Assembly: GCF_030295935.1 (NCBI RefSeq)
Contig: NZ_AP027362.1
Location: 620,001 to 684,000, forward strand
DNA: 64,000 nucleotides
Reading direction: 5' to 3'
DNA from: Thalassotalea piscium
GTDB lineage: Bacteria; Pseudomonadota; Gammaproteobacteria; Enterobacterales; Alteromonadaceae
A program made the position numbers and the translations under genes. This document shows, piece by piece, positions 1 to 64,000 of the stretch. Under the pieces are notes generated by a model. That model was not told the origin of the DNA and made no database searches. It was given only the letters and a program-made list of their open reading frames with translations. The first letter of the stretch is position 1, and the number at the start of each line of letters is the position of its first letter.

Positions 1-611
1 AATGCTAATTGTTCTACTTGCCAACTTGAAAGTTTAGACAAACGTTGCCAAAGGGTACTGATATCGTCGACTGTAACATTACTATTAGCAGCAAATGCAC
101 GTAAATGGGCATCTACACTACCAATAACCTCATTACGCTGCCTAAGTAGTGATTCTTTAACTTCATAGTAGCGAAATGTGGGTTCAAGCGAATGTTTTAG
201 CTGTAGCTTCTCAATAGAGGTCAATACATTTATTGCTGTTTCAGTCTGCATTAACGCAGTTAACCCTTGAACCTTAACTAAGAGCAGTTGCACTTTATCA
301 GCGGGGTTTTCATTAACGGCTGCTAGCTGGTGCGCTAACCAAATTGCTTGGTGGTATTGCTGTTCTAATAGCAACTGCTCGCTTGCAAGTAACAACTCAT
401 GGCTAGCTTGCTCAGCAGGTAGTTGTTTGGCTCTTTCAATTAATTGTTCGGCACTAGCACCAGATAGTTGTGTTTGCTGCTCAGTTAACTCATTTTGTGT
501 AGTTAGTGGCTTTTTTTGGGAGTGCTTTGATGAGCAACTGACGAGAAAGAAAGTTATAAAAAGTAGAGCTAGTAGGCTAGGAGAACTAAATTGTTTATTT
601 AAAAGGCTCAA
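1..611 (-). CDS. lpoA: Penicillin-binding protein activator LpoA (lipoprotein), 3' part outside window
   Basis: Reading the minus strand from a TTG at 611 gives an open frame running off the left edge. The N-terminus is a lipoprotein signal: basic start, hydrophobic stretch, then lipobox LVSC with Cys at about residue 26. The mature part is helical and TPR-like (many Gln/Leu/Ala, with runs such as QAIWLAHQLAA), as in the N-terminal domain of LpoA, the outer-membrane activator of PBP1a in peptidoglycan synthesis. The divergent position next to rsmI is the conserved gammaproteobacterial arrangement (yraM/yraL). The TTG start is chosen because no ATG is in frame, an AGGA lies about 9 nt upstream, and the signal peptide begins there. 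About 203 residues are visible; the C-terminal periplasmic-binding-like domain is outside the window. Confidence 0.85.
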   Translation of the reverse strand, partial: MSLLNKQFSSPSLLALLFITFFLVSCSSKHSQKKPLTTQNELTEQQTQLSGASAEQLIERAKQLPAEQASHELLLASEQLLLEQQYHQAIWLAHQLAAVNENPADKVQLLLVKVQGLTALMQTETAINVLTSIEKLQLKHSLEPTFRYYEVKESLLRQRNEVIGSVDAHLRAFAANSNVTVDDISTLWQRLSKLSSWQVEQLA

Positions 612-702
612 TGTTAAATCCTGCGCGTTGCAATAGTGGTATATAAGCAGTAGTGGTATATAATAAACGTCATTTCTTTGAGTCTCAATATAAGTAATTC
701 AT

Positions 703-1554
703 ATGGCTAATACATTTGTCGAACCAAGCACATTATACATAGTGGCAACCCCAATCGGCAATCTTGCTGATATTAGCCAACGAGCATTAACTATATTAGC
801 GCATGTTGACCTAATTGCTTGTGAAGATACAAGGCATACTCAGCGATTATTATCTGCTCATTCGATCAAAAATAAAACCTTATCTTTACATGACCATAAT
901 GAAAGCTATCGTCAAACGCAAATAGCTGAAATGTTACTTGAAGGTAAAAGTATTGCGTTAGTGTCGGATGCCGGCACTCCATTAATTAGCGACCCTGGAT
1001 ATCACATTGTTAGTCACTTAAAAAATAATAACCTTAACGTTGTACCCATTCCTGGGGCTTGTGCTGCGATAACGGCATTATCTGCCTCTGGGTTAGCAAC
1101 CGACAAGTTTACTTTTGAGGGTTTTCTACCTTCCAAACAAGGCGCAAGACAAAAAGTGTTAGCTGAATTAAACAACGAACCTCGCACTATGGTGTTTTAT
1201 GATGCACCACGTCGAGCAATAGATACCGTAAAAGATATTGTTACAGTGTTAGGCCCTGATCGAAAAATAGTGATTGCCAGAGAGTTAACAAAAACCTTTG
1301 AAACTATTCATAGTGATACCGCAGGCGATTTTTTAACGTGGCTTGAACAAGATCCTAATCAGTTAAAAGGCGAGATGGTACTTATTATTGAAGGTTATAA
1401 AGCTGATCCCAATGAGATCTCACCTAAAGCGATAGATACGTTAACCTTATTGCTGTCACATATGAAACCTAAAGTCGCTTGTGCTATTACCGCTGATATT
1501 TACGGTATTAAAAAAAATGCACTTTACGAAATAGCGCTAAATTTAAAAGGTTAA
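703..1554 (+). CDS. rsmI: 16S rRNA 2'-O-ribose C1402 methyltransferase RsmI
   Basis: The 283-residue product has the tetrapyrrole-methylase fold signatures of RsmI: VATPIGNLADIS at residues 14-25, EDTRHTQRLL at 41-50, SDAGTPLISDPGY at 88-100 and FEGFLPSKQGAR at 138-149. RsmI methylates the ribose of C1402 in the 16S rRNA decoding centre using S-adenosylmethionine. Length is normal for the family (E. coli about 286). It is divergent from lpoA with about 90 bp between the starts, so the two promoters share that gap. It ends four bases before the convergent GST gene. Confidence 0.97.
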   Translation: MANTFVEPSTLYIVATPIGNLADISQRALTILAHVDLIACEDTRHTQRLLSAHSIKNKTLSLHDHNESYRQTQIAEMLLEGKSIALVSDAGTPLISDPGYHIVSHLKNNNLNVVPIPGACAAITALSASGLATDKFTFEGFLPSKQGARQKVLAELNNEPRTMVFYDAPRRAIDTVKDIVTVLGPDRKIVIARELTKTFETIHSDTAGDFLTWLEQDPNQLKGEMVLIIEGYKADPNEISPKAIDTLTLLLSHMKPKVACAITADIYGIKKNALYEIALNLKG

Positions 1555-1558
1555 TTTA

Positions 1559-2212
1559 TCAGACAGTTAAAGGCTCAATTTTATAGTTAGCGACTTCTTC
1601 ACCTGCGTTTACACAACGTTGAAAAGCAGGACGATCTTTTAGCCTTTTTAAATATGCTAATGTTTGAGGTTGGTACGCACTAGCTAACCCAAGCAGTTCC
1701 CCTAAGTAAAGCGCATAGCCAACTGCGATATCTGCAATAGTAAATCGATTATCGACTAAGTAGGCTTGTTGGAGTAACTGCTGATTAGCGCTTTTTAGGC
1801 GTGAAAGAAACCAAATTTTATAATCTTGAACAACTTGTGGGTTTTGCCGTTCTGCTGGCTCAAATTGAGAATACCTTAATAATAATGTTTGTGGAAATGT
1901 TAGGGTTGCATCGCTTTGAAATAACCAATTTAAATAATGACCATACTCTTTATGGCTACTAGCAACAGCTATAGCATGCTGTGAATAATGCGTTGCTAAA
2001 TAGAGTAAAATCGCACTCGATTCGGTTAATTGAGTATCACCGACTTGCATAAATGGTACTGTACCAAGCGGGTTAATTGCTAAATAGTCTTTTGCTAATA
2101 CTCTTGGTGGAAAGGGCAAATAGTGTAGTTTGTAATCTAGCTGCATTTCTTCTAGTGCCCATAAAGCTCTTAAAGAGCGGGTATTGTGGCAGTGCCAAAG
2201 TTCAATTGTCAT
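1559..2212 (-). CDS. Glutathione S-transferase family protein
   Basis: About 217 residues. The N-terminal thioredoxin-like domain begins MTIELWHCHNTRSLRALW, with the Ser/Arg region where GST family members bind glutathione. It continues through NPLGTVPFMQ (the cis-Pro segment, VPF) and TESSAILLYLATHY, the classic glutathione-binding E-S pair. The C-terminal half is all-helical, with FTIADIAVGYALYLGELLG matching the conserved N-capping box of GSTs. I start it at the ATG at 2212 because that is where the first beta strand begins; the longer frame from 2257 would only add a non-conserved tail. Substrate cannot be told from sequence. It converges on rsmI, leaving almost no intergenic space. Confidence 0.85.
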   Translation of the reverse strand: MTIELWHCHNTRSLRALWALEEMQLDYKLHYLPFPPRVLAKDYLAINPLGTVPFMQVGDTQLTESSAILLYLATHYSQHAIAVASSHKEYGHYLNWLFQSDATLTFPQTLLLRYSQFEPAERQNPQVVQDYKIWFLSRLKSANQQLLQQAYLVDNRFTIADIAVGYALYLGELLGLASAYQPQTLAYLKRLKDRPAFQRCVNAGEEVANYKIEPLTV

Positions 2213-2317
2213 CTTAATCGCTAATATCCGCTGAAATATAATGCCAATATATCTCAATTAACCACTTGGTTGATATTTATCTTTAGATCTTAATCGAATT
2301 TTAGGGTATTATCGCCG

Positions 2318-2720
2318 CGAGTTGACTAGACAATCGCTGCTTTATCGTTGTATTTAATGTTTCGACATCAGGTATACGGGTAGAGGGGAGGAAAGTCCGG
2401 GCTCCATTGAGCAGGGTGCCAGGTAACGCCTGGGAGGCGAAAGCCTACGACAAGTGCAGCAGAGAGAAGACCGCCGATGACCGCTTGCGGAACAGGTAAG
2501 GCTGAAAGGGTGTGGTAAGAGCGCACCGGACCACTGGTAACAGTTGGTTGCAGGGTAAACTCCACCCGGAGCAAGACCAAATAGGGTTTCAATACTTTAA
2601 ATAGTATACGCGTGGCTCGCGTGGAAACCGGGTAGGTTGCTTGAGCCTTAAAGCGATTTAAGGCCTAGACGAATGATTGTCCACGACAGAACCCGGCTTA
2701 TCGGTCAGCGCACACATCCT
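2318..2720 (+). ncRNA. rnpB: RNase P RNA (M1 RNA), bacterial type A
   Basis: This is the catalytic RNA that removes 5' leaders from pre-tRNAs. Recognisable conserved blocks in order: GACTAGACAATCGCTGC near the 5' end (2324-2340), GAGGGGAGGAAAGTCCGGGC (about 2383-2402, P3/P4 and CR-I), GTGCCAGGTAACGCCTGG, the ACAGAGAGAAGACCGCCGAT segment, GGTAAGAGCGCACCGG, GGTAAACTCCACCCGGAGCA, and near the 3' end ACGACAGAACCCGGCTTATC (2682-2701). The last block contains the P4 partner strand. Length (about 400 nt) is slightly longer than E. coli M1, with an extended hairpin at about 2590-2625. Ends are placed by alignment from memory and may be off by a few bases. Confidence 0.96.
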
Positions 2721-2754
2721 AAAAAAACCTCGCATTGATGCGAGGTTTTTTTTA
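2721..2754 (+). terminator. Rho-independent terminator of rnpB
   Basis: A perfect inverted repeat (ACCTCGCAT at 2727-2735, ATGCGAGGT at 2738-2746) is preceded by A7 and followed by an uninterrupted T run. It sits directly after the RNase P RNA 3' end. Confidence 0.93.
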
Positions 2755-2775
2755 GTTGTAAAATACTAATACTAA

Positions 2776-2792
2776 TACTAATCTCAAGAGCT
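2776..2792 (+). repeat. Possible left tip of a family D repeat, cut by IS66
   Basis: TACTAATCTCA (2776-2786) matches 10 of 11 bases of the left tip of the family D repeat at 18947 (TACCAATCTCA). The right half of a D repeat lies on the other side of the IS66 element at 5335. Three tandem copies of a TACTAA-like hexamer precede it, so the match could be chance. Confidence 0.35.
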
Positions 2793-2816
2793 GTAAGCGT
2801 CGGTTAAACCACACCT
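2793..2816 (+). repeat. IS66 left terminal inverted repeat (IRL)
   Basis: 24 bases beginning GTAAGCGTCGG and ending CACACCT, an exact reverse complement of 5311-5334. Confidence 0.96.
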
Positions 2817-2873
2817 TATCAATAATCGCCAAACTAAATCAACTCCTCAATAATTTACTATTGAGGATATATC

Positions 2874-3176
2874 ATGACCCGAAGAACGTTAGATGATTGG
2901 ACGAAACTTATTGAACAACAAGCCCAAAGTGGCTTATCTATTCTTGCTTTTTGTAGGCAACACCTGATACCTACGTCAAATTTTTATAAATACCGACATA
3001 AAATTGAACACCTCAATCAAACATCGGGTTTTGTAAAAGCTAAGGTAGCAACAAAGGTAACAACTCAACCTGCCGATGCAACAATACACATAGTCTTTGG
3101 CGACACAAGGTTAACGCTACCTCATCATTGCGAACCAACATGGTTAGCTGAACTTATTAAAGCGTTACACGCATGA
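2874..3176 (+). CDS. tnpA: IS66 family accessory protein TnpA
   Basis: The 100-residue protein has an N-terminal helix-turn-helix-like segment: DDWTKLIEQQAQSGLSIL, then AFCRQHLIPTSNFYKYR. This is the characteristic 'W...SG.s...FC....i....fy.wr' pattern of the IS66 OrfA family. The C-terminus ends in a short beta segment (IHIVFGDTRLTLP) followed by LAELIKAL, also typical. Its stop codon overlaps the tnpB start (ATGA at 3173-3176), indicating translational coupling. In IS66 it is needed for transposition, probably as a DNA-binding partner; it is not the catalytic subunit. Confidence 0.93.
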   Translation: MTRRTLDDWTKLIEQQAQSGLSILAFCRQHLIPTSNFYKYRHKIEHLNQTSGFVKAKVATKVTTQPADATIHIVFGDTRLTLPHHCEPTWLAELIKALHA

Positions 3177-3523
3177 AGATGTTTGTTGATGTGCCTGATG
3201 TCTATTTACACCGCCAGTTTGTCGACTTTCGCAAATCCATTAATGGTTTATCGGCTTTGCTCGATAGTGAGCTGCAATTACCCGTGCTCTCTGGGGCTTT
3301 GTTTGTGTTTTGTAATAAAGGTCGCGATAAATTAAAAATTTTGTATTGGGATCAGACGGGTTTTGCGCTGTGGTATAAACGCCTTGAGCGAGATAAATTT
3401 AAGTGGCCAACAAGGTTAACTGAATCGACCATGGAGCTCACCGAGCAGCAATTACATTGGCTGTTATCTGGCTTTGATGTGGTGGGCCATCAAGCGATGA
3501 GCCTCGATAATTTGTCCTTATAA
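3173..3523 (+). CDS. tnpB: IS66 family accessory protein TnpB (Orf2)
   Basis: The 116-residue protein carries the highly conserved TnpB core: FRKSINGLSALL, LFVFCNKGRDKLKILYWDQT and GFALWYKRLERDKFKWP. The family is small, conserved and found only in IS66-type elements, where it is required for transposition by an unknown mechanism. It overlaps tnpA by four bases and is followed by tnpC after 86 bp. Confidence 0.95.
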   Translation: MKMFVDVPDVYLHRQFVDFRKSINGLSALLDSELQLPVLSGALFVFCNKGRDKLKILYWDQTGFALWYKRLERDKFKWPTRLTESTMELTEQQLHWLLSGFDVVGHQAMSLDNLSL

Positions 3524-3609
3524 CCTGCGATCATAAGCAGCAGTTATCGATCACGAAATAGTCTAGGTAATAACAACAACTTAACCATTTACTCTGGTAA
3601 AATAACTGC

Positions 3610-5091
3610 ATGAATACCAAGACTAAACTTCACCAACGTATTGCTCAGTTAGAGCGGTTATTAGCAGAAAAAGACGCACGTTTACTGTTCCTTGAAGAGC
3701 AGTTTCGCCTAGCGCAGCAAAAACAATTCGGTAAAAGTGGTGAAGGCTTTGCAGGTCAAGGGGAATTGTTCAACGAGGCGGAAGAAATCGCTGTGCTTGC
3801 TGAAACTGAGCAACAAGACATCAGCTATCGCCGTAATAAACCAAAGCGTAAACCCTTACCGAAAGACTTACCACGGGAAGTGGTGGTGCATGATATTAGC
3901 GACGCTGAGAAAGTGTGCGTTTGTTGTCATGCTCAATTACATAAAATCGGTGAAGACATCACTGAAAAACTAGACTTCATCCCGGCACAAGTCAAAGTTA
4001 TTGAACATGTTCGCCCTAAATACGCGTGTCGTGAATGCGAAAAAACAGGCACTAGCAACCCGATTAAACAAGCGTTGATGCCAGTAAGTCCTATCCCTAA
4101 AGGCATTGCTACTGCAAGTTTACTGAGTCAACTCATTACCAGTAAATATCAATATGGTTTGCCTCTTTATCGCCAAGAATCATTATTCAAACAATACGGT
4201 ATCGCGCTCAGTCGCCAAACAATGAGTGATTGGATGCTCAAATCAGCAGCGTTATTTCCCCCGCTCATCAAACGGCTTAAGGAAGAATTACGAAAACAAG
4301 CAGTGATACATGCCGATGAGACTACGGTCAATGTCATCAAGTCTGACAAAATAAAAAGTTACATGTGGTTGTATTGCACGGGCACGGATTCCCCCATGCC
4401 CACTAGTTCAATCCCAAATATTATCTTATACGATTATCATGATAGCCGTGCAGGTCGCTGCGTGGTTGATTATCTCGACGGCTATTCGGGCTACCTTCAA
4501 GTTGATGGTTATCAAGCCTATCATCAAACCCAAGCAACCTTAGTGGGTTGTTGGGCACATGCGCGGCGTAAATTCATTGAAGCCAAACAAGCACAACCCA
4601 AAGGAAAAAGTGGTAAAGCTGATGTGGCGCTAAGTTATATTCAAAAATTGTACGGTATTGAATCGCGTTTTAAAAATACAACTCCAGAAGAGACTTACGA
4701 GGCTCGCCAAACTCAAGCCAAACCGATACTAGATAAATTACACGGTTGGTTTACTCAACAAAATGTGTTGCCCAAAAACAAATTAGGTGAAGCTATCACG
4801 TATCTGAGTAATCAGTGGCCAAAATTGGTGGGTTACCTCGAAGACGGTCGCTTGAGCATCGACAATAATCGTGCAGAGCGGGCAATAAAGTCCTTCGTTA
4901 TCGGACGTAAAAATTGGTTGTTTAGCCAAACCGCTAACGGTGCCGATGCGAGTGCTGCACTGTATAGTATTATCGAAACCGCTAAAGCTAATGGCTTAGT
5001 TCCATTTGATTATGTCAAGCAATGTCTTGAAGAGTTATGTAAACCACACCCTGATATTGACGCAATATTGCCGTGGAACATCAAGCGTTAG
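3610..5091 (+). CDS. tnpC: IS66 family transposase TnpC
   Basis: The 493-residue transposase has the standard order of IS66 domains. First comes an N-terminal coiled coil (about 5-40, LEQ-rich). A zinc-binding domain follows at about 95-145, with CVCC and CRECE cysteine pairs. The DDE catalytic domain has HADETTVNV (Asp near 236), LQVDGYQAYH (Asp near 298) and IDNNRAERAIK (Glu near 421). The C-terminal end (YIIETAKANG to DIDAILPW) is the usual C-terminal domain. No frameshift or stop is present and the length is normal, so the enzyme looks functional. Confidence 0.97.
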   Translation: MNTKTKLHQRIAQLERLLAEKDARLLFLEEQFRLAQQKQFGKSGEGFAGQGELFNEAEEIAVLAETEQQDISYRRNKPKRKPLPKDLPREVVVHDISDAEKVCVCCHAQLHKIGEDITEKLDFIPAQVKVIEHVRPKYACRECEKTGTSNPIKQALMPVSPIPKGIATASLLSQLITSKYQYGLPLYRQESLFKQYGIALSRQTMSDWMLKSAALFPPLIKRLKEELRKQAVIHADETTVNVIKSDKIKSYMWLYCTGTDSPMPTSSIPNIILYDYHDSRAGRCVVDYLDGYSGYLQVDGYQAYHQTQATLVGCWAHARRKFIEAKQAQPKGKSGKADVALSYIQKLYGIESRFKNTTPEETYEARQTQAKPILDKLHGWFTQQNVLPKNKLGEAITYLSNQWPKLVGYLEDGRLSIDNNRAERAIKSFVIGRKNWLFSQTANGADASAALYSIIETAKANGLVPFDYVKQCLEELCKPHPDIDAILPWNIKR

Positions 5092-5310
5092 TCAGTAGAA
5101 AATGATAATGCAGAAATAAAAACGAAAGGTAAAACAGAGGTAATCATCCGTGATCAACACTCCCTGTTTACTTCATCCCTCATAGCAATCCTCGCTACAT
5201 CACCTCATCCGTAAAGCTTCCCTAAACAAGCATCCAGCTTGCTGTTGTTACCAACTTTTTAAGTCTAGAATAAGGATGAAATATTGCAAATAATGCTGAA
5301 TAAAAAATTT

Positions 5311-5334
5311 AGGTGTGGTTTAACCGACGCTTAC
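5311..5334 (-). repeat. IS66 right terminal inverted repeat (IRR)
   Basis: Exact 24-base reverse complement of 2793-2816. The stretch 5092-5310 between tnpC and this end shows no gene or clear signal. Confidence 0.96.
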
Positions 5335-5418
5335 GTTATGAAAATAAATGGATTGTATTTAATTGTTATAACTGTCTATGAAATAGATCACTTAATTAAT
5401 GAAATTGCTATGATGATG
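5335..5418 (+). repeat. Family D repeat, right half only
   Basis: This stretch begins GTTATGAAAATAAAT and ends ATCACTTAATTAATGAAATT, closely matching the right half (19081-19157) of the full family D copy at 18947. It starts exactly at the first base after the IS66 right end, so the left half is missing or was displaced. Confidence 0.75.
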
Positions 5419-5441
5419 TACCATTTGCACTAATTAGTTTT

Positions 5442-5843
5442 TTATTTAGATGGTCTGGGTGACGTCCAAATAAGTAAGAGTAAGCCAGATATAATAAAAA
5501 GAGCAAAACCAGAAAGTAACCAAGAATTAATGTACCAGTGCTCACCCCATACAAACTTCCCGAACATAATTTTTTTCCACCCTTCAAAGTGCTGATAAGC
5601 AGCAACGAAAAAGCCAAAGAATGCGATAATGCTAGCAAAGTATAAATTTATCCAGTTGCGCGTGTTAGGCAGTAAAAGTGATATGCCTAGCATACCAATT
5701 ATTGTTCTTTGTGCTCGGCAGTAGGGACAAACATACACTAAATCGGTTAACTCTAATGTCCATGTGATAATAGAAATAGTGATAGCAATTAACCCTATTG
5801 TTTTTTTATTATTCCATAGCCAATTTAATAATACTTTATCCAT
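5442..5843 (-). CDS. DsbB-like small membrane protein with a single CxxC motif
   Basis: The 133-residue protein has four predicted membrane helices (about 15-35, 45-63, 66-84 and 104-126). CPYCRAQR lies at residues 39-46, at the outer end of helix 1. The placement of a CxxC followed by an Arg just before helix 2 matches periplasmic loop 1 of DsbB, the quinone-linked reoxidant of DsbA. The second periplasmic cysteine pair of DsbB is absent: these are the only cysteines in the protein. It may therefore be a DsbB relative with altered chemistry. The start has a good AGAGGAAA ribosome site. No DsbA partner is nearby. The family resemblance is clear to me but the function is inferred. Confidence 0.6.
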   Translation of the reverse strand: MDKVLLNWLWNNKKTIGLIAITISIITWTLELTDLVYVCPYCRAQRTIIGMLGISLLLPNTRNWINLYFASIIAFFGFFVAAYQHFEGWKKIMFGKFVWGEHWYINSWLLSGFALFIISGLLLLIWTSPRPSK

Positions 5844-6021
5844 GCTAATTTCCTCTTATTGGGATTCCTATCTCATAGACTGTGTGAAAAATTTTACTGT
5901 GTTTACTTGGAACACTTAATTTATAAAGTTGGAATTTTGGTGTTTTTTGCAATGAGTATGAGTTCTATTTGTATTGTTATAATACAACTATGCTTGTAGT
6001 TTTAGGAAATACTTTTTTTAC
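5844..6021. other. Intergenic stretch, no gene seen
   Basis: AT-rich stretch upstream of the DsbB-like gene; presumably its promoter lies here. It runs up to the start of the MITE at 6022. No open frame or structured signal recognised. Confidence 0.5.
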
Positions 6022-6295
6022 TAGGGGGTGTTGATCTTTGCTGTACATTTTTGCAGCGATTTATTTGGTGTTTATACAAGGCTGAACTTATGTAATGGGG
6101 TTGTTCCCCTAAATAAGTGAAAACGCCGTAGACAAAAACAAAGAGGCGCTGTCCTACGGATACGTTTAAACATGACTTATTTTTCATTCTAGCTCTAGCT
6201 CATTTATGTAGAATGACTACACTTTACTCGCTACGTCTCAATTAAATTATGTTTAATTCGTACAAAACTTGTACTTTAAAGTTCAGCACGCCCTA
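6022..6295 (-). mobile_element. MITE family A, copy 1 (inverted relative to copy 2)
   Basis: A 274-bp non-coding element with terminal inverted repeats, flanked by TA (CTAG) at both sides. Left end reads TAGGGGGTGTTGATCTTTG; right end reads AAAGTTCAGCACGCCCTA. Internally it is the reverse complement of the element at 7653-7925 with only scattered differences. No transposase is encoded, so it needs a transposase supplied from elsewhere. The short open frame inside it (6002-6187 minus) is not regarded as a gene. Confidence 0.88.
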
Positions 6296-6296
6296 G

Positions 6297-6632
6297 TGTG
6301 TTACTTGTTGGTATTAAATTGCGGATTTTAAATTTATTTGTGATTTTTATGGTTGGCTCAATTGAGCGGGTGCTGTGTTGTTTTTATTGTGACACTGTCT
6401 CGTTACTGGGTCGATATTATAATTTTTAAATGCTTCATTTTGAGACTAGGTAGATTGTTTAGATATTATAGAAAGTAAAACCGTTTCTGATCGTTTATAC
6501 TGGCTTGGTTTTAGAGTAAGTAAATCCATAAACTCATTGTTAACCCTTAGAGTTTTTTTAAGCGAGAGGCTAGGAAGTAAAATTGGTTGTAAAGTTAAAT
6601 AATTGTTTTTTTAAATTACAGTTGAACACGCA
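6297..6632. other. Intergenic stretch upstream of the RIO kinase, no gene seen
   Basis: About 336 bp, T-rich, between MITE copy 1 and the RIO kinase start. It must hold the kinase promoter; no convincing motif or open frame was identified. Confidence 0.5.
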
Positions 6633-7496
6633 ATGAAGGTACCTAAGCGTATTCAACCTTTAGTTGATGACGGGCTTGTTGATGAAGTGCTTTCTCAGTT
6701 AATGAGCGGGAAAGAAGCCACTGTATATACGGTTCGAACGGGTGACACCATTCGTTGCGCCAAAGTATATAAAGAAGCGAATAAACGCAGCTTTAAAAAA
6801 GCGGCACAGTATCAAGAAGGTCGTAAAAGTAGAAATAGTCGCCGTGCTCGTGCTATGGAGAAAGGCTCTAAATTTGGGCGCTCTCAACAAGAGGATGCTT
6901 GGCAAAATGCAGAGGTTGACGCACTGTATAAGCTTGCTGTTGCAGGGGTAAGAGTGCCTGAACCATTTGGTTGTTTTGATGGTGTGCTATTGATGGAATT
7001 GATCACCGATGAAAACGGTGATGTCTCTCCTCGCTTGAATGATATTTCTATGTCAGCTGAGCAAGCAATTGAAGATCACGACGTTATGATGGTTTATATC
7101 ATGCGCATGCTTTGCGCTGGTATTGTCCATGGCGACTTGTCTGAGTTTAATGTGCTGGTGGATGAATATGGCCCTGTCATTATAGATTTACCGCAAGCTG
7201 TTGATGCTTCAGCAAACAATAATGCTAAAGCTATGTTAGTGCGCGATGTTATGAATATGACAACTTATTACAGCCAGTATGCGCCAGAGCTTTTAAACAC
7301 CCGTTATGCCGATGAAATGTGGGCATTATATGAAAAAGGTGAATTAACCCCTGAAACACAATTAACAGGTAAGTTTAAAGAAAACACTAATGCTGCTGAT
7401 GTTGATAATGTTATAGAAGAAATTAAAGCGGCCTTTGAAGAGGAACAAGCGCGTATAGAAAGAATGCAATGGGCAGATTCTGATCAGTCTGAATAA
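6633..7496 (+). CDS. RIO1-family serine protein kinase
   Basis: The 287-residue protein is a RIO-type atypical kinase. The N-terminal LMSGKEATVYTVRTGDTIRC is the RIO phosphate-binding segment, followed by the lysine-containing CAKVYKEAN strand. A RIO1-type flexible loop rich in basic and Ser residues follows (about 60-85). The catalytic loop is IVHGDLSEFNVLV (about 164-176) and the metal-binding loop IIDLPQAVDA (about 183-192). Eukaryotic and archaeal RIO1 act in small-subunit ribosome maturation. Bacterial members are found mainly in proteobacteria and their targets are not established. The gene stands alone between two inverted family A MITEs with no operon partner. The acidic C-terminal tail (about 250-287) is helical. 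Confidence 0.9.
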   Translation: MKVPKRIQPLVDDGLVDEVLSQLMSGKEATVYTVRTGDTIRCAKVYKEANKRSFKKAAQYQEGRKSRNSRRARAMEKGSKFGRSQQEDAWQNAEVDALYKLAVAGVRVPEPFGCFDGVLLMELITDENGDVSPRLNDISMSAEQAIEDHDVMMVYIMRMLCAGIVHGDLSEFNVLVDEYGPVIIDLPQAVDASANNNAKAMLVRDVMNMTTYYSQYAPELLNTRYADEMWALYEKGELTPETQLTGKFKENTNAADVDNVIEEIKAAFEEEQARIERMQWADSDQSE

Positions 7497-7498
7497 TA

Positions 7499-7575
7499 CC
7501 AATTCCACTCACTAGTAATTGTTGATACTGGCTAAAAGTATCAACTACTGCATTACCTAGCAGTGTTGATCTAAA
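7499..7575 (+). repeat. Family D repeat, left half only
   Basis: TACCAATTCCACTCACTAGT followed by ACTGGCTAAAAGTATCAACT matches the left half of the family D copy at 18947. It directly follows the RIO kinase stop codon. The match fades after about 75 bases. Confidence 0.6.
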
Positions 7576-7652
7576 CATTTTTTTAATCAGTACAATAAAC
7601 TTTTCTTGTTCATATTTTCCTCCATATTTAGAAAACTAAACTAATCTATACT

Positions 7653-7925
7653 TAGGGCGTGTTGATCTTTTGAGTACAAATTTTGTACGAATTAAACATA
7701 ATTTAATTGAGACGTAGCGAGTAAAGTGTAGTCATTCTACATAAATGAGCTAGAGCTAGAATGAAAAATAAGTCATGTTTAAACGTATCCGTAGGACAGC
7801 GCCTCTTTGGTTTTTCTACGGCGTTTTCACTTATTTAGGGGAACAACCCCACTACATAAGTTCAGCCTTGTATAAACACCAAATAAATCGCTGAAAAAAT
7901 GTACAGCAAAGATCAACACGCCCTA
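7653..7925 (+). mobile_element. MITE family A, copy 2 (reference copy)
   Basis: A 273-bp element with perfect 17-bp terminal inverted repeats AGGGCGTGTTGATCTTT (7654-7670 and 7908-7924), extending imperfectly inward around a shared GTACA. TA lies at both outer edges. Internal landmarks are GTACAAATTTTGTAC, TACATAAATGAGCT and GTTTAAACGTATCCGTAG. It is inverted relative to copy 1, and the RIO kinase gene lies between them. The rest of the gap to the MshQ-like gene (7926-8101) shows nothing else. Confidence 0.92.
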
Positions 7926-8101
7926 GTAATATTAAAGTACTACTGTTAATAATTTTAACTTAATCTCAATATATAGTTAGCCTAGAGCGCTACAGTAGCT
8001 AGCATTTCAGTAATACTCTGTTGTTAAGCTGTCTATTTGGAGTATATTTTTATAATTTTAGGATCTATCATGAAGTATATTATGTTAAGTCTAGTGGTTT
8101 T

Positions 8102-11100
8102 ATGAGAAAGCTTTTAACATTGAAAATTTTTGTTACTTTTCTGGCGCTTCTATTTTCTGGTGTTGTGCTATCAGCGCCTAACTCTTGCTCAGGTACGCTC
8201 GATGCTGTCGGTATAAAAATCGATAACATTGGCAGTAATACTCAAATAAATAACACCACAGAAGCACTCAATATTCACGCCGCTTGGTTGGCTGCAGGCT
8301 CACCTGCGACAGGATTCATTGATGGTGTAACATATAATGTTGCAGCAAGTGGTAATAGCACCGTCGACCGCATTGACTTTGGTGGTGCTGCGCACGATTT
8401 TTCAGGCACTTTACCTTATCCAGGCGTTAACAATGGCGTAACTGGCTCTGACTTTTTAGTGCATACGTCAGGTACCATAACACTAGCTGCAGGGGATTAT
8501 ACCATTTTTGTTGAAAGTGATGATGGCTTTAGCTTTGTCATGGATACAGTTTCAGGGGATGCTGTAGCCTTTAATAAGTTTGGTGGTTCAACTGCTGGTA
8601 GCAGTAATGAGTTAAGATTTGAAACTCCTACAGGGAACTCTAATACAGGGGGCTCTTTTACTTTAACTCAGGATTCTGTTTTTGATATTTCCGCAATTTT
8701 CTTTGAGCGTGGTGGCGGCGACTATTTAGAAATTTCTATTGCAAATGATATACGCACAAATTACGCGCCAGCAGGTTATGAAATATTACGCGACGGTGCA
8801 ATTAGTGACAAAGTAAAGTTTGGAAACTGTTCAAGCCCCTTACCTTTATTGGAGTATCGCTTCGAAGAGTTAGTATGGAATGGTAACGCCGATGAAATTA
8901 TTGATGAAACCGGCAATGGCTATCATGCACAAGTCAATCGAAATTCAATCCCTGCACTTTCTTCCCCTGCGTTAAGTGGTAACCCTGGTTCTTGTGGCTA
9001 TGCTAGCCAAACAAGTGGTTCAATAGCAGCTACAGGCTTACCTTTAGACACTTCAACTAATGGCGTTAAAACGACAGTGACATTTTGGATGAACTGGGAT
9101 GGTACCGACAATGTTATGCCGGTTGGGTGGTACCTGCATGATATATGGATATTTGATGGGTTTATGGGATTTAACACCGGAGCTGGAGATATTTATGGTA
9201 TTTCTAGTGCTGGGTTAGCTAACGGCTGGCACCATGTTGCTGTTGAATTTACCAATGGGAGTGTTACCAGTAATAAAATGTATATTGATGGCGTTGAGCA
9301 AGTACTTGCTCAGCGCCGTGGTTCACCTAACAATACTAATGCTTATGTGAATAGTGAGTTACGCATTGGGGGATGGTCAAGAGATGGTCGTTATGGATTT
9401 CACGGACAAATTGACGAGGTCCGTGTATATCAAGCTGCGCTAACGACTGCTCAAGTAAATACTATTATGGCAGAGAGGCACCCATGCCCATCGCCACCAG
9501 TAGCTGAATATCGATTTGACGAGTTGTTTTGGGATTTGAATACAAGCGTAGTGTTTGATAGCTCAGGAAATCTACACCACGGTGTGTCAGTTGGTATGAG
9601 TACTTCTTCTAGTGGTAAAATATGTTCTGCAGGCGACTTTACAGCTACTGGAACTAGCGACTACTTAAGTCTTGCAAGTACGGCTGCAGACGGGCTAAAC
9701 GACTTTTCTATATCTGTGTGGGCCAAAACTAATGGCATTAACACAGCAACCATATTGTCTGGTGCAAATGTTGGACAATATAATGAAATGATCATGTTCT
9801 TTTCAGGAAACAATAACTTTAGTCCACATGTTAAGGGCTCAAAAGTTGACTTAAATAATGGTGCTATTGCAGATAACGACTGGCATCATTTAGTTTGGAC
9901 GCGTGAGGGGGCGCTTCAATGTTACTATGTTGATGGTGCACTTGTTCAATGTGGAAATACTAGCAGCAGTGGTGCATTATCAATCGCGCCTGGAGCTTTA
10001 ATTGTTGGGCAGGAACAAGATACTTTAGGTGGTGGTTTCGATGCAAGTCAGGCCTGGGATGGCCTCCTTGACGAGCTTATTATATTTAACTCTGCGCTTC
10101 CTAGCTCTCAAATTACCACTATTTATAATCACCAAAATGCGGGTAACAATTATGATGGTAGTAGCCGCATCTGCCCTGTACCACCCACTCCACTGTTAGA
10201 GTTTCGTTTTGAAGAATCTAATTGGGACGGTACCGCAGGAGAAGTTATTGATGAAACTGGCAATGGCTACCATGGGCAAGTCAATAATAATTCTACCCCA
10301 ATAAATACCTCACCAGCGTTAACAGGTAACCCTGGTACATGCAGTTATGCTAGTCAAACCAATGGCTCAATTGAAGTTACGGGCTTACCTTTAGACACCT
10401 CAACTGCGGGTGTTAAAACTACAGTCACATTTTGGATGAACTGGGATGGTACCGACAATGTTATGCCATTGGGTTGGAACTTTCACGATATTTGGATAAG
10501 AAACGGTAGTATCGGTTTCAATACCTTTAATACAGACATTTATGGCACTACAAGTGCTGGCCTTGCTAATGGCTGGCACCATATTGCTGTTGAATTTACC
10601 AATGGTAGCGTTACTGATAATCGAATGTATATTGATGGTGTTGAGCAAGTATTAACTCAACGTTTTGGTACGCCTAATAATGCACGAGCCTTTGTTAATT
10701 CACAGATGAGAGTAGGCGGTGTTGCTAACTCTTCTGGGTATAATTTTTATGGCTTGCTCGACGAGGTTAGGGTCTACCAAGGCGCATTAAATACAACACA
10801 GATTATGGATATAATGGCTGAACGTCATCCATGTAATGTACCTATTATTCATCATTATGAAATTAGCCATGATGGCCAAGGACTCACATGTGAATCAGAA
10901 ACACTAACAGTTAAAGCATGTACAGATAGCAGTTGCTCAAACTTAAGCACTGAAGTTGTTAGTCTTGAATTGCTTGCTGACGGTGCGTTGATTAGTGCGC
11001 CAACCTTTATTGGTAGCACAGCAATTAGCTTTAATCATACCAATGTTGAAACCCTGACACTTTCTATTGCTAATGCAACGATAGCAGCTTCAGACCCTGT

Positions 11101-12943
11101 AGTGTGCGACGACGGTAGTGGTACAAGTTGTGATATCGTGTTTAGTGATGCAGGGTTTAAATTTCTTTATGGTGCTGGAAATAGCAGCGTAATACCCAAT
11201 CAAACATCAGGCGCGGTATTTAATGATACGTTAAAAATTCAAGCAGTTGAAAATACTAACGGTGTTTGCACAGGCTTATTTACTGGTAATCAAGCGATTG
11301 ATTTATCACAGGAAAATGTGAATCCTGGCGGTGCTGGTGGCCTAAGTTTTAGTGTTAATGGTAATACTATTGCTAAATATCCAAGTAGTACCAGTACTAC
11401 CTTAAATTTTGGCGCTGATAGTATTGCCACTATCCCAGCACCTGTCTATCACGATGCAGGACGCATTCGTTTACATGCGGCTTATGATGTTGCGGGCGTG
11501 TCACTAGTCGGTAGTAGTAACAATTCTTTTTGGGTAAGCCCTGCTGAGCTGATTGTTACGGCAAAATCAGGTACTGTGGCATTAAATGGATCAACGGCAA
11601 CGGCAACGCCAACCCACAAAGCGGGTGACGATTTTATCTTAACCGTGTCGGCATATAATGCCGCTAACCCTTCAGTAATAACCCCAAATTATTCACCAGG
11701 ACAAATACAATTTAAACTCGAACGAACAGGTCCCACACTAGCGAGTAGTGTTAACGGCGAGTTGAGTTATGCAGCAGGACCAACCTTAGCGACAAGTACT
11801 ACGCCTATTTTTACCGATGTAACCTTAAGTAACTTTAGCGCAGGTGTATCAACTTATGGCGCTGCACAGTATTCAGAAGTTGGATTAGTTAATCTTGAGG
11901 TGCAAGACAGAAACTATGGTAATGAGGGGATAGTTATTCCCTCTACAGCAATTAATATTGGTCGCTTTATTCCTGATCACTTTGAATCAACAGTTGTTGA
12001 AAATGGCTCGTTTTTAGCAACATGTAATACAGGAACAACCTTTGCCTATAGCGGACAAACAGATGAAGCTACGCAGAGCATTGGAGCCATTTCTTACCTT
12101 GCTAATCCTGTATTTGAAATTACAGCTTACAACAAACAAGGGGTTATTACGCAAAACTACTTTGAAGATAGTCAGGGGAGCGCTAATGATTATATGAAGC
12201 TTAGTAGCACAGATATAAACATTACAGAGCCTACTTTTGATGAATTTGCAATTGGGGTTGATACAAATAAATTGCCTGTAACTGCAAATATAACGACAGG
12301 AACTTTAAGCCAAAACGATTTAACGGTATTACCTAATGTGGTAGCACTTCCAAAAGGTGTATTGCATTACCAATTATCTGACAGCGACAACTTTTTCTAT
12401 AATCGTTCAGCAAATGCCAAAGTGGCACCATTTACTTCAAATTTGAAAATCTCAACAGCAGCTTTTGCTGATCCTGAAGGCGTAAGTTCTATCGATATTG
12501 TTGATGCATCGCCAACTGGCGTTGAAATTCGCTTTGGACGGTTACTACTGGAAAACAGCTATGGCCCTGAAACGTCAACCATTCCACAACCTATGCAAAT
12601 AGAGCATTTTGATGGGGCAAACTTTATTGTTACCGACAATAATAACTGTGTTAACTATGATGCAAGTAAAGTTTTACTGAGTAATATTAGTTTAAATCCA
12701 ACGCTTACTAGTGCGTTAGGGGGGACAGGCAGTTTTGTTAATGGTAAAACTAAAAAAATAGAATTAGACGCAACAGGTGCGGGTAACCAAGGGCAAATTG
12801 GCGTTGAGTACGACACTTTTGATTGGCTCAAGTACGACTGGAATAACAGTGGTTTGCATAACCAAAACCCTAGTGCAGTTGCAACGTTTGGATTATTCAG
12901 AGGTAACGACCGAGTGATTTACTGGCGTGAAGTGAGTAATTAA
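8102..12943 (+). CDS. mshQ: MSHA biogenesis MshQ-like secreted protein (LamG repeats, DUF6701)
   Basis: A 1613-residue secreted protein if started at the ATG at 8102, where the signal peptide MRKLLTLKIFVTFLALL begins; the frame opens earlier at 8021 without a better start. After the signal come a PA14-like module (about 8180-8835, with DYTIFVESDDGFSFVMD) and three concanavalin/LamG-type modules (about 8847-9490, 9496-10185, 10192-10836). The first and third are near-copies. The C-terminal third is the DUF6701 region, ending WLKYDW...PSAVATFGLFRGNDRVIYWRE, a tail I recognise from MshQ. MshQ is encoded at the end of MSHA type IV pilus operons and is thought to be a minor or tip component, but here no other msh gene is adjacent. 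Function in adhesion is inferred. Confidence 0.85.
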   Translation: MRKLLTLKIFVTFLALLFSGVVLSAPNSCSGTLDAVGIKIDNIGSNTQINNTTEALNIHAAWLAAGSPATGFIDGVTYNVAASGNSTVDRIDFGGAAHDFSGTLPYPGVNNGVTGSDFLVHTSGTITLAAGDYTIFVESDDGFSFVMDTVSGDAVAFNKFGGSTAGSSNELRFETPTGNSNTGGSFTLTQDSVFDISAIFFERGGGDYLEISIANDIRTNYAPAGYEILRDGAISDKVKFGNCSSPLPLLEYRFEELVWNGNADEIIDETGNGYHAQVNRNSIPALSSPALSGNPGSCGYASQTSGSIAATGLPLDTSTNGVKTTVTFWMNWDGTDNVMPVGWYLHDIWIFDGFMGFNTGAGDIYGISSAGLANGWHHVAVEFTNGSVTSNKMYIDGVEQVLAQRRGSPNNTNAYVNSELRIGGWSRDGRYGFHGQIDEVRVYQAALTTAQVNTIMAERHPCPSPPVAEYRFDELFWDLNTSVVFDSSGNLHHGVSVGMSTSSSGKICSAGDFTATGTSDYLSLASTAADGLNDFSISVWAKTNGINTATILSGANVGQYNEMIMFFSGNNNFSPHVKGSKVDLNNGAIADNDWHHLVWTREGALQCYYVDGALVQCGNTSSSGALSIAPGALIVGQEQDTLGGGFDASQAWDGLLDELIIFNSALPSSQITTIYNHQNAGNNYDGSSRICPVPPTPLLEFRFEESNWDGTAGEVIDETGNGYHGQVNNNSTPINTSPALTGNPGTCSYASQTNGSIEVTGLPLDTSTAGVKTTVTFWMNWDGTDNVMPLGWNFHDIWIRNGSIGFNTFNTDIYGTTSAGLANGWHHIAVEFTNGSVTDNRMYIDGVEQVLTQRFGTPNNARAFVNSQMRVGGVANSSGYNFYGLLDEVRVYQGALNTTQIMDIMAERHPCNVPIIHHYEISHDGQGLTCESETLTVKACTDSSCSNLSTEVVSLELLADGALISAPTFIGSTAISFNHTNVETLTLSIANATIAASDPVVCDDGSGTSCDIVFSDAGFKFLYGAGNSSVIPNQTSGAVFNDTLKIQAVENTNGVCTGLFTGNQAIDLSQENVNPGGAGGLSFSVNGNTIAKYPSSTSTTLNFGADSIATIPAPVYHDAGRIRLHAAYDVAGVSLVGSSNNSFWVSPAELIVTAKSGTVALNGSTATATPTHKAGDDFILTVSAYNAANPSVITPNYSPGQIQFKLERTGPTLASSVNGELSYAAGPTLATSTTPIFTDVTLSNFSAGVSTYGAAQYSEVGLVNLEVQDRNYGNEGIVIPSTAINIGRFIPDHFESTVVENGSFLATCNTGTTFAYSGQTDEATQSIGAISYLANPVFEITAYNKQGVITQNYFEDSQGSANDYMKLSSTDINITEPTFDEFAIGVDTNKLPVTANITTGTLSQNDLTVLPNVVALPKGVLHYQLSDSDNFFYNRSANAKVAPFTSNLKISTAAFADPEGVSSIDIVDASPTGVEIRFGRLLLENSYGPETSTIPQPMQIEHFDGANFIVTDNNNCVNYDASKVLLSNISLNPTLTSALGGTGSFVNGKTKKIELDATGAGNQGQIGVEYDTFDWLKYDWNNSGLHNQNPSAVATFGLFRGNDRVIYWREVSN

Positions 12944-13248
12944 TAATTGAGTGCAGCGTTATTTCTACTTTTAATCAGGGTAGTGTATTCATTACATTAA
13001 GTGCCAATGTACTTAGCTAATTGCTAACGTAATTATGAACTGCCAGACTCATAATGTATTAGGTAGTTTTTTAGATCAACCTTACTATCTAGTTGCTCAT
13101 TTATACAGGCTAAAAAATTAACAAGGGAGTTTTTATATAATGTTCATAACGATTAGTTATGATCATTAATGCTTTGTTTTGGCTATTTTATCTGGCGGAT
13201 AAGGTTAACCACTTAACTCATAAAGTTTCGATTGCTTAGCTTATTACC
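12944..13248. other. Intergenic stretch, no gene seen
   Basis: About 300 bp between the MshQ-like gene and the family B MITE. No terminator with a T run, open frame or known motif recognised. Confidence 0.5.
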
Positions 13249-13530
13249 TAACCTGAATTCGGGGTAAGCTAAGTACAACAAAGCTAGGATTTTTGCGCGT
13301 ATCTGCGTTGTCTGCATGGACGTAGACGCTTGGTTTTTGTCAAGAACTAAAAAACCGTTAATTTGCTACTAATAGCCGACTATTAGGTACATAAATCATC
13401 CTTGATTCGCACAAAACACATAGCATTGGTAGTAAAAATTCACATAGAACTTGTGAAGAAATAATTTAAAGTATTGTAAAATATTACTTTTTCTTTATTT
13501 GCACACATCTATTATCCTGAGCTCAGGTTA
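13249..13530 (+). mobile_element. MITE family B, copy 1
   Basis: A 282-bp element starting TAACCTGAATTCGGGGTAAG and ending CTGAGCTCAGGTTA. Internal landmarks CGTATCTGCGTTGTCTGCAT, ACGTAGACGCTTGGTTTTTG and AAAACCGTTAATTTGCTACT recur inverted in copy 2 (22597-22870). Non-coding. It lies directly upstream of the Fur-box promoter of the siderophore receptor. Confidence 0.82.
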
Positions 13531-13562
13531 ACTACTCTTAAAAATTATTTCAATTCATTATT

Positions 13563-13581
13563 GTAAATAGTAATCATTTTC
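13563..13581 (+). promoter_or_regulatory. Fur box upstream of siderophore receptor
   Basis: GTAAATAGTAATCATTTTC matches the 19-bp Fur consensus GATAATGATAATCATTATC at 14 of 19 positions, including the whole central TAATCATT. It lies about 50 bp before the receptor start, where iron-dependent repression would be expected. Confidence 0.75.
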
Positions 13582-13629
13582 ATTAAGATTCGGTTTCTTT
13601 TTATCCCTTTATAATTTTTTGGAGTGCAA

Positions 13630-15762
13630 ATGAGTAGAATCAAGCTAAATATGCTTGCTTTGTTAATTGTTCAAGGCGTGCATGTTACCGCTTATGCGGA
13701 TAATAACACACCAACAGTTGATGATATTGAAAGAATTGTAGTAACAGGTAGTCGGGTCGTCGAACGGATTGACGAAGTGCCATCGTCAGTAACAGTAATT
13801 AATCGAAAGCAAATAGAACAACATTTAAAAGTCTCTCCGGAGCTACAAACACTCCTATCCAGATTAGTCCCAGGTTTAGCTCCAAGTACAGGTACATCAA
13901 GTAATTCAGGGCAAACTCTACGTGGGCGTTCACCACTTGTTATGATCGATGGCGTACCTCAATCAACACCATTACGAAACGGCGCTTTAGGTATCAGAAC
14001 AATTGATCCTAACTCTCTAGAGCGTATTGAAGTGATAAAAGGTGCAACCTCTATTTATGGTAATGGCGCTGCGGGTGGAATAATTAATTATATCACTAAG
14101 CGTCCAAATAGTGACTCAGCATTTGAAGGAAAACTTGGTTTATCAACACGTTTTAGTGCAGTTAAGCTTGATGATAGTGCAGGACAGCGTGTAGAGGCAG
14201 CAATAAATGGTCAAGTAGATAAATTGAGCTATGTGGCTACGGTTAGTTATGAAGAAAATGGCGTGCAACGTGATGCAGAGGGCGATGTACTTGGTCTGAA
14301 ATATGGTTTATCTGACGCAACGATGCAAAATTACTTTACTAAACTAGGCTACCAAATTGATGATGATAAATCGTTACAATTAGTTTATAACTACTATCAG
14401 TCTGAGCAGAAAAGTGATTTGGTTGATGTTGTAGGGAGTGTAAATACAGGTATCAAAACATATGCTGTAAAGGCTCCAAATGGATCTGGTGCGTTAGGTG
14501 AGCCTCAGGGGCCAAACAATAAAAACTTAATGCTGAAATATACTGATGAGGCATTATTTGCCAATACACAATTGGTGATCGATGCATACACACAAAAAGT
14601 AGAAAATATTTTCTTTTACTCTCCAACCCTAGCGAACCAAGGCGAAGGTTACTCTGGAGGCCAATCAGTAATTAAATCAGATAAAACAGGTTTACGCGCA
14701 ACGTTAAATAGTCAATTTGAATTTGATAATGTAGAAGCTACCTTTATCTATGGCCTTGATGTACTGAATGATATTACTTCCCAGCCATTAGTTGATGGTC
14801 GTGTCTGGGTACCAGAAATGGACATGGACAACATCGCTGGTTTTATACAAAGTAAATGGGTGATTAATGATGACTTTATCATTAAAGCGGGAATTAGGCG
14901 TGAAGATATTGACTTAGACGTTAATGATTATCGCACATTGAAACTGTGTAAAACTGCAACATTATGTTCAATCCCTGTTGATGTGACAGGTGACACATTA
15001 AACTATCGTGCTACTACCTATAACTTTGCTATTCGTTATAACCTTAGCGAACTATTTCAACCTTTTGTGAGTTACTCACAAGGCGCAGATATTTCAGATA
15101 TTGGCCGACTACTTCGCACTGCCACAGTAACAGATATCGCAGATATTCAAACCGAAGCTTCTATTATTGATAACTATGAAATTGGTTTTAATTCAGCCTC
15201 CGATGACATTAGATTTGAATTTTCAGCGTACCGAAGTACTTCTGAACTTGGAACAACAAATAAATATGATCCAAATACAGGTGTTTATATGCCAGTGCGT
15301 GCTCCTCAAGAAATTTATGGCTACGAGGCGCTTGTAGTATATAACGTAAATGAGACATTAGACATTAGTGCTTCTTTTTCTTGGGTTGAGGGGAAAGATA
15401 AGGAAAACAATGTCTTTCTTGGCATAAAACAAATAAGCCCTCCTAAAGGTGTAATGAATATAAATTGGCGCCCTATAGAAAATAGTCGTATATCAATTGC
15501 ATATTTATATGTAGGAGATCGGCATAAATTTGAGCCTGTCGATGGTAGCTATATTGGCGATTTAGGTAATATAGATGCTTATAATGTACTTAATATTAGC
15601 GGCCAATATCAGTTCAATGACGGATGGTCTGCATTTATAGGGGTTGAGAACCTATTAAATAAAGATTATTACCCAGCTAAATCTCAAGGCTATACCTACA
15701 GCGGTTATAACGTAAAAGGCCTAGGTACAACGGTGAATTTAGGTGTGAATTATCACTTCTAA
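13630..15762 (+). CDS. TonB-dependent siderophore receptor
   Basis: The 710-residue outer-membrane receptor has a signal peptide (about 1-24, ending AYA) and a TonB box-like IERIVVTGS. The plug domain (about 40-150) contains LRGRSPLVMIDGVP and LERIEVIKGATSIYGNGAAG. A 22-strand-type barrel ends in a C-terminal aromatic, YHF. The plug resembles IutA/PvuA-type hydroxamate or carboxylate siderophore receptors (a GNGAAGG rather than GSGAIGG turn), but the ligand cannot be assigned. The ATG at 13630 is chosen over the GTG at 13624 because GGAG at 13621-13624 is correctly spaced for it. A Fur box precedes it and the PepSY gene follows, a common iron-uptake pairing. Confidence 0.92.
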   Translation: MSRIKLNMLALLIVQGVHVTAYADNNTPTVDDIERIVVTGSRVVERIDEVPSSVTVINRKQIEQHLKVSPELQTLLSRLVPGLAPSTGTSSNSGQTLRGRSPLVMIDGVPQSTPLRNGALGIRTIDPNSLERIEVIKGATSIYGNGAAGGIINYITKRPNSDSAFEGKLGLSTRFSAVKLDDSAGQRVEAAINGQVDKLSYVATVSYEENGVQRDAEGDVLGLKYGLSDATMQNYFTKLGYQIDDDKSLQLVYNYYQSEQKSDLVDVVGSVNTGIKTYAVKAPNGSGALGEPQGPNNKNLMLKYTDEALFANTQLVIDAYTQKVENIFFYSPTLANQGEGYSGGQSVIKSDKTGLRATLNSQFEFDNVEATFIYGLDVLNDITSQPLVDGRVWVPEMDMDNIAGFIQSKWVINDDFIIKAGIRREDIDLDVNDYRTLKLCKTATLCSIPVDVTGDTLNYRATTYNFAIRYNLSELFQPFVSYSQGADISDIGRLLRTATVTDIADIQTEASIIDNYEIGFNSASDDIRFEFSAYRSTSELGTTNKYDPNTGVYMPVRAPQEIYGYEALVVYNVNETLDISASFSWVEGKDKENNVFLGIKQISPPKGVMNINWRPIENSRISIAYLYVGDRHKFEPVDGSYIGDLGNIDAYNVLNISGQYQFNDGWSAFIGVENLLNKDYYPAKSQGYTYSGYNVKGLGTTVNLGVNYHF

Positions 15763-15866
15763 CTGTGAGTATATCGTCAACTAATTTAAACTTTGGTGTA
15801 ATGCAGTCTTAGTGCTGCATTCGCTAATATTCTATATCATTACCAATTAACTCTTTGAGGTAAAAA

Positions 15867-16946
15867 TTGTTGAAAAAGTGGTTTCGCCGTATTCATTTAG
15901 TTTTGGCTTTGCTCAGTGGTCTATTTTTAATAAGTTTAAGTGTATCAGGTGCCTTAATGCTTTATGCTAAAGATATTCAAGCGTTTATTCATCCTCAATA
16001 TTGGTTAGTGAGTGAAGATCATGTACTAAAAAATGATGATTTCCTACCTCTAAGTGTGCTAGTAACTAAGATAGAGCAAGCGAGTAAAGAAAAAATACAT
16101 ACTATTGAACGCGCTGAACATCCTACTCAGAGCTGGCAAGTTAAATTAGCTGATGAACGTTACTTAAACATCAATCCATACAATGGAAAAATACTACTTA
16201 TTCATAATTATTACGACACTTTTTATGGTTTTACCATGGCTTGGCACCGATGGCTGCTTTTTCGCGATGGTGAAAATAAAACACCACTTAAAGTATTAAT
16301 GTCTATCACCTCGTTAGTATTAATACTAGAGGTGTTAGTAGGTTGTTACCTTTGGCTAAAACCCAAACATCGGTTAAAGCGTTTAAATGTACGTTGGCGT
16401 GCAAAAGGTAGAGTATGGTTACAACAACTACATGGTACATTAGGGATCATTCTCTGTATCCCACTACTGTTAATCGCGTTTTCAGGCATGACGTTTCATT
16501 GGAAAATACCAACAATGAGGGTAGTTGAATGGCTCACTCATGGTGATGTTGAACAACACAGCTACCAAGAAAAAGTAAAACCCGCTAGCACTTCATATCA
16601 ATTAGATAAAGCGTATCAACAAGCAAGGTTAGCACTAACTTCTGGTGAAGTTTATCGTATATATTTACCGAAAGCAGACGATCAACCATTGGCATTACGG
16701 ATGAAAATGCCCATTGAAAGTCATGGTAATAGTTGGAGTTGGGCAAATCCTTATACTGGCGAGTCATTAGCCATATTTAATGCGAGTAAAGCCTCATTAA
16801 CCACCCAAGTATGGAATTTTAGGTATAAATTCCATATTGGGGAGTTTTTGGGCTGGCCAATAAAAGTACTGTGGTTGTTTATTAGTTTATTGCCAGTCTT
16901 CTTTGTTTGCTCAGGTGTTTACTTAGCGATAAAACGACGCAAATAA
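15867..16946 (+). CDS. PepSY-associated TM helix protein, iron-uptake linked (PiuB-like)
   Basis: The 359-residue inner-membrane protein starts with WFRRIHLVLALLSGLFLI, the typical first helix of PepSY_TM proteins. Further helices lie at about 140-162, 188-208 and 332-353. Conserved features are MAWHRWLLF before helix 2, WLQQLHGTLGI before helix 3 and PTMRVVEWL after it. Such proteins accompany TonB siderophore receptors and are proposed to be membrane ferric-siderophore reductases; that role is not proven. The start is TTG at 15867 with GAGG 7-10 nt upstream; no ATG is available. It follows the receptor by 104 bp, with a small hairpin (15800-15821) between them, so co-transcription under Fur is likely. 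Confidence 0.85.
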   Translation: MLKKWFRRIHLVLALLSGLFLISLSVSGALMLYAKDIQAFIHPQYWLVSEDHVLKNDDFLPLSVLVTKIEQASKEKIHTIERAEHPTQSWQVKLADERYLNINPYNGKILLIHNYYDTFYGFTMAWHRWLLFRDGENKTPLKVLMSITSLVLILEVLVGCYLWLKPKHRLKRLNVRWRAKGRVWLQQLHGTLGIILCIPLLLIAFSGMTFHWKIPTMRVVEWLTHGDVEQHSYQEKVKPASTSYQLDKAYQQARLALTSGEVYRIYLPKADDQPLALRMKMPIESHGNSWSWANPYTGESLAIFNASKASLTTQVWNFRYKFHIGEFLGWPIKVLWLFISLLPVFFVCSGVYLAIKRRK

Positions 16947-16957
16947 TCACTACATGC

Positions 16958-17458
16958 TAGGGCGTGTTGATCTTTTAAGTACAAATTTCGTACGCATTAA
17001 ACGTGATTTAATTGAGGCGTAGCGAACATAGTGTAGTTAACCTCAACTCGGGATAATAAATAGCTCTCTAGCACCTATTTTTCCTTACTTCTGTGTTAAA
17101 TAAAATAACTATTCTTAATGAATTTGCCTTGTATTAAGAAAAACTATCAAGCTAGTGAGTTGCTACAATCACAAGTCTAGCAATTTCCGGGCATTAACTT
17201 ATCTCTTAAGCCGAGCTAAGGTTAGTTATTCTACATAAATGAGCTAGACAGCTTCCGTGCCCTGCTTACGCTAAGTAACTGTTCCGTTTAGACAGCGAAA
17301 AGTAAATCATGTTTAAACGTATCCGTAGTACAGCGCTTCTTTGGTTTTTCTACGGCGTTTTCACTTATTTATGGGGAACAACCCATTACATAAGTTCAGC
17401 CTTGTATAAACACCAAATAAATCACTGTAAAAATGTACCGCAAAGTTCACCTCCCCTA
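16958..17458 (+). mobile_element. MITE family A, copy 3, carrying a nested insertion
   Basis: Ends are TAGGGCGTGTTGATCTTTT at the left and AAAGTTCACCTCCCCTA at the right, with TA at both sides. It follows copy 2 closely except for two added blocks. One is 17038-17224, a family B-type element. The other is a segment at about 17247-17300, which shares the sequence AGCTAGACAGCTTCCG with copy 4 (20422-20549, inverted). The copy is therefore 501 bp long instead of 273. Confidence 0.85.
17038..17224. mobile_element. Short family B-like MITE nested inside MITE A copy 3
   Basis: A 187-bp insert with ends TAACCTCAACTCGG and CCGAGCTAAGGTTA, close to the family B ends (TAACCTGAACTCGG at 22597). Removing it restores the continuous family A sequence (GTGTAGT joined to ATTCTACATAAATGAG). 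Its interior does not resemble the other family B copies. Confidence 0.65.
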
Positions 17459-17473
17459 GTATAACTTGTACTG

Positions 17474-18877
17474 TTAACGTTTATTGTTAAGGTGTGTTGT
17501 CAACAGCGCATCGAACTCTTCGCAACTATATAACCCAAGCGTTTGTGCTGCTTGCGCTAATGATGTGTTGTTATTGTTTGCTTCATGCACAATTTGAGTT
17601 GCTACGTCATAGCCTAATGTTGGTGCAAGAACCGTAATTATTGAAAGGTTTTGTTGCATATTAGTTTTGATCTGTGCGTGATTAAGCGATAGACCTGCAA
17701 TGCAATTATCAGCAAACGAATGCATAGCATCAGTTAACAATTCAATACTTTCCATTAAATTATGAATAATCACTGGTCGGTAAGTATTAAGCTGAAGTTG
17801 ACCATTTGATGCGGCTAACGATACAGTTAAATCGTTACCGAATACCTGCAAGCACACCATGCTAAGGGCTTCGCATTGTGTCGGGTTAACTTTACCCGGC
17901 ATTATTGAGCTACCGGGCTCATTTGCTGGTAATAACCACTCATTAAAGCCACAACGTGGTCCACTACCAAGTAGCCGAAAGTCATTAGCAATTTTAAATA
18001 AAACGCTGGCAAGCTGTTTTAAAGCACTACTATAACGTAAAGAAGCATCTTCGCCTGAAACTGCTGCATAAGCGTTATCGTTTGCTACAAATGGAAGCTG
18101 GTATTGCTCGGCTAACAATGCAGCAACTTTTTCACCAAATTGAGGTGGCGCATTATCACCACCACCAACAGCGGTGCCACCAATAGCTAGTTGATAAACT
18201 GCTACCAAACTGTCTTCTATTGCAGACTTTGCAAGCGATAGTTGTGCCAAATAACCTGAGAATATTGAGCTAGCTGGTACAGGTAACGCATCCATCAGAT
18301 GTGTACGGCCAACAGTAAACTCTTTGGTCAGTTCTTGTTGCTTATCATCCAGAATTTTACTTAAGTGACTAAGAGAGTTGAGTAATTTATCACGAGTTAA
18401 TAAGGCGACTACAATATGCATGGCACTTGGAAACGTATCATTAGACGACTGTGATAAATTTACATGATCATTGGGATGGACTTTTTCACTTAACTGTTGA
18501 GAGTTGTCTTGGGTGCTTTCCGATGTTTCTTTTATAGTATTGGCTATGGAGGCAACGACTTCATTAACATTCATATTGGTTTGAGTGCCTGAGCCTGTTT
18601 GCCATACACTCAGTGGGAACTGCTTTGTATAGTCTTCTATCCCTAATTTATCGCAGGCAAGCTGTATTGCATTCCTGTTATCTTCACTCAAAAGGCCTTC
18701 GTTGTTATTAACCTGTGCACATGCTCGTTTAATACTAATATATGCATGTATAAAATCTATCGAAAAGCGATGGCTACCAATATCAAAGTATTTTAAAGAC
18801 AGTTGTGTTTGCTTTCCCCAAAGCGCACTTTGGCTAGCTTTATTGTGCTGACTAGGGTTTGAGGCAGAAATACTCAT
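17474..18877 (-). CDS. fumC: Class II fumarate hydratase FumC
   Basis: The 467-residue protein belongs to the fumarase/aspartase superfamily. It has TGSGTQTNMNVNEV at about 94-107, the fumarase-type substrate loop. HPNDHVNLSQSSNDTFPSAMH follows, then GRTHLMDALP, and the signature GSSIMPGKVNPTQCE that carries the catalytic Ser. It catalyses reversible hydration of fumarate to L-malate in the TCA cycle without an iron-sulfur cluster, and is often induced by iron limitation or oxidative stress. Length matches FumC (E. coli 467). The start has an AAGGAATG ribosome site. It stands alone, with MITE A copy 3 just past its 3' end. Confidence 0.94.
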   Translation of the reverse strand: MSISASNPSQHNKASQSALWGKQTQLSLKYFDIGSHRFSIDFIHAYISIKRACAQVNNNEGLLSEDNRNAIQLACDKLGIEDYTKQFPLSVWQTGSGTQTNMNVNEVVASIANTIKETSESTQDNSQQLSEKVHPNDHVNLSQSSNDTFPSAMHIVVALLTRDKLLNSLSHLSKILDDKQQELTKEFTVGRTHLMDALPVPASSIFSGYLAQLSLAKSAIEDSLVAVYQLAIGGTAVGGGDNAPPQFGEKVAALLAEQYQLPFVANDNAYAAVSGEDASLRYSSALKQLASVLFKIANDFRLLGSGPRCGFNEWLLPANEPGSSIMPGKVNPTQCEALSMVCLQVFGNDLTVSLAASNGQLQLNTYRPVIIHNLMESIELLTDAMHSFADNCIAGLSLNHAQIKTNMQQNLSIITVLAPTLGYDVATQIVHEANNNNTSLAQAAQTLGLYSCEEFDALLTTHLNNKR

Positions 18878-18946
18878 AAAAATACATTCCTTAATTTATG
18901 TTGTCGATAACGTATATGACACTAAGTTTGGCACATCTTGGTAATA

Positions 18947-19157
18947 TACCAATCTCACTAACTATATGATCATTTCTACTGGCTAAAATAGTCAACTAGT
19001 GCGTTATTTATTTTATAATTATCGCTACAAGGATGTAGCTTATGTGGGCAATGCTGGAGCATAATTGCCCTGAACAACTAGTTATGAAAATAAATACCTT
19101 GTATTTGACCGTTTTCACTGCGTATAAAATAAATCACTTAATTAATGAAACTGCTAT
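18947..19157 (+). repeat. Family D repeat, full reference copy
   Basis: About 211 bp starting TACCAATCTCACTAACTAT and ending ATTAATGAAACTGCTAT, whose ends are imperfect inverted repeats of each other. The centre, ATCGCTACAAGGATGTAGCT, recurs in the copy at 42129. It fills most of the gap between fumC and the channel gene. The remaining 120 bp before 19282 presumably hold that gene's promoter. Confidence 0.7.
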
Positions 19158-19281
19158 TATTTACTTACAGGCAAATAATTTTGTATTGATTTAATTAAAT
19201 CATTCAAAAGTGCAAGGATGATAAGATTACGTTAACATGTTTATAAAATACTATCCAAATGATGTAAAATGAGACAACCGC

Positions 19282-20418
19282 ATGATAAATAGATCAATAA
19301 TTAAACCTCTATGGCAGCGTAGCCTACTCACATTATGTTTATTATGTATCACTATCTTAGCTAATGCACAGAGTGTTACTGAAGCTGAACCCGTTCAAAA
19401 CTTAAATAAAACTTCAGCAGCAAAAACTTTAGTTATTGGTGTTAAGACAGCGCCGCCTTTTGCTAAAGCAGATGGGGTATCATACAGCGGCTTAGCTATT
19501 GATCTTTGGAAAGAAATTGCCGACGAGCAAGGTTGGGAATATCGCTTTAAAGAGTACGATTTAGAAGGGCTTTTAGATGCAACCACGCGAGGTGAAATAG
19601 ATGTTGGCCTAGGGGCAATAACTGCAACGTCAGAGCGCGCTCATCGTATGGATTTTACTCATACAATAACAAGCTCTGGCTTATCTGTTGCTGTTCGTAG
19701 TGAATGGTCTTCTGGTTGGTTGGCAGTACTTACAGCGTTAGCTTCACCAGCGTTTTTAAAGGTGATAAGCATGCTTGTACTGTTGTTGCTCTTTGTTGGT
19801 TTTATCGCTTGGTTATTTGAGCACAAAGATAACCCAGATCAATTTGGTGGTAGTAGAGCAAATGGGCTCTTCTCAGGATTTTGGTGGGCTATAGTCACAA
19901 TGACAACTGTGGGCTATGGTGATGTAGCACCTAAAACAGTAGCAGGGCGATTAATAGGCGTGGTTTGGATGCTAACGGCACTTATCATTGTGTCTTTTTT
20001 CACTGCATCGATTACCAGTGCACTTACGATAGGGCAGCTAAATAGTAAACTTAGAAATGCTAATGATCTTGCTAGTATGAATATAGCCAGTGTAACCGGT
20101 AGTACCAGTGCAAGTTGGCTTAAAAATAGAAAACTTAAATATACTCAAGAAAGCACACTGAATTTAGCGTTAAAGCAATTAGCTGATGGTAAAGTTGATG
20201 CCGTTGTTTATGATGCGCCGTTATTGCGATGGACCATTAATCAAGAATTTAGCGGTAAATTACAAGTGCTGCCTATTACACTTGTGCGCCAAGATTATGT
20301 TTTTGCGCTACCAGACGAAAGTAAAATACGTGAATTGATTAATGCTTCATTATTGCAGCGAATTAACTCGCCAGATTGGCCAGACCGTGTAGCAACGTAC
20401 TTTGATGGTTATAAGTAA
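19282..20418 (+). CDS. GluR0-like ligand-gated potassium channel (periplasmic binding domain plus pore)
   Basis: The 378-residue protein begins with a signal peptide (about 1-29, ending ANA). A periplasmic solute-binding lobe follows (about 49-140, LVIGVKTAPPFAK through EIDVGLGAITATSERAHRMDFT). Next are a membrane helix (about 152-176), a re-entrant pore with TMTTVGYGD (TVGYGD at 209-214) and a second helix (about 221-246). The second binding lobe occupies about 250-378. The split binding domain interrupted by a helix-pore-helix is the topology of prokaryotic ionotropic glutamate receptors. The filter is the potassium-channel type seen in Synechocystis GluR0. The ligand is probably an amino acid but not determinable here. 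It stands alone; MITE A copy 4 follows its stop codon immediately. Confidence 0.85.
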   Translation: MINRSIIKPLWQRSLLTLCLLCITILANAQSVTEAEPVQNLNKTSAAKTLVIGVKTAPPFAKADGVSYSGLAIDLWKEIADEQGWEYRFKEYDLEGLLDATTRGEIDVGLGAITATSERAHRMDFTHTITSSGLSVAVRSEWSSGWLAVLTALASPAFLKVISMLVLLLLFVGFIAWLFEHKDNPDQFGGSRANGLFSGFWWAIVTMTTVGYGDVAPKTVAGRLIGVVWMLTALIIVSFFTASITSALTIGQLNSKLRNANDLASMNIASVTGSTSASWLKNRKLKYTQESTLNLALKQLADGKVDAVVYDAPLLRWTINQEFSGKLQVLPITLVRQDYVFALPDESKIRELINASLLQRINSPDWPDRVATYFDGYK

Positions 20419-20421
20419 AAC

Positions 20422-20549
20422 TAGAGCGTGAGTAGGACGCGGAAGCTGTCTAGCTAATTTATGTAGAATATCTACACTTTACTCGCTACGCCTCAATTAA
20501 ACTATGTTTAATTAGTACAAAACTTGCACTCGAAGACCAGCGCGCTCTA
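20422..20549 (-). mobile_element. MITE family A, copy 4, internally deleted
   Basis: A 128-bp element bounded by TAGAGCGTG and CGCGCTCTA. It corresponds to one half of copies 1-3: TTTATGTAGAATATCTACAC then TTACTCGCTACGCCTCAATT. It also shares the GGAAGCTGTCTAGCT segment with copy 3. It starts four bases after the channel gene stop codon. Confidence 0.75.
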
Positions 20550-20619
20550 GATTTCAAAAGTACTCCCACGGATGGCGAGTGCTTTAAACTTAACGGTATT
20601 ACCTATTAATTTTATGGCT

Positions 20620-20865
20620 TCAGCCATGCATTTTAAAAAATTTGGCAAGTAGTTTATCTTCAGTTTCGATATTGTCAGGATCATTAATTATACAATCGAT
20701 AGGACACACGCTGACACAGGTAGGTTTATCGTAATGTCCAATACATTCTGTACACTTTTCAGCATCAATTTCATAAATTTCTTCACCTAAAGAGATCGCC
20801 TCGTTGGGACATTCTGGATCACACATATCGCAATTAATACAAGCAGATAAAATTTTTAAGGCCAT
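20620..20865 (-). CDS. yfhL: YfhL-type 2[4Fe-4S] ferredoxin
   Basis: 81 residues beginning [20 protein letters not shown]. Two cluster motifs are visible: Cys 9, 12, 15 and 19, and Cys 38, 41, 50 and 54. The long insertion [18 protein letters not shown] in the second motif is characteristic of the YfhL/Allochromatium-type ferredoxins, which have very low redox potentials. The ATG at 20865 is chosen because it begins the fold and has GGAAT upstream; the longer frame to 20940 adds an unrelated hydrophobic stretch. E. coli YfhL has been linked to tRNA hydroxylation by TrhP, whose gene is also in this window (22949); that link comes from the literature as I recall it, not from this sequence. Confidence 0.92.
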
Positions 20866-21103
20866 AAATGCAATTCCAAGAAAGAATATTTGATGAGTTA
20901 ATTCACTTATGAAAGCGAATGTTATAAAAATTAGGATCAATTATATCAATGATTAAGTTTAAAGCCTATTATCAATAAAATAATGATTGTTACCCTGCTA
21001 AAGTTTGGCAGTGAATGATAATTTGTATGGGTTTTATTTTAATCGAACTAATGTACAATAAATTTAATTTAAGAGTGTTCTCAATAATAATAAGAGGCGA
21101 GAA

Positions 21104-22519
21104 ATGAGCCAAATGGATAGTCAAGCACAATTACATCAACTATTGAATGAACATAAAGCGGCTTTTTCTATTATGCCGTATCCTAGCTACCAACAAAGAC
21201 TGACTCATTTGCAGGCACTTAAGTCGTTAATGTTAGATAATCAAGCTGACTTAATTAATGCGATGAGTGATGACTTTGGAAATCGCTCTTCCGATGATTC
21301 TAAACTAGGAGATATTTTAACGACTGTTGCAGGTATTAATTATAGTATGAGTCGTTTAAAGCAATGGATGAAGCCTGAAAAGCGTCATGTTGGGATGTTA
21401 TTTCAACCTGCAAGTGCTCGTGTAGAATACCAACCCTTGGGTGTTATTGGTATTATGGTCCCTTGGAATTATCCAGTATTTTTATCACTTGGTCCTCTTA
21501 CTACTGCTTTAGCTGCAGGTAATAGAGCAATGATAAAAATGTCTGAGTTTACACCTAAAACCAGTGCATTACTTGCACGGTTAATCCCTCAATATTTTGA
21601 TGATAATTGCGTCTCTATTATTGAGGGAGACGCCAAGGTTGCAGCACAGTTTTCAGCTCTACCCTTTGATCATCTATTTTTTACTGGTTCAACAGCCGTT
21701 GGCAAAATGGTGATGAAAGCCGCCGCTGATAATTTAGTGCCCGTAACACTTGAGTTAGGGGGAAAGTCACCAGTGATTATCGACGATGAAATCCCATTAA
21801 CTACCGCTGTAGACCGCTTAATTATGGGGAAAACTTTAAACAGTGGACAAACATGTGTCGCACCAGATTATATTCTATGTCCACAAGGTAAAGCCCAGGA
21901 GTTAAGTAATATATTAGCTAATACCTTTGCCACTATGTTTCCTACTATTAAAAATAACCTTGATTACACAAGTGTTGTTAATGAAGGACAACATGCTCGT
22001 TTAAAGGGGTTAGTTGACGACGCTAAAGCTAAAGGAGCAACAATTAAGTCATTATCATCCGATACAGGGTGTATTAAAACACGACAATTGCCATTAACCC
22101 TGTTGCTAAATGTTAGTGATGAGATGAAAGTAATGCAGGAAGAAATTTTTGGTCCTTTATTACCTATTATTGAATATGACTCAATAGAACAAGCTATCGC
22201 TTATGTAAATGCACGAGAACGGCCTTTAGCACTCTATATTTGTAGCTTTAATAATGCTTTTCAAAACAGGTTATTAAAAGAAACCCATTCAGGTGGTGTG
22301 TGTATTAATGACACAGCTATGCATGTAGGTGTGGAAGATCTTCCCTTTGGCGGTGTTGGTGCTTCAGGCATGGGAAGTTACCATGGTATTGAAGGGTTTA
22401 AAACCTTCTCTCATGCAAAGGCGGTATTTGCACGCGGCAGGATCAGTGTAGCAAAACAGTTATTTCCTCCTTATGGTAAGTTAGTTCATAAGCTAGTGTA
22501 TAAACTATTTATTCGTTAA
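21104..22519 (+). CDS. Coniferyl aldehyde dehydrogenase family protein
   Basis: The 471-residue aldehyde dehydrogenase has VIGIMVPWNYPVFLSLGPL (NAD-binding entry), DHLFFTGSTAVGKMV, the catalytic Glu in LELGGKSPVII, and the catalytic Cys in GQTCVAPDYIL. It also has the EEIFGPLLPI and LPFGGVGASGMGSYHG motifs. The C-terminal hydrophobic tail (FPPYGKLVHKLVYKLF) is typical of the coniferyl aldehyde dehydrogenase (CalB-like) and fatty aldehyde dehydrogenase branch, which oxidise hydrophobic aldehydes. The exact substrate is unknown. It has its own promoter region (20941-21103), with an AGAGGCGAG ribosome site. Confidence 0.88.
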   Translation: MSQMDSQAQLHQLLNEHKAAFSIMPYPSYQQRLTHLQALKSLMLDNQADLINAMSDDFGNRSSDDSKLGDILTTVAGINYSMSRLKQWMKPEKRHVGMLFQPASARVEYQPLGVIGIMVPWNYPVFLSLGPLTTALAAGNRAMIKMSEFTPKTSALLARLIPQYFDDNCVSIIEGDAKVAAQFSALPFDHLFFTGSTAVGKMVMKAAADNLVPVTLELGGKSPVIIDDEIPLTTAVDRLIMGKTLNSGQTCVAPDYILCPQGKAQELSNILANTFATMFPTIKNNLDYTSVVNEGQHARLKGLVDDAKAKGATIKSLSSDTGCIKTRQLPLTLLLNVSDEMKVMQEEIFGPLLPIIEYDSIEQAIAYVNARERPLALYICSFNNAFQNRLLKETHSGGVCINDTAMHVGVEDLPFGGVGASGMGSYHGIEGFKTFSHAKAVFARGRISVAKQLFPPYGKLVHKLVYKLFIR

Positions 22520-22596
22520 ATAAAGCACAATTATTATCTGCTGTGTGTTGGTTTAGACAGTAAAACTGATCACATAGTTAGTAAGTTTGAAGTCAG

Positions 22597-22870
22597 TAAC
22601 CTGAACTCGGAGAATTGATGTGCGTTTAACGCATATAATAGTAATACTTTGCAATATTTTAGATTATTTCTTCCTGAGTGCAAGTTTACTACCAATGCTA
22701 TAATTTTTGTGTGAATCAAGGCTGATTTGTGTACCTAATAGCTAGCTATTAGTAGCAAATTAACGGTTTTTTAGTTCCAGGTAAAACCAAGTACTTACGT
22801 CCATGCAGGCAACGAAGATACGCATAAAAACCGAAGTTTTGGGGTACTTAGCTTATCCGAATTTAGGCTA
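22597..22870 (-). mobile_element. MITE family B, copy 2
   Basis: A 274-bp element with ends TAACCTGAACTCGG and CCGAATTTAGGCTA, inverted relative to copy 1. It shares AGTAGCAAATTAACGGTTTT and ACGTCCATGCAGGCAACG with copy 1, and GTTTAACGCATATAA and ATTATTTCTTCC with copy 3. It sits between the convergent aldehyde dehydrogenase and trhP genes. Confidence 0.82.
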
Positions 22871-22948
22871 AGTACTTACTTGTGCTGATAATAAACGCTA
22901 ACTTGTTTATTATCAGCACAATAGGCCAATAATATGAAGGTATACAAA

Positions 22949-24325
22949 TTACTTTGAATCGATTTGGCTTTCTTGGTTTTGGGCAAAAGGGTGGCGGGTA
23001 GTACCACCTTCTTCTAAATAACGCATGATAATGCCAAATTTAAGATCAAGCGATGTCTCAAGCTTGATGAAGACTTTATGACCAGAGCCTTTGGCGTCAT
23101 TAATATCCTCACCTTTGGTGTTTTCCATATACTCAAGCAAGAAACTGATATTCCCGTTAGGTGTCATTAACTCTAAACTATCTCCAGTGAGAAACTTGTT
23201 TTTTACTTCTATTTCAATTAATTGGCTGTCTTCATTACGACCTATAACTTCACCAACAAATTGTTGAGTATCACTTTTTGAGTAACCATAATCGTAATTT
23301 TGTGTATCACTAGGGCGGTGACGCTTTAAGAAACCCTCGGTGTAACCACGATGGGCTAAATGTTCAAGGTCATTATTGAGCTTAGGGTTAAATGGTTTAT
23401 CTGCAATAGCATCTAAAATAGCTTGGTTATAAATTTGAGCTGTTCTGGCGCAATAATAAAATGACTTTGTACGACCCTCGATTTTTAATGAATGTACACC
23501 CATTTTCACTAAGCGCTCTACATGCTCTACTGCACGTAAGTCTTTGGAGTTCATAATATAGGTGCCGTGTTCGTCTTCAAACGCAGGCATATATTCACCA
23601 GGGCGACCTTGTTCTTGCAATAACACGATATCATCGACAGGACCAGCCTCTGGGGTATAAATTTCGATTGGTTTAGTGGCTACTACATCTCCAGTTTCTG
23701 TTTCTGTTGCTTCATGAGTGTCATACTTCCAACGACAAGCATTGGTGCATGTACCTTGGTTAGGGTCTCGCTTATTTATGTAACCAGAGAGTAAACAACG
23801 GCCAGAATATGCCATACAAAGCGCGCCGTGAACAAATACTTCTAACTCCATTTCCGGACATCGGAAACGAATTTCTTCAATTTCATCAAGTGAGAGTTCT
23901 CGTGAAAGAATGACACGCTCAACACCTTGTTGATACCAAAATTTTACCGTAGACCAATTAACGGCATTTGCTTGTACTGACAAATGTATAGACATATCTG
24001 GAAATTGTTCACGTACCATCATAATTAAGCCCGGATCTGACATAATTAAGGCGTCAGGCTTCATTTCAATAATAGGGGTTATGTCTTTAATAAAGGTTCT
24101 TAGTTTACTGTTGTGTGGGGCAATGTTATTCACTAAGTAAAACTTTTTGCCTAAGCTATGTGCTTCGTCAATGCCAATTTTAATGTTATCTAAGGTAAAT
24201 TCATTATTTCTAACCCTTAATGAATAACGAGGTTGGCCAGCGTAAACGGCGTCAGCTCCGTAAGCAAACGCATAACGCATATTTTTTAGACTCCCTGCTG
24301 GAGATAACAATTCTGGCTTAAACAT
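22949..24325 (-). CDS. trhP: tRNA 5-hydroxyuridine modification protein TrhP (YegQ, U32 family)
   Basis: About 458 residues, beginning MFKPELLSPAGSLKNMRYAF, the standard U32 peptidase-family opening. Conserved features are GADAVYAGQPRYSLR, HLSVQANAVNW, VILSRELSL and the U32 signature ELEVFVHGALCMAYSGRC, with further Cys in GTCTNACRW. These likely hold an iron-sulfur cluster. YegQ/TrhP is needed for oxygen-independent hydroxylation of uridine 34 in certain tRNAs, the step before cmo5U/mcmo5U formation. Despite the family name it is not thought to be a protease. The ATG at 24325 is chosen over the in-frame upstream start at 24361 because family members begin exactly there. Confidence 0.92.
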   Translation of the reverse strand: MFKPELLSPAGSLKNMRYAFAYGADAVYAGQPRYSLRVRNNEFTLDNIKIGIDEAHSLGKKFYLVNNIAPHNSKLRTFIKDITPIIEMKPDALIMSDPGLIMMVREQFPDMSIHLSVQANAVNWSTVKFWYQQGVERVILSRELSLDEIEEIRFRCPEMELEVFVHGALCMAYSGRCLLSGYINKRDPNQGTCTNACRWKYDTHEATETETGDVVATKPIEIYTPEAGPVDDIVLLQEQGRPGEYMPAFEDEHGTYIMNSKDLRAVEHVERLVKMGVHSLKIEGRTKSFYYCARTAQIYNQAILDAIADKPFNPKLNNDLEHLAHRGYTEGFLKRHRPSDTQNYDYGYSKSDTQQFVGEVIGRNEDSQLIEIEVKNKFLTGDSLELMTPNGNISFLLEYMENTKGEDINDAKGSGHKVFIKLETSLDLKFGIIMRYLEEGGTTRHPFAQNQESQIDSK

Positions 24326-24571
24326 AATATAACTATTAGTTAATGGTAATAAGATAGGCAATTATAACAAAAGAGAATTACAGAAAAGGTAACCAGATCA
24401 AAGTTAATGTAATTAGTGAATAAAACACCAATATGAGTATTGCCTAAGTAGTATTAATGTATATATTTTATAAATAGTTGAACGTTTTATAGTTTTAGCA
24501 ATATAAAAATATATTTCTAAAATATATGTGCTATTTTTTAAGTAAGATAATTTAATAAGTTAGGTATTAAT

Positions 24572-25414
24572 ATGGGAACAGAAAACGCGCTTTACACAAT
24601 ATTGGTTGAAAAAATAAAGCAAGAAGCATTGGTATTGCCCACCTTGCCTGAAATAGCATTAAAAGTTAGAGAGGCTGCCGATGATCCCGATATCAACCTC
24701 AATAGTATGAGCGATATTATCGGCCATGATGCCGCTTTATCTATGGGAATGTTAAAAGTGGCAAACAGTGCAATACTGGGTCGTAGTGTAAAAGTAGAAA
24801 CTGTTAATCAAGCGGTCACTCGTATAGGGCTAAGACAAATTAAAAGTATCGCAACAGCGATGGCACTAGAGCAGGTTTTTGTGTCAGAAAATGAAATTGT
24901 CACCATGTACTTAAAGAAATCTTGGAGTAAAACGGTTGATGTATCTTCGGTTGCTATTGCACTAATGACATTTTATCTACAAGAGAATAAACGTACTTCA
25001 CTTACATTAGACACCCTTACTTTAGCGGCCTTAGTGCATAATATTGGCATTTTACCCATTCTGACTGAAGCTGAAAACCATCCAGATGTTTTCGCAAATC
25101 CAACATTTTTACAGCAAGCTATTGTTAAGTTGTCGAGTGATATTGGTGCAGAAGTTACTCAAGCGTGGGGATTTAGCGAAGAGTTTACTGAATTAGTAAA
25201 AAACTGGAGCAATTTAACGGTATTGCCCAATGAAGTTCATTATCTTGATTTTATCCGTGCAGGCGCGATATTTCATAATGTTTTTAAAAATGAATCAACC
25301 AAGGAGGTATTACTTAAAAGTTATGTAAATAAAGGAATAATACCTGATGTTACCTTTATGGATTCACCGGAGTTTCTAGAACTGGTAACAAATGTTAAAG
25401 CGATGTTCAGTTAA
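24572..25414 (+). CDS. HDOD domain signalling protein
   Basis: The 280-residue protein is a single HDOD domain, which resembles an HD hydrolase but usually lacks the metal ligands. Visible motifs are LPTLPEIALKVREAADDPDI, the segment DAALSMGMLKVANSAILG, and VNQAVTRIGLRQIKSIATA; the region TLAALVHNIGIL takes the place of the HD motif. Such proteins act in bacterial signalling, often linked to motility, c-di-GMP or chemotaxis regulation. No output or receiver domain is attached. It is monocistronic, with a bidirectional terminator after it. Confidence 0.88.
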   Translation: MGTENALYTILVEKIKQEALVLPTLPEIALKVREAADDPDINLNSMSDIIGHDAALSMGMLKVANSAILGRSVKVETVNQAVTRIGLRQIKSIATAMALEQVFVSENEIVTMYLKKSWSKTVDVSSVAIALMTFYLQENKRTSLTLDTLTLAALVHNIGILPILTEAENHPDVFANPTFLQQAIVKLSSDIGAEVTQAWGFSEEFTELVKNWSNLTVLPNEVHYLDFIRAGAIFHNVFKNESTKEVLLKSYVNKGIIPDVTFMDSPEFLELVTNVKAMFS

Positions 25415-25507
25415 CATTTCACAGTTTATTCTACTTATAAAGTAGATCGTCTAATAAATGAAATTGCTTTATATACAATCACTTGGTAACAGGTGGTAGG
25501 TTAAGTT

Positions 25508-25543
25508 AAAGGCCTGAGCTAGAAGAATTTAGATCAGGCCTTT
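25508..25543. terminator. Bidirectional terminator between HDOD gene and rdgC
   Basis: A perfect 10-bp stem, AAAGGCCTGA (25508-25517) and TCAGGCCTTT (25534-25543), with a 16-nt loop. It lies between two convergent genes, with T-rich sequence on either side. Confidence 0.8.
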
Positions 25544-25647
25544 GTTGTTCTATACTTGTCGCTTTGTTGTAATAAGCGTTAAGTGGGCTTTGCTAATAAT
25601 TGCTATGTAAATTATTAGCAAATATTCGTTTGTAAAATAAATGCTAA

Positions 25648-26568
25648 TTAGCTCTCTAAACAATCAGTTGATTTAAGTGAGAACTGCGCTAACAGATCTT
25701 TAATTAATCGGTTTAATTCACCCGCCATTAAAGCAAAGTCAGCATCAAGACGAGCAGTCATATCATCTTTGTCGATATCTTCATTTTGTTCATGCAATAC
25801 TTCAAAAAACTTTAAGCGTTTTATTGCTAGATCATCACACAAGATAAACGAGATAGCATCGTCCCATTCTAATGCTGTTTTAACAACAAACTTATCAGCA
25901 TCTAAGTGTGCTTTTATTTCGTCACTTGTTAAGTCTTGGTTTTTTACTCTAACCACTGCACCATCGTCACCTAATGCATGAAATTCAGCTTCCATACCTA
26001 ATTGGAAAGGTTCAGTTAAACTCTGTTCTGTTAGCCAGTCTGTCATTATTTCATCAGGTGCGCGTTCTGGTGATAAGCTTGTTACAGGTAATGTTCCTAA
26101 TACTTTTCGTAATAAGGCTAAAAAGTCTTCAGCTTTTCCTCTACTACTAGTATTAACCACAATAATATTTTCTTCAGGGTTAATATAAGCATGCGTATCG
26201 GTTACCCGAGAAAATGCGCGAGGTAGTAGTTCAAAGATAATATCTTCTTTAAACTGTTCTTTTTCTTTTTTTGTGGCAGAGCGGCCTTGCTCATTTTCTA
26301 AATGTGCCATTTTTTCTTCGATCATGTCTTTAATGACAGGTGCGGGAAGAATTTTTTCTTCTTTGCGGGCACATAATAAATAATTGCCATTAACGGCATG
26401 TACCGTAGTGCTGCCATGTTTACCTAAAGCATTAACCCAACCAAAATGTGACATTTCGGTTGATCCACAAGGAGTGAATAAATGCTCAGATAGGTTTTTT
26501 TCTAAATCTTGTTCAGACCATTCAAAAGGGCGTGTAAAGGCAAAAAAGTATAGGTTCTTGAACCACAT
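25648..26568 (-). CDS. rdgC: Recombination-associated protein RdgC
   Basis: About 306 residues starting MWFKNLYFFAFTRPF, the usual RdgC opening; E. coli RdgC has 303. Family features include FTPCGSTEMSHFGWVNALG, ARKEEKILPAPVI, AFSRVTDTHAYINP and the acidic C-terminal half. RdgC is a DNA-binding, ring-forming protein that modulates RecA-dependent recombination and associates with the nucleoid. The ATG at 26568 is preferred to the upstream start at 26604: AAAGGATT lies just before it and it matches the family start. Confidence 0.95.
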   Translation of the reverse strand: MWFKNLYFFAFTRPFEWSEQDLEKNLSEHLFTPCGSTEMSHFGWVNALGKHGSTTVHAVNGNYLLCARKEEKILPAPVIKDMIEEKMAHLENEQGRSATKKEKEQFKEDIIFELLPRAFSRVTDTHAYINPEENIIVVNTSSRGKAEDFLALLRKVLGTLPVTSLSPERAPDEIMTDWLTEQSLTEPFQLGMEAEFHALGDDGAVVRVKNQDLTSDEIKAHLDADKFVVKTALEWDDAISFILCDDLAIKRLKFFEVLHEQNEDIDKDDMTARLDADFALMAGELNRLIKDLLAQFSLKSTDCLES

Positions 26569-26674
26569 GAAAATAATCCTTTGCCCATAGTTTAAGGGCG
26601 ACAATACAAAAGGGTCGCTATATTAACGTAATTAGCGTTTATGATCACCCTAAAAGGGTAATATTCAGACAAGC

Positions 26675-28411
26675 TTACTGCATGTTGTCAAAACGAATAT
26701 CAAAGTGTAAACCTTGCCCTTCTGGTGATGATGCCGATATTGTTCCATTAAGGGTGTCTACCACTAAACCATGCACAATATGAGTACCCAAGCCAGTACC
26801 TCCTTGATTACTCTTAGTAGTATAGAAAGGCTCAAATAAGTAACCTAATTGTTCTTCAGAGACTCCAATGCCATTATCAGAATAATGAATATGGACGGTA
26901 TCATTTTGTTTCGATATATCGATATTTATTTCACCGTTAACTGTCTTGTCTAAACCATGGGTAAGTGAATTGACAATCAGGTTAGTAAATATTTGAGAGA
27001 TGGCTCCTGCCTGGCAATATACTTCAACACTTTGAGGACAATTTATATTAATAACGTGGTTAGTTTTTTTGATTTTTGGTGTTAACGAATTTACTACTTC
27101 ACGGGTATATTTACACAAGTCAATTTTGCGTATTTTATCATTAGTTTGATCAACAGCGACTTGCTTATAGCTAGAAATTAATTCAGAAGCTCTATTTAAA
27201 TTATTAAGTTGTAACTCTATGCTTTGTTCTGCTTTTTCAACAAAACCCTCTAGGCCTCTTTTACTAAGCTTGTTTTCTTCTACATCGCGCTTTAACTCAC
27301 TCAATAAATCAGCTAAATAGGTCGTTGACGTAATTGAAACACCAATGGGTGTATTAACTTCATGTGTTACTTCAGCAGAAAGCCCACCTAAAATAGCCAT
27401 TTTTTCTGCTTCTAATAAACGAACTTGTGCTTTATTTAATTCAGCAATAGAGCTTTTTAATTCATTATTTGTTTGCATTAATGTTGCTTCTGTTTTGCTT
27501 CTACGGGAATTCTCGGCTTTTAATTGCGTTTGTTGCTCTATTAGTTCTCGTTGCTGCGTTTCCATTTTTAACATCGTGGTGCTAAGTGAAGATGTTTTAC
27601 GAGCAACTTCTTGTTCTAATATTAAGTTTTGTTCATCAAGTTTGTCGTTTGTTGACATAACTTCGTACTGAGCATCGGCAAGCTTTTCTTTATGCCGTGC
27701 AAGTTCAGTTATTAGGTTGTTATATGAGTCTTGTAAGATACTTAATTCATTATGGTCGTAGTTGATAATATGTAACTTTGAGGCTTCAGGATCATCAACA
27801 TCAAATTGATTCATTTGTTCAGTAAGTTCGTTAAGCGGGTTGGTTAACAATTTATTAAAGGCGATAGTGAATAATAAAACTAGGGCAGCAGTTTTAACCA
27901 TTGCGTTACCAATTAAGAAATATATACCTACTTCAATACGGTCAAAAATCACCTGATTACTCGACAGTAACGTGACTGATCCAACTTTGGTTGTACGGCC
28001 TGAAAATTCAAAAATTAAAGAAAAATTATGTCCAAATAAACCATCAGAGCTTGAATTAATATTGAGATACCCGTCATCTTCATTTTTTAGCTGGTATTTT
28101 GTTGAATTACTAACTTCTCCTAATTGGGTTATTACCTGATTATTTTCATCAGTGACACGTATACCTTTAATCATTGGTATATCAACTAACCCTTGAGCAA
28201 TATCTACAGCTTGCTGAGTATTTAGCTCCCATACTGCCCGAGTTAAGCTGCTACTAAAAGTTCTTTCGATTGTTAATAACTCTCTTTTAATATGTTCTTT
28301 TGTATTAAAATACTCAGCGCCAATTTGAACACAGGTGACAAGAAATGTTAGGACAAAATAAAAGGATAATACGCGAGTTAAGAGTGTACGAGAGAGACTT
28401 GTTACCTTCAT
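26675..28411 (-). CDS. Membrane sensor histidine kinase
   Basis: The 578-residue protein has a first membrane helix (about 14-34) and a periplasmic sensor region (about 35-165) containing ERTFSSSLTRAVWELN, typical of sensors preceding a HAMP-like segment. A second helix follows at about 168-190, then a long coiled coil (about 225-340). The dimerisation/phosphoacceptor helix has LSAEVTHEVNTPIGV, with His near 350. The ATPase domain shows FTNLIVNSLTHG (N box), HYSDNGIGV (G1) and GGTGLGTHIVHGL (G2). The EVNTP phosphoacceptor motif places it with the sensor kinases that commonly pair with NtrC-like or stand-alone regulators. No response regulator gene is adjacent, so its partner and signal are unknown. 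Confidence 0.87.
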   Translation of the reverse strand: MKVTSLSRTLLTRVLSFYFVLTFLVTCVQIGAEYFNTKEHIKRELLTIERTFSSSLTRAVWELNTQQAVDIAQGLVDIPMIKGIRVTDENNQVITQLGEVSNSTKYQLKNEDDGYLNINSSSDGLFGHNFSLIFEFSGRTTKVGSVTLLSSNQVIFDRIEVGIYFLIGNAMVKTAALVLLFTIAFNKLLTNPLNELTEQMNQFDVDDPEASKLHIINYDHNELSILQDSYNNLITELARHKEKLADAQYEVMSTNDKLDEQNLILEQEVARKTSSLSTTMLKMETQQRELIEQQTQLKAENSRRSKTEATLMQTNNELKSSIAELNKAQVRLLEAEKMAILGGLSAEVTHEVNTPIGVSITSTTYLADLLSELKRDVEENKLSKRGLEGFVEKAEQSIELQLNNLNRASELISSYKQVAVDQTNDKIRKIDLCKYTREVVNSLTPKIKKTNHVININCPQSVEVYCQAGAISQIFTNLIVNSLTHGLDKTVNGEINIDISKQNDTVHIHYSDNGIGVSEEQLGYLFEPFYTTKSNQGGTGLGTHIVHGLVVDTLNGTISASSPEGQGLHFDIRFDNMQ

Positions 28412-28766
28412 TGAACCATTCTTTGTGTAATTGACGTACTTTGATTCTATCGTTTTTATCTCACGATAAAAGTTATTTTTTAAATAACAATGAATTATTT
28501 AGTTTGAGTGCGTAAAGACGTATGTGGTTAAGGTTTTTAACTTTATGTTTTATAATGGTTTTATGTATGAGGTGTTTGCTTTTATTTATGCCGTTTAATC
28601 AATTTTTATAATTCAATAAAAGTTACTCATTTAAATGTTAGCTATTAACCGTTGATAGGCAAAATAAAAGTTGGCATTGAGCTGTATCGCTTACTTCGAG
28701 CTTGGATCACTCAGTAAAATTATAACAAAAGGTGATAGTTAGCTATAATACTTAATAGTTTAGATT
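28412..28766. other. Intergenic stretch upstream of sensor kinase, no gene seen
   Basis: About 355 bp of AT-rich sequence between the kinase start and MITE C copy 1. Presumably the kinase promoter is here; no motif or open frame recognised. Confidence 0.5.
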
Positions 28767-29034
28767 TAGGGGCTGTTGATCTTTCTTTTTAGGCTCTGCT
28801 ATAGGCTACTTTTTAAGATAACAAGACGAAAATAGTGTGATGCGGTTATTAAACCTTAACCATTTTAACGTAGTTAGGTTGAAAAAATAGCCATAGCTCT
28901 TTGGGGGCTTGAAAAAAGCGTCACTCTTTGTTGCTTAATGCGCATTTGGAGCAACCAGATATTACATTAAGCACCGCGATTGACACCTTATTCAAGTGCA
29001 TCAGAGCTATAAACTGAAAGTTCAACAGCTCCTA
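28767..29034 (+). mobile_element. MITE family C, copy 1
   Basis: A 268-bp element with ends TAGGGGCTGTTGATCTTTC and GAAAGTTCAACAGCTCCTA and TA at both edges. The ends resemble those of family A (shared GTTGATCTTT core), but the interior differs. Internal landmarks GTAGTTAGGTTGAAAAA and CACTCTTTGTTGCTTAATG recur at 34695-34864. Confidence 0.8.
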
Positions 29035-29103
29035 GTAACATCATCGGTATTTTTCCTAAATAGGCAACAACACATTTTTATAATCATGAACGTTAAAATG
29101 TAT

Positions 29104-29121
29104 TTGTCATAAAATTGTCAT
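29104..29121 (+). promoter_or_regulatory. Pho box of the porin promoter
   Basis: TTGTCATAAAATTGTCAT matches 16 of 18 positions of the PhoB box consensus (two TGTCAT half-sites 11 bp apart). A -10-like CAAAAT starts at 29132, 17 nt after the second half-site start. Confidence 0.88.
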
Positions 29122-29175
29122 GAATGCTTGGCAAAATGCGCAGAATCAAAAACACTAGTTAACAAGGGAATAATA

Positions 29176-30093
29176 ATGAAACGCTCAAAAAGAATAATTA
29201 GTACAGCAATACTTTCAGCTTTATCATTAAATGTAGCAGCTGCTGATGTCTCATTTTATGGCAAAGCTAATGTGTCTGTTCAATCTTCTGATGATGGACA
29301 GGGCTCATACTCTGAGATGAAAAGTAACGCATCACGTATAGGTTTTAAAGGTACGCATACTTTATCAAATGAATTAGAAGTCATTTATCAGGCCGAATTT
29401 CAGGTCGATCTTGATGGAGATGGTGATACATTTAGCCAACGTAACCAGTATATAGGGTTAGAAGGAAGCTTTGGTCAGGTTTTATTTGGAAAAAATGACA
29501 CTGTATTTAAACAAGCTCAAGGTAAAATTGATCTATTTAATGACCTAAATGGTGATATTAAAGTGTTATGGAAAGGTGAAAATCGTATGAGTGATAGCAT
29601 CACTTATAAGTCACCGAGCTTTTCTGGTGTACAGCTTGCCTTTACTTATGTTTTAGAAGATAGCCTTGATAAAGACGATGCTTATTCTGTTGCCGTTTCT
29701 TATGGTGACAAAAACCTGAAAAAAGCGAATGTTTATGCTGCCATCGCGATAGATTCTGAGATGAAAGGCTACGATGCAGTGCGAGCAACAATTCAAGGGA
29801 AAGTAGCAGGATTTACTTTAGGAGCAATGGCACAATCACAAGAGAAAGTAGATGGTAGTGCTGAAATGACAGGTTATTTAGTCTCTGCGAAATATGGTAT
29901 GTATAACTGGACATTTAAAGGCCAATTACAAGCTGCTGATCATGATGGCGGAGATGATAACTCAGGCATTAGTATTGGTGCAGACTATACTTTATCTAAA
30001 AGTACCAAACTTTATAGCTTTTATACTACCTATGATATGGACAGCAACTCAGATCAAGATTATCTTGGTTTAGGTATCGATTACAAATTCTAG
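29176..30093 (+). CDS. Phosphate-starvation-inducible outer-membrane porin
   Basis: A 305-residue Gram-negative porin if started at 29176, with a signal peptide ending SLNVAAA followed by ADVSFYGKANVSVQ, the usual first beta strand. Porin features are SRIGFKGTHTLSNELEVIYQAEF, FSQRNQYIGLEGSFGQVLFGKND and the terminal strand LGLGIDYKF, ending in Phe as needed for Bam recognition. The upstream Pho box and position immediately before phoB-phoR imply induction under phosphate limitation, like PhoE. The ATG at 29176 is chosen over 29128 because AAGGGA precedes it and the signal peptide begins there. Selectivity for phosphate or polyphosphate is inferred from context only. Confidence 0.9.
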   Translation: MKRSKRIISTAILSALSLNVAAADVSFYGKANVSVQSSDDGQGSYSEMKSNASRIGFKGTHTLSNELEVIYQAEFQVDLDGDGDTFSQRNQYIGLEGSFGQVLFGKNDTVFKQAQGKIDLFNDLNGDIKVLWKGENRMSDSITYKSPSFSGVQLAFTYVLEDSLDKDDAYSVAVSYGDKNLKKANVYAAIAIDSEMKGYDAVRATIQGKVAGFTLGAMAQSQEKVDGSAEMTGYLVSAKYGMYNWTFKGQLQAADHDGGDDNSGISIGADYTLSKSTKLYSFYTTYDMDSNSDQDYLGLGIDYKF

Positions 30094-30101
30094 TGCGATA
30101 T

Positions 30102-30126
30102 AGCGGCAAGTTGCCGCTTTTTTTAT
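30102..30126 (+). terminator. Rho-independent terminator after the porin gene
   Basis: Stem AGCGGCA (30102-30108) and TGCCGCT (30112-30118) is followed by a run of T, nine bases after the porin stop codon. It separates the porin from the phoB transcript. Confidence 0.88.
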
Positions 30127-30265
30127 TTAGAGCGTGTAGTGCCTTAGTAACAATTTTGCTTTCTATGTGAGCACGTACAGCCATCTGTAATATGTTCAAG
30201 GCAGAGCCCCATGCGCTGATCACTTATTTGTCATATTTTGATGTATCATAAATAATTTTTAATAG

Positions 30266-30283
30266 ATGTCATAAAATTGTCAT
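30266..30283 (+). promoter_or_regulatory. Pho box of the phoB promoter
   Basis: ATGTCATAAAATTGTCAT fits the two-half-site PhoB box and implies autoregulation of phoBR. A -10-like CACAAT starts at 30294, again 17 nt after the second half-site start. Confidence 0.87.
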
Positions 30284-30339
30284 AAAAAATGACCACAATG
30301 TGCACTCGTGTATCGGTAGTCAATAATCAGGAAGTTAGC

Positions 30340-31026
30340 ATGAGTATAAAAATTTTGGTGGTTGAGGATGAAGCGCCAATTCGAGAAATGATCACCTTTG
30401 TCTTAGAGCAGAATGGCTTTGATGTTGTTGAAGCGGAAGATTATGGGCAAGCTCAAGACAAAATTATTGAACCTTATCCCGAATTAATTTTATTAGATTG
30501 GATGTTGCCAGGAGGCACCGGCATAAAGCTAGCAAAAACTATTAAGCAAAATGAATATACGCGCAATATCCCCATTATTATGCTTACAGCAAGAGCAGAT
30601 GAAGAAGACAAAGTTAAAGGGTTTGACGTAGGTGTTGATGACTATGTTACTAAACCATTTTCACCCAAAGAATTAATTGCTCGTATTAAAGCGGTTATTC
30701 GTCGTGTATCACCAACCGCCTTAGAAGAGTCAATTGAGTTTCATGGAATGAGACTTGACCCTGTAGCCCATAGAGTTTCAATAAATGATCGAAGCTTAAA
30801 TTTGGGGCCAAAAGAGTTTAAATTATTGCATTTTTTTATGTCTCATACAGAACGAGTTTATAGTCGAGAACAACTGCTTGATAACGTTTGGGGCACAAAT
30901 GTGTATGTTGAAGACCGTACAGTAGATGTGCATATCAGGCGTTTGCGTAAGGCTATTTCAGGGGAAGGACACGAAGACTTTATTCAAACGGTACGTGGCG
31001 CAGGTTATCGTTTTACTGGAAAATAA
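30340..31026 (+). CDS. phoB: Phosphate regulon response regulator PhoB
   Basis: The 228-residue protein begins [18 protein letters not shown]. The receiver domain (1-120) has the acidic pair at residues 10-11, phosphoacceptor Asp53 in [11 protein letters not shown], and the conserved Lys in [10 protein letters not shown]. The winged-helix DNA-binding domain (about 130-228) has [15 protein letters not shown] and [12 protein letters not shown] with GAGYRF near the end, as in PhoB. It activates phosphate-starvation genes through Pho boxes. The ATG at 30340 has AGGAAGT upstream and matches the family; the longer frame from 30289 is unlikely, because it starts inside the promoter. It is followed by phoR after about 100 bp. 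Confidence 0.96.
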
Positions 31027-31130
31027 CTTGTCAATTTCGGTTTTGAGTGGAGCGTTATGATATATTTAGCCGTTAGCTCTACACACGCTAATTTTCAGCC
31101 ATCAATACACGTTTAGGTTAACCGCGTAAT

Positions 31131-32426
31131 ATGCACTTTCGATTATCAGTAAAAGAAATATTATCTAAGCTTGTTATTGCATTTTTGCTTTCGGGCTTTA
31201 TTGGTTATTTGTTTGATGCAGCCTTATTAATGTTAGGTTTATGCGCTTTTGGTTTTCTTGTATGGCATTATCATCACTTACTTACTTTAACACGCTGGCT
31301 TTGGCACAGTAATGCGATATTTCCTCCACAAGCTAAGGGGGTTTGGGGGCGAATTTATGATGGTCTTTATCGACAAAAGAAACAGCACCGCCAAAAATTA
31401 AAACAATTAAATGATACGATAAGGCAGTTTAGGGATGGTGCTGAAGCACTTCCTGATGCTGCACTTGTACTTTCAAATGAATTAACTATTTTATGGGGTA
31501 ATAAAAAAGCACAGCATATTCTTGGTATACGTTGGCCAAGTGATGTTGGGCAACGCATTGATAATTTATTACGCTTTCCTGAGTTTACTCAATACTTAGA
31601 GACCAATAGCTTTGAACACCCTTGTTTGATCCCATCGCCGCACAATAACGAGCTAAGGATAGAGTTAAGGCTAATGCCATACGGCTCTGAGCAAATATTA
31701 ATGCTTGCAAGAGATGTGAGTAAAATTTATCGCTTAGAAGAAATGCGGCGTGACTTTGTTGCTAACGTTTCTCATGAATTAAAAACTCCCCTTACTGTTG
31801 TGCGTGGCTATGTTGAGATGGTTCAGTTGACCGAACATAGCCTTGATCCCCAGTGGAAAAAAGCATTTGCCACTATAGAAGGACAAGTCACTCGAATGGA
31901 CCGTTTGGTTGAGCAGTTATTAATTCTGTCTCGTGTTGAAATACAAGCTGATGATGAAGAAAAGCACAGTGTTGACGTACCTAAATTACTGTATGGGTTG
32001 ATCGATGATGCGCAGTGGCTTAATCAAGATAAACAACACAAAATTTTAGCTGATATCGATGAAACGCTAAAAATAAAAGGGGTTGAAAGTGAACTAAAAA
32101 GTGCTTTCTCAAACTTAATTGCCAATGCAATTGCGTATACTGCAAATAATGGTGAAGTGAGTATTTCTTGGCAAATTGAAGGTAATAAAGCAAAGTTTTC
32201 AGTGAAAGATAATGGGGCAGGGATCAGACCCGAAGATATTAACCGCTTAACTGAACGCTTTTTTCGAGTAGATAAATCACGTTCTCGTGATACAGGTGGC
32301 TCAGGGCTAGGTTTAGCGATTGTTAAACATGTGCTTAATCATCACAACGCGTCTTTATCAATTAACAGTCAATTCGGTAAAGGGAGTGAATTTTTTGTAG
32401 TGTTTGAACGTGAGAATATTCTTTAA
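31131..32426 (+). CDS. phoR: Phosphate regulon sensor histidine kinase PhoR
   Basis: The 431-residue kinase has two close N-terminal membrane helices (about 12-46, FGFLVWHYHHLLTLTRWLW) and no large periplasmic domain, as in PhoR. A PAS domain (about 95-195, GAEALPDAALVLSNELTILW) is followed by the phosphoacceptor motif RRDFVANVSHELKTPLTVV. The ATPase motifs are NLIANAIAYTANNG, FSVKDNGAGI and GGSGLGLAIVKHVL. It phosphorylates PhoB when the Pst transporter signals low phosphate, and otherwise dephosphorylates it. It lies downstream of phoB in the same orientation. Confidence 0.96.
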   Translation: MHFRLSVKEILSKLVIAFLLSGFIGYLFDAALLMLGLCAFGFLVWHYHHLLTLTRWLWHSNAIFPPQAKGVWGRIYDGLYRQKKQHRQKLKQLNDTIRQFRDGAEALPDAALVLSNELTILWGNKKAQHILGIRWPSDVGQRIDNLLRFPEFTQYLETNSFEHPCLIPSPHNNELRIELRLMPYGSEQILMLARDVSKIYRLEEMRRDFVANVSHELKTPLTVVRGYVEMVQLTEHSLDPQWKKAFATIEGQVTRMDRLVEQLLILSRVEIQADDEEKHSVDVPKLLYGLIDDAQWLNQDKQHKILADIDETLKIKGVESELKSAFSNLIANAIAYTANNGEVSISWQIEGNKAKFSVKDNGAGIRPEDINRLTERFFRVDKSRSRDTGGSGLGLAIVKHVLNHHNASLSINSQFGKGSEFFVVFERENIL

Positions 32427-32443
32427 TTTCACCCTTTAAGTTC

Positions 32444-32499
32444 CTGTCATACAAGTGTCACAAAGTTTAAATATAATTGTCATATAAAGTTTTTATAGT
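32444..32499 (+). promoter_or_regulatory. Pho box and -10 of the pstS promoter
   Basis: CTGTCATACAAGTGTCAC (32444-32461) is a good two-half-site PhoB box. A third half-site TTGTCAT at 32477 is exactly in the 11-bp phase (three steps of 11 from 32444). TATAGT at 32494-32499 is a plausible -10, 17 nt after that half-site start. The box begins 18 bp after the phoR stop. Confidence 0.88.
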
Positions 32500-32584
32500 G
32501 TTCACAAATCATTTAAAGCAATGCCATTAACCCGTTAACTTTTAACAAGTGGCAAAGCTATTACAACTCTTATTGGAGAAAGTT

Positions 32585-33550
32585 ATGAGTTTGAAGCGTG
32601 TATTAAGCGTTATAAGTTTAACAAGTATGATCAGCTTATCGGCGGCTGCCGTTGATAAAAATTTGCCAAAATATGAAAAAGTAAGTGGCGTGTCTGGCAA
32701 TGTATCGTCGGTAGGATCAGATACTTTAGCGAATATGATGACTTTCTGGGCAGAAGAATTTAAGCGTACTTACCCTAATGTAAATGTTCAAATTCAAGCG
32801 GCAGGTTCGTCTACTGCACCGCCAGCACTAACAGAAGCTACTTCAAATTTAGGGCCAATGAGTCGTAAAATGAAATCGCGAGAGATAGAAGCTTTTGAGA
32901 AACGTTATGGCTATAAACCTACAGCTGTTAGAGTGGCCATTGATGCGCTTGCTGTTTTTGTGCATAAAGATAACCCAATTAAAGGCTTACGGATCGACCA
33001 AGTTGATGCTATTTTTTCAAATAATCGTAAATGTGGATTAGTAGAAGATATTGACCGTTGGGGTGACTTAGGGCTAACAGGAGAGTGGAGCGGTAAAGAT
33101 ATTCAATTATACGGTCGTAACTCAGTTTCTGGAACATACGGTTATTTTAAAAGTAAGGCGCTATGTAAAGGCGACTTTAAAAACAGTGTAAATGAGCAAC
33201 CAGGCTCTGCATCGGTTGTACAGTCAGTTTCTGCGTCACTTAATGGTATTGGTTATTCTGGAATTGGTTACAAAACATCAGGTGTTAGGGCGTTAGCTTT
33301 AGCGAAAAAAGGTAATGACTTTGTTGAGGCTACAATGGAAAATGCTATTTCTAATAAATACCCGTTGTCTCGTTATTTATATGTGTATGTAAATAAACAT
33401 CCAAATAAGCCTTTAGCGCCAATGGAAGCTGAGTTTTTGAAGATGATATTATCAAAGTCAGGTCAAAAAATTGTTGAGAAAGACGGCTATATCCCATTGT
33501 CTCGTTCAGTGGTAGAAAAAGAGTTTAGAAAATTAGGTTTCAGTTTGTAA
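32585..33550 (+). CDS. pstS: Phosphate-binding periplasmic protein PstS
   Basis: About 321 residues with signal peptide (about 1-22, ending SAAA). The phosphate-binding loops are visible: [20 protein letters not shown] (first Ser/Asp loop), [25 protein letters not shown], the Arg-containing [19 protein letters not shown], and [22 protein letters not shown]. This is the PstS-like family common in marine gammaproteobacteria, delivering phosphate to the PstCAB ABC transporter. The permease genes are not adjacent; pstC and pstA lie at 60128. The ATG at 32585 is preferred over 32549 because GGAGAAAG precedes it and the signal peptide begins there. Confidence 0.93.
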
Positions 33551-33594
33551 TCTAATACTTAGCAGCTAACCTCAAATCAGATAAATTCTATTCA

Positions 33595-33626
33595 GTTGCC
33601 TTACATCGCGTAAGGCAACATTTTTT
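33595..33626 (+). terminator. Rho-independent terminator after pstS
   Basis: Perfect 10-bp stem GTTGCCTTAC (33595-33604) and GTAAGGCAAC (33610-33619), loop of five, then ATTTTTT. It ends the pstS transcript before the convergent cyclophilin gene. Confidence 0.93.
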
Positions 33627-33765
33627 AGAAGACCCCTAACAGTTAAAGTTATCTTTTAAGTGCATCTTTGTTAATGATGAAAGCCTACAACAAAGCAACT
33701 TTAATAGCAGCACATAACAAGCTTTAAGTAGTTTGTTTTCATAAAATTTATATACTGATTATGGC

Positions 33766-34641
33766 TTACAATATTATTGTTTCAACTGGAACCTGACATA
33801 TATCTAGGACCTGGGGCGGCTTTTCATAGAAAAAAGGATCTGCTCTCATCCGCCTTTGAGATAATTTTTTTCTAAATCTAGTTGTATTAGTTCGTTCTAC
33901 GACAATGTTGAGCTGTTTATCTTTTGGTAGATCGCTTGCTACGCTTATGTTTTTAATTGTTGTACCTTCGCTAAGATTGATAAAATTCCCATTGTGTTTA
34001 GCATTAACCCGCTTAATACGTTGCACGTTATCCATACCATAAATGACGCGACCAAATACAGACATAATACTATCTAAATACCTCGGCGCCTGACCTATAA
34101 CAATATAAAAATCGGTAGTTGCAGTATTAGGGGCGTTATTACGAGACATACCAATTACACCTGGGCAATGGGTTAACCAAGTAAGTGAGTCTTCGCTATT
34201 TTTAGCTACAGTAAATCCTTCGATAAAACCTGTTTTGGCAGCAAACATATCTGGGGACTGCACTAGGGTAAATGGTTTGTTTACTGTATTAGCTATCCTC
34301 GACTCAATGGGTAATTGTAATGACTTGTTTTTTATTTCAAAATCTAAATGGCCATTATCTTCATCAATACTTGTTCCCGCTTGTGCCACAAAACCATCGA
34401 TTACTCGATAAAAGGTTAACCCATTATAAAAATCATTGCGTACCAGTTTTTTTATTTGAGCGACATGCTTTGGAGCAAATAAAGGGTTCATTTCTATAAT
34501 AATAAGACCAACATCTAGTTCTAGGTATAACAGGTTGTCAGCATTCGGTGTACGATAAAGTGATTTGTCTATATTTGTTGCATAGCTTGGTAAGTTTATA
34601 ATTAGTATAAAAATTACCAGTAAATTTATTCTAGTGCTCAT
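33766..34641 (-). CDS. Periplasmic cyclophilin-type peptidyl-prolyl isomerase
   Basis: About 291 residues with a signal peptide (MSTRINLLVIFILIINLPSYA). The cyclophilin domain is recognisable: LELDVGLIIIEMNPLFAPKHVAQIK, FYNGLTFYRVIDGFVAQAGT (with the catalytic-loop Arg in FYRVIDGF), GVIGMSRN, TTDFYIVIGQAPRYLD, and SVFGRVIYGMDNVQRI. The C-terminal 60 residues extend past the domain and include a basic stretch (RFRKKLSQRRMRADPFFYE). Cyclophilins speed Xaa-Pro isomerisation; here in the periplasm. The ATG at 34641 has GGAG suitably upstream, better than the TTG at 34662. Confidence 0.88.
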   Translation of the reverse strand: MSTRINLLVIFILIINLPSYATNIDKSLYRTPNADNLLYLELDVGLIIIEMNPLFAPKHVAQIKKLVRNDFYNGLTFYRVIDGFVAQAGTSIDEDNGHLDFEIKNKSLQLPIESRIANTVNKPFTLVQSPDMFAAKTGFIEGFTVAKNSEDSLTWLTHCPGVIGMSRNNAPNTATTDFYIVIGQAPRYLDSIMSVFGRVIYGMDNVQRIKRVNAKHNGNFINLSEGTTIKNISVASDLPKDKQLNIVVERTNTTRFRKKLSQRRMRADPFFYEKPPQVLDICQVPVETIIL

Positions 34642-34694
34642 AGTGCGTACTCCATCTATCAATAGCCATACTAGGCTTTATAGTATGGCTATTT

Positions 34695-34864
34695 TTAACC
34701 TAGTTAGGTTGAAAAATAGCCATGGCCCTTTGGCTTGCCTTTACAAAGCGTTGCTCTTTGTTGCTTAATCTGCATTTGGAACAACCAAATATGACATTAA
34801 GCGCCGCGATTGACACTTTATTCAAGTGCAACTGAGCTATAAACTGAAAAGTCAAAAGACCCCA
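34695..34864 (+). mobile_element. MITE family C, copy 2, left end lost
   Basis: About 170 bp matching the right two thirds of copy 1: TAGTTAGGTTGAAAAATAGC, then CTCTTTGTTGCTTAAT, then GATTGACACTTTATTCAAGT, then GAGCTATAAACTGAAAA. The left terminal repeat is absent and the right end is degraded. It runs right up to the stop codon of the TonB receptor gene at 34866. Confidence 0.72.
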
Positions 34865-34865
34865 G

Positions 34866-37577
34866 TTAAAATTCTTTTTTCACACCCATGTAGAAAAATC
34901 TACCTCTGAATGAATAAAGACTATCATCAGTAGAGTTACCATTAGCTTTTAAGTATGGAGGCTCTTTATCGAATACATTTTGAATACCAAAGTGAATATC
35001 GGTTCCAATACTTTCCATGAAATAACCAGCTTGCATATTATGGAACGTAGAGGCTGACATAACATCATCTTGTGATGCTTCAATTTTTGAGTTGTAGTTA
35101 GCATCCCAGGTCACATGGTAATTGCCCATTGACCAATCAATCTGGATAGTTGTTTTATACTCAGGAAGGCTTCCAAATGCAGCATCATAAGTTCCCACTA
35201 CATCTCTAAATGGTGTATCACTCGTGTCTTGAACTTCAAATTTACTCAAAAAGGTAGTATCAATATTAAAGCGCCACTGACCAATATCGGTGTCTAATAA
35301 ATAATGAGCATTAATGTCAATCCCTGCTAAGTTACGGGCTGCAATATTGCTTTGAGGAGAAAAAATTGTTTGAATATAACCCTTACCATTGTTACTTCGT
35401 ATTACTGCATCAGCATAAGCAGGGTTACCAGCTAAGTTCTGATCAACAACATATCGCGAACTTGCAAATACAACATTTGTTTGCTCAATTTTAAAGTAAT
35501 CGAGCGTAAGCGATAAGTTCTCTATTGGCTCAATAACTAAGCCAAACGTCATGTTGTTTGCTTCTTCAGGTTTTAGGTTTGGATTACCGCCACCAATAAT
35601 ATCGTTACTTTGAACAGTATTATTGCTAAATGCTGGATCTAACCCTAAAGCCAAGCATTCAGGTTTACTTGAGCTAAAATTAATATCATTTCCAGGATTA
35701 CACGGATCATACAAGTTAGTATTCATACTTGATGTTTGCCCTTGGTACATTTGCGCCATTGTTGGAGCTCTGAAACCCGTGCTATAAGTAGTTCGTAACT
35801 TTAACATGTCAAATGGCTGGTACATTAATCCAAATTTAGGGTTAGTTGTACTTTTGTTAATGTCGCTATAGTTGCTATAACGAATCGCCGTTTCAACTTC
35901 TAAATTATCCAGTACCGGAATTGCTAACTCTAAATAATATTCTGTTATTTCACGAACGGGAGAAATAACAGGGGTTCTTGATTCGCCCCAAGAAACATCA
36001 AAGGTTGCCGTTCGTTGTGCTTGGTCTACCTCCATAGACAGTTGGTCTTCTCGATACTCCATACCAGTTGAGAACATGAGAACGCCGGCAGGTAAGTCCA
36101 TAATAGGGCCAGAAATATGGGCTTGTATAAACATTAAATCGTTTTTATTTGTTATTACTGGTGCCGTAGTATTAATAAAATCTAACATCTGTGAAGTAAC
36201 AGAGCCTTCTGGCCCAAATACGTTTAATGCTACACATGTTGGATCTGCTGCTGTTTCACACTCATCTGAAAGAGCGCGCTCAATCATAGCTATAGAAGGT
36301 TGGGTGCCACCACGTCTAATTATTTCAGCAGTTTGACTTGAGAAACTTAACTCCCAGTCATATTCATCAAAAATACTTCCTTGTAAACCAAGGGTGTAGC
36401 GATTGATTGTATTATCAGACTTATAGAGGCGTGAACCATACTCAGTAAAGCGGCGACTAACATTACCAGCTATTCCAAACGGGTTGTATTTTTGGTTAGG
36501 CCCGACACCAAAATTATTACCCTCTGCATCAGGATAACGCTTAAAGGCATTTGGTGTGTCAACATTATCACCATACCAGCTAGTATCAACCCCAGGAGGT
36601 GCTTCATTTCCTTGAACAAAGCCATCATGAAATGATAGCTCAGTGAAAAAAGTTATGTCATTATTAAGCTGATAATCACCAGTTAAAAATACGCTGGTAG
36701 TCTTGTTATCATTAGCACCTGACTGTGCCGATCGGTAGTTGTATCCCATGGTGCTATAGTCAAAAATGGAAACATTGTCAGGATTGTCTGCATCTAAAAT
36801 AGTCCATGATTGATTTGGATCTAAACCAAAGCCGGTTAGGCGAGGGAATGGGGTTGTGCCGGAGCTTGTATCGCCACCACCTAAATAGCCTTGATCAGCG
36901 TCACGCGTCATATAGCGATCTTTTTCTTCCCAACCTGCGTTATTACTGGTGGAAGCTGCTAACATCATGCTCCCTTTATCACCACTAAACCCCATAACTA
37001 AACCAAGTTTACGCTCTTGAGCATCGCTTTTTGACGTTTGACCATAACGGGCATTTACTTCAAAGCCTTCATAGTTTTTGCGGGTAATTATGTTTATTAC
37101 ACCAGCAATAGCATCAGATCCATAAATAGCTGATGCGCCATCTTTTAATACTTCGATTTGTGAAATAGCTTCAAATGGGATAGAGGAAAGATCAACTAAA
37201 CCTTCTTCATTAGAGCCAACGATACGTCGACCATTAAGTAAAACTAATGTATTTGTAGCTTCAATACCACGTAGTGTTGCCGTTTGAATATTAGTGCTTC
37301 CTCTACTACTTTGGTTATTTTCACTATTACCAGTAATTGCAGGTAAACGGCGCAAAGCAGAGCTAACATCTGTAATGCCAAGATTAGTAAGCTGAGCTTT
37401 AGTTACCACAGTGACAGGCGATGTAGAAGCTACTTCAGCCCGTGCGATACGTGAGCCGGTAACCATAATTTTTTCTATATTTGCGTCAGCGGCATAGCTG
37501 GGAGTTGTAAAACTTGCTGCTGCCGATAGCATCGCAACGGAAAGTGTCGATAGATTAAATCTGTTTTTTGTAAGCAT
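34866..37577 (-). CDS. Large TonB-dependent receptor
   Basis: The 903-residue outer-membrane receptor has a signal peptide (about 1-29, ending SYA), then IEKIMVTGSRIARAEVASTS, a TonB-box and plug start typical of Alteromonadales substrate receptors. The plug has LRRLPAITGNSENNQSSRG, LRGIEATNTLVLLNGRRI and ISQIEVLKDGASAIYGSDAIAGVINIITRK. The long barrel contains YSTGFRAPTMAQMYQG and GGGNPNLKPEEANNMTFG, and ends YMGVKKEF with terminal Phe. Size and the RIAR plug suggest uptake of an organic nutrient (peptide, sugar or similar) rather than a siderophore; no Fur box is visible. It is divergent from the DapA-family/aldehyde dehydrogenase pair, which may act on the imported compound. The start has AAGGACAT upstream. 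Confidence 0.92.
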   Translation of the reverse strand: MLTKNRFNLSTLSVAMLSAAASFTTPSYAADANIEKIMVTGSRIARAEVASTSPVTVVTKAQLTNLGITDVSSALRRLPAITGNSENNQSSRGSTNIQTATLRGIEATNTLVLLNGRRIVGSNEEGLVDLSSIPFEAISQIEVLKDGASAIYGSDAIAGVINIITRKNYEGFEVNARYGQTSKSDAQERKLGLVMGFSGDKGSMMLAASTSNNAGWEEKDRYMTRDADQGYLGGGDTSSGTTPFPRLTGFGLDPNQSWTILDADNPDNVSIFDYSTMGYNYRSAQSGANDNKTTSVFLTGDYQLNNDITFFTELSFHDGFVQGNEAPPGVDTSWYGDNVDTPNAFKRYPDAEGNNFGVGPNQKYNPFGIAGNVSRRFTEYGSRLYKSDNTINRYTLGLQGSIFDEYDWELSFSSQTAEIIRRGGTQPSIAMIERALSDECETAADPTCVALNVFGPEGSVTSQMLDFINTTAPVITNKNDLMFIQAHISGPIMDLPAGVLMFSTGMEYREDQLSMEVDQAQRTATFDVSWGESRTPVISPVREITEYYLELAIPVLDNLEVETAIRYSNYSDINKSTTNPKFGLMYQPFDMLKLRTTYSTGFRAPTMAQMYQGQTSSMNTNLYDPCNPGNDINFSSSKPECLALGLDPAFSNNTVQSNDIIGGGNPNLKPEEANNMTFGLVIEPIENLSLTLDYFKIEQTNVVFASSRYVVDQNLAGNPAYADAVIRSNNGKGYIQTIFSPQSNIAARNLAGIDINAHYLLDTDIGQWRFNIDTTFLSKFEVQDTSDTPFRDVVGTYDAAFGSLPEYKTTIQIDWSMGNYHVTWDANYNSKIEASQDDVMSASTFHNMQAGYFMESIGTDIHFGIQNVFDKEPPYLKANGNSTDDSLYSFRGRFFYMGVKKEF

Positions 37578-37649
37578 TATTATGTCCTTTTGGCTTTTAT
37601 AGGTTTTATACAGAGCATTAATGAATCAATTCATTATATATACTTTATA

Positions 37650-37659
37650 TTGTATACGT
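37650..37659 (+). promoter_or_regulatory. Possible operator half of a divergent promoter (TTGTATAC-like)
   Basis: TTGTATACGT matches 8 of 10 positions of the TTGTATACAA palindrome bound by many GntR/FadR-type regulators. It lies about 75 bp before the TonB receptor start. A 9-of-10 match, TTGCATACAA, lies at 38102-38111 before the catabolic genes. No regulator gene is adjacent, so this is tentative. Confidence 0.35.
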
Positions 37660-38078
37660 TATCAAGGGTGTTGAGTGCAAATTTGAACGTTATGGTCTAG
37701 GGGGATTGCGAGATCCTTTAGCTAAAACTTTGTTTGATTTAGCGTACAATTTGGTGGTCAGTGGCGTGATAATGAAGCAGCGCATTGCAATTTAATCTTG
37801 TATATAAAGTTCAGGTAATTGTTTAGGCTGAGGTAAAAACGTCGATTTTTGCTGCTAAGGATAACTTAGGTACTAAGACTGTTATGCGAGTTAGGTTTTG
37901 CAGCTAATAAGCATTTAAAACAATAAACATAAGATCAAGTGCTTCGATTACAAAAATTATCAAGTGAAAGGCTAAGGCCTTAGATCTATGTATCAATTTT
38001 GATGGTTAATTTACTCTAAGAATAAACAAATTTAATATTATAAACAATTGCTTAGCTTGTTTTAACTGAGTAACACTT

Positions 38079-38165
38079 ATGAAAAACAATATTAAACACT
38101 ATTGCATACAATATGCAATAGTGTTATTTTGTCTACAAATTAGCTTAAACGCTAAAAATGACTAA
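38079..38165 (+). CDS. Possible 28-residue leader peptide upstream of the DapA-family gene
   Basis: An ATG at 38079 opens a 28-codon frame beginning MKNNIKHYCIQYAIVLF and ending at TAA 38163-38165. The peptide has a basic start and a hydrophobic middle. It overlaps the perfect 14-bp hairpin at 38095-38125. It could be a leader peptide, a remnant signal peptide, or chance; there is no strong ribosome site. The gap 37578-38078 otherwise shows no gene. Confidence 0.25.
   Translation: MKNNIKHYCIQYAIVLFCLQISLNAKND
38095..38125. promoter_or_regulatory. Perfect 14-bp inverted repeat upstream of the DapA-family gene
   Basis: AACACTATTGCATA (38095-38108) and TATGCAATAGTGTT (38112-38125) pair perfectly around a 3-nt spacer, CAA. 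It lies 90 bp before the gene start and is followed by ATTTTG. It could be a dimeric regulator's operator, or an RNA hairpin acting as terminator or attenuator for the downstream pair. It includes the TTGCATACAA site. Confidence 0.6.
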
Positions 38166-38214
38166 AGACAAACCAAATTTTATTGGTTCAATTAACCATA
38201 GAGAGAAATGAAAA

Positions 38215-39117
38215 ATGAAATTGAAAGGCATCTACACACCGGTGTTAACTTCTTTTAAAGAAGATGGAACAATTGATTATCCTGCATGGGAAAAGGTATT
38301 AGACAAGCAGATTAATGCTGGTGTACATGGAATTGTTGTGGGTGGCTCTACGGGTGAATTTTACGCAATGTCAAAAGCCGAACGCTTAGAGCAATTTAAA
38401 TTTGCCAATGACTACATTGCTGGCAGAGTGCCTTGGATCGCAGGTATAAATGACGTTATCGCTACAGAAGTTTATAGTTTTGCAAAGTCAGCAAAAGAAT
38501 TAGGTGCTTCAGGCATGTTGGTTGCTGCTCCACCATACTCATTGCCTAGCGAAGAAGAATTAGCACAGCATATTATTCGTATAGATGAAGCTGCGGATTT
38601 GGCCATTATTTTATATAACTACCCTGGGCGTACGGGTGTTGAGATGGGTACGGAGTTTCTTGAACTTGTTGCCGATAGAAAAAATGTTGTCGCAATAAAA
38701 GAGTCTAGTGGTGATGTTAATCGCATCCATGAATTAGCATTAAAATACCCGCAGGTGTCGTTATGTGCAGGCGCTGAAGATCAAGTATTAGAATTTTTTG
38801 CGTGGGGCGCTCAAAGTTGGGTTTGTGCTTGTGCAAACATATTCCCAGAAGCATGTGTTTCTTTTTATCAAACCTGCGTAGAAGAAAAAGACTTTGTTAA
38901 AGGGCAAAAATACATGGCAACTTTCATGCCTGTAATGGAATTTTTAGAGCAAAGCGGAAAGTTTGTTCAGTGCGTAAAATATGGTGCTCAATTACAAGGT
39001 TTAACGACTGGGCCTGTACGTTTACCTATGCTAGAAATGTCTGATGAAATGAAAGCGCAAGTAAAAGAGGTAGTAACTAAAGCGTCAATTGAACTTGCCG
39101 CGCTTGCTAACGAATAA
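38215..39117 (+). CDS. Dihydrodipicolinate synthase/N-acetylneuraminate lyase (DapA) family protein
   Basis: The 300-residue TIM-barrel aldolase-type enzyme has the family's active-site features: GGSTGEFYAMSKAERL (the G-S/T-T-G-E substrate loop), LYNYPGRTG with catalytic Tyr134, and VAIKESSGD with Schiff-base Lys162. It is unlikely to be biosynthetic DapA given its operon with an aldehyde dehydrogenase. Such pairs occur in hydroxyproline breakdown (pyrroline-hydroxycarboxylate deaminase) and sugar-acid breakdown (deoxy-glucarate or deoxy-arabonate dehydratase), both yielding 2-oxoglutarate semialdehyde. Which applies cannot be decided because the upstream enzymes are not in the window. The start has a GAGAG ribosome site; the next gene follows after 13 bp. 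Confidence 0.87.
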   Translation: MKLKGIYTPVLTSFKEDGTIDYPAWEKVLDKQINAGVHGIVVGGSTGEFYAMSKAERLEQFKFANDYIAGRVPWIAGINDVIATEVYSFAKSAKELGASGMLVAAPPYSLPSEEELAQHIIRIDEAADLAIILYNYPGRTGVEMGTEFLELVADRKNVVAIKESSGDVNRIHELALKYPQVSLCAGAEDQVLEFFAWGAQSWVCACANIFPEACVSFYQTCVEEKDFVKGQKYMATFMPVMEFLEQSGKFVQCVKYGAQLQGLTTGPVRLPMLEMSDEMKAQVKEVVTKASIELAALANE

Positions 39118-39130
39118 TAGGAAATAAATC

Positions 39131-40630
39131 ATGTCTGAATTATTAACTAAACAAGAGTATAGCGAAATAGCAAAGAAAATTACTTTGCCAAATAAAGCAT
39201 TTATTAATGGACAGTTTGTTGATGCACAAAGCGGACAGACAATGCCAAGTGAAAACCCAGCTACGGGTGAAGTACTAACAGAAATTGCTTCTTGTGATGC
39301 GAGTGACGTTAATATTGCTGTTGCTAATGCTAAAACAGTTTATGAAAGTGGTGTTTGGTCAGCACTATCGCCTGCCGAGAGAAAAACGGCAGTATTAAAG
39401 TTAGCTGACTTAATTGAAGAGCACGCTTTAGAATTGGCGGTTCTAGAAACATTAGAAGCAGGTAAGCCAATCCACGAATGCGTTAAAACTGATTTGCCAG
39501 AGACGATCAGTTGCATCAGATGGTATGCAGAAGCTGCGGATAAAATGTATGACCAAATTTCACCAACGGCTAACAATGCTTTAGCAACTATCAGACGTGA
39601 AGCCGTTGGAGTTGTAGCTTGTGTACTGCCTTGGAATTTTCCTTTAATGATGCTTGCTTGGAAATTAGGCCCGGCATTAGTGATGGGGAATTCAGTGATT
39701 ATCAAGCCAGCTGAATCAACAAGTATGACGACATTAAAAGTGGCCGAGCTTGCTATTAAAGCTGGAATTCCTGCTGGCGTTTTCAATGTGTTGCCGGGGC
39801 TAGGGCCTAATGTGGGTGAACCGCTTGGGCTGCACGAAGATGTTCAAGTAATTTCTTTTACGGGTTCAACAGCAACTGGAAGACGCTTTTTAAAATACTC
39901 TGCAGACAGTAACCTTAAGCGTGTTGTGCTTGAATGTGGTGGAAAAAGTCCGAGTGTGGTGCTTTCAGACGCAGATAATTTAGACTCTGTTGCTGAAAAT
40001 ATTGTTGCTGCAGGGTTATGGAATATGGGGCAAAACTGTACCGCGAACTCGAGAATTATTATTCACAAAGACCTAAAAGTTGAATTAACTAAAAAGATCA
40101 TTGCCAAGCTTGATGACTGGAGAACAGGTGATCCGTTAGACCCTCAATATATGCTTGGTTCGGTTATTAACCGCCAGCAATACGATAAGGTGCTTGGTTA
40201 TATTGAGATCGGCAAGAAAGAAGGAGCTAAAGTGATTTTCGGTGGTAATGCTATTGAACTTAATAATGGCTTATTTATTGAACCAACAATATTTGATTCA
40301 GTAACACCTGATATGACAATTGCTAAAGAGGAAATTTTCGGGCCGGTGTTCGGGTTAATTGAAGCAGAGTCTGATGAAGAAGCTATCGCTATAGCTAATG
40401 ACACTTGTTATGGTTTGCAAGCTTCTTTATATACTAGAGATTTAAAGAAAGCTCATTTGTATTCTCAGCAACTTAAAGCAGGCACTGTATCTGTAAACTG
40501 TTTTTCAGAAGGTGATATAACTACACCTTTTGGTGGTTATAAGTTATCAGGCTTTGGTGGCAGAGATAATTCGTTAATGGCTTTTGACCAATACAGCGAA
40601 GTAAAAGCAACTTGGTTTGATTTTTCGTAA
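39131..40630 (+). CDS. NAD(P)-dependent aldehyde dehydrogenase (semialdehyde type)
   Basis: The 499-residue ALDH superfamily enzyme has VACVLPWNFPLMMLAWKLGP, FTGSTATGRRFL, the catalytic Glu in VLECGGKSPSVV, catalytic Cys303 in GQNCTANSR, EEIFGPVFG and the C-terminal TTPFGGYKLSGFGGRDNS. Overall it is closest, to my eye, to PuuC-type gamma-amino or semialdehyde dehydrogenases. Being 13 bp downstream of the DapA-family gene, it probably oxidises that enzyme's semialdehyde product, with 2-oxoglutarate semialdehyde the leading guess. Confidence 0.9.
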   Translation: MSELLTKQEYSEIAKKITLPNKAFINGQFVDAQSGQTMPSENPATGEVLTEIASCDASDVNIAVANAKTVYESGVWSALSPAERKTAVLKLADLIEEHALELAVLETLEAGKPIHECVKTDLPETISCIRWYAEAADKMYDQISPTANNALATIRREAVGVVACVLPWNFPLMMLAWKLGPALVMGNSVIIKPAESTSMTTLKVAELAIKAGIPAGVFNVLPGLGPNVGEPLGLHEDVQVISFTGSTATGRRFLKYSADSNLKRVVLECGGKSPSVVLSDADNLDSVAENIVAAGLWNMGQNCTANSRIIIHKDLKVELTKKIIAKLDDWRTGDPLDPQYMLGSVINRQQYDKVLGYIEIGKKEGAKVIFGGNAIELNNGLFIEPTIFDSVTPDMTIAKEEIFGPVFGLIEAESDEEAIAIANDTCYGLQASLYTRDLKKAHLYSQQLKAGTVSVNCFSEGDITTPFGGYKLSGFGGRDNSLMAFDQYSEVKATWFDFS

Positions 40631-40637
40631 AAACTAA

Positions 40638-40711
40638 ATGTGTGGACTCCTTTTCCTGCGAGAGGGGTGATCTTACTACCAATTTAAGTTAGGTATTTGG
40701 AGTCCATACAT
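40638..40711. repeat. 74-bp imperfect palindrome with 13-bp arms
   Basis: ATGTGTGGACTCC (40638-40650) and GGAGTCCATACAT (40699-40711) are inverted repeats with 12 of 13 matches, separated by 48 bp. It follows the aldehyde dehydrogenase gene by eight bases. It lacks a T run on the + side, so it is not a standard terminator; it may be a small mobile repeat. Confidence 0.55.
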
Positions 40712-40809
40712 GTTCAATCTTAATCTACTTGCCATTGGGTTGTTGAAAGTTTTTCAACTACTTTTTAACTATGCTAGATGAACTCACAACAAACGTCTGA
40801 AATAATAAC

Positions 40810-41967
40810 TTAGTTTATCAATAACAGGCTATTTACTTTTTTACTAAAACTCATGTCATGAAACAAATTTAACAGTTGTTTCACTTTTGGCTGTTGTTCG
40901 TTTTTAAAAAGATAATAAAAATCGAGTTGTTTATTAAGGTCATAACGGATGGTTTCTAGGCAACTTTTTTCATTAATAACTGCTAAATCTGCTAATCGAC
41001 ATGCAATATAACATACTTGGTATTTAACCTGCTCATTCTCATTTATATCATTAGTCTCTGAGGCTGGTGTAGCAGCTAGAAATGACAAGTTGTTCTCAAT
41101 GCTGCGCACTAAAGTGCGAGGTAATTGCCAGTAACGTGCAAGCTTACTACCAATAATTTGTGTATTAATGTTTAGTTGTGATTGATGATCACTCACGCGT
41201 TGGTACAGTGCTTTTTGCTCGTTGTAACTCGGTGCCAGCTCAGGATGTGTTGATAATATTGCCATGTCACCTAAATAGTTTAATAGGCAACGGGTAGAAA
41301 TATCAGAGGCGTCATCAAGTAGCAATTCTTTCGCGAATAATAACCCTAAACTACTCGCTAAATAACTTGCACTCCAAAGTTTTTGGTAGGCATTTTGTTG
41401 AATATTACTTTCAAACTTTACCTCGTTTTCTACAGCAAAATGCATAGCGATATTTTTAACTGTGCCAATGCCTAAGTAAATAATTGCATGGTTAATACTG
41501 GTAATGGGTTGCTTTAAAGCAAAAGCAGATGAGTTAACACGGTTAAGAACTTTTGCCGTGATTTGAGGGTCAGATTTAATTAAATCAAATAACTCGTTAG
41601 GTTCAAACGCTTTTTGGGTAAGTGGTAGCAACAGCGGATGGGGTTTGCGAAAACCACGACAAATCTCTTCAATAACTTGCTGTTGTTCTTTATTGTTAAT
41701 ATCTGTCTTTATTAATTCAAGTGAGTTAAATTCTTTAGGTAACTCTACATCATCAACGTTAAACTCTTTTGTTACTTTTTCTGTAAACTCTGAGGCTAAA
41801 GAATTGTCTGTTCGCGCAATATTTGACTTGGTGGCACGATATTGAACAGAGGTATTATTGGCTCGAGTATTAGTATTTCTATGGGGCTTTTTTATGCTGT
41901 TTAGTCGCCACAATATAAGTGCAAAAACACTAAAAATAACGATAGAAATTGACACTTCCATGAACAT
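40810..41967 (-). CDS. Membrane-anchored HDOD domain protein
   Basis: The 385-residue protein begins with a single membrane helix (about 4-20, VSISIVIFSVFALILW). A low-complexity, Asn/Thr/Lys-rich linker runs to about residue 80, then an HDOD domain occupies about 110-330. Motifs are SDPQITAKVLNRVNSSAFAL, ITSINHAIIYLGIGTVKNI and LLNYLGDMAILSTHPEL, with no complete HD motif. The C-terminal helical tail is unassigned. HDOD proteins are regulatory scaffolds; anchoring at the membrane is unusual but known. The start has AAGGATG upstream. Confidence 0.85.
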   Translation of the reverse strand: MFMEVSISIVIFSVFALILWRLNSIKKPHRNTNTRANNTSVQYRATKSNIARTDNSLASEFTEKVTKEFNVDDVELPKEFNSLELIKTDINNKEQQQVIEEICRGFRKPHPLLLPLTQKAFEPNELFDLIKSDPQITAKVLNRVNSSAFALKQPITSINHAIIYLGIGTVKNIAMHFAVENEVKFESNIQQNAYQKLWSASYLASSLGLLFAKELLLDDASDISTRCLLNYLGDMAILSTHPELAPSYNEQKALYQRVSDHQSQLNINTQIIGSKLARYWQLPRTLVRSIENNLSFLAATPASETNDINENEQVKYQVCYIACRLADLAVINEKSCLETIRYDLNKQLDFYYLFKNEQQPKVKQLLNLFHDMSFSKKVNSLLLIN

Positions 41968-42128
41968 TTAAACATCCTTATCATAATAAGAGAGAGGCAA
42001 GAAAAATAAACAGTGAGGCATACTAACTAATTAATTGCACATCTGTCAAAAAACGAATTGAAATTGCTGTAAGGCTTCAATTGGTATTGCTTAACTATAA
42101 AGGATAAAAAATATAATTTACAGGTGTA

Positions 42129-42315
42129 ATGCCAATCCCACTGATTATGCGAGCATTTCTAAGAGGTAAAAACCTACTAAGGCGTTGTGTGTTTACTAAG
42201 TATCGCTACAAGGATTTTGCATATGAGGACAATACAGCAACATAATTGTTCCGAACAACCCGTTATAACAATAAATGCTGTGTAATTGGCTGTTTATACC
42301 AGTTTCATTAATTGA
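42129..42315 (+). repeat. Family D repeat, second full-length but divergent copy
   Basis: About 187 bp. CCAATCCCACTGATTAT near the left end, the central TATCGCTACAAGGATTTTGC, then CAACATAATTGTTCCGAACA and GTTATAACAATAAAT follow the order of the copy at 18947. The right end is CAGTTTCATTAATTG. It fills the gap between the HDOD gene and the ACT protein gene. Confidence 0.6.
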
Positions 42316-42317
42316 AA

Positions 42318-42350
42318 AAGCCAATATCTGCATATTCAAGATATTGGCTT
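42318..42350 (-). terminator. Rho-independent terminator of the gcvR-like gene
   Basis: Perfect 12-bp stem AAGCCAATATCT (42318-42329) and AGATATTGGCTT (42339-42350). On the minus strand it is followed by a T run and lies 22 bp after the gcvR-like stop codon. Confidence 0.88.
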
Positions 42351-42371
42351 TATCATTTATTTGAAATGTTA

Positions 42372-42869
42372 TTAATGGGATATATCAACCATTAGATCAT
42401 CAGCTAAACTCTCAATTTGTGTAACTAAAGGTGCTAGAGCGTCTTTATTAATTGTTATAGTCGCTTTAGCTTTAAATAAGTCTTGCCCAGAGTGTGGGGC
42501 GCTCTCTTGACTACTTACTAACTTTAATAGGTTTCCACCTTGCTGATGTATAACAGAGCTAATTTCTTGTATGATGCCAGGGCGATCATTTGCAGTTAAT
42601 TCAAGTACTAAACTCGCAGGAGATTTGGGAGATAATGCTGTGGCTACTTCAATAGTGACATTAAAATTTGGTAAGTTATTAAGTGCATTTTTTAGTGCAT
42701 CGGTTTGCCCTTCATCAACAGCAACTTCAATAATGCCAGCAAAAAATCCAGATAAATGATGCAGGCTACTAGTTTGCCAATTACCTTGGTATTGCTTAAT
42801 TGTATGGGAGAGTTTATCAACTAAACCCGGCTTGTCAGGGCTAATAAAAGAGATAACGAGGTGATTCAT
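42372..42869 (-). CDS. gcvR: Double ACT domain protein, GcvR-like regulator
   Basis: The 165-residue protein consists of two ACT domains. The first (about 1-80) begins MNHLVISFISPDKPGLVDKL. The second (about 88-165) contains LVLELTANDRPGIIQEISSV and a Gly/Asn-rich turn. Length and arrangement match GcvR, which binds glycine and, together with GcvA, represses the glycine cleavage operon. No gcvA or gcvTHP is nearby, so the name rests on domain order only. An AAGGACG ribosome site precedes the start. Confidence 0.75.
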   Translation of the reverse strand: MNHLVISFISPDKPGLVDKLSHTIKQYQGNWQTSSLHHLSGFFAGIIEVAVDEGQTDALKNALNNLPNFNVTIEVATALSPKSPASLVLELTANDRPGIIQEISSVIHQQGGNLLKLVSSQESAPHSGQDLFKAKATITINKDALAPLVTQIESLADDLMVDISH

Positions 42870-42915
42870 ACATCGTCCTTATCGAGAGTTAAATGAAGTG
42901 ATCCAGTTTAGTAAT

Positions 42916-43281
42916 TTACATAGCTTTTGTTAATTGCGATAGTTCTTTACTTAATTGACTTTCATCACCAAGATTGAGTTCAATGAGTCGTTTCAAATGA
43001 CTTACACTGTCAATATCAATGGCATTACAACGTAAACCAATTTCATCACCTTCTTCATGAACAATAGCGATATGCATTTCTACATTAATGTCACTATCAG
43101 GTAATGCAAAACGCAGTACGCCTAGTGATTTTAATAATGATTGCTCAGCTTTAGGACGGCTAACTAAAGCACCATTTAGCGATATGTCATGAATATTAAC
43201 AGCGTATTGCTGATCTGTTACTTCTAACGAAGCGTCCATAGAAAACAATATGCGAGTAAATTGACGTCTATTTTCCATCAT
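42916..43281 (-). CDS. PilZ domain protein (c-di-GMP receptor candidate)
   Basis: The 121-residue protein is a single PilZ domain. It has the c-di-GMP-binding RRxxxR motif in ENRRQFTRILF at the N-terminus and the DxSxxG motif in HDISLNGALV. This is a full set of ligand-binding residues, so it should bind c-di-GMP. The C-terminal helix (HLKRLIELNLG) is usual. The start may be either of two adjacent ATGs (43281 or 43278). It lies between the gcvR-like gene and the ettA terminator in the same direction. Confidence 0.9.
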   Translation of the reverse strand: MMENRRQFTRILFSMDASLEVTDQQYAVNIHDISLNGALVSRPKAEQSLLKSLGVLRFALPDSDINVEMHIAIVHEEGDEIGLRCNAIDIDSVSHLKRLIELNLGDESQLSKELSQLTKAM

Positions 43282-43330
43282 ACAAATATAAATTAACTAC
43301 TGGTACACTCAGCATAGCTGTATTTATAAA

Positions 43331-43373
43331 AAAAGACACCTTAATCCGTTAAAATTGAATTAAGGTGTCTTTT
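43331..43373 (-). terminator. Rho-independent terminator after ettA
   Basis: Perfect 15-bp stem AAAAGACACCTTAAT (43331-43345) and ATTAAGGTGTCTTTT (43359-43373) with T-rich sequence on the minus-strand side. It lies 28 bp after the ettA stop codon. Confidence 0.9.
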
Positions 43374-43400
43374 ATTAAAAATTAAAATTGTAAATACTTA

Positions 43401-45077
43401 CTACTTGATAATTTTCTTATACTTAATGCGGTGAGGTTCAGTAGCCGCGGCTCCAAGTGTTTTCTTCAACCATTCGTTATAATCAGTAAAGTTGCCTTCA
43501 AAGAAGTTAACTTGCCCTTCATCTCTATAGTCGAGAATATGAGTGGCAATACGGTCTAAAAACCAACGGTCATGTGAAATTACCATGGCACAACCAGGAA
43601 ACTCTAGCAATGCCTCTTCAAGTGCGCGAAGCGTTTCAATATCAAGATCGTTAGTTGGCTCATCTAGTAGTAATAAGTTACCCCCGGTTTGTACTAATTT
43701 CGCTAGATGAACACGATTACGCTCACCACCTGATAAGTCACCTATAAACTTTTGCTGATCGTTACCTTTAAAGTTAAAACGGCTACAGTATGCACGACTT
43801 GGTATTTGATAATTACCAATTTCAAGAATATCGTGGCCTTGAGAAATTTCTTGATAGACAGTGTTTTTGTCATCCATATCATCTCTAAACTGGTCAACAC
43901 TCGCTATTTTTACGGTTTCACCTAATTCAATAGTGCCTGAGTCTGGCTTTTCAGCACCAGATAGCATTTTAAATAAGGTTGACTTACCGGCACCGTTAGC
44001 GCCGATAATACCAACAATCGCACCCTTAGGAACACTAAAGCTTAACTTGTCTATTAATACTCTGTCGCCAAACGATTTAGTTAAGTTTATTACGTCTAAT
44101 ACTTTGTCGCCTAAACGAGGCCCTGGTGGAATATAAAGCTCATTCGTTTCATTACGCTTTTGATGCTCTTGATTGTTAAGTTCTTCAAACCTTGCCATAC
44201 GCGCTTTATTTTTAGACTGGCGAGCTTTAGGGTTTTGGCGTACCCATTCAAGTTCTTGCTTAATGGTTTTTTGTAAAGCGCTTTCACTTTTAGACTCTTG
44301 TTGTAAGCGTGCATCTTTTTGCTCTAACCAAGATGAGTAGTTGCCTTCCCAAGGAATACCGTAGCCACGGTCTAGTTCTAAGATCCAACCAGCAACGTTG
44401 TCTAAGAAATATCTATCATGGGTAATAGCAACAACAGTACCACTATAGTCATGTAAAAAACGCTCTAACCAAGCAACAGATTCAGCATCTAAATGGTTCG
44501 TTGGTTCATCTAACAATAACATGTCTGGTTTTTGTAAAAGCAAATGACAAAGTGCAACACGGCGGCGCTCACCACCACTAAGTACCGCAATTTTTTGATC
44601 CCAAGGTGGCAAGCGAAGCGCATCTGCTGCGCGCTCTAATGCGTTATCAATGTTGTGGCCATCGTTACTATTGATAATATCTTCTAATTGACCTTGCTCT
44701 TTAGCTAAGGCATCGAAGTCAGCACCTTCTTCGGCATATTCCATGTAAACCTGATCAAGGCGTTTCATTGCATCTTTTACTACTGAAACCGCACTTTCAA
44801 CAACTTCACGAACTGTTTTCTCTTCGTCTAGTTGCGGCTCTTGTGGCAAGTAACCAATGTTAGTACCGGTTAATGCATGTGCTTCACCTTCAAACTCGGT
44901 ATCAACACCAGCCATAATACGTAAAAGTGTTGACTTACCTGCACCATTTAAACCTAAAACACCAATTTTGGCACCGGGGAAAAAAGAAAGTGAAATGTCT
45001 TTCAAAATTGTGCGTTTTGGTGGCACAACTTTACTGACACGATTCATTGAATAGATAAATTTATCTGGCAAAGCCAT
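43401..45077 (-). CDS. ettA: Energy-dependent translational throttle protein EttA
   Basis: The 558-residue ABC-F ATPase has twin ABC domains: Walker A GLNGAGKST and GANGAGKST, signatures LSGGERRRVAL and LSGGERNRVHL, and Walker B LLLDEPTNHLD and LLLDEPTNDLD. Between them lies the charged P-site tRNA interaction motif linker (about 240-315, rich in Lys, Arg, Gln and Glu). The opening MALPDKFIYSMNRVSKVVPP is typical of EttA, and length matches (E. coli 555). EttA binds the ribosomal E site and restrains translation when the ATP/ADP ratio is low. It is monocistronic. Confidence 0.96.
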   Translation of the reverse strand: MALPDKFIYSMNRVSKVVPPKRTILKDISLSFFPGAKIGVLGLNGAGKSTLLRIMAGVDTEFEGEAHALTGTNIGYLPQEPQLDEEKTVREVVESAVSVVKDAMKRLDQVYMEYAEEGADFDALAKEQGQLEDIINSNDGHNIDNALERAADALRLPPWDQKIAVLSGGERRRVALCHLLLQKPDMLLLDEPTNHLDAESVAWLERFLHDYSGTVVAITHDRYFLDNVAGWILELDRGYGIPWEGNYSSWLEQKDARLQQESKSESALQKTIKQELEWVRQNPKARQSKNKARMARFEELNNQEHQKRNETNELYIPPGPRLGDKVLDVINLTKSFGDRVLIDKLSFSVPKGAIVGIIGANGAGKSTLFKMLSGAEKPDSGTIELGETVKIASVDQFRDDMDDKNTVYQEISQGHDILEIGNYQIPSRAYCSRFNFKGNDQQKFIGDLSGGERNRVHLAKLVQTGGNLLLLDEPTNDLDIETLRALEEALLEFPGCAMVISHDRWFLDRIATHILDYRDEGQVNFFEGNFTDYNEWLKKTLGAAATEPHRIKYKKIIK

Positions 45078-45462
45078 TGGAACAACCTTTTATTTTTAAT
45101 AGAAAATTAAATTGTTAATATTGTACAGCAACTGACGTAAATAATTGCCTATTTAGCAAGAATTATGTGGCTTTAGGCAAGGCATAGATTGTAGTGAATG
45201 GTTACTCCCTTGTCAAAATCAATAACGCTTTTAGCGCGCTGTAACGCCAGTAATATTAAGTGGGTTTTTATGGTCGTGTCATCTGTTTTAAAAATGAGTT
45301 TTTTTGTAAGCAAACTTATAATATTCGCACTGTTTTTGTCAGGTTTTTTATGCTGATGAAGGTAATATAACTATTTAAAACATATATTTAGTATGCAAAT
45401 TGTTAGTAGTTTGCTGGCATAACTGTTAAAGTTTGAATTATAACAGTTAAACTTTAATAGCT
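45078..45462. other. Divergent intergenic region; possible tiny hydrophobic ORF
   Basis: 385 bp between ettA and the three-gene operon, presumably holding both promoters. A 28-codon frame at 45270-45356 (MVVSSVLKMSFFVSKLIIFA..., ending in LC) reads as a hydrophobic peptide. It has no clear ribosome site, so I do not call it a gene. Confidence 0.4.
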
Positions 45463-46755
45463 ATGCCTAATTCTAAAATAACGTTCCGTGCAATTGCGCC
45501 TATATATTCGCCGTTGAGCTTGCACCTAGGTGTGGATCAGTTCGCGCCACAATTTATCGAATCATTAAAAGCAACTAATATAGACTACGATGATAAGCAT
45601 AACCTGCTTAATTGGAAGGGCAGGTTACTTCACCTTGGTGGTCAACAAAGTGATAAACGGCAGTATCAGTCAACAGCGTTAAACTCAAAAGATGTACGTT
45701 TAATGTGTTGGTCGCCTGAAACTAAAGAGCAGGCTAGTACCCAGGTAATGTTTCATGTTTTTACTAACCATATCGCAATTGCTGAAGTCGAACTAACAAT
45801 AGACATGGATGATTTAACTATCGAAGGAGAATCTGTTGATGCTCTTGTTTTAGGTCTTGAAGAGCAGGTGCAGCAATTAGCGCAAGCCCAAGTGGAACTA
45901 AATTTTAATGACTTTTGTAAAGATTTACAGCAACTTAAATCATTTCTCTCTGATGACTTTGTGCTCTCTAAAACAACCCCTGCGTCTAATGTTACGTGGG
46001 TTGCGCGAACAATGCTTATTGATGACACGTCGCTCGAGCAGCCAAAAATACAGGCTATATTAACTGCATGGTTAAAGAAAACAGGTAGGCCAGAAGATGC
46101 CGCCGATATTATCTCTCGTAAAATAAACTTTTCTATGACCTGGCTTAATTATGTTGTTAAAAATGCTAAAGGAGTTGGTGCTGATCCACAAATACAAATA
46201 ATGGTGCTATCCCAATATTATTACGTTTCTCAAGAAAACTGTAATAGTGGTTTACGTAGTGCAATTGAAGTTGCGTATGCTCGTGGTAGTACAAATAAAA
46301 TTGACAAGGTACTTGCTGATACCCGTACAGCTTGTCGGCTTAACCAAATTGCTTATTTTGAGAATATCAAATTCCTAAATCGTCCTAATAGGGTGCTGTT
46401 AGAAGATATTTTAACTGGTTGGCAATTTAACCAATTAGTAGAAAATTCAGAGCGGATGATTGAAATATGTAACGCGCGACTTCAAGAAGAAGATAACAAA
46501 AAGCGTGAGCGCAGCACTGTAATGACAGACCTATTACTTGTTACGTTAAGTTTTTTCGCGGTCTTTGAATTATCCCTTTATTTAACTGAATTTAGCCGAG
46601 AAATGATGAGTAGGCCAGCACTTGACTACAACGATAATAAACGCTCATTCTTTTTAGGCATTATTGCTGAGATAGATGCAGATATCATGTTTTCATTTGG
46701 CTTTTGTTTGACCCTTATTCTTATTGTTGTTTATCGCTATATAAAACGAAACTAA
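45463..46755 (+). CDS. Unrecognised protein with two C-terminal membrane helices
   Basis: I do not recognise this 430-residue protein. Visible features are a beta-rich N-terminal half (about 1-120), a helical, Gln/Leu-rich segment (about 130-170), and further helices to about 345, containing AWLKKTGRPEDAADIISRK and a long charged helix (CNARLQEEDNKKRERS). Two membrane helices lie at about 351-374 (LLLVTLSFFAVFELSLYL) and 408-426 (FGFCLTLILIVVYRY). Soluble domain, long helix, then two membrane helices loosely recalls CorA-like or DUF155/RMD1-type proteins, but there is no GMN motif and I do not assign it. It is the first gene of a tight operon; the next gene starts 2 bp after its stop. Confidence 0.8.
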   Translation: MPNSKITFRAIAPIYSPLSLHLGVDQFAPQFIESLKATNIDYDDKHNLLNWKGRLLHLGGQQSDKRQYQSTALNSKDVRLMCWSPETKEQASTQVMFHVFTNHIAIAEVELTIDMDDLTIEGESVDALVLGLEEQVQQLAQAQVELNFNDFCKDLQQLKSFLSDDFVLSKTTPASNVTWVARTMLIDDTSLEQPKIQAILTAWLKKTGRPEDAADIISRKINFSMTWLNYVVKNAKGVGADPQIQIMVLSQYYYVSQENCNSGLRSAIEVAYARGSTNKIDKVLADTRTACRLNQIAYFENIKFLNRPNRVLLEDILTGWQFNQLVENSERMIEICNARLQEEDNKKRERSTVMTDLLLVTLSFFAVFELSLYLTEFSREMMSRPALDYNDNKRSFFLGIIAEIDADIMFSFGFCLTLILIVVYRYIKRN

Positions 46756-46757
46756 TT

Positions 46758-47753
46758 ATGAAAAATATTGCTGCGTTATCGCTACTAATTATTACTGCTG
46801 CTATGTCTTTATTACTGCCTACTTGGGCCGCGCCTGTATCTGTTTCTACAAGTCAATGGGCGCCTTATATACATGCAGAAAACAAACCATTAGGTACAGC
46901 TGCAGATATACTTAGACAAGTATTAAGCCAAGATAAAGAGATAATTAATTGGCGTTATCAAAACTATGATTTAGCTTTTGAGTTAGTGGCAAATAATAAA
47001 CAAGAAGCTGCTTTTCCATACTTTAAAACTAAAGAGCGTGAGCAACGCGTTTTATACTCACAGCCCGTGCTTAGTGTAACAAGTGGCATTTATTATAATC
47101 GGCAACGAGAAGACTATTTGAACTTTTCAACGTTGAACGGTCATAAGTTTGGTCGTGTATCAGGCTACAGTTATGGTCAAGTTATAGATGCTTACCTTAC
47201 TGATGCTATTGTTTTTCCAAGTGAAAGCGATGCATTAGAAAGTTTATTTAAGAATGAAATTGATTTTTTGCCAATGACCGAAAGTGTAATGAACACCATG
47301 CTTAATTCAAGTTACAGTGACCAAGCACTTTTAATAAAGAAAATTGATAAAGTAGAAGGGCATGACACACTGCATCTTATAGCGCCAAATACTGCTGAAG
47401 GTAAAAAATTAATCAACAAAGTTAATCGGTTATTAGCGCAGGTGTCAGCTATAACCAGTTTAAAACCAAAACCAGTGCTTCGTTTTAAACCCAAAGACAT
47501 AGCAAGGCTTATCACCGCAGAAGGCTACCCTGCTATTGTTGGGCAAACATCATTAGATAGCAGTACTGATTACTACACCCTTCCGCAAGGAACTAAAGTA
47601 TTGATTTTAAACTGGAGCGATAAAATTGTAAGGCCATCAACTACAGACCGAATATATAAAAGTATGATTGATCTGAGTAAAGTTGTGGTGTTAAACGGGC
47701 CGCATGTAGGCAAAGAGCTTTATATTAAAAACATGCATTTAGAGATCCAATGA
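46758..47753 (+). CDS. Orphan periplasmic solute-binding-like protein (SBP_bac_3 type)
   Basis: About 331 residues with a signal peptide ending TWAAP. The first 240 residues follow the family 3 solute-binding fold: VSVSTSQWAPYIHAENKPLG, GTAADILRQVLSQ, NYDLAFELVANNKQEAAFPYFKTKERE and NEIDFLPMTESVMNTML. A C-terminal extension of about 90 residues (from KPVLRFKPKDIARL) is not part of that fold and looks beta-rich. No amino-acid ABC transporter genes are nearby, so it may sense rather than transport. The ATG at 46758 is 2 bp after the upstream stop and begins the signal peptide. Its stop overlaps the next start (ATGA at 47750-47753). Confidence 0.78.
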   Translation: MKNIAALSLLIITAAMSLLLPTWAAPVSVSTSQWAPYIHAENKPLGTAADILRQVLSQDKEIINWRYQNYDLAFELVANNKQEAAFPYFKTKEREQRVLYSQPVLSVTSGIYYNRQREDYLNFSTLNGHKFGRVSGYSYGQVIDAYLTDAIVFPSESDALESLFKNEIDFLPMTESVMNTMLNSSYSDQALLIKKIDKVEGHDTLHLIAPNTAEGKKLINKVNRLLAQVSAITSLKPKPVLRFKPKDIARLITAEGYPAIVGQTSLDSSTDYYTLPQGTKVLILNWSDKIVRPSTTDRIYKSMIDLSKVVVLNGPHVGKELYIKNMHLEIQ

Positions 47754-48316
47754 TTGTCGCTGTATTAGGTTGGTTTGGCTCGATATTATATTTAGTTAAT
47801 CATGGCTATATCTCAGTAAATAAAGAGTGGAAGCCGAATATATATTTTACAGGGAACCTTATTGCTGCGCTTGCTTTAGTTGCAAGCTCGTTATTGATTT
47901 CTTCTTATCAGGCAGTGGTAATCAATGGTTTTTGGGCTTTAATCTCGATACTGTTAATTATCAAGTTTGATATGAGCACAATCGCCTTTTCAAAGCGTGC
48001 TTTCTATTTAGGGCTTATATTGATACTGGCTTGGTCAGCATACATTGCATACAAGCATGGCATTAATTCACTCGCGTTTTTTACTTATTTAGGGTGGTCT
48101 TCTAGCTATGTTTTTTGTCTTTCATATTTTTTATTTTGTAGTAAAAAATTAAACCGTATTAGCTACTTGTTACTTAATGCTTTTGCCGCAAGTGCACTTT
48201 TACCTATTTTATGGAGGCAAGAAAATTGGCCAGTATTTAGTCTTGAAATATGTTGGGTGTTAATATCAATTTATGGTGCGTATACACAGGTTGACGAAGT
48301 ACACCTAATTGATTAA
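47750..48316 (+). CDS. Six- to seven-helix membrane protein with duplicated CBU_0592-like domain
   Basis: The 188-residue protein is almost entirely membrane helices. The first half, beginning VLGWFGSILYLVNHGYIS and continuing NIYFTGNLIAALALVASSLL with FWALISILLI, matches the three-helix pattern I know as the CBU_0592-like domain. The second half (about 95-188: LGWSSSYVFCLSYFLF, SYLLLNAFAASALLP, LEICWVLISIYG) repeats it. The function of that domain is unknown. It is translationally coupled to the solute-binding-like protein through a 4-bp overlap, suggesting a membrane partner. Confidence 0.7.
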   Translation: MIVAVLGWFGSILYLVNHGYISVNKEWKPNIYFTGNLIAALALVASSLLISSYQAVVINGFWALISILLIIKFDMSTIAFSKRAFYLGLILILAWSAYIAYKHGINSLAFFTYLGWSSSYVFCLSYFLFCSKKLNRISYLLLNAFAASALLPILWRQENWPVFSLEICWVLISIYGAYTQVDEVHLID

Positions 48317-48320
48317 TTTT

Positions 48321-48347
48321 TTCTAATACTTTCTAATACTTTCTAAT
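48321..48347 (+). repeat. Short tandem repeat after the operon
   Basis: The 10-mer TCTAATACTT occurs twice in tandem (48321-48340), followed by a third partial copy TCTAATG. It lies just past the stop codon of the membrane protein. Confidence 0.6.
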
Positions 48348-48363
48348 GTTTAAATAAAGTGAC

Positions 48364-48382
48364 TAGGGCGTGTTGAACTTTT
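48364..48382 (+). repeat. Solo terminal repeat of MITE family A
   Basis: TAGGGCGTGTTGAACTTTT matches the family A end, including the TA edge, but no second end or family A interior follows. It appears to be a remnant. Confidence 0.6.
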
Positions 48383-48421
48383 CAAGCCTGATATATTCGT
48401 TTTTAGTTAACCACTGGAAAG

Positions 48422-48628
48422 TTATGGGTTAATAACTTTTTTGCGCGCATCTTTGTATTCTTGGTAAGTTTTATGCTCTTTGAGAAGGCATTCATTGTAT
48501 TGCGCTTCGTTTTGCGCTTTATCAATGCAGTCGCTCTTTTGGTAATCTTTCCCCAAATTGTATAAGTCTTTGTTGGTGCAGGCAGCCAGCAATATTAATG
48601 AAGAAACGAAAGTCAGTAACTTGTTCAT
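48422..48628 (-). CDS. Small lipoprotein of unknown function
   Basis: The 68-residue protein begins MNKLLTFVSSLILLAACTNK: a lipoprotein signal with lipobox LAAC (Cys17). The mature part is short, charged and contains two further cysteines (DCIDKA and ECLLKE) spaced about 13 residues apart, possibly a disulfide. An AGGT ribosome site precedes the start. No homologue is recognised; the lipobox makes it a credible gene despite its size. Confidence 0.75.
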   Translation of the reverse strand: MNKLLTFVSSLILLAACTNKDLYNLGKDYQKSDCIDKAQNEAQYNECLLKEHKTYQEYKDARKKVINP

Positions 48629-48732
48629 GTAGTACCTATTTTACCTAAATTCACGCTATTTAAGCAGGCTGTGCTAGTTAGCCTTAATTCTTGATAAGCA
48701 ATGTTATGCTATTAAACGCAGCTCGCTTTTAC

Positions 48733-49386
48733 TTATTTACTGCCAGAAAATATAACAGGCTCACTACTCAATTTCCATAAAGGATATTTAGCCATAACCT
48801 TAGTAAACATCGCACTTTGTAAATAGTGTTTAAGCCACTTTTTTAGGTTGGGATAAGGCGACTGTAAATACCACTGACGTTCTACACGAGCAAACTGGCG
48901 AATAAAAGGTAAAATAGCAATATCTGCAAGACTTTCTTCAGTGTTAATAAGGTAATTGCCTTTGTTTAGTCGCTGCTCTATCTCTTGAATATAAAGTTCA
49001 CACTTCTCTCTGCATTGTTCTATGTTAGCTTCATGATAACGTTTGGCACATTTATATTGCTCTAGTGCTTGCTTAAATTCGTGATCAAACCGATGAATTA
49101 AAGTTAGCATGTTATGTAGTTGCTCTTTATTAGCGCCGAGTAAACCGTATGGGTCATTTGTATTTAGTGCCCATAGCATTACGTCTAAACTTTCATCAAC
49201 CACCTTTCCTGATGGAAGTACTAAAGTAGGCACTGTACCTTTAGGCGAAGCAAGTAACATTTCTTTAGGTTTATTTTTTAATACAATATCACGTAGTTCA
49301 ATAGGCACTGACGACCGATAAATAGCGATTCGGGCGCGCATGGCATATGGACAATTTCTTAACGAATACAATATAGGTAATGTCAT
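48733..49386 (-). CDS. Glutathione S-transferase family protein with CPYA motif
   Basis: The 217-residue protein begins MTLPILYSLRNCPYAMRARIAI. The CPYA motif is in the position of the catalytic Cys of omega-class GSTs and glutaredoxin 2. SPKGTVPTLVLPSGKVVDESLDVMLWAL follows, the cis-Pro and glutathione-binding Glu-Ser pair, and the C-terminal helical domain has ESLADIAILPFIRQFARV. A thiol-transfer role is more likely than classical conjugation. It stands alone, divergent from the redox cluster starting at 49644. Confidence 0.88.
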   Translation of the reverse strand: MTLPILYSLRNCPYAMRARIAIYRSSVPIELRDIVLKNKPKEMLLASPKGTVPTLVLPSGKVVDESLDVMLWALNTNDPYGLLGANKEQLHNMLTLIHRFDHEFKQALEQYKCAKRYHEANIEQCREKCELYIQEIEQRLNKGNYLINTEESLADIAILPFIRQFARVERQWYLQSPYPNLKKWLKHYLQSAMFTKVMAKYPLWKLSSEPVIFSGSK

Positions 49387-49643
49387 TTTATTGGTAATAC
49401 TGTTTTATTGTGTTTCGTCGATAAGCTTACTTGAGTGGCATTCGTCAGGCAAATATTACCGGCTTTAATAACCTTTCTTTAGGTATCTCTTTATTATGTG
49501 AACATTGCTAGATTTATAAACCTGTCAAATTTTTTGAAAGGATTGTTCAGTTTATATCGTTATTCTTCTTTACTTTCTTCGAGTATAATAACGTCAATAA
49601 GTTAATTTATATCAATTAATCAATAGCTTTTAGGTGAGGTTTT

Positions 49644-50090
49644 ATGAGTATTTCATTAATTAAAAAAATTGTTTAAAATAACGCTGGCGTTTCAGCATTA
49701 GCCCTTAGATTACCCATTGCAATAATTTTTATAGCCCATGGCGCACAGAAATTATTTGGATTATTTGGTGGTTACGGACTAGAGGGTACAGGTCAGTGGA
49801 TGGCTTCTATTGGTTTAGAACCAGGCTATTACATGGCTTTATTAGCAGGCGGTGCGGAGTTTTTTGGTGGTTTAGCACTATTAGTAGGTTTACTAGTACG
49901 TCCAGCAGCGTTAATGCTTAGTGTAACTATGGTTGTTGCAATTTTAAGTGTTCATTTTGAAAATGGCCTATTTATGTCAAATAACGGCTATGAATTTGGA
50001 CTTGCTTTATTGGCGGCATCTGTTTCATTAATGTTTAGTGGAGCAGGTAAGCTGTCACTAGATAACTTACTATCAAAGCGTTTAGCTTAA
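49644..50090 (+). pseudogene. DoxX family membrane protein, interrupted by an in-frame stop at codon 11
   Basis: From the ATG at 49644 (AGGTGAGG ribosome site upstream) the frame reads ten codons (MSISLIKKIV), then TAA at 49674-49676. It then continues in the same frame with typical DoxX sequence: LALRLPIAIIFIAHGAQKLF and GGYGLEGTGQWMASIGLEPG, on to the normal C-terminus at 50090. The only downstream ATG (49800) would remove the first membrane helix. A single C-to-T or G-to-T change (CAA or GAA to TAA) would explain it. DoxX proteins (like E. coli YqjF) have about four membrane helices and accompany quinone/thiol redox genes, which also follow here. It could be a true nonsense mutation, a sequencing error, or suppressed in vivo. 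Confidence 0.82.
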
Positions 50091-50158
50091 CGAGATGTAT
50101 GTGTAGGCTAGCTAATTAACTGGCCTGCGCTAATAGACAGTGTAAGGTTATATTTATT

Positions 50159-50902
50159 ATGAATGGTGCACATCAAAAGATTAGCGCGTCACAGTTGCAT
50201 TATTTGCCTAGTAGTCAGATGCATCCGGCAAATACTCGCTTTCATTTCTCGTTTGCTAACTATTACGACCCAACACGCATGGGGTTTGGCGCATTACGTG
50301 TACTAAATGATGATGAAATTAAGCCTCATAGTGGTTTTGGTCGACATCAGCACAAAAATATGGAAATTATCAGTTATGTAGTTAAGGGTAAGTTAACTCA
50401 TTGGGACAGTGTTACGCAAAAAGAAGCAACAATTGGTCGAGGTTATGTTCAGGCTATATCATCTGGTACAGGCGTATGGCATACAGAAATGAACAAACAA
50501 AGTCAGTGGTGTCGTCTGCTACAAATTTGGATAACACCGCAAAAGCGTGGTGGCAATGCTCGTTATAATCAGCAAGGCTTTGAGCTTAAGGATAGAGAAA
50601 ATAAGCTATTGCATATTGTTGGCCGTGCAAATACTAAAAACAAGGCACCTTTGTATATAAATGCAGATGTTAATTTTTACGCATCAGAGTTGACAGATTC
50701 TAGAGTCGTAGTCGAATTTGAATTAAAGGCAGGCCGACAGGCTTACATTAATTGTGTTGAAGGTAGTGTGCATATAGATGGATTTCCAGCGCTTAATGAA
50801 AGAGATTCGTTGGCGATAACTACGCCGACAAGGTTAAAGATCATGCTAAAAGGTAATCATGCACACGTTATTGTTATTGAGATGAAAAAATCAAAAAAAT
50901 AA
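50159..50902 (+). CDS. Pirin family protein (YhaK/YhhW type)
   Basis: The 247-residue bicupin has the pirin N-terminal motif HSGFGRHQHKNMEIISYVVKG, with the metal-binding His-x-His and Glu, then SGTGVWHTEMN with another His ligand, and RLLQIWITPQKRGG. Pirins of this type are quercetinase-like or redox-sensing cupins. It follows the DoxX gene by 68 bp and precedes yqjG. A similar DoxX/YqjG/pirin neighbourhood occurs in E. coli (yqjF-yqjG and yhaK region), pointing to a role in handling quinones or oxidative stress. Confidence 0.92.
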   Translation: MNGAHQKISASQLHYLPSSQMHPANTRFHFSFANYYDPTRMGFGALRVLNDDEIKPHSGFGRHQHKNMEIISYVVKGKLTHWDSVTQKEATIGRGYVQAISSGTGVWHTEMNKQSQWCRLLQIWITPQKRGGNARYNQQGFELKDRENKLLHIVGRANTKNKAPLYINADVNFYASELTDSRVVVEFELKAGRQAYINCVEGSVHIDGFPALNERDSLAITTPTRLKIMLKGNHAHVIVIEMKKSKK

Positions 50903-50958
50903 CATTAACACTCAGTTTATAGAACGCCTGCAGTAGACATCAATAAGGAGAATTATTT

Positions 50959-51942
50959 ATGACAACAGTAAAAAATAGTTGGAATAGCAGCATTAAAGAT
51001 GGTGAATATCAGCGTAAAGAATCGCAGTTTAGAAATTGGATTACGCCAGACGGTAGTGCTGGTGTATCCGGGCGTAGCGGCTTCAAAGCCGAAGCAGGAC
51101 GATACCATTTATATGTGTCACTTGCCTGTCCTTGGGCACATCGTACTTTGGTGTTTCGTCAATTAAAAGGTTTAGAAGATTTAATTACAGTGAGTGTAGT
51201 TCACCCTATTATGCACGAAAATGGTTGGAGTTTTCAGCATGATGAAGAGTCTGCAAAGCTTTATGGAACTACGGGTGATGACTTAGATGGTGATAACTTT
51301 ATTGCAGAGAAATACGTAGCACAAGATCCTAATTATAGTGGTGTGAATAGTGTGCCAATCCTTTGGGATAAAAAAGATAAAGTTATTGTAAATAATGAGT
51401 CTTCTGAAATTATTCGTATGTTTAACAGTGCGTTCAACGACATTACTGGTAATACTCTCGATTTTTATCCTGAAGAATTACGAGAAACAATTGATCATGT
51501 AAATGAATTGGTATATCACAAAATAAATAATGGTGTTTATAAAACGGGCTTTGCAACCACGCAAGGCGCTTACGATAGGAACGTAGAAGAGCTATTTAGT
51601 GCACTTGAACACCTTGAAGAAAAACTGTCAAAACAACGGTATTTAGCTGGTGATAAAATAACTGAAGCAGACTGGCGTTTATGGGTAACTTTAGTGCGAT
51701 TTGATTGGGTTTATCATACGCATTTTAAATGTAATTTGAATTTAATAGCGCAATACGAGAACATTTACAATTATATGTTAGAGCTATATCAAATCCCAAA
51801 CATTGCTAAAACTGTAAATGAGGCTCATATTAAGTGTCATTATTATGCGAGTCATTTAGCGATTAACCCATACGGCATAATACCGATCACGCATCAACAA
51901 GATTGGACAGTAACACACAACCGAAATAGAACATTTAATTAG
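50959..51942 (+). CDS. yqjG: Glutathionyl-hydroquinone reductase YqjG
   Basis: The 327-residue GST-like enzyme has the catalytic Cys57 in SLACPWAHRTLVFRQLKGL, the hallmark of Xi-class GSTs. Other marks are the long insertion around HPIMHENGWSF, VPILWDKKDKVIVNNESSEII, and EADWRLWVTLVRFDWVYHTHFKCN. Length equals E. coli YqjG (328). It reduces glutathionyl-hydroquinones to hydroquinones using glutathione. An AAGGAG ribosome site precedes the start; it is third in the redox cluster. Confidence 0.95.
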   Translation: MTTVKNSWNSSIKDGEYQRKESQFRNWITPDGSAGVSGRSGFKAEAGRYHLYVSLACPWAHRTLVFRQLKGLEDLITVSVVHPIMHENGWSFQHDEESAKLYGTTGDDLDGDNFIAEKYVAQDPNYSGVNSVPILWDKKDKVIVNNESSEIIRMFNSAFNDITGNTLDFYPEELRETIDHVNELVYHKINNGVYKTGFATTQGAYDRNVEELFSALEHLEEKLSKQRYLAGDKITEADWRLWVTLVRFDWVYHTHFKCNLNLIAQYENIYNYMLELYQIPNIAKTVNEAHIKCHYYASHLAINPYGIIPITHQQDWTVTHNRNRTFN

Positions 51943-52009
51943 TTGATGTTTATATTTTAAACGATAGATATCAGCTTATTATTAACTAACAAAAACATGG
52001 AGCATGAAT

Positions 52010-52618
52010 ATGTCAAACCTACAAACTTTACAACAAGTAGCGCAAACGCGTCGTTCAATATATAGCTTAAATAGCCAATTACCCGTGGCAAAAGAAGAGG
52101 TTGTTAAATTAGTAGAGCACGCTATTTTACATACACCATCAGCATTTAACTCACAATCGTCGCGCGCTATTGTATTATTTGGCCAAGAGCATCATAAACT
52201 ATGGCAAATTACAGAAGACACCTTGCGAGATATCGTAAACGATGATGAAAAGTTTGTACCGACTAAGCAAAAAATTGATAGCTTTAAAGCCGGTGCAGGC
52301 ACGGTTCTCTTCTTTGAAGACGATAGTGTTGTTAAGCATTTGCAAAGTCAATTTGCGATGTATGCAGATAAATTTCCATCATGGTCTGATCATGCCAGCG
52401 GTATGCATCAATACGCAGTGTGGACAGGGCTAGCAAGTTTAAACATAGGTGCTAACCTTCAGCATTATAATCCAGTGATTGATAAAAAAGTTGCGAGTAC
52501 TTGGGATGTTGATTCAAACTGGACTTTAGTTGCTCAAATGGTATTTGGTGGTATTGAACAAGCGGCCGGTGATAAATCATTTGAACCAATTGAAAAGCGT
52601 TTAAAAGTGTTTGGCTAA
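52010..52618 (+). CDS. Nitroreductase family flavoprotein
   Basis: About 202 residues. It begins with the FMN-binding RRSIYSLN loop, then LVEHAILHTPSAFNSQSSRAI, FEDDSVVKHL and GMHQYAVWTGLASLNIGANLQHYNP, as in the short nitroreductases (HBN1/YdgI-like). These reduce nitro compounds or quinones using NAD(P)H and FMN. The ATG at 52010 is chosen because GGAG lies 8 nt before it; the earlier ATG at 52004 is too close. It closes the DoxX-pirin-YqjG cluster. Confidence 0.9.
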   Translation: MSNLQTLQQVAQTRRSIYSLNSQLPVAKEEVVKLVEHAILHTPSAFNSQSSRAIVLFGQEHHKLWQITEDTLRDIVNDDEKFVPTKQKIDSFKAGAGTVLFFEDDSVVKHLQSQFAMYADKFPSWSDHASGMHQYAVWTGLASLNIGANLQHYNPVIDKKVASTWDVDSNWTLVAQMVFGGIEQAAGDKSFEPIEKRLKVFG

Positions 52619-52647
52619 ACATTACTTCGCATTATTTTGAATTATAC

Positions 52648-52687
52648 TGGGTCAATGCCATTAAATCAGGCTTGACCCAATGTTTTA
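52648..52687 (+). terminator. Likely terminator after the nitroreductase gene
   Basis: Stem TGGGTCAA (52648-52655) and TTGACCCA (52672-52679), followed by ATGTTTTAT. It lies 30 bp after the stop codon and would end the redox operon. Confidence 0.75.
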
Positions 52688-52867
52688 TCTCTGAGAAATT
52701 AAACAGATGATACAGACAAAATAAGCGCAGTACTCTTAAGCTAAGCTCTCCATCGTAAATAGCTATAACTACTTTTTGCTATTTATGACCGATTCCACTT
52801 ACTTCCTTTTAGAACAATTAGCGGTTTCATTCTTTCTTCCACTCATAACTAATTAAGAAAAAATAAA

Positions 52868-53100
52868 TAACCTGAATTCGGCATAAGCTAAGTAACCTGA
52901 GTTCTGGATAACGGATGTACGACCAATAAAGATAAAGTTATATTTTTCAATTGCTTATTATAAAAAATCGTATTGCTTATGTAGTTATATAACAGTAGTA
53001 GTAAACTTGCACTTAGTATTAAGGAAGAAATAACCTAAATATTGCAAAGTATGAGTTTTATATGCGTTAAACGTACATTCATTATCCCTACTTCAGGTTA
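52868..53100 (-). mobile_element. MITE family B, copy 3, with a doubled end
   Basis: The right end ACTTCAGGTTA and the left ends TAACCTGAATTCGG (52868) and TAACCTGAGTTCTGG (52893) belong to family B; the left terminal repeat is present twice in tandem. Internal GAAGAAATAACCTAAATATT and TATGCGTTAAACGTACATTC match copy 2 inverted. The rest of this 639-bp gap (52688-52867 and 53101-53257) shows no gene. Confidence 0.75.
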
Positions 53101-53257
53101 AATCATCAGACCTGATGTTTCGTATAAATTGTTAATATAAATATCAGGCGTTTATTTTAGCGGTATTCATCGAGTCAATATACGGGTAAAATCGCAGCCT
53201 TAAAATAAATTCATCTCTTTTTAAGCGCAAGCTAATTACATAACATAAGTTGTATAC

Positions 53258-55618
53258 ATGAACCCTAAAATTGAATTATTGGCACCTGGTGGCGATGTTG
53301 ATGCGATAAAAGCCGCTATTATTGCTGGCGCTGATGCAGTCTATTGTGGTTTAGACACATTTAATGCCCGCAATCGCGCGTCTAATATTTCATTTGAAGA
53401 ATTGGTAGGGGTTATTCGACTAGCACATCAGTATCAGTGTCAGATATTTTTAACGCTTAATATTGTTATTTTAGAGCGAGAGTTTAAAACACTAGCGAAA
53501 CTGTTAAGTAAGTTGGTTAATACCACGTTAGACGGCGTAATAGTGCAAGATATTGGCTTGTGCTATGTGCTGAGAAAGTACTTTCCGAGTTTAGATATAC
53601 ATGCTTCAACGCAGTTAACCACTCATAATGTTGGGCAAATTCCTTTTCTGAAAAAACTGGGGGCATCTCGAGTAAATTTATCGAGAGAATTAAATTTACG
53701 CGAAATTACATCAATGGCTGAAGCCGGCCGTAAACATGGCGTATTAACCGAAGTGTTTGTTCATGGTTCGCTGTGTGTGGCATTTTCAGGTTTATGCTAT
53801 TCAACCTCCGCTAGTGTTGGTAACTCAGGTAACCGCGGTCGCTGCAGTCAAGCATGCCGTGAAGAATATGAAACGACCGCGTCAGGTAATAATTTCCCAT
53901 TAAATATCAAAGACAATTCTGCCTTTTTTGATTTACCTGCATTAATTGATGCTGGCGTTCATTCCTTTAAAGTAGAGGGGCGTATTAAAGGTGCAAGTTA
54001 TGTTCATACTGTGGTTGATAGTTTCCGAAAACAAATCGATGGTTTTATTGAAACAGGCGCATTAACTCAAAATGGAGAACGCTTATATAAAGTGTTTAAT
54101 CGTGATTTTTCAAATGCATTTTTACGAGGTGACTTAAACCAGTCGATGTTTATTGAAAATCCACGCGACAATTCAAAAAATCATGCGATTGAAAGTCATG
54201 CACTTAAAACATATGGTATCGATGCAAGCAACACCATTTCAGTTGTACAAGTTCAGGAAGTTGAGCAAAGCCTTAATCAAGAAAAAGATCAAATAACGGC
54301 AACTGTTTTTGACAAAATTAAACACCTTAACATTGATAAAATACCGCTTAACCTTGAATTTTCTGGTGATGTTGGTCAGCCGTTGTCAATTAAAGTGTCT
54401 ACCCATAATGATATATCAGAACGTGTTACTGATGGTATTAATCTAAGCCTTAGTAGCGAACAGCAAACTTTTGTGGTTAACTCAGAGCAAGTATTAACAG
54501 CTACTGAACAAGTTGGCATTGATGCAGGCGTTATTGAAAAACGTTTTAAAAGCTTATCAAGTGCTGAATATGATTTACAAACACTCAATATTGATAATTT
54601 AGCTAGTAAAGTAAGTATTCCATTTAAAGTATTAACATTAATGAAAAATAAAATAATTTCATTGTTAAATAAGCAAGAATTCTTACCCGAAGTAGAATTA
54701 CCTGTGCTTGAGAGTCATGCCAAAGTTGATACTGTAAATATTGCTGAAACAGTTAAACGTGCTAATTTGTCGATATTAATTTGTGATGAAGCCGATGTTG
54801 GCTTAGCTGATGAAACAGATGCAGCTATTTATTTCAAATTACCAGACGCTTATAAACGTGGTTGTACAAAATACGTTGAATTTTTAACAGCAAATCCACG
54901 ATTAATTCCATGGTTTCCGTCAGTATTAATTGGTAAAGATTACGACGTCGCATTAACTATTTTAGAACAAGTGAAACCACAGCTCATTGTTACTAATAAC
55001 ACAGGCATTGCTTTTCGTGCCTTTGAACTCGGGATAAAATGGATAGCAGGACCATTTTTAAATACGACTAATTCTTATGTGTTACTCGCGATGCAAGAAG
55101 CATTTAATTGTAGTGGTGCGTTTATTTCAAATGAAATTAACAAACAACAAATTAAAACAATTGCCCGCCCTAAAAACTTTAAAATGATGTACAGTATTTA
55201 TCACCCCATTTTACTTATGGCGAGTAGACAGTGTTTTTTCCAACAAAGTGTTGGCTGTGAAAAACCGCGTATTGATAATGGTTGTATGCTCTCTTGTGAT
55301 AAATCTACCAGTATTACTAATCTTAAAGGGGTTTCGTTTGCCATCGACAAACAAAAGGCGGGTTACCCAAGTATTTATAATAAAGATCAGTTTTTAAACA
55401 CTGATGTGATCGACGATCTTGCAGATATATTTGACGACTTTATGATAGATCTCACTAACATTGGCGCTGGCGATAAAGAGTCTCCTGATAAAGTTATGCT
55501 CATTAAACAATTTGAACAACTACTTAGTGGTGAATTAACAAATGATTTACCCGTTAAAGAAACGTTAGGCATTATGGTGCCAGAACAAACTAATATTCAG
55601 TATTTTAATGGTTTATAA
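53258..55618 (+). CDS. U32 family protein, RlhA-like (23S rRNA hydroxylation)
   Basis: The 786-residue protein begins MNPKIELLAPGGDVDAIKAA, the U32 opening. It has GADAVYCGLDTFNARNRASN, LDIHASTQLTTHN, RVNLSRELNL and the signature LTEVFVHGSLCVAFSGLCY, with further Cys in GRCSQACREEY (iron-sulfur candidates). KVEGRIKGASYV follows, then a DUF3656-like middle region. The C-terminal third (about 520-786) repeats barrel-like features, with additional Cys (RQCFFQQSVGC, NGCMLSCDKS). E. coli RlhA (YdcP, about 650 residues) hydroxylates C2501 of 23S rRNA with prephenate-dependent chemistry. This protein is over 100 residues longer, so it may be a related subfamily rather than strict RlhA. Confidence 0.82.
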   Translation: MNPKIELLAPGGDVDAIKAAIIAGADAVYCGLDTFNARNRASNISFEELVGVIRLAHQYQCQIFLTLNIVILEREFKTLAKLLSKLVNTTLDGVIVQDIGLCYVLRKYFPSLDIHASTQLTTHNVGQIPFLKKLGASRVNLSRELNLREITSMAEAGRKHGVLTEVFVHGSLCVAFSGLCYSTSASVGNSGNRGRCSQACREEYETTASGNNFPLNIKDNSAFFDLPALIDAGVHSFKVEGRIKGASYVHTVVDSFRKQIDGFIETGALTQNGERLYKVFNRDFSNAFLRGDLNQSMFIENPRDNSKNHAIESHALKTYGIDASNTISVVQVQEVEQSLNQEKDQITATVFDKIKHLNIDKIPLNLEFSGDVGQPLSIKVSTHNDISERVTDGINLSLSSEQQTFVVNSEQVLTATEQVGIDAGVIEKRFKSLSSAEYDLQTLNIDNLASKVSIPFKVLTLMKNKIISLLNKQEFLPEVELPVLESHAKVDTVNIAETVKRANLSILICDEADVGLADETDAAIYFKLPDAYKRGCTKYVEFLTANPRLIPWFPSVLIGKDYDVALTILEQVKPQLIVTNNTGIAFRAFELGIKWIAGPFLNTTNSYVLLAMQEAFNCSGAFISNEINKQQIKTIARPKNFKMMYSIYHPILLMASRQCFFQQSVGCEKPRIDNGCMLSCDKSTSITNLKGVSFAIDKQKAGYPSIYNKDQFLNTDVIDDLADIFDDFMIDLTNIGAGDKESPDKVMLIKQFEQLLSGELTNDLPVKETLGIMVPEQTNIQYFNGL

Positions 55619-55644
55619 CCCTAGATAATTGAACTGAAAGCAGA

Positions 55645-56676
55645 ATGAAAATGAGCAATAAAAATAAGATAATAATTAGAGTAACTGCAGCAATAGTCAC
55701 AGTTGTCAGTATTTATATTTTTGCACCGTGGAAAGCGGCTGTTTATTACTTTTATCCTCTTCCTGCGACAATTCAAGAACAAGTAGATAATGCTGTCAAC
55801 TGGGGCTTAGATGGCATAATTGTTTATGTTCAAAAACAAGATCAGGAAGGCCAGTTTTATACTAGCGGTTGGCATAATCGAGATAAAAAAATCCCAACAG
55901 CTCCAGATGCACTTTTTAAAATTGCTAGTATCGGCAAGCTATATAGAGCATCAGCTGTAGCAAAACTGGTGGCAAGAGGCGACTTGTCTTTAGATAAAAC
56001 GCTCGCAGAGTATTTACCAGCGCTAGCAGGGCGCTTTGAATATGCTGATAAAATTACATTGCACATGATGGTTAGTCATCGAAGTGGTTTACCCAACTAT
56101 ACTGATAATGAAGGGTTTTCATGGGCAGAAAATACTATTGGTACAGAGGAAAACTTAGCGTTAGTGTTAGATACCCCTGCAGACTTCAAACCAGATAGCG
56201 ATTATGGCTATTCCAATACTAATTATCTGCTGCTAGGTCGAATTATGGATAAAGTACTTGGCTACGATCATAACCAATTTATTCAAGCTGAAATATTAAC
56301 CCCCCTTAACTTGCAACACACATTCTTCTCGGTCAATGAAGTCGACTCTTCAAAGCTCATGAGTGGTTACTACGTGGGTTATCCAGATGATTTTAAAGCG
56401 CTTGACCAAGGGTTTGTTGCAACAGCAGAAGATGTTGGCATATTTTTGCGGGCGTTAAATGATGGCACATTATTTACCGAAAAAGAGCAGGCAATTTATA
56501 TGTCAATTTATGTGTATGAGCATACAGGCTGGGTAATTGGCTATTATAGTATCGCGCGATATCACAAAGATATTGATACTGTGGTTATACAGTTTGTAAA
56601 TACTGTTGGCGAAAATACACTGATCTTTTCAAACGTTGTTTATGATCGCATTGTGAAAATGTTAAGTAAGGGATAA
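55645..56676 (+). CDS. Serine hydrolase, class C beta-lactamase-like fold
   Basis: The 343-residue protein has an N-terminal membrane anchor or signal (about 7-28) and a penicillin-binding-protein-like domain. The SxxK motif is in FKIASIGKLYRA and the YxN motif in YGYSNTNYLLLGRIM, with further signatures HMMVSHRSGLPNY and YLPALAGRF. The third HxG-type motif is not obvious near the C-terminus (HTGWVIGYYS is the candidate). Such proteins include esterases, D-aminopeptidases and peptidoglycan enzymes; the substrate is unknown. It follows the RlhA-like gene by 26 bp in the same direction, possibly co-transcribed. Confidence 0.85.
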   Translation: MKMSNKNKIIIRVTAAIVTVVSIYIFAPWKAAVYYFYPLPATIQEQVDNAVNWGLDGIIVYVQKQDQEGQFYTSGWHNRDKKIPTAPDALFKIASIGKLYRASAVAKLVARGDLSLDKTLAEYLPALAGRFEYADKITLHMMVSHRSGLPNYTDNEGFSWAENTIGTEENLALVLDTPADFKPDSDYGYSNTNYLLLGRIMDKVLGYDHNQFIQAEILTPLNLQHTFFSVNEVDSSKLMSGYYVGYPDDFKALDQGFVATAEDVGIFLRALNDGTLFTEKEQAIYMSIYVYEHTGWVIGYYSIARYHKDIDTVVIQFVNTVGENTLIFSNVVYDRIVKMLSKG

Positions 56677-56838
56677 TCAACACGCTCTAACCTATAAAGT
56701 ACTTAACCGCATAAATTTATCATTAATCCTCTCGTATCATGATTTACCCTGTCTATGTTAAAGTACTACTCATAAAACCCTGTCATATTGTTACCAATAG
56801 GTTTTACCTAACTTAAATTAACTCATTGTAGGCTTGCT

Positions 56839-58407
56839 GTGAATAAACTGAATTTTTCATTTGATAATCAATTTTTAAAACACTTTACCGCTGACAAAAT
56901 TACTGATAATTATCCACGACAAGTTACCCAGGCATACTCATGGGCAACCCCGAAAAAAACTGCCGCGCCAAAGCTTATTGCAATAACACCAGAGTTGGCA
57001 TTAGGTATTGGTGTTAATGTTGATGACAACTTAGCGTTATTCACCGATGTTTTTTCAGGTAATGCCTTGTTAGATGGCATGCAGCCTTATGCAATGAATT
57101 ATGGCGGCCATCAGTTTGGCCATTGGGCTGGGCAGTTAGGTGATGGTAGGGCGATTAACTTAGGACAAATTAAAACTGATTCAGGTTTGTTAACACTACA
57201 ATTAAAGGGGGCAGGGCCAACGCCTTATTCGCGAACTGCCGATGGCTTAGCTGTGCTTCGTTCGTCTGTACGTGAATTTTTATGCTCTGAAGCAATGTAT
57301 CACTTAGGTGTGCCAACAACACGCGCGTTAAGCTTGTGTTTAACGGGTGATAAAGTAATGCGCGATATGTTTTATAACGGTAATGTTAAAGCAGAGCCCG
57401 GTGCAGTTGTTTGTAGAGTGTCAAAAAGCTTTTTACGTTTTGGCTGCTTTCAACTGCCCGCTACAAGGGGAGATGTAACATTATTAAAACAATTGGTTGA
57501 TTATTCTATCACCCAAAACTTCACTCATTTAGGTCAGCCATGTAAATCTGCTTATCTTAAATGGTTTCAAGAAATTAGTGAAAGTACTTGTCAGCTAATT
57601 GTGCACTGGATGAGGGTAGGCTTTGTTCACGGTGTCATGAATACCGATAACTTATCGATTATTGGTGAAACCATTGATTATGGTCCTTACGGTTGGATTG
57701 ATAATTTCGATTTGCACTGGACCCCCAATACTACAGATGCGCAAGGCAAGCGATATTGTTTTGGTGCGCAAGCTGAAATAGGCCAATGGAACTTATTTCA
57801 ATTAGCTAATGCGATCTACCCATTAATAGAAGACGCTGAACCATTAAATGAGATTTTGAATAACTATGCCACGTTATATCAGCAAAGTTTTGGCGAGATG
57901 ATGGCGAGTAAGTTAGGCTTTGAGCGCTATATTAAAGATAAAGATGACACCTTATTTCTTGAACTAGAACACTTAATGAGTGAGCTAACAATCGATATGA
58001 CACTGTTTTATCGAATACTTGCCACAGCAACACCCGAAAATAGCGTAGATGCGATACGCTTTTTCCACTCTTGTTTTTATCAACCACAAGAGTTAACGCA
58101 AGCCGATAAAGAGCATTTTATTGAGTGGTTGGCAAGTTATTTTGTTCGATTAGCATTGAATGAAAGCGGGCACGAACAGCGCAAAGTGAAAATGAACAGT
58201 GTTAACCCTAAATATGTGCTTAGAAACTACTTAGCACAACAGGCCATTGAGCAAGCAGAGCAAGGTGACTATACACTGCTTCATACTCTGCAAAGAGTGT
58301 TTTTAAAGCCTTATGAAGATCAGCCAGAGTTTGAAATATATGCCGCAAAACGCCCTAAATGGGCAGAAAATAAAGCAGGCAGTTCTATGTTGTCATGTAG
58401 TTCTTAA
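56839..58407 (+). CDS. selO: Protein adenylyltransferase SelO (YdiU)
   Basis: The 522-residue pseudokinase-fold enzyme transfers AMP to Ser/Thr/Tyr of target proteins and is linked to redox stress. Conserved features are YAMNYGGHQFGHWAGQLGDGRA, LQLKGAGPTPYSRTADGLAVL, SSVREFLCSEAMYHLGVPTTR, and WMRVGFVHGVMNTDNLSIIGE with YGPYGWIDNFD (catalytic and metal-binding residues). The C-terminus ends MLSCSS; the CSS end matches the redox Cys, replaced by selenocysteine in eukaryotic SelO. The GTG start at 56839 fits the family start. Length is slightly above E. coli YdiU (478). Confidence 0.95.
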   Translation: MNKLNFSFDNQFLKHFTADKITDNYPRQVTQAYSWATPKKTAAPKLIAITPELALGIGVNVDDNLALFTDVFSGNALLDGMQPYAMNYGGHQFGHWAGQLGDGRAINLGQIKTDSGLLTLQLKGAGPTPYSRTADGLAVLRSSVREFLCSEAMYHLGVPTTRALSLCLTGDKVMRDMFYNGNVKAEPGAVVCRVSKSFLRFGCFQLPATRGDVTLLKQLVDYSITQNFTHLGQPCKSAYLKWFQEISESTCQLIVHWMRVGFVHGVMNTDNLSIIGETIDYGPYGWIDNFDLHWTPNTTDAQGKRYCFGAQAEIGQWNLFQLANAIYPLIEDAEPLNEILNNYATLYQQSFGEMMASKLGFERYIKDKDDTLFLELEHLMSELTIDMTLFYRILATATPENSVDAIRFFHSCFYQPQELTQADKEHFIEWLASYFVRLALNESGHEQRKVKMNSVNPKYVLRNYLAQQAIEQAEQGDYTLLHTLQRVFLKPYEDQPEFEIYAAKRPKWAENKAGSSMLSCSS

Positions 58408-58429
58408 ATACTTTTATCGGCTGTTGCAT

Positions 58430-58864
58430 TTAAGTTTTTGCTTTTGCTATTTTTTTAAGGTGTTGTAATGCGGCAACTTTAATAATATCTCGCCATGAAA
58501 TAATGCCAATAGGGTGGAAGTTTTCATCAACTATGGGCAAGCAAGAAATGTGCTCTTTGTAAAATAGCATTACCACATCGTTTATCGAACTATTAATGGT
58601 TGTTGTGACAAGCTCTCTTGTCATAACCAGATGTACTTTTTTATGGAGCAATGTACTGTCGCGTGGTGTTTCTTTACTGGTACCAATATAAGGGCTAAGT
58701 TGTTTATAAAGATCTCTATCGGTGAGAATACCGGCAAGTTCTTTGTTATTTAGCACTAGAATATGATGAATTTTATGTTGCTCAAATAATGCTTTTGCCT
58801 TGTCTAAGTGGTCGTCAATCTCAAGTGTAATTAACTTTTTAGACATTATTTGACCGATACTCAT
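58430..58864 (-). CDS. Two-CBS-domain protein
   Basis: The 144-residue protein is a Bateman module. CBS 1 runs about 1-60 (IGQIMSKKLITLEIDDHLDKA, LVLNNKELAGILTDRDLYK). CBS 2 runs about 75-140 (VMTRELVTTTINSSINDVVML, ISCLPIVDENFHPIGIISWRDI). Such stand-alone proteins bind adenine nucleotides and act as energy or redox sensors; the partner is unknown. A GAGGAG ribosome site precedes the start. It converges on selO with 22 bp between stops. Confidence 0.92.
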   Translation of the reverse strand: MSIGQIMSKKLITLEIDDHLDKAKALFEQHKIHHILVLNNKELAGILTDRDLYKQLSPYIGTSKETPRDSTLLHKKVHLVMTRELVTTTINSSINDVVMLFYKEHISCLPIVDENFHPIGIISWRDIIKVAALQHLKKIAKAKT

Positions 58865-59113
58865 GGTAACTCCTCGTCATATTCGCACTAGATATAACCC
58901 TAACGTACTCTAAGGTAACATTTTTATTTAAAATTACGAATAAAATTTTTATCTTGTAGTAATCGATAAAATTTTAAATTGTTAAGTGGGTAAAGTATTT
59001 GAGATCACCCACAGAGGTGTATGGGTGATAGGTTTTATTAAAACATCAATGCTAGCTAGGTTTACTAAATAGCGTTTAACACTAAGGTAAACTTTGTAAA
59101 AAAGTTTTCGTTT

Positions 59114-59143
59114 TTACTTATCCAGAACTGAGGTTACTTAGTA
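59114..59143. repeat. Remnant of a MITE family B end overlapping a gene 3' end
   Basis: TTATCCAGAACTGAGGTTAC and the following bases are almost identical to the reverse complement of the doubled left end of family B copy 3 (52884-52910). Only one end is present. It covers the last few codons and stop of the gene at 59134. Confidence 0.55.
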
Positions 59144-59685
59144 CGCTTAACCGTAATTGTTCTATTTTGGCCGGCCTTTTTAAGTAAGAAAGCGCTGAAG
59201 ATCCCACGACTTATTGTAACGTTTTCGTTTTCTTTTAAATAAAATTTCTTTGTGCCAACTTGACGCCATTGTTGATTATTATTAAGTGTGATAATCAATT
59301 CTCCATGAGGCGCTTTTATTACCTTGGTTACCACAGCTTGTAATTGAGGATGTTTTTCTTTTTCTTTAATAATATCTTCGTGTTCTAACCCAAAGTTATC
59401 AGGTACTGCTGCTTCTTGTGTCGCTACTTTCTTTGTTACCTCTTTTACTTGTATTGGCATGCTAGCTGATTGTTGGTGCTTAATTACTGGTTCAGGTGTA
59501 GCTACTTCGCTTATTTGTGACTTAGATAACGACTTACCAGCAATAACATTATCGTAACAAAGTAAACGTTCTAAGTTATTTTCTATTATGGTACATGCCT
59601 GGAGCGCTTTAGTATTAACGGTGTTTTGTGCAGCAAAAGTAGGCGCAGATAATATTGCTAATAGTATAAATAATTGTTTCTTCAT
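59134..59685 (-). CDS. Secreted hypothetical protein with a Cys-RL-CYD motif
   Basis: The 183-residue protein has a signal peptide (MKKQLFILLAILSAPTFA) and, near the mature N-terminus, ACTIIENNLERLLCYDNVIAGK. The C...RL.CYD arrangement is seen in several periplasmic families, including some type VI secretion-associated proteins. A Pro/Val/Lys-rich linker (about 60-105) leads to a beta-rich C-terminal domain (LQAVVTKVIKAPHGELIITL, QQWRQVGTKKFYL). No function is assigned. The final codons lie in a family B repeat remnant, so the native C-terminus may have been altered. Confidence 0.75.
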   Translation of the reverse strand: MKKQLFILLAILSAPTFAAQNTVNTKALQACTIIENNLERLLCYDNVIAGKSLSKSQISEVATPEPVIKHQQSASMPIQVKEVTKKVATQEAAVPDNFGLEHEDIIKEKEKHPQLQAVVTKVIKAPHGELIITLNNNQQWRQVGTKKFYLKENENVTISRGIFSAFLLKKAGQNRTITVKRTK

Positions 59686-59781
59686 TGTACTTCTCAGAAC
59701 CTTGTTGTAGTAGCAGTATAATCACTTAATTTGTTTAAACCAAGCCTTATAGCGGCAAGCTTTTTCAATTATAAAAGCACT

Positions 59782-60045
59782 TATACCCAAGCCACCTCAA
59801 CATGCAGAATTCAGCGTTTCAAAGGTGCTTAACATCAAGGCGTTACTTTGCAAGAATGGCAGCGCCTTTTAAGAAGTCCCAACGATGAGGATAGGTAGTT
59901 GTGAAGCGCCTAAAAGGTTAGTTTAAAGCAATTTATACTGCGTTATTCATTTTAACAATAGAAACACGATTAGTTGCAATTAATACCTTGTCTAAATCGC
60001 TTTTAATTGCAACTGAAACTCACAACTTGGGGTGGTTTGGGTATA
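59782..60045 (+). mobile_element. MITE family E
   Basis: A 264-bp non-coding element with ends TATACCCAAGCCACCTCAA and TTGGGGTGGTTTGGGTATA, imperfect inverted repeats of about 20 bp. The interior holds CGTTTCAAAGGTGCTTAACA and GGCGTTACTTTGCAA. Only one copy is present in the window; repeats starting TACCCAAGCCACCTC are familiar from other marine gammaproteobacteria. It ends 10 bp before the pstC Pho box. Confidence 0.72.
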
Positions 60046-60055
60046 TATTTTGAAG

Positions 60056-60089
60056 CTGTCACAAAAGTGTCACATAGCTGTCTTATAAT
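60056..60089 (+). promoter_or_regulatory. Triple Pho half-site and -10 of the pstC promoter
   Basis: Half-sites CTGTCAC (60056), GTGTCAC (60067) and CTGTCTT (60078) are spaced exactly 11 bp. The last one overlaps a consensus -10 TATAAT at 60084-60089, which starts 17 nt after the second half-site. PhoB activation is expected. Confidence 0.9.
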
Positions 60090-60127
60090 CGCTTTAATTA
60101 ATTAAAATAGTTATTTGGGATTATTCA

Positions 60128-62371
60128 GTGACAATTGCGTTGAAATCAACAGGGCCAAGACAGTTGAAAAATGCACTAGCAAAGTGGCTGATTACGCTAG
60201 GCGGAATAAGTGTACTATTTACTTTAGTGCTTATTTTTATGTATTTACTGTATGTGATAAAACCCATTTTTGCTTCGGCAGAAATTATGCAAAAACAAAC
60301 GTTTGAATTAACTACAAATGCTAAGGTTTCGTCTATTGGTGTAGATGAGCTAAAGGAATTAGCTTACATTATTAACGATAATGGGCAAATTAACTACTAT
60401 CAGCTTGTTGAAACTAATGAACACAACATAGGAGAACAGGTATATTCTCAAGCGTTGCTATTAGCCGAATTTAAGCTTGAAAAAGTGGTTGATATTAATA
60501 TTGAAGAAAAGCTCTTAGTAGGGAGCAACGGACAAGTTCAAGTGGTTTCACCTAAATTTACCGCTGAATTTGCTCAAGATAATCGTAAAATAGTACCTAA
60601 TATTACCTACCCGTTGGGTGATACAGCAATTCAAGTTGATCAAAATGGCCAAGCGTTATCTAAAATATCATTTGCGATGAATGATGAACGAGCTGTTTTT
60701 GTTGCTTACACCCATGATAAACGTTTAATCAAAACAACACTCATCGCCGATGATGATTTTACCTATGACACTACTTATGACATTCATTATCAAGAAATAG
60801 ACAGTAAAAATAGAGACTATGATGACATATTGGTAACGCCTGATTTATCTATGGTGTTTGCTAGAGCTGGTGATCAAGTTTTTGTTTACGACTTATCAGA
60901 CGATGATGAGGTTGAGTTAAAAGCCACCATTATTCCGCAACTCTCACAACACTCAACTAAGCCATTACATATAACTGCAATGGCGTTACTTTCAGGTAGT
61001 AGTTCTATTTTACTTGGTGATAGTAGTGGTAAAGTTAGCCAATGGTTTGAAGTGGCGGGAGAGCACGGCAGAGAGTTTAAACAAGTTAGAACATTTAAGG
61101 CGGCAGAAAATCAAATAATTACGGCTATTTATACAGAGCAGTATCGTAAAAGTTTTTATACAATGACAGCTTCCGGAGAGCTTGGCTTGTTCTATACAAC
61201 GAGTGAAGCAGAACTTTGGCGTGGGCCCTTAAGTGCTAATGCGCCGAGTAACTTTTCAATATCACCGCGAGCAGATGCTTTACTGTCATTAAGTGGTCAG
61301 CAATTCTCATTATTTTCAGTTAAAAATGAACACCCAGAAGTAACATGGCAAGCATTGTGGGAAGAAGTTTGGTATGAAGGTTACCCAGAGCCTGATTATA
61401 TCTGGCAATCTACTTCAGGATCAGATGATTTTGAAGCTAAGTTTTCATTAGTGCCAATTTCATTCGGCACATTAAAAGCGGCTACCTATGCCATGTTATT
61501 TGCAGTGCCTGTTGCCCTTAGCGCTGCAATTTACACAGCATACTTTATGACACCGGCAATGCGTAGGAAAGTAAAGCCCACAATTGAATTAATGGAAGCC
61601 TTACCTACGGTTATTCTCGGATTTTTAGCGGGTTTATGGCTTGCACCTATTATTGAGAAGTACTTACCTGCAATAGCTTTATTGTTATTGTTTTTACCTT
61701 TGTCGGTATTTTTAACTGCCTATATATGGTTCAAATTGCCAAAAGAAGTCAAGTTGAAACTACCTGAAACGCTTGCGCCAATGTTGTTAATTCCAGCGAT
61801 GTTACTGGCTGCTTATGCTGCTTTTAGTTTATCTCCTGTACTAGAACTATACCTTTTTGGCGGTGATATCAGACAATTTATTACTAACGATTTAAATATC
61901 GATTTTGATCAGCGTAATGCCTTAGTTGTAGGTATTGCGATGGGTTTTGCGGTTATCCCTACCATATTTTCAATGGCAGAAGATGCTATTTTTAGTGTGC
62001 CAAAACATTTAACCAGTGGCTCTTTAGCATTAGGTGCAACCCAATGGCAAACCTTAGTTAAAGTAGTACTGTTAACGGCAAGCCCAGGGATATTTTCAGC
62101 TGTAATGATGGGGTTAGGCCGAGCAGTAGGAGAAACAATGATAGTACTTATGGCAACAGGAAATACGCCAATTCTTGATTGGAATGTTTTTGAAGGCATG
62201 AGAACATTAGCGGCAAACATTGCTGTTGAAATGCCTGAGTCTGAAGTAGGTAGCTCTCATTATCGAATACTTTTCTTAGCTGCTTTTGTTCTATTCATAT
62301 TCACATTTATTTTCAATACGGTTGCTGAGTTTGTACGTCAGCGATTACGTGAAAAATATAGCTCGTTATAA
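60128..62371 (+). CDS. pstC: Phosphate ABC transporter permease PstC (long form)
   Basis: The 747-residue protein has an N-terminal membrane helix (about 20-42), then a large extracytoplasmic insertion (about 45-430). The insertion is beta-propeller-like, with repeated strands such as AMALLSGSSSILLGDSSGKVSQW. A standard permease domain follows (about 440-745) with five to six helices and the EAA-type loop SGSLALGATQWQTLVKVVL, GLGRAVGETMIVLMATG. The long form is typical of marine gammaproteobacteria (Vibrio, Shewanella and relatives), whereas E. coli PstC has about 320 residues. It starts at GTG 60128, 39 bp after the -10, and pstA follows after 16 bp. The role of the insertion is not known. 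Confidence 0.93.
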   Translation: MTIALKSTGPRQLKNALAKWLITLGGISVLFTLVLIFMYLLYVIKPIFASAEIMQKQTFELTTNAKVSSIGVDELKELAYIINDNGQINYYQLVETNEHNIGEQVYSQALLLAEFKLEKVVDINIEEKLLVGSNGQVQVVSPKFTAEFAQDNRKIVPNITYPLGDTAIQVDQNGQALSKISFAMNDERAVFVAYTHDKRLIKTTLIADDDFTYDTTYDIHYQEIDSKNRDYDDILVTPDLSMVFARAGDQVFVYDLSDDDEVELKATIIPQLSQHSTKPLHITAMALLSGSSSILLGDSSGKVSQWFEVAGEHGREFKQVRTFKAAENQIITAIYTEQYRKSFYTMTASGELGLFYTTSEAELWRGPLSANAPSNFSISPRADALLSLSGQQFSLFSVKNEHPEVTWQALWEEVWYEGYPEPDYIWQSTSGSDDFEAKFSLVPISFGTLKAATYAMLFAVPVALSAAIYTAYFMTPAMRRKVKPTIELMEALPTVILGFLAGLWLAPIIEKYLPAIALLLLFLPLSVFLTAYIWFKLPKEVKLKLPETLAPMLLIPAMLLAAYAAFSLSPVLELYLFGGDIRQFITNDLNIDFDQRNALVVGIAMGFAVIPTIFSMAEDAIFSVPKHLTSGSLALGATQWQTLVKVVLLTASPGIFSAVMMGLGRAVGETMIVLMATGNTPILDWNVFEGMRTLAANIAVEMPESEVGSSHYRILFLAAFVLFIFTFIFNTVAEFVRQRLREKYSSL

Positions 62372-62387
62372 GTTGAGGAACTAAAGA

Positions 62388-64000
62388 ATGAATAAGTGGT
62401 TTAAATCTGGTTCCCCGTGGATTTGGTTGTCGGCAGGTGGTGTTAGCATTAGTTTGATATCTGTCTTAGGCTTACTATGGTTAATTGCGTCAAGAGGGCT
62501 TTCTTACTTTTGGCCTGCCGATCTTTATCAATTTGAAATGGTTGATCAAGCTGGCAACCCTTCAACGGTAATTGGTGAAGTATACGATCGTGAGAAAGTT
62601 CCTACGAAACAATTATCACATCTTAACCTTAAACTTGAGCCTACTCAGGAAACTATTGAACGTTACCTAGTTAAAACAGGTAACCGTGAGCTGGTAAGTT
62701 TAGATTTTCGTTGGTTACTAGCCCCTCAAATAACCAATATTTCTACCCCAGAAAACCTAGTAGTTATAGAACGAAGAACTAATGGTAACTTTTATGGTGT
62801 TATTGAACAGCTGATATTAGAGGGCAAAGCGGTTTCACTCAATAACATGGACAAAGCGCTTGAAAGAGTTAATGAGTTTCAAAGCCAAATAGATTCGTTA
62901 CAAAAAGTAGATATTGGCGCCATTAATTATCAACTTGAGCGCTTGAGATTAAAAGAACGTAAACATCGCTTGCAAAACACTTTAACTGATGAAGTGGCAA
63001 GCGACATTAACCAGCAAGTTCAAACATTACAGCAAGAGTATCAATTATTAGAAACACGCTTAATGTCACTGCGCGATAACATAGCTAGAGATCAGTTAAT
63101 CGTAAAGGCGATGGATAATTCGTTAGTGACAATTAATTTTGAAGATATTTTACAGATTAACTTTAATAATCAAATGAATGTTATTGATAAGCTGAAATTG
63201 TTTTTTGTTCAAATAGCAAACTTTGTTACCGAAGACCCGCGTGAAGCCAATACGGAAGGTGGCGTGTTTCCGGCTATTTTCGGCACAGTGCTAATGGTCT
63301 TGTTGATGACAATTATTGTTTCACCCTTAGGTGTTGTTGCTGCTATTTATCTACATGAATATGCGGGCAATAACGGCTTAACAAAGTTGTTACGTATCGC
63401 GGTCATTAATTTAGCAGGTGTGCCTTCAATTGTTTATGGTGTGTTTGGTTTAGGATTTTTTGTCTATATGGTTGGCGGAAGTTTAGATCAATTGTTTTAT
63501 CCAGAAACATTACCTAGTCCAACATTTGGAACACCAGGCGTTATGTGGTCAGCATTAACGCTCGCAATACTAACTTTACCTGTGGTTATTGTTTCTACTG
63601 AAGAAGGGTTATCGCGTATTCCGTCATCAATGCGCCATGGCAGTTTAGCCCTTGGAGCTACTAAAGCTGAAACCTTATGGCGGATTATTTTACCCATTGC
63701 TAGCCCCGCAATTATGACGGGCATTATTTTAGCGATTGCACGCGCTGCTGGTGAAGTAGCCCCATTAATGTTGGTTGGGGTTGTGAAAATGGCCCCTAAC
63801 CTTCCGTTAGATGGCAACTTTCCATTTCTACATTTAGACCGAAAATTTATGCATTTAGGTTTTCATATCTATGATGTTGGTTTTCAAAGCCCTAATGTTG
63901 AAGCAGCTAGACCATTGGTGTATGCAACCGCATTATTATTAGTCACTATAATTGTTGCATTAAACATGACGGCTGTTTCAATTAGAAACCGTTTAAGAGA
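62388..64000 (+). CDS. pstA: Phosphate ABC transporter permease PstA (long form), 3' end outside window
   Basis: Translation from the ATG at 62388 (GAGGAAC ribosome site upstream) stays open to the window end, giving at least 537 residues. It begins MNKWFKSGSPWIWLSAGGVS with a first membrane helix, then a coiled-coil-rich extracytoplasmic region (about 60-270; repeated Leu/Gln/Glu, for example NQQVQTLQQEYQLLETRL). The permease domain follows: FPAIFGTVLMVLLMTIIVSP, GVPSIVYGVFGLGFF and the EAA loop GSLALGATKAETLWRIILP, AIARAAGEVAPLMLVG. It pairs with PstC; pstB and phoU would be expected just beyond the edge. Confidence 0.94.
   Translation, partial: MNKWFKSGSPWIWLSAGGVSISLISVLGLLWLIASRGLSYFWPADLYQFEMVDQAGNPSTVIGEVYDREKVPTKQLSHLNLKLEPTQETIERYLVKTGNRELVSLDFRWLLAPQITNISTPENLVVIERRTNGNFYGVIEQLILEGKAVSLNNMDKALERVNEFQSQIDSLQKVDIGAINYQLERLRLKERKHRLQNTLTDEVASDINQQVQTLQQEYQLLETRLMSLRDNIARDQLIVKAMDNSLVTINFEDILQINFNNQMNVIDKLKLFFVQIANFVTEDPREANTEGGVFPAIFGTVLMVLLMTIIVSPLGVVAAIYLHEYAGNNGLTKLLRIAVINLAGVPSIVYGVFGLGFFVYMVGGSLDQLFYPETLPSPTFGTPGVMWSALTLAILTLPVVIVSTEEGLSRIPSSMRHGSLALGATKAETLWRIILPIASPAIMTGIILAIARAAGEVAPLMLVGVVKMAPNLPLDGNFPFLHLDRKFMHLGFHIYDVGFQSPNVEAARPLVYATALLLVTIIVALNMTAVSIRNRLR

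What the first reader, a model, noticed from the sequence alone, without database searches (positions are those of the whole stretch)
45463..48316. Tight three-gene operon of unknown function: two-helix protein, orphan solute-binding protein, duplicated CBU_0592-like membrane protein
Seen: the three genes are separated by 2 bp and then overlap by 4 bp, so they are co-translated. The middle protein is a secreted family 3 binding fold with an extra beta-rich ~90-residue C-terminal domain, and there are no ABC transporter genes nearby. The third is an all-membrane protein made of two similar halves of a domain with no known function. The first has a large soluble part and two C-terminal helices and matches nothing I recognise. 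Inference: this could be a ligand-sensing or envelope-signalling system in which the binding protein talks to the two membrane proteins. It is the best candidate in the window for an undescribed system.
Basis: partly seen in the sequence, partly recalled or inferred. Interest (0 to 1): 0.72.

Follow-up and report, generated by a model that had tools for sequence, protein, structure and literature searches.

The report
Undescribed three-part binding-protein membrane system
Three adjacent genes in a marine bacterium encode a periplasmic binding protein and two membrane proteins that are inherited together in the relatives found, and look like a new kind of nutrient importer or sensor.

Summary
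The operon is real (A 45463-46755, B 46758-47753, C 47750-48316; gap 2 bp, overlap 4 bp). Of 21 distinct genomes found with A, 20 keep A-B-C adjacent and in order; in one (G090) C lies about 740 kb from A-B. A and full-length C occur in the same 14 of 147 family genomes and the same 7 of 295 order genomes; class-wide draws found each only in the window's own genome (1 of 369, 1 of 293).

Anatomy: B is a family-3 binding protein with a private, more conserved C-terminal domain. C has 3+1+3 helices in a confident model (pLDDT 93), with mirrored conserved W/N/Y/G residues; its best solved-fold match is the vitamin transporter PnuC, without detectable sequence kinship. A has a cytosolic domain, long stalk and two C-terminal helices; its top structural matches are CorA channels, but weakly, without GMN motif or sequence kinship.

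Best reading (0.45): a binding-protein-dependent uptake system in which B feeds a PnuC-like pore (C), with A as gate or scaffold. No binding-protein-dependent transporter class I tested has these parts. Interaction, ligand and function are inferred.

The parts
45463..46755 (+). Gene A: 430-aa protein, cytosolic alpha/beta and helical domain, long stalk helix, two C-terminal membrane helices; CorA-like layout, no known family
46525..46593 (+). A, TM1 (residues 355-377); acid at residue 369 (E 17, D 4 of 21) in mid-helix
46594..46677 (+). A, short periplasmic segment between TM1 and TM2 (residues 378-405): most conserved part of A (65.6% mean pairwise identity); low model confidence at 386-394
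46678..46749 (+). A, TM2 (residues 406-429)
46758..47753 (+). Gene B: 331-aa periplasmic solute-binding protein, family 3, with extra C-terminal domain
46758..46832 (+). B, signal peptide (about residues 1-25, by inspection and hydropathy); no lipobox by pattern
   Evidence: and inspection
46833..47477 (+). B, SBP_bac_3 domain (about residues 26-240); invariant Arg94; position of the usual amine-binding Asp is T/A/S
47478..47750 (+). B, private C-terminal domain (residues 241-331), 53.7% mean pairwise identity against 40.9% for the binding domain; proposed docking domain
47750..48316 (+). Gene C: 188-aa membrane protein, two CBU_0592 units joined by a linker helix (3+1+3)
47753..47965 (+). C, first three-helix unit (residues 2-72)
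47993..48058 (+). C, linker helix TM4 (residues 82-103), little conserved (19.6% over residues 80-105)
48071..48289 (+). C, second three-helix unit (residues 108-180)

Best explanation
A-B-C is a self-contained, binding-protein-dependent uptake system of a class that I did not find described in the papers I could search. Step 1 (inferred): B closes in the periplasm on a small molecule bearing a carboxylate but probably not an ordinary alpha-amino acid. Step 2 (inferred): loaded B docks through its private C-terminal domain on the periplasmic face formed by A's conserved TM1-TM2 connection and C. Step 3 (inferred from fold and conservation): the ligand passes through C, a 3+1+3 PnuC-like pore with mirrored Trp/Asn/Tyr residues. 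Step 4 (most speculative): A, a CorA-shaped subunit that may be oligomeric, gates or scaffolds the pore, and the acid in its first membrane helix may couple a cation or proton. Shown by computation: the unit, its co-inheritance, the domain make-up, the internal duplication and 3+1+3 model of C, and where conservation concentrates. Not shown: any interaction, ligand or transport.
For: Gene order kept in 20 of 21 distinct genomes. A, full-length B and full-length C occur in the same 14 of 147 family genomes; A and full-length C in the same 7 of 295 order genomes. In G090 the set is complete although C lies about 740 kb from A-B. C's model is confident (pLDDT 93.2, pTM 0.87) and 3+1+3. Best match among the 1000 PDB chains aligned is PnuC 4qtn: VIA Z 10.8, rmsd 5.6, 166 residues; next entry 7.2 (transhydrogenase); SWEET entries 5.0-5.2 over 102 residues. 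Foldseek lists SWEET13 and PnuC second and third, weakly (E 0.42 and 0.52). Halves of C homologous (hhalign probability 89, E 2.2e-6). Nine positions of the first half that are the same residue in at least 19 of 21 proteins recur, as the same residue and equally conserved, 107 or 108 residues on (G7, W8, Y32, N36, A39, A40, L43, W62, S66; A39 counts at both offsets, statistic 10); 1 of 20,000 label shuffles reached this. Loop charges give N-out. B's Arg94 aligns with an Arg of amino-acid-binding proteins and is invariant, 21 of 21. The most conserved parts are A's TM1 and periplasmic segment, B's C-terminal domain and both C bundles.
Against: No sequence kinship of C to PnuC or SemiSWEET (hhalign probability at most 1.2); a Z of 10.8 is below the ~13 advised for helical bundles, and Foldseek's own first hit for C is a transhydrogenase with no hit under E 0.24. 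A's CorA likeness is weak (Foldseek E 9.3e-3 at best, TM 0.33 or less, rmsd 10-17). C's tail, placed inside, is net acidic (K+R 1.14, D+E 1.81). PnuC-type proteins are not known (recall) to use binding proteins. No neighbour that would name a substrate recurs widely and no riboswitch was found in the window stretch, so the ligand is unknown. I saw no fusion of B to A or C in the 21 genomes. A conserved cytosolic domain of about 350 residues is more than a simple transporter needs. The relatives all lie in one order, so the linkage has not been tested over wide distances.
Confidence: 0.45

Rival explanations
1. A ligand sensor: B binds a signal molecule, docks on A and C, and A's large cytosolic domain passes the signal to an unknown partner. 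C serves as receptor membrane part rather than pore.
For: A's cytosolic half holds many invariant residues (W179, R182, D212, W227, Y230, D241, Q251, Q257, N261 in 21 of 21). Family-3 binding domains often sit in sensors (recall). No substrate-naming neighbour recurs widely.
Against: A matches no catalytic or DNA-binding family above cut-off (best Pfam E 0.033 over 13 proteins). Apart from A, B and C no gene family lies in more than 5 of the 23 loci compared, so no regulator or kinase travels with the unit. C has a duplicated, polar-residue-rich transporter-like fold, more than a signal relay needs.
Confidence: 0.25
2. A ligand-gated ion channel: A forms a CorA-shaped oligomeric cation pore opened or closed by B, with C as accessory subunit.
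For: The ten best Foldseek matches of A are all CorA; the top viral-library match is a phage Mg2+ transporter (weak, E 0.14). Cytosolic N part, stalk continuous with TM1, short periplasmic segment, TM2. Acid in mid TM1 in 21 of 21.
Against: No GMN or GIN in the TM1-TM2 segment of 21 of 21 rows, no profile similarity to CorA, low TM-scores. The genome already has a true CorA. Leaves C's transporter-like fold unexplained.
Confidence: 0.13
3. An envelope assembly or maintenance complex in which the binding-protein fold has been reused as a structural part and binds no free ligand.
For: B's C-terminal domain is more conserved than its binding domain (53.7% against 40.9%). The position of the usual amine-binding Asp is T, A or S in 21 of 21.
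Against: Arg94 and the Ser138-Tyr139-Gly140 stretch of the binding domain are invariant, 21 of 21, which is not expected if no ligand is bound. The operon is absent from most relatives (A in 14 of 147), so it is no core envelope function.
Confidence: 0.13
4. Chance neighbours with unrelated functions.
For: One genome (G090) has C away from A-B.
Against: 20 of 21 genomes keep the order; all-or-none presence in 147 and 295 genomes; G090 still keeps all three. Pairwise distances of A, B and C correlate (0.90-0.96), though shared species history alone can give this.
Confidence: 0.02

Closest known systems
PnuC vitamin B3 transporter (PF04973; 4QTN)
   Same: C: 3+1+3 helices, best solved-fold match by a margin (Z 10.8, next 7.2), parallel repeats by loop charge.
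   Different: No sequence similarity; not matched by the PnuC Pfam model; C's halves belong to CBU_0592; C is tied to a binding protein and to A. The genome has a separate true PnuC.
SWEET / SemiSWEET
   Same: Tandem three-helix units joined by a little-conserved linker helix; conserved Trp/Asn in both halves (the SWEET residues are recalled).
   Different: Structural match covers only 102 residues and leaves out TM1. PMC7162841 (passages) states that SWEET bundles run 1-3-2 and PnuC bundles 1-2-3; this suggests, without proving, that C is on the PnuC side.
CBU_0592 family membrane protein (NF047864)
   Same: C matches this family with two stretches.
   Different: The weaker matches to C's profile in genomes without A are open frames of about 82-125 aa that match one unit (not themselves scanned against NF047864); the tandem form was found only in genomes with A and B.
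CorA / Mrs2 / ZntB channels
   Same: A: soluble N part, long stalk running into TM1, short periplasmic link, C-terminal TM2; the ten top Foldseek hits.
   Different: No GMN, no sequence kinship, low TM-scores.
TRAP, TTT and TAXI-GltS binding-protein-dependent secondary transporters
   Same: Binding protein gene closely coupled to genes of membrane subunits without an ATPase. TAXI-GltS (PMC12344293; abstract, introduction and one results section read) is the precedent for a binding protein recruited by an unrelated transporter.
   Different: None of their membrane families is matched by A or C; the binding protein is family 3, the kind used by ABC importers.
Polar amino-acid ABC importer binding proteins (e.g. 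3TQL)
   Same: B's first ~235 residues.
   Different: No permease or ATPase of such an importer in the operon; extra C-terminal domain; amine-binding Asp position changed.

Membership tests
SBP_bac_3 (PF00497) | Pfam model above gathering score | tested here: met
   B, 30.5 against 26.4 bits
CBU_0592 family (NF047864) | NCBIfam model above cut-off | tested here: met
   C of the window, 47.5 against 25 bits, two stretches; 12 of 12 rows of A3 match at E <= 0.1, best 1.4e-14
PnuC (PF04973) | Sequence model match | tested here: not met
   0 of 12 rows of A3 match PF04973 at E <= 0.5; hhalign of 21 C proteins against 24 PnuC proteins probability 0.1
PnuC (PF04973) | 3+1+3 fold with parallel three-helix bundles | tested here: inconclusive
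   Seven helices in a confident model; PnuC Z 10.8 over 166 residues, rmsd 5.6, but below the ~13 advised for helical proteins
SWEET / SemiSWEET (PF03083) | Sequence model match | tested here: not met
   0 of 12 rows of A3 match PF03083 at E <= 0.5; hhalign with 19 proteins picked from SemiSWEET loci probability at most 1.2
SWEET / SemiSWEET (PF03083) | 1-3-2 helix order in each bundle | tested here: inconclusive
   SWEET alignments begin after TM1 and cover 102 residues; coordinates not available for direct tracing
CorA (PF01544) | GMN (or GIN) motif at the end of TM1 | tested here: not met
   Absent from the TM1-TM2 segment in 21 of 21 rows printed
CorA (PF01544) | Sequence model match | tested here: not met
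   0 of 13 A proteins match PF01544 at E <= 0.5; hhalign against 5 CorA proteins probability 0.2
CorA (PF01544) | Cytosolic alpha/beta domain, stalk helix into TM1, C-terminal TM2, pentamer | tested here: inconclusive
   Layout seen in the model and CorA tops Foldseek, but TM-scores low; pentamer not testable here
DUF155/RMND1 (PF02582) | Sequence kinship to A | tested here: inconclusive
   No PF02582 match among 13 A proteins at E <= 0.5; hhalign with only two DUF155 proteins probability 0.1
ABC importer | Permease and ATPase encoded with the binding protein | tested here: not met
   Neither A nor C matches a permease or ATPase family; the ABC-cassette gene upstream is divergent, and an ABC-cassette gene is near the operon in only 5 of 23 loci compared
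TRAP transporter | DctP or TAXI binding protein with DctQ/DctM membrane subunits | tested here: not met
   No such Pfam matches in A, B or C at E <= 1
Tripartite tricarboxylate transporter | TctA/TctB/TctC families | tested here: not met
   No such Pfam matches in A, B or C at E <= 1
TAXI-GltS | TAXI binding protein with GltS | tested here: not met
   No such Pfam matches in A, B or C at E <= 1
Binding-protein-dependent transporter (any class) | Ligand binding by B and B-dependent uptake | not testable with these tools
   Needs experiment

The most novel reading that the evidence does not exclude
A-B-C founds a new class of binding-protein-dependent transporter: a family-3 binding protein feeding a PnuC-fold pore made by tandem duplication of a half-size three-helix unit (CBU_0592), held and gated by a CorA-shaped subunit. 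If so, single-unit CBU_0592 proteins would be living examples of the half-size 'semiPnu' ancestor that has been postulated for PnuC (hypothesis as reported in PMC7162841, passages).
Probability: 0.22. Interest if true: 0.85.

Novelty: new variant of a known kind. Interest (0 to 1): 0.62.

Why it matters
According to the introduction of PMC12344293, three main transporter families (ABC, TTT, TRAP) use binding proteins, and that paper adds TAXI-GltS. A further class built on unrelated membrane parts would show that recruitment of binding proteins is more general than thought, and would assign function to an orphan binding protein, to a membrane family that I found no paper about under its name (CBU_0592) and to a protein with no family at all (A). 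C also offers a way to test how seven-helix PnuC-like transporters arose from half-size units. All of this is testable with one operon in a laboratory host.

Tried and rejected
Sequence searches for A: Pfam, NCBIfam, PADLOC, PHROGs and PDB sequences gave nothing convincing (best: NCBIfam E 0.0053 far below cut-off; Pfam 0.033; PHROG 0.073; PDB 0.64; PADLOC none at E <= 0.1). Profile comparison of A with 5 CorA proteins and with two DUF155 proteins, and of C with PnuC and SemiSWEET: no kinship detected. In one search the script took the most hydrophobic frame across the middle of each locus, without checking each against the family; 1 of 25 PnuC loci and 6 of 25 SemiSWEET loci gave none and were left out. 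In one search two of seven CorA loci (L052, L056) gave no frame with the motif and were left out.

Mobile-element or defence origin: no match of A in plasmids or phages; in viral contigs 17 stretches matched a pattern and none was confirmed; none of A, B, C in PADLOC. B's binding domain does match a phage protein family of unknown function (phrog_10776, E 6.9e-6), and its C-terminal domain one weakly (phrog_11930, E 0.013); not followed.

A clue to the ligand from surroundings: one search compared 23 loci (the 21 genomes, two of them twice). Beyond A, B and C the widest family is ABC-cassette proteins in 5 loci, at different places; other repeats are either clade-specific sets or families shared by two to four loci (for example L015/L040, L017/L040, L010/L041). 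I did not name these families. The cobalamin riboswitch and TonB-receptor gene beside the operon in Thalassotalea-type genomes and the guanidine-I riboswitch in L018/L019 are each confined to one clade, so I did not read them as the ligand. Rfam was run on 19 of these 23 loci (not L014, L034, L035; the window only over 45000-48800, no match at E <= 1). Promoter-like sites in the window stretch were fewer than in shuffles (11 against 14.0).

The split genome G090: A and B group with L038 (100/99 and 95/95), C with L041 (80/78). A's data reject A's joining L041 (p 5e-78), but C's data do not reject C's joining L038 (p 0.078). A replaced C is therefore suggestive only.

Viral-library fold search of A: best E 0.14. 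B's C-terminal domain: no PDB sequence match (the four listed hits, E 0.59-1.5, two of them toxin chains, look like chance and were not followed). I thought of SH3-like by eye, with no supporting call.
Full report
WHAT IS THERE. The three open frames are exactly as described: A 45463-46755 (430 aa), B 46758-47753 (331 aa), C 47750-48316 (188 aa), all on the plus strand, with a 2-bp gap and a 4-bp overlap. Upstream lies a divergent ATP-binding-cassette protein gene (ABC-F type by recall), downstream a convergent 68-aa gene that looks like a lipoprotein by inspection and a glutathione-S-transferase-like gene, so the unit is these three genes. The genome is one contig of 3.9 Mb with one copy of A and one of C.

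IS IT A UNIT. I collected A relatives from an order-wide search (7 of 295 genomes), a family-wide profile search (14 of 147), a class-wide one (own genome only, 1 of 369) and a scan of genome contigs (7 loci, named Colwellia, Marinifaba and Thalassotalea). The order and family draws share three positives, giving 18 genomes; four of the seven contig loci are genomes already held (judged by matching contig lengths and coordinates), so 21 distinct genomes remain. In 20 of them A, B and C are adjacent, in this order and on one strand, with spacers from -29 to +24 bp by the start codons used. In the remaining one, G090, A-B are together at 2.19 Mb and C is alone at 1.45 Mb next to a dehydrogenase-like gene (by inspection).

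FLANKS. Over 23 loci (the 21 genomes, two of them twice), A, B and C are the only widely shared genes. The next widest family, ABC-cassette proteins, is in 5 loci at different positions; one of these, in L016, is about 72% identical to the window's upstream neighbour and lies about 2 kb on the other side of the operon. Other recurrences are clade-specific sets or families shared by two to four loci.

CO-OCCURRENCE. In the 147 family genomes, full-length C (E 7.2e-62 or better) is found in exactly the 14 genomes that have A; seven other genomes have only weak partial matches (E 2.6e-7 or worse). B-type binding domains are common (105 of 147), but among the matches listed those reaching the end of B's C-terminal domain (E 1.1e-88 or better) are in the same 14; the next best is E 3.8e-24, and no other listed match runs past position 249 of 329 (the list is cut at the weak end). 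In the 295 order genomes (by size and tallies the same draw in both calls) full-length C is in the same 7 as A, and four others have weak partial matches. In 293 class genomes full-length C is only in the window's own. All-or-none inheritance holds even where the operon is split. The three proteins' distance matrices correlate (A-B 0.96, A-C 0.90, B-C 0.92), which by itself could be species history.

PROTEIN B. Family-3 solute-binding domain, nearest solved relatives arginine- and polar-amino-acid-binding proteins, signal peptide without lipobox (by pattern). Arg94, invariant in 21 of 21, aligns with the Arg that in such proteins holds the ligand's carboxylate (role recalled). The Asp that usually holds the amine (role recalled) is replaced by Thr (16), Ala (3) or Ser (2). 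A carboxylate that is not a plain alpha-amino acid is therefore a fair guess at the ligand. The last ~90 residues match no solved sequence, match one phage family of unknown function weakly (E 0.013) and are more conserved than the binding domain (53.7% against 40.9%), as expected of a docking surface.

PROTEIN C. All 12 rows of A3 match NCBIfam's CBU_0592 family, a name that no paper in the searched library holds. The halves are homologous (hhalign probability 89, E 2.2e-6). The AlphaFold2 model from 12 sequences is confident (pLDDT 93.2, pTM 0.87) and has seven helices: three, a linker, three. The linker is the least conserved part (19.6% against 54.9% and 52.6%). Charges put loops 1-2, 3-4 and 5-6 inside (1.4-1.8 K+R against 0-0.14), hence N-terminus out; the tail, which should then be inside, is net acidic. 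Nine positions of the first half conserved in at least 19 of 21 proteins recur in the second as the same residue, equally conserved, 107 or 108 residues on (G7, W8, Y32, N36, A39, A40, L43, W62, S66); 1 of 20,000 shuffles of the residue labels did as well. Of 1000 PDB chains aligned, PnuC stands first (Z 10.8, 166 residues, rmsd 5.6) with the next, transhydrogenases, at 7.2; SWEET is at 5.0-5.2 over 102 residues without TM1. PMC7162841 (passages) explains that PnuC bundles are ordered 1-2-3 and SWEET bundles 1-3-2, with a better match once TM1/TM5 are ignored; this fits C being on the PnuC side. Against this stand the weak Foldseek E-values (0.24 for a transhydrogenase ranked first, 0.42 for SWEET13, 0.52 for PnuC), the warning about helical bundles and the absence of sequence kinship.

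PROTEIN A. No family. The model (pLDDT 79, pTM 0.73) shows an alpha/beta and helical cytosolic part, a 62-residue helix running into TM1, a short low-confidence link and TM2. The ten best Foldseek hits are all CorA (best E 9.3e-3, probability 0.99), but with TM-scores of 0.33 or less and rmsd 10-17. VIA gives CorA Z 8.7 over 102 residues, within the range common for helical proteins. The GMN motif is absent and profiles do not match. I therefore say 'CorA-like layout', not 'CorA'. The most conserved stretches are TM1 (64.5%) and the periplasmic link (65.6%), against 23-48% in the cytosolic parts and stalk and 47% in TM2. An acid sits in mid TM1 in 21 of 21 (17 E, 4 D).

HOW IT MOST LIKELY WORKS. 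Conservation concentrates where B, A and C would meet: B's C-terminal domain, A's periplasmic link and TM1, and C's bundles. With a transporter-like C and a ligand-competent B, uptake is the simplest reading (0.45). B delivers a carboxylated small molecule to C; A gates, scaffolds or energises. A sensor (0.25), a ligand-gated cation channel (0.13) and an envelope complex with a reused binding fold (0.13) remain open. Interaction, ligand, direction and energy source are all unshown.

COMPARISON WITH THE KNOWN. PMC12344293 (introduction) names ABC, TTT and TRAP as the main users of binding proteins and reports TAXI-GltS as a new class, argued from gene linkage, translational overlap and fusions. 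Here the same kind of linkage evidence exists without fusions, over one order only, and none of those classes' membrane parts is matched. I found no description of this gene set; the searches were 'CBU_0592', PnuC with binding protein and SWEET, PnuC with SemiSWEET, binding-protein-dependent transporters, SemiPnu, PnuC with facilitated diffusion and orphan binding protein, CorA-like, PnuC-like. The library lacks most subscription papers. I rate it a new variant of a known kind (binding-protein-dependent membrane systems). It would deserve 'categorically new' if uptake through a CBU_0592 pore were shown.

Noticed in passing
L114-L121 (e.g. L114, L115, L116): Short open frames (about 89-105 aa, one with stops inside) matching mostly the second unit of C's profile, in genomes where full-length C was not found: half-size relatives of C, possible stand-ins for the postulated 'semiPnu' ancestor.
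   Followed up: partly
L051:5838-6398 (-) and L015:4525-6803 (-), genome G090: C lies about 740 kb from A-B and its nearest relative (L041) differs from that of A and B (L038); possibly a replaced subunit (not decisive).
   Followed up: partly
L018:8984-9097 (+), L019:5700-5813 (-): Guanidine-I riboswitch in front of genes that run away from A-B-C in two genomes and include an ATP-binding-cassette protein.
   Followed up: no
L013:3744-3900 (+), L033:2992-3148 (+): Cobalamin riboswitch before a TonB-dependent receptor gene with A-B-C directly behind it in Thalassotalea-type genomes; cobalamin-type genes further upstream in L013.
   Followed up: partly
window 46758-47753 (B): B's binding domain matches phage protein family phrog_10776 (E 6.9e-6) and its C-terminal domain phrog_11930 weakly (E 0.013), both of unknown function.
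   Followed up: no
window 48422-48628 (-): 68-aa protein with a lipoprotein-like start converging on C; no family above cut-off.
   Followed up: no
window 48320-48349: Short direct repeat (tttctaatac twice, then tttctaatgt) right after the stop of C.
   Followed up: no
own genome C1:1833330, 1250197, 2048779: The genome also holds a true PnuC, a true CorA and a DUF155 protein, so A and C are not its only proteins of these shapes.
   Followed up: yes
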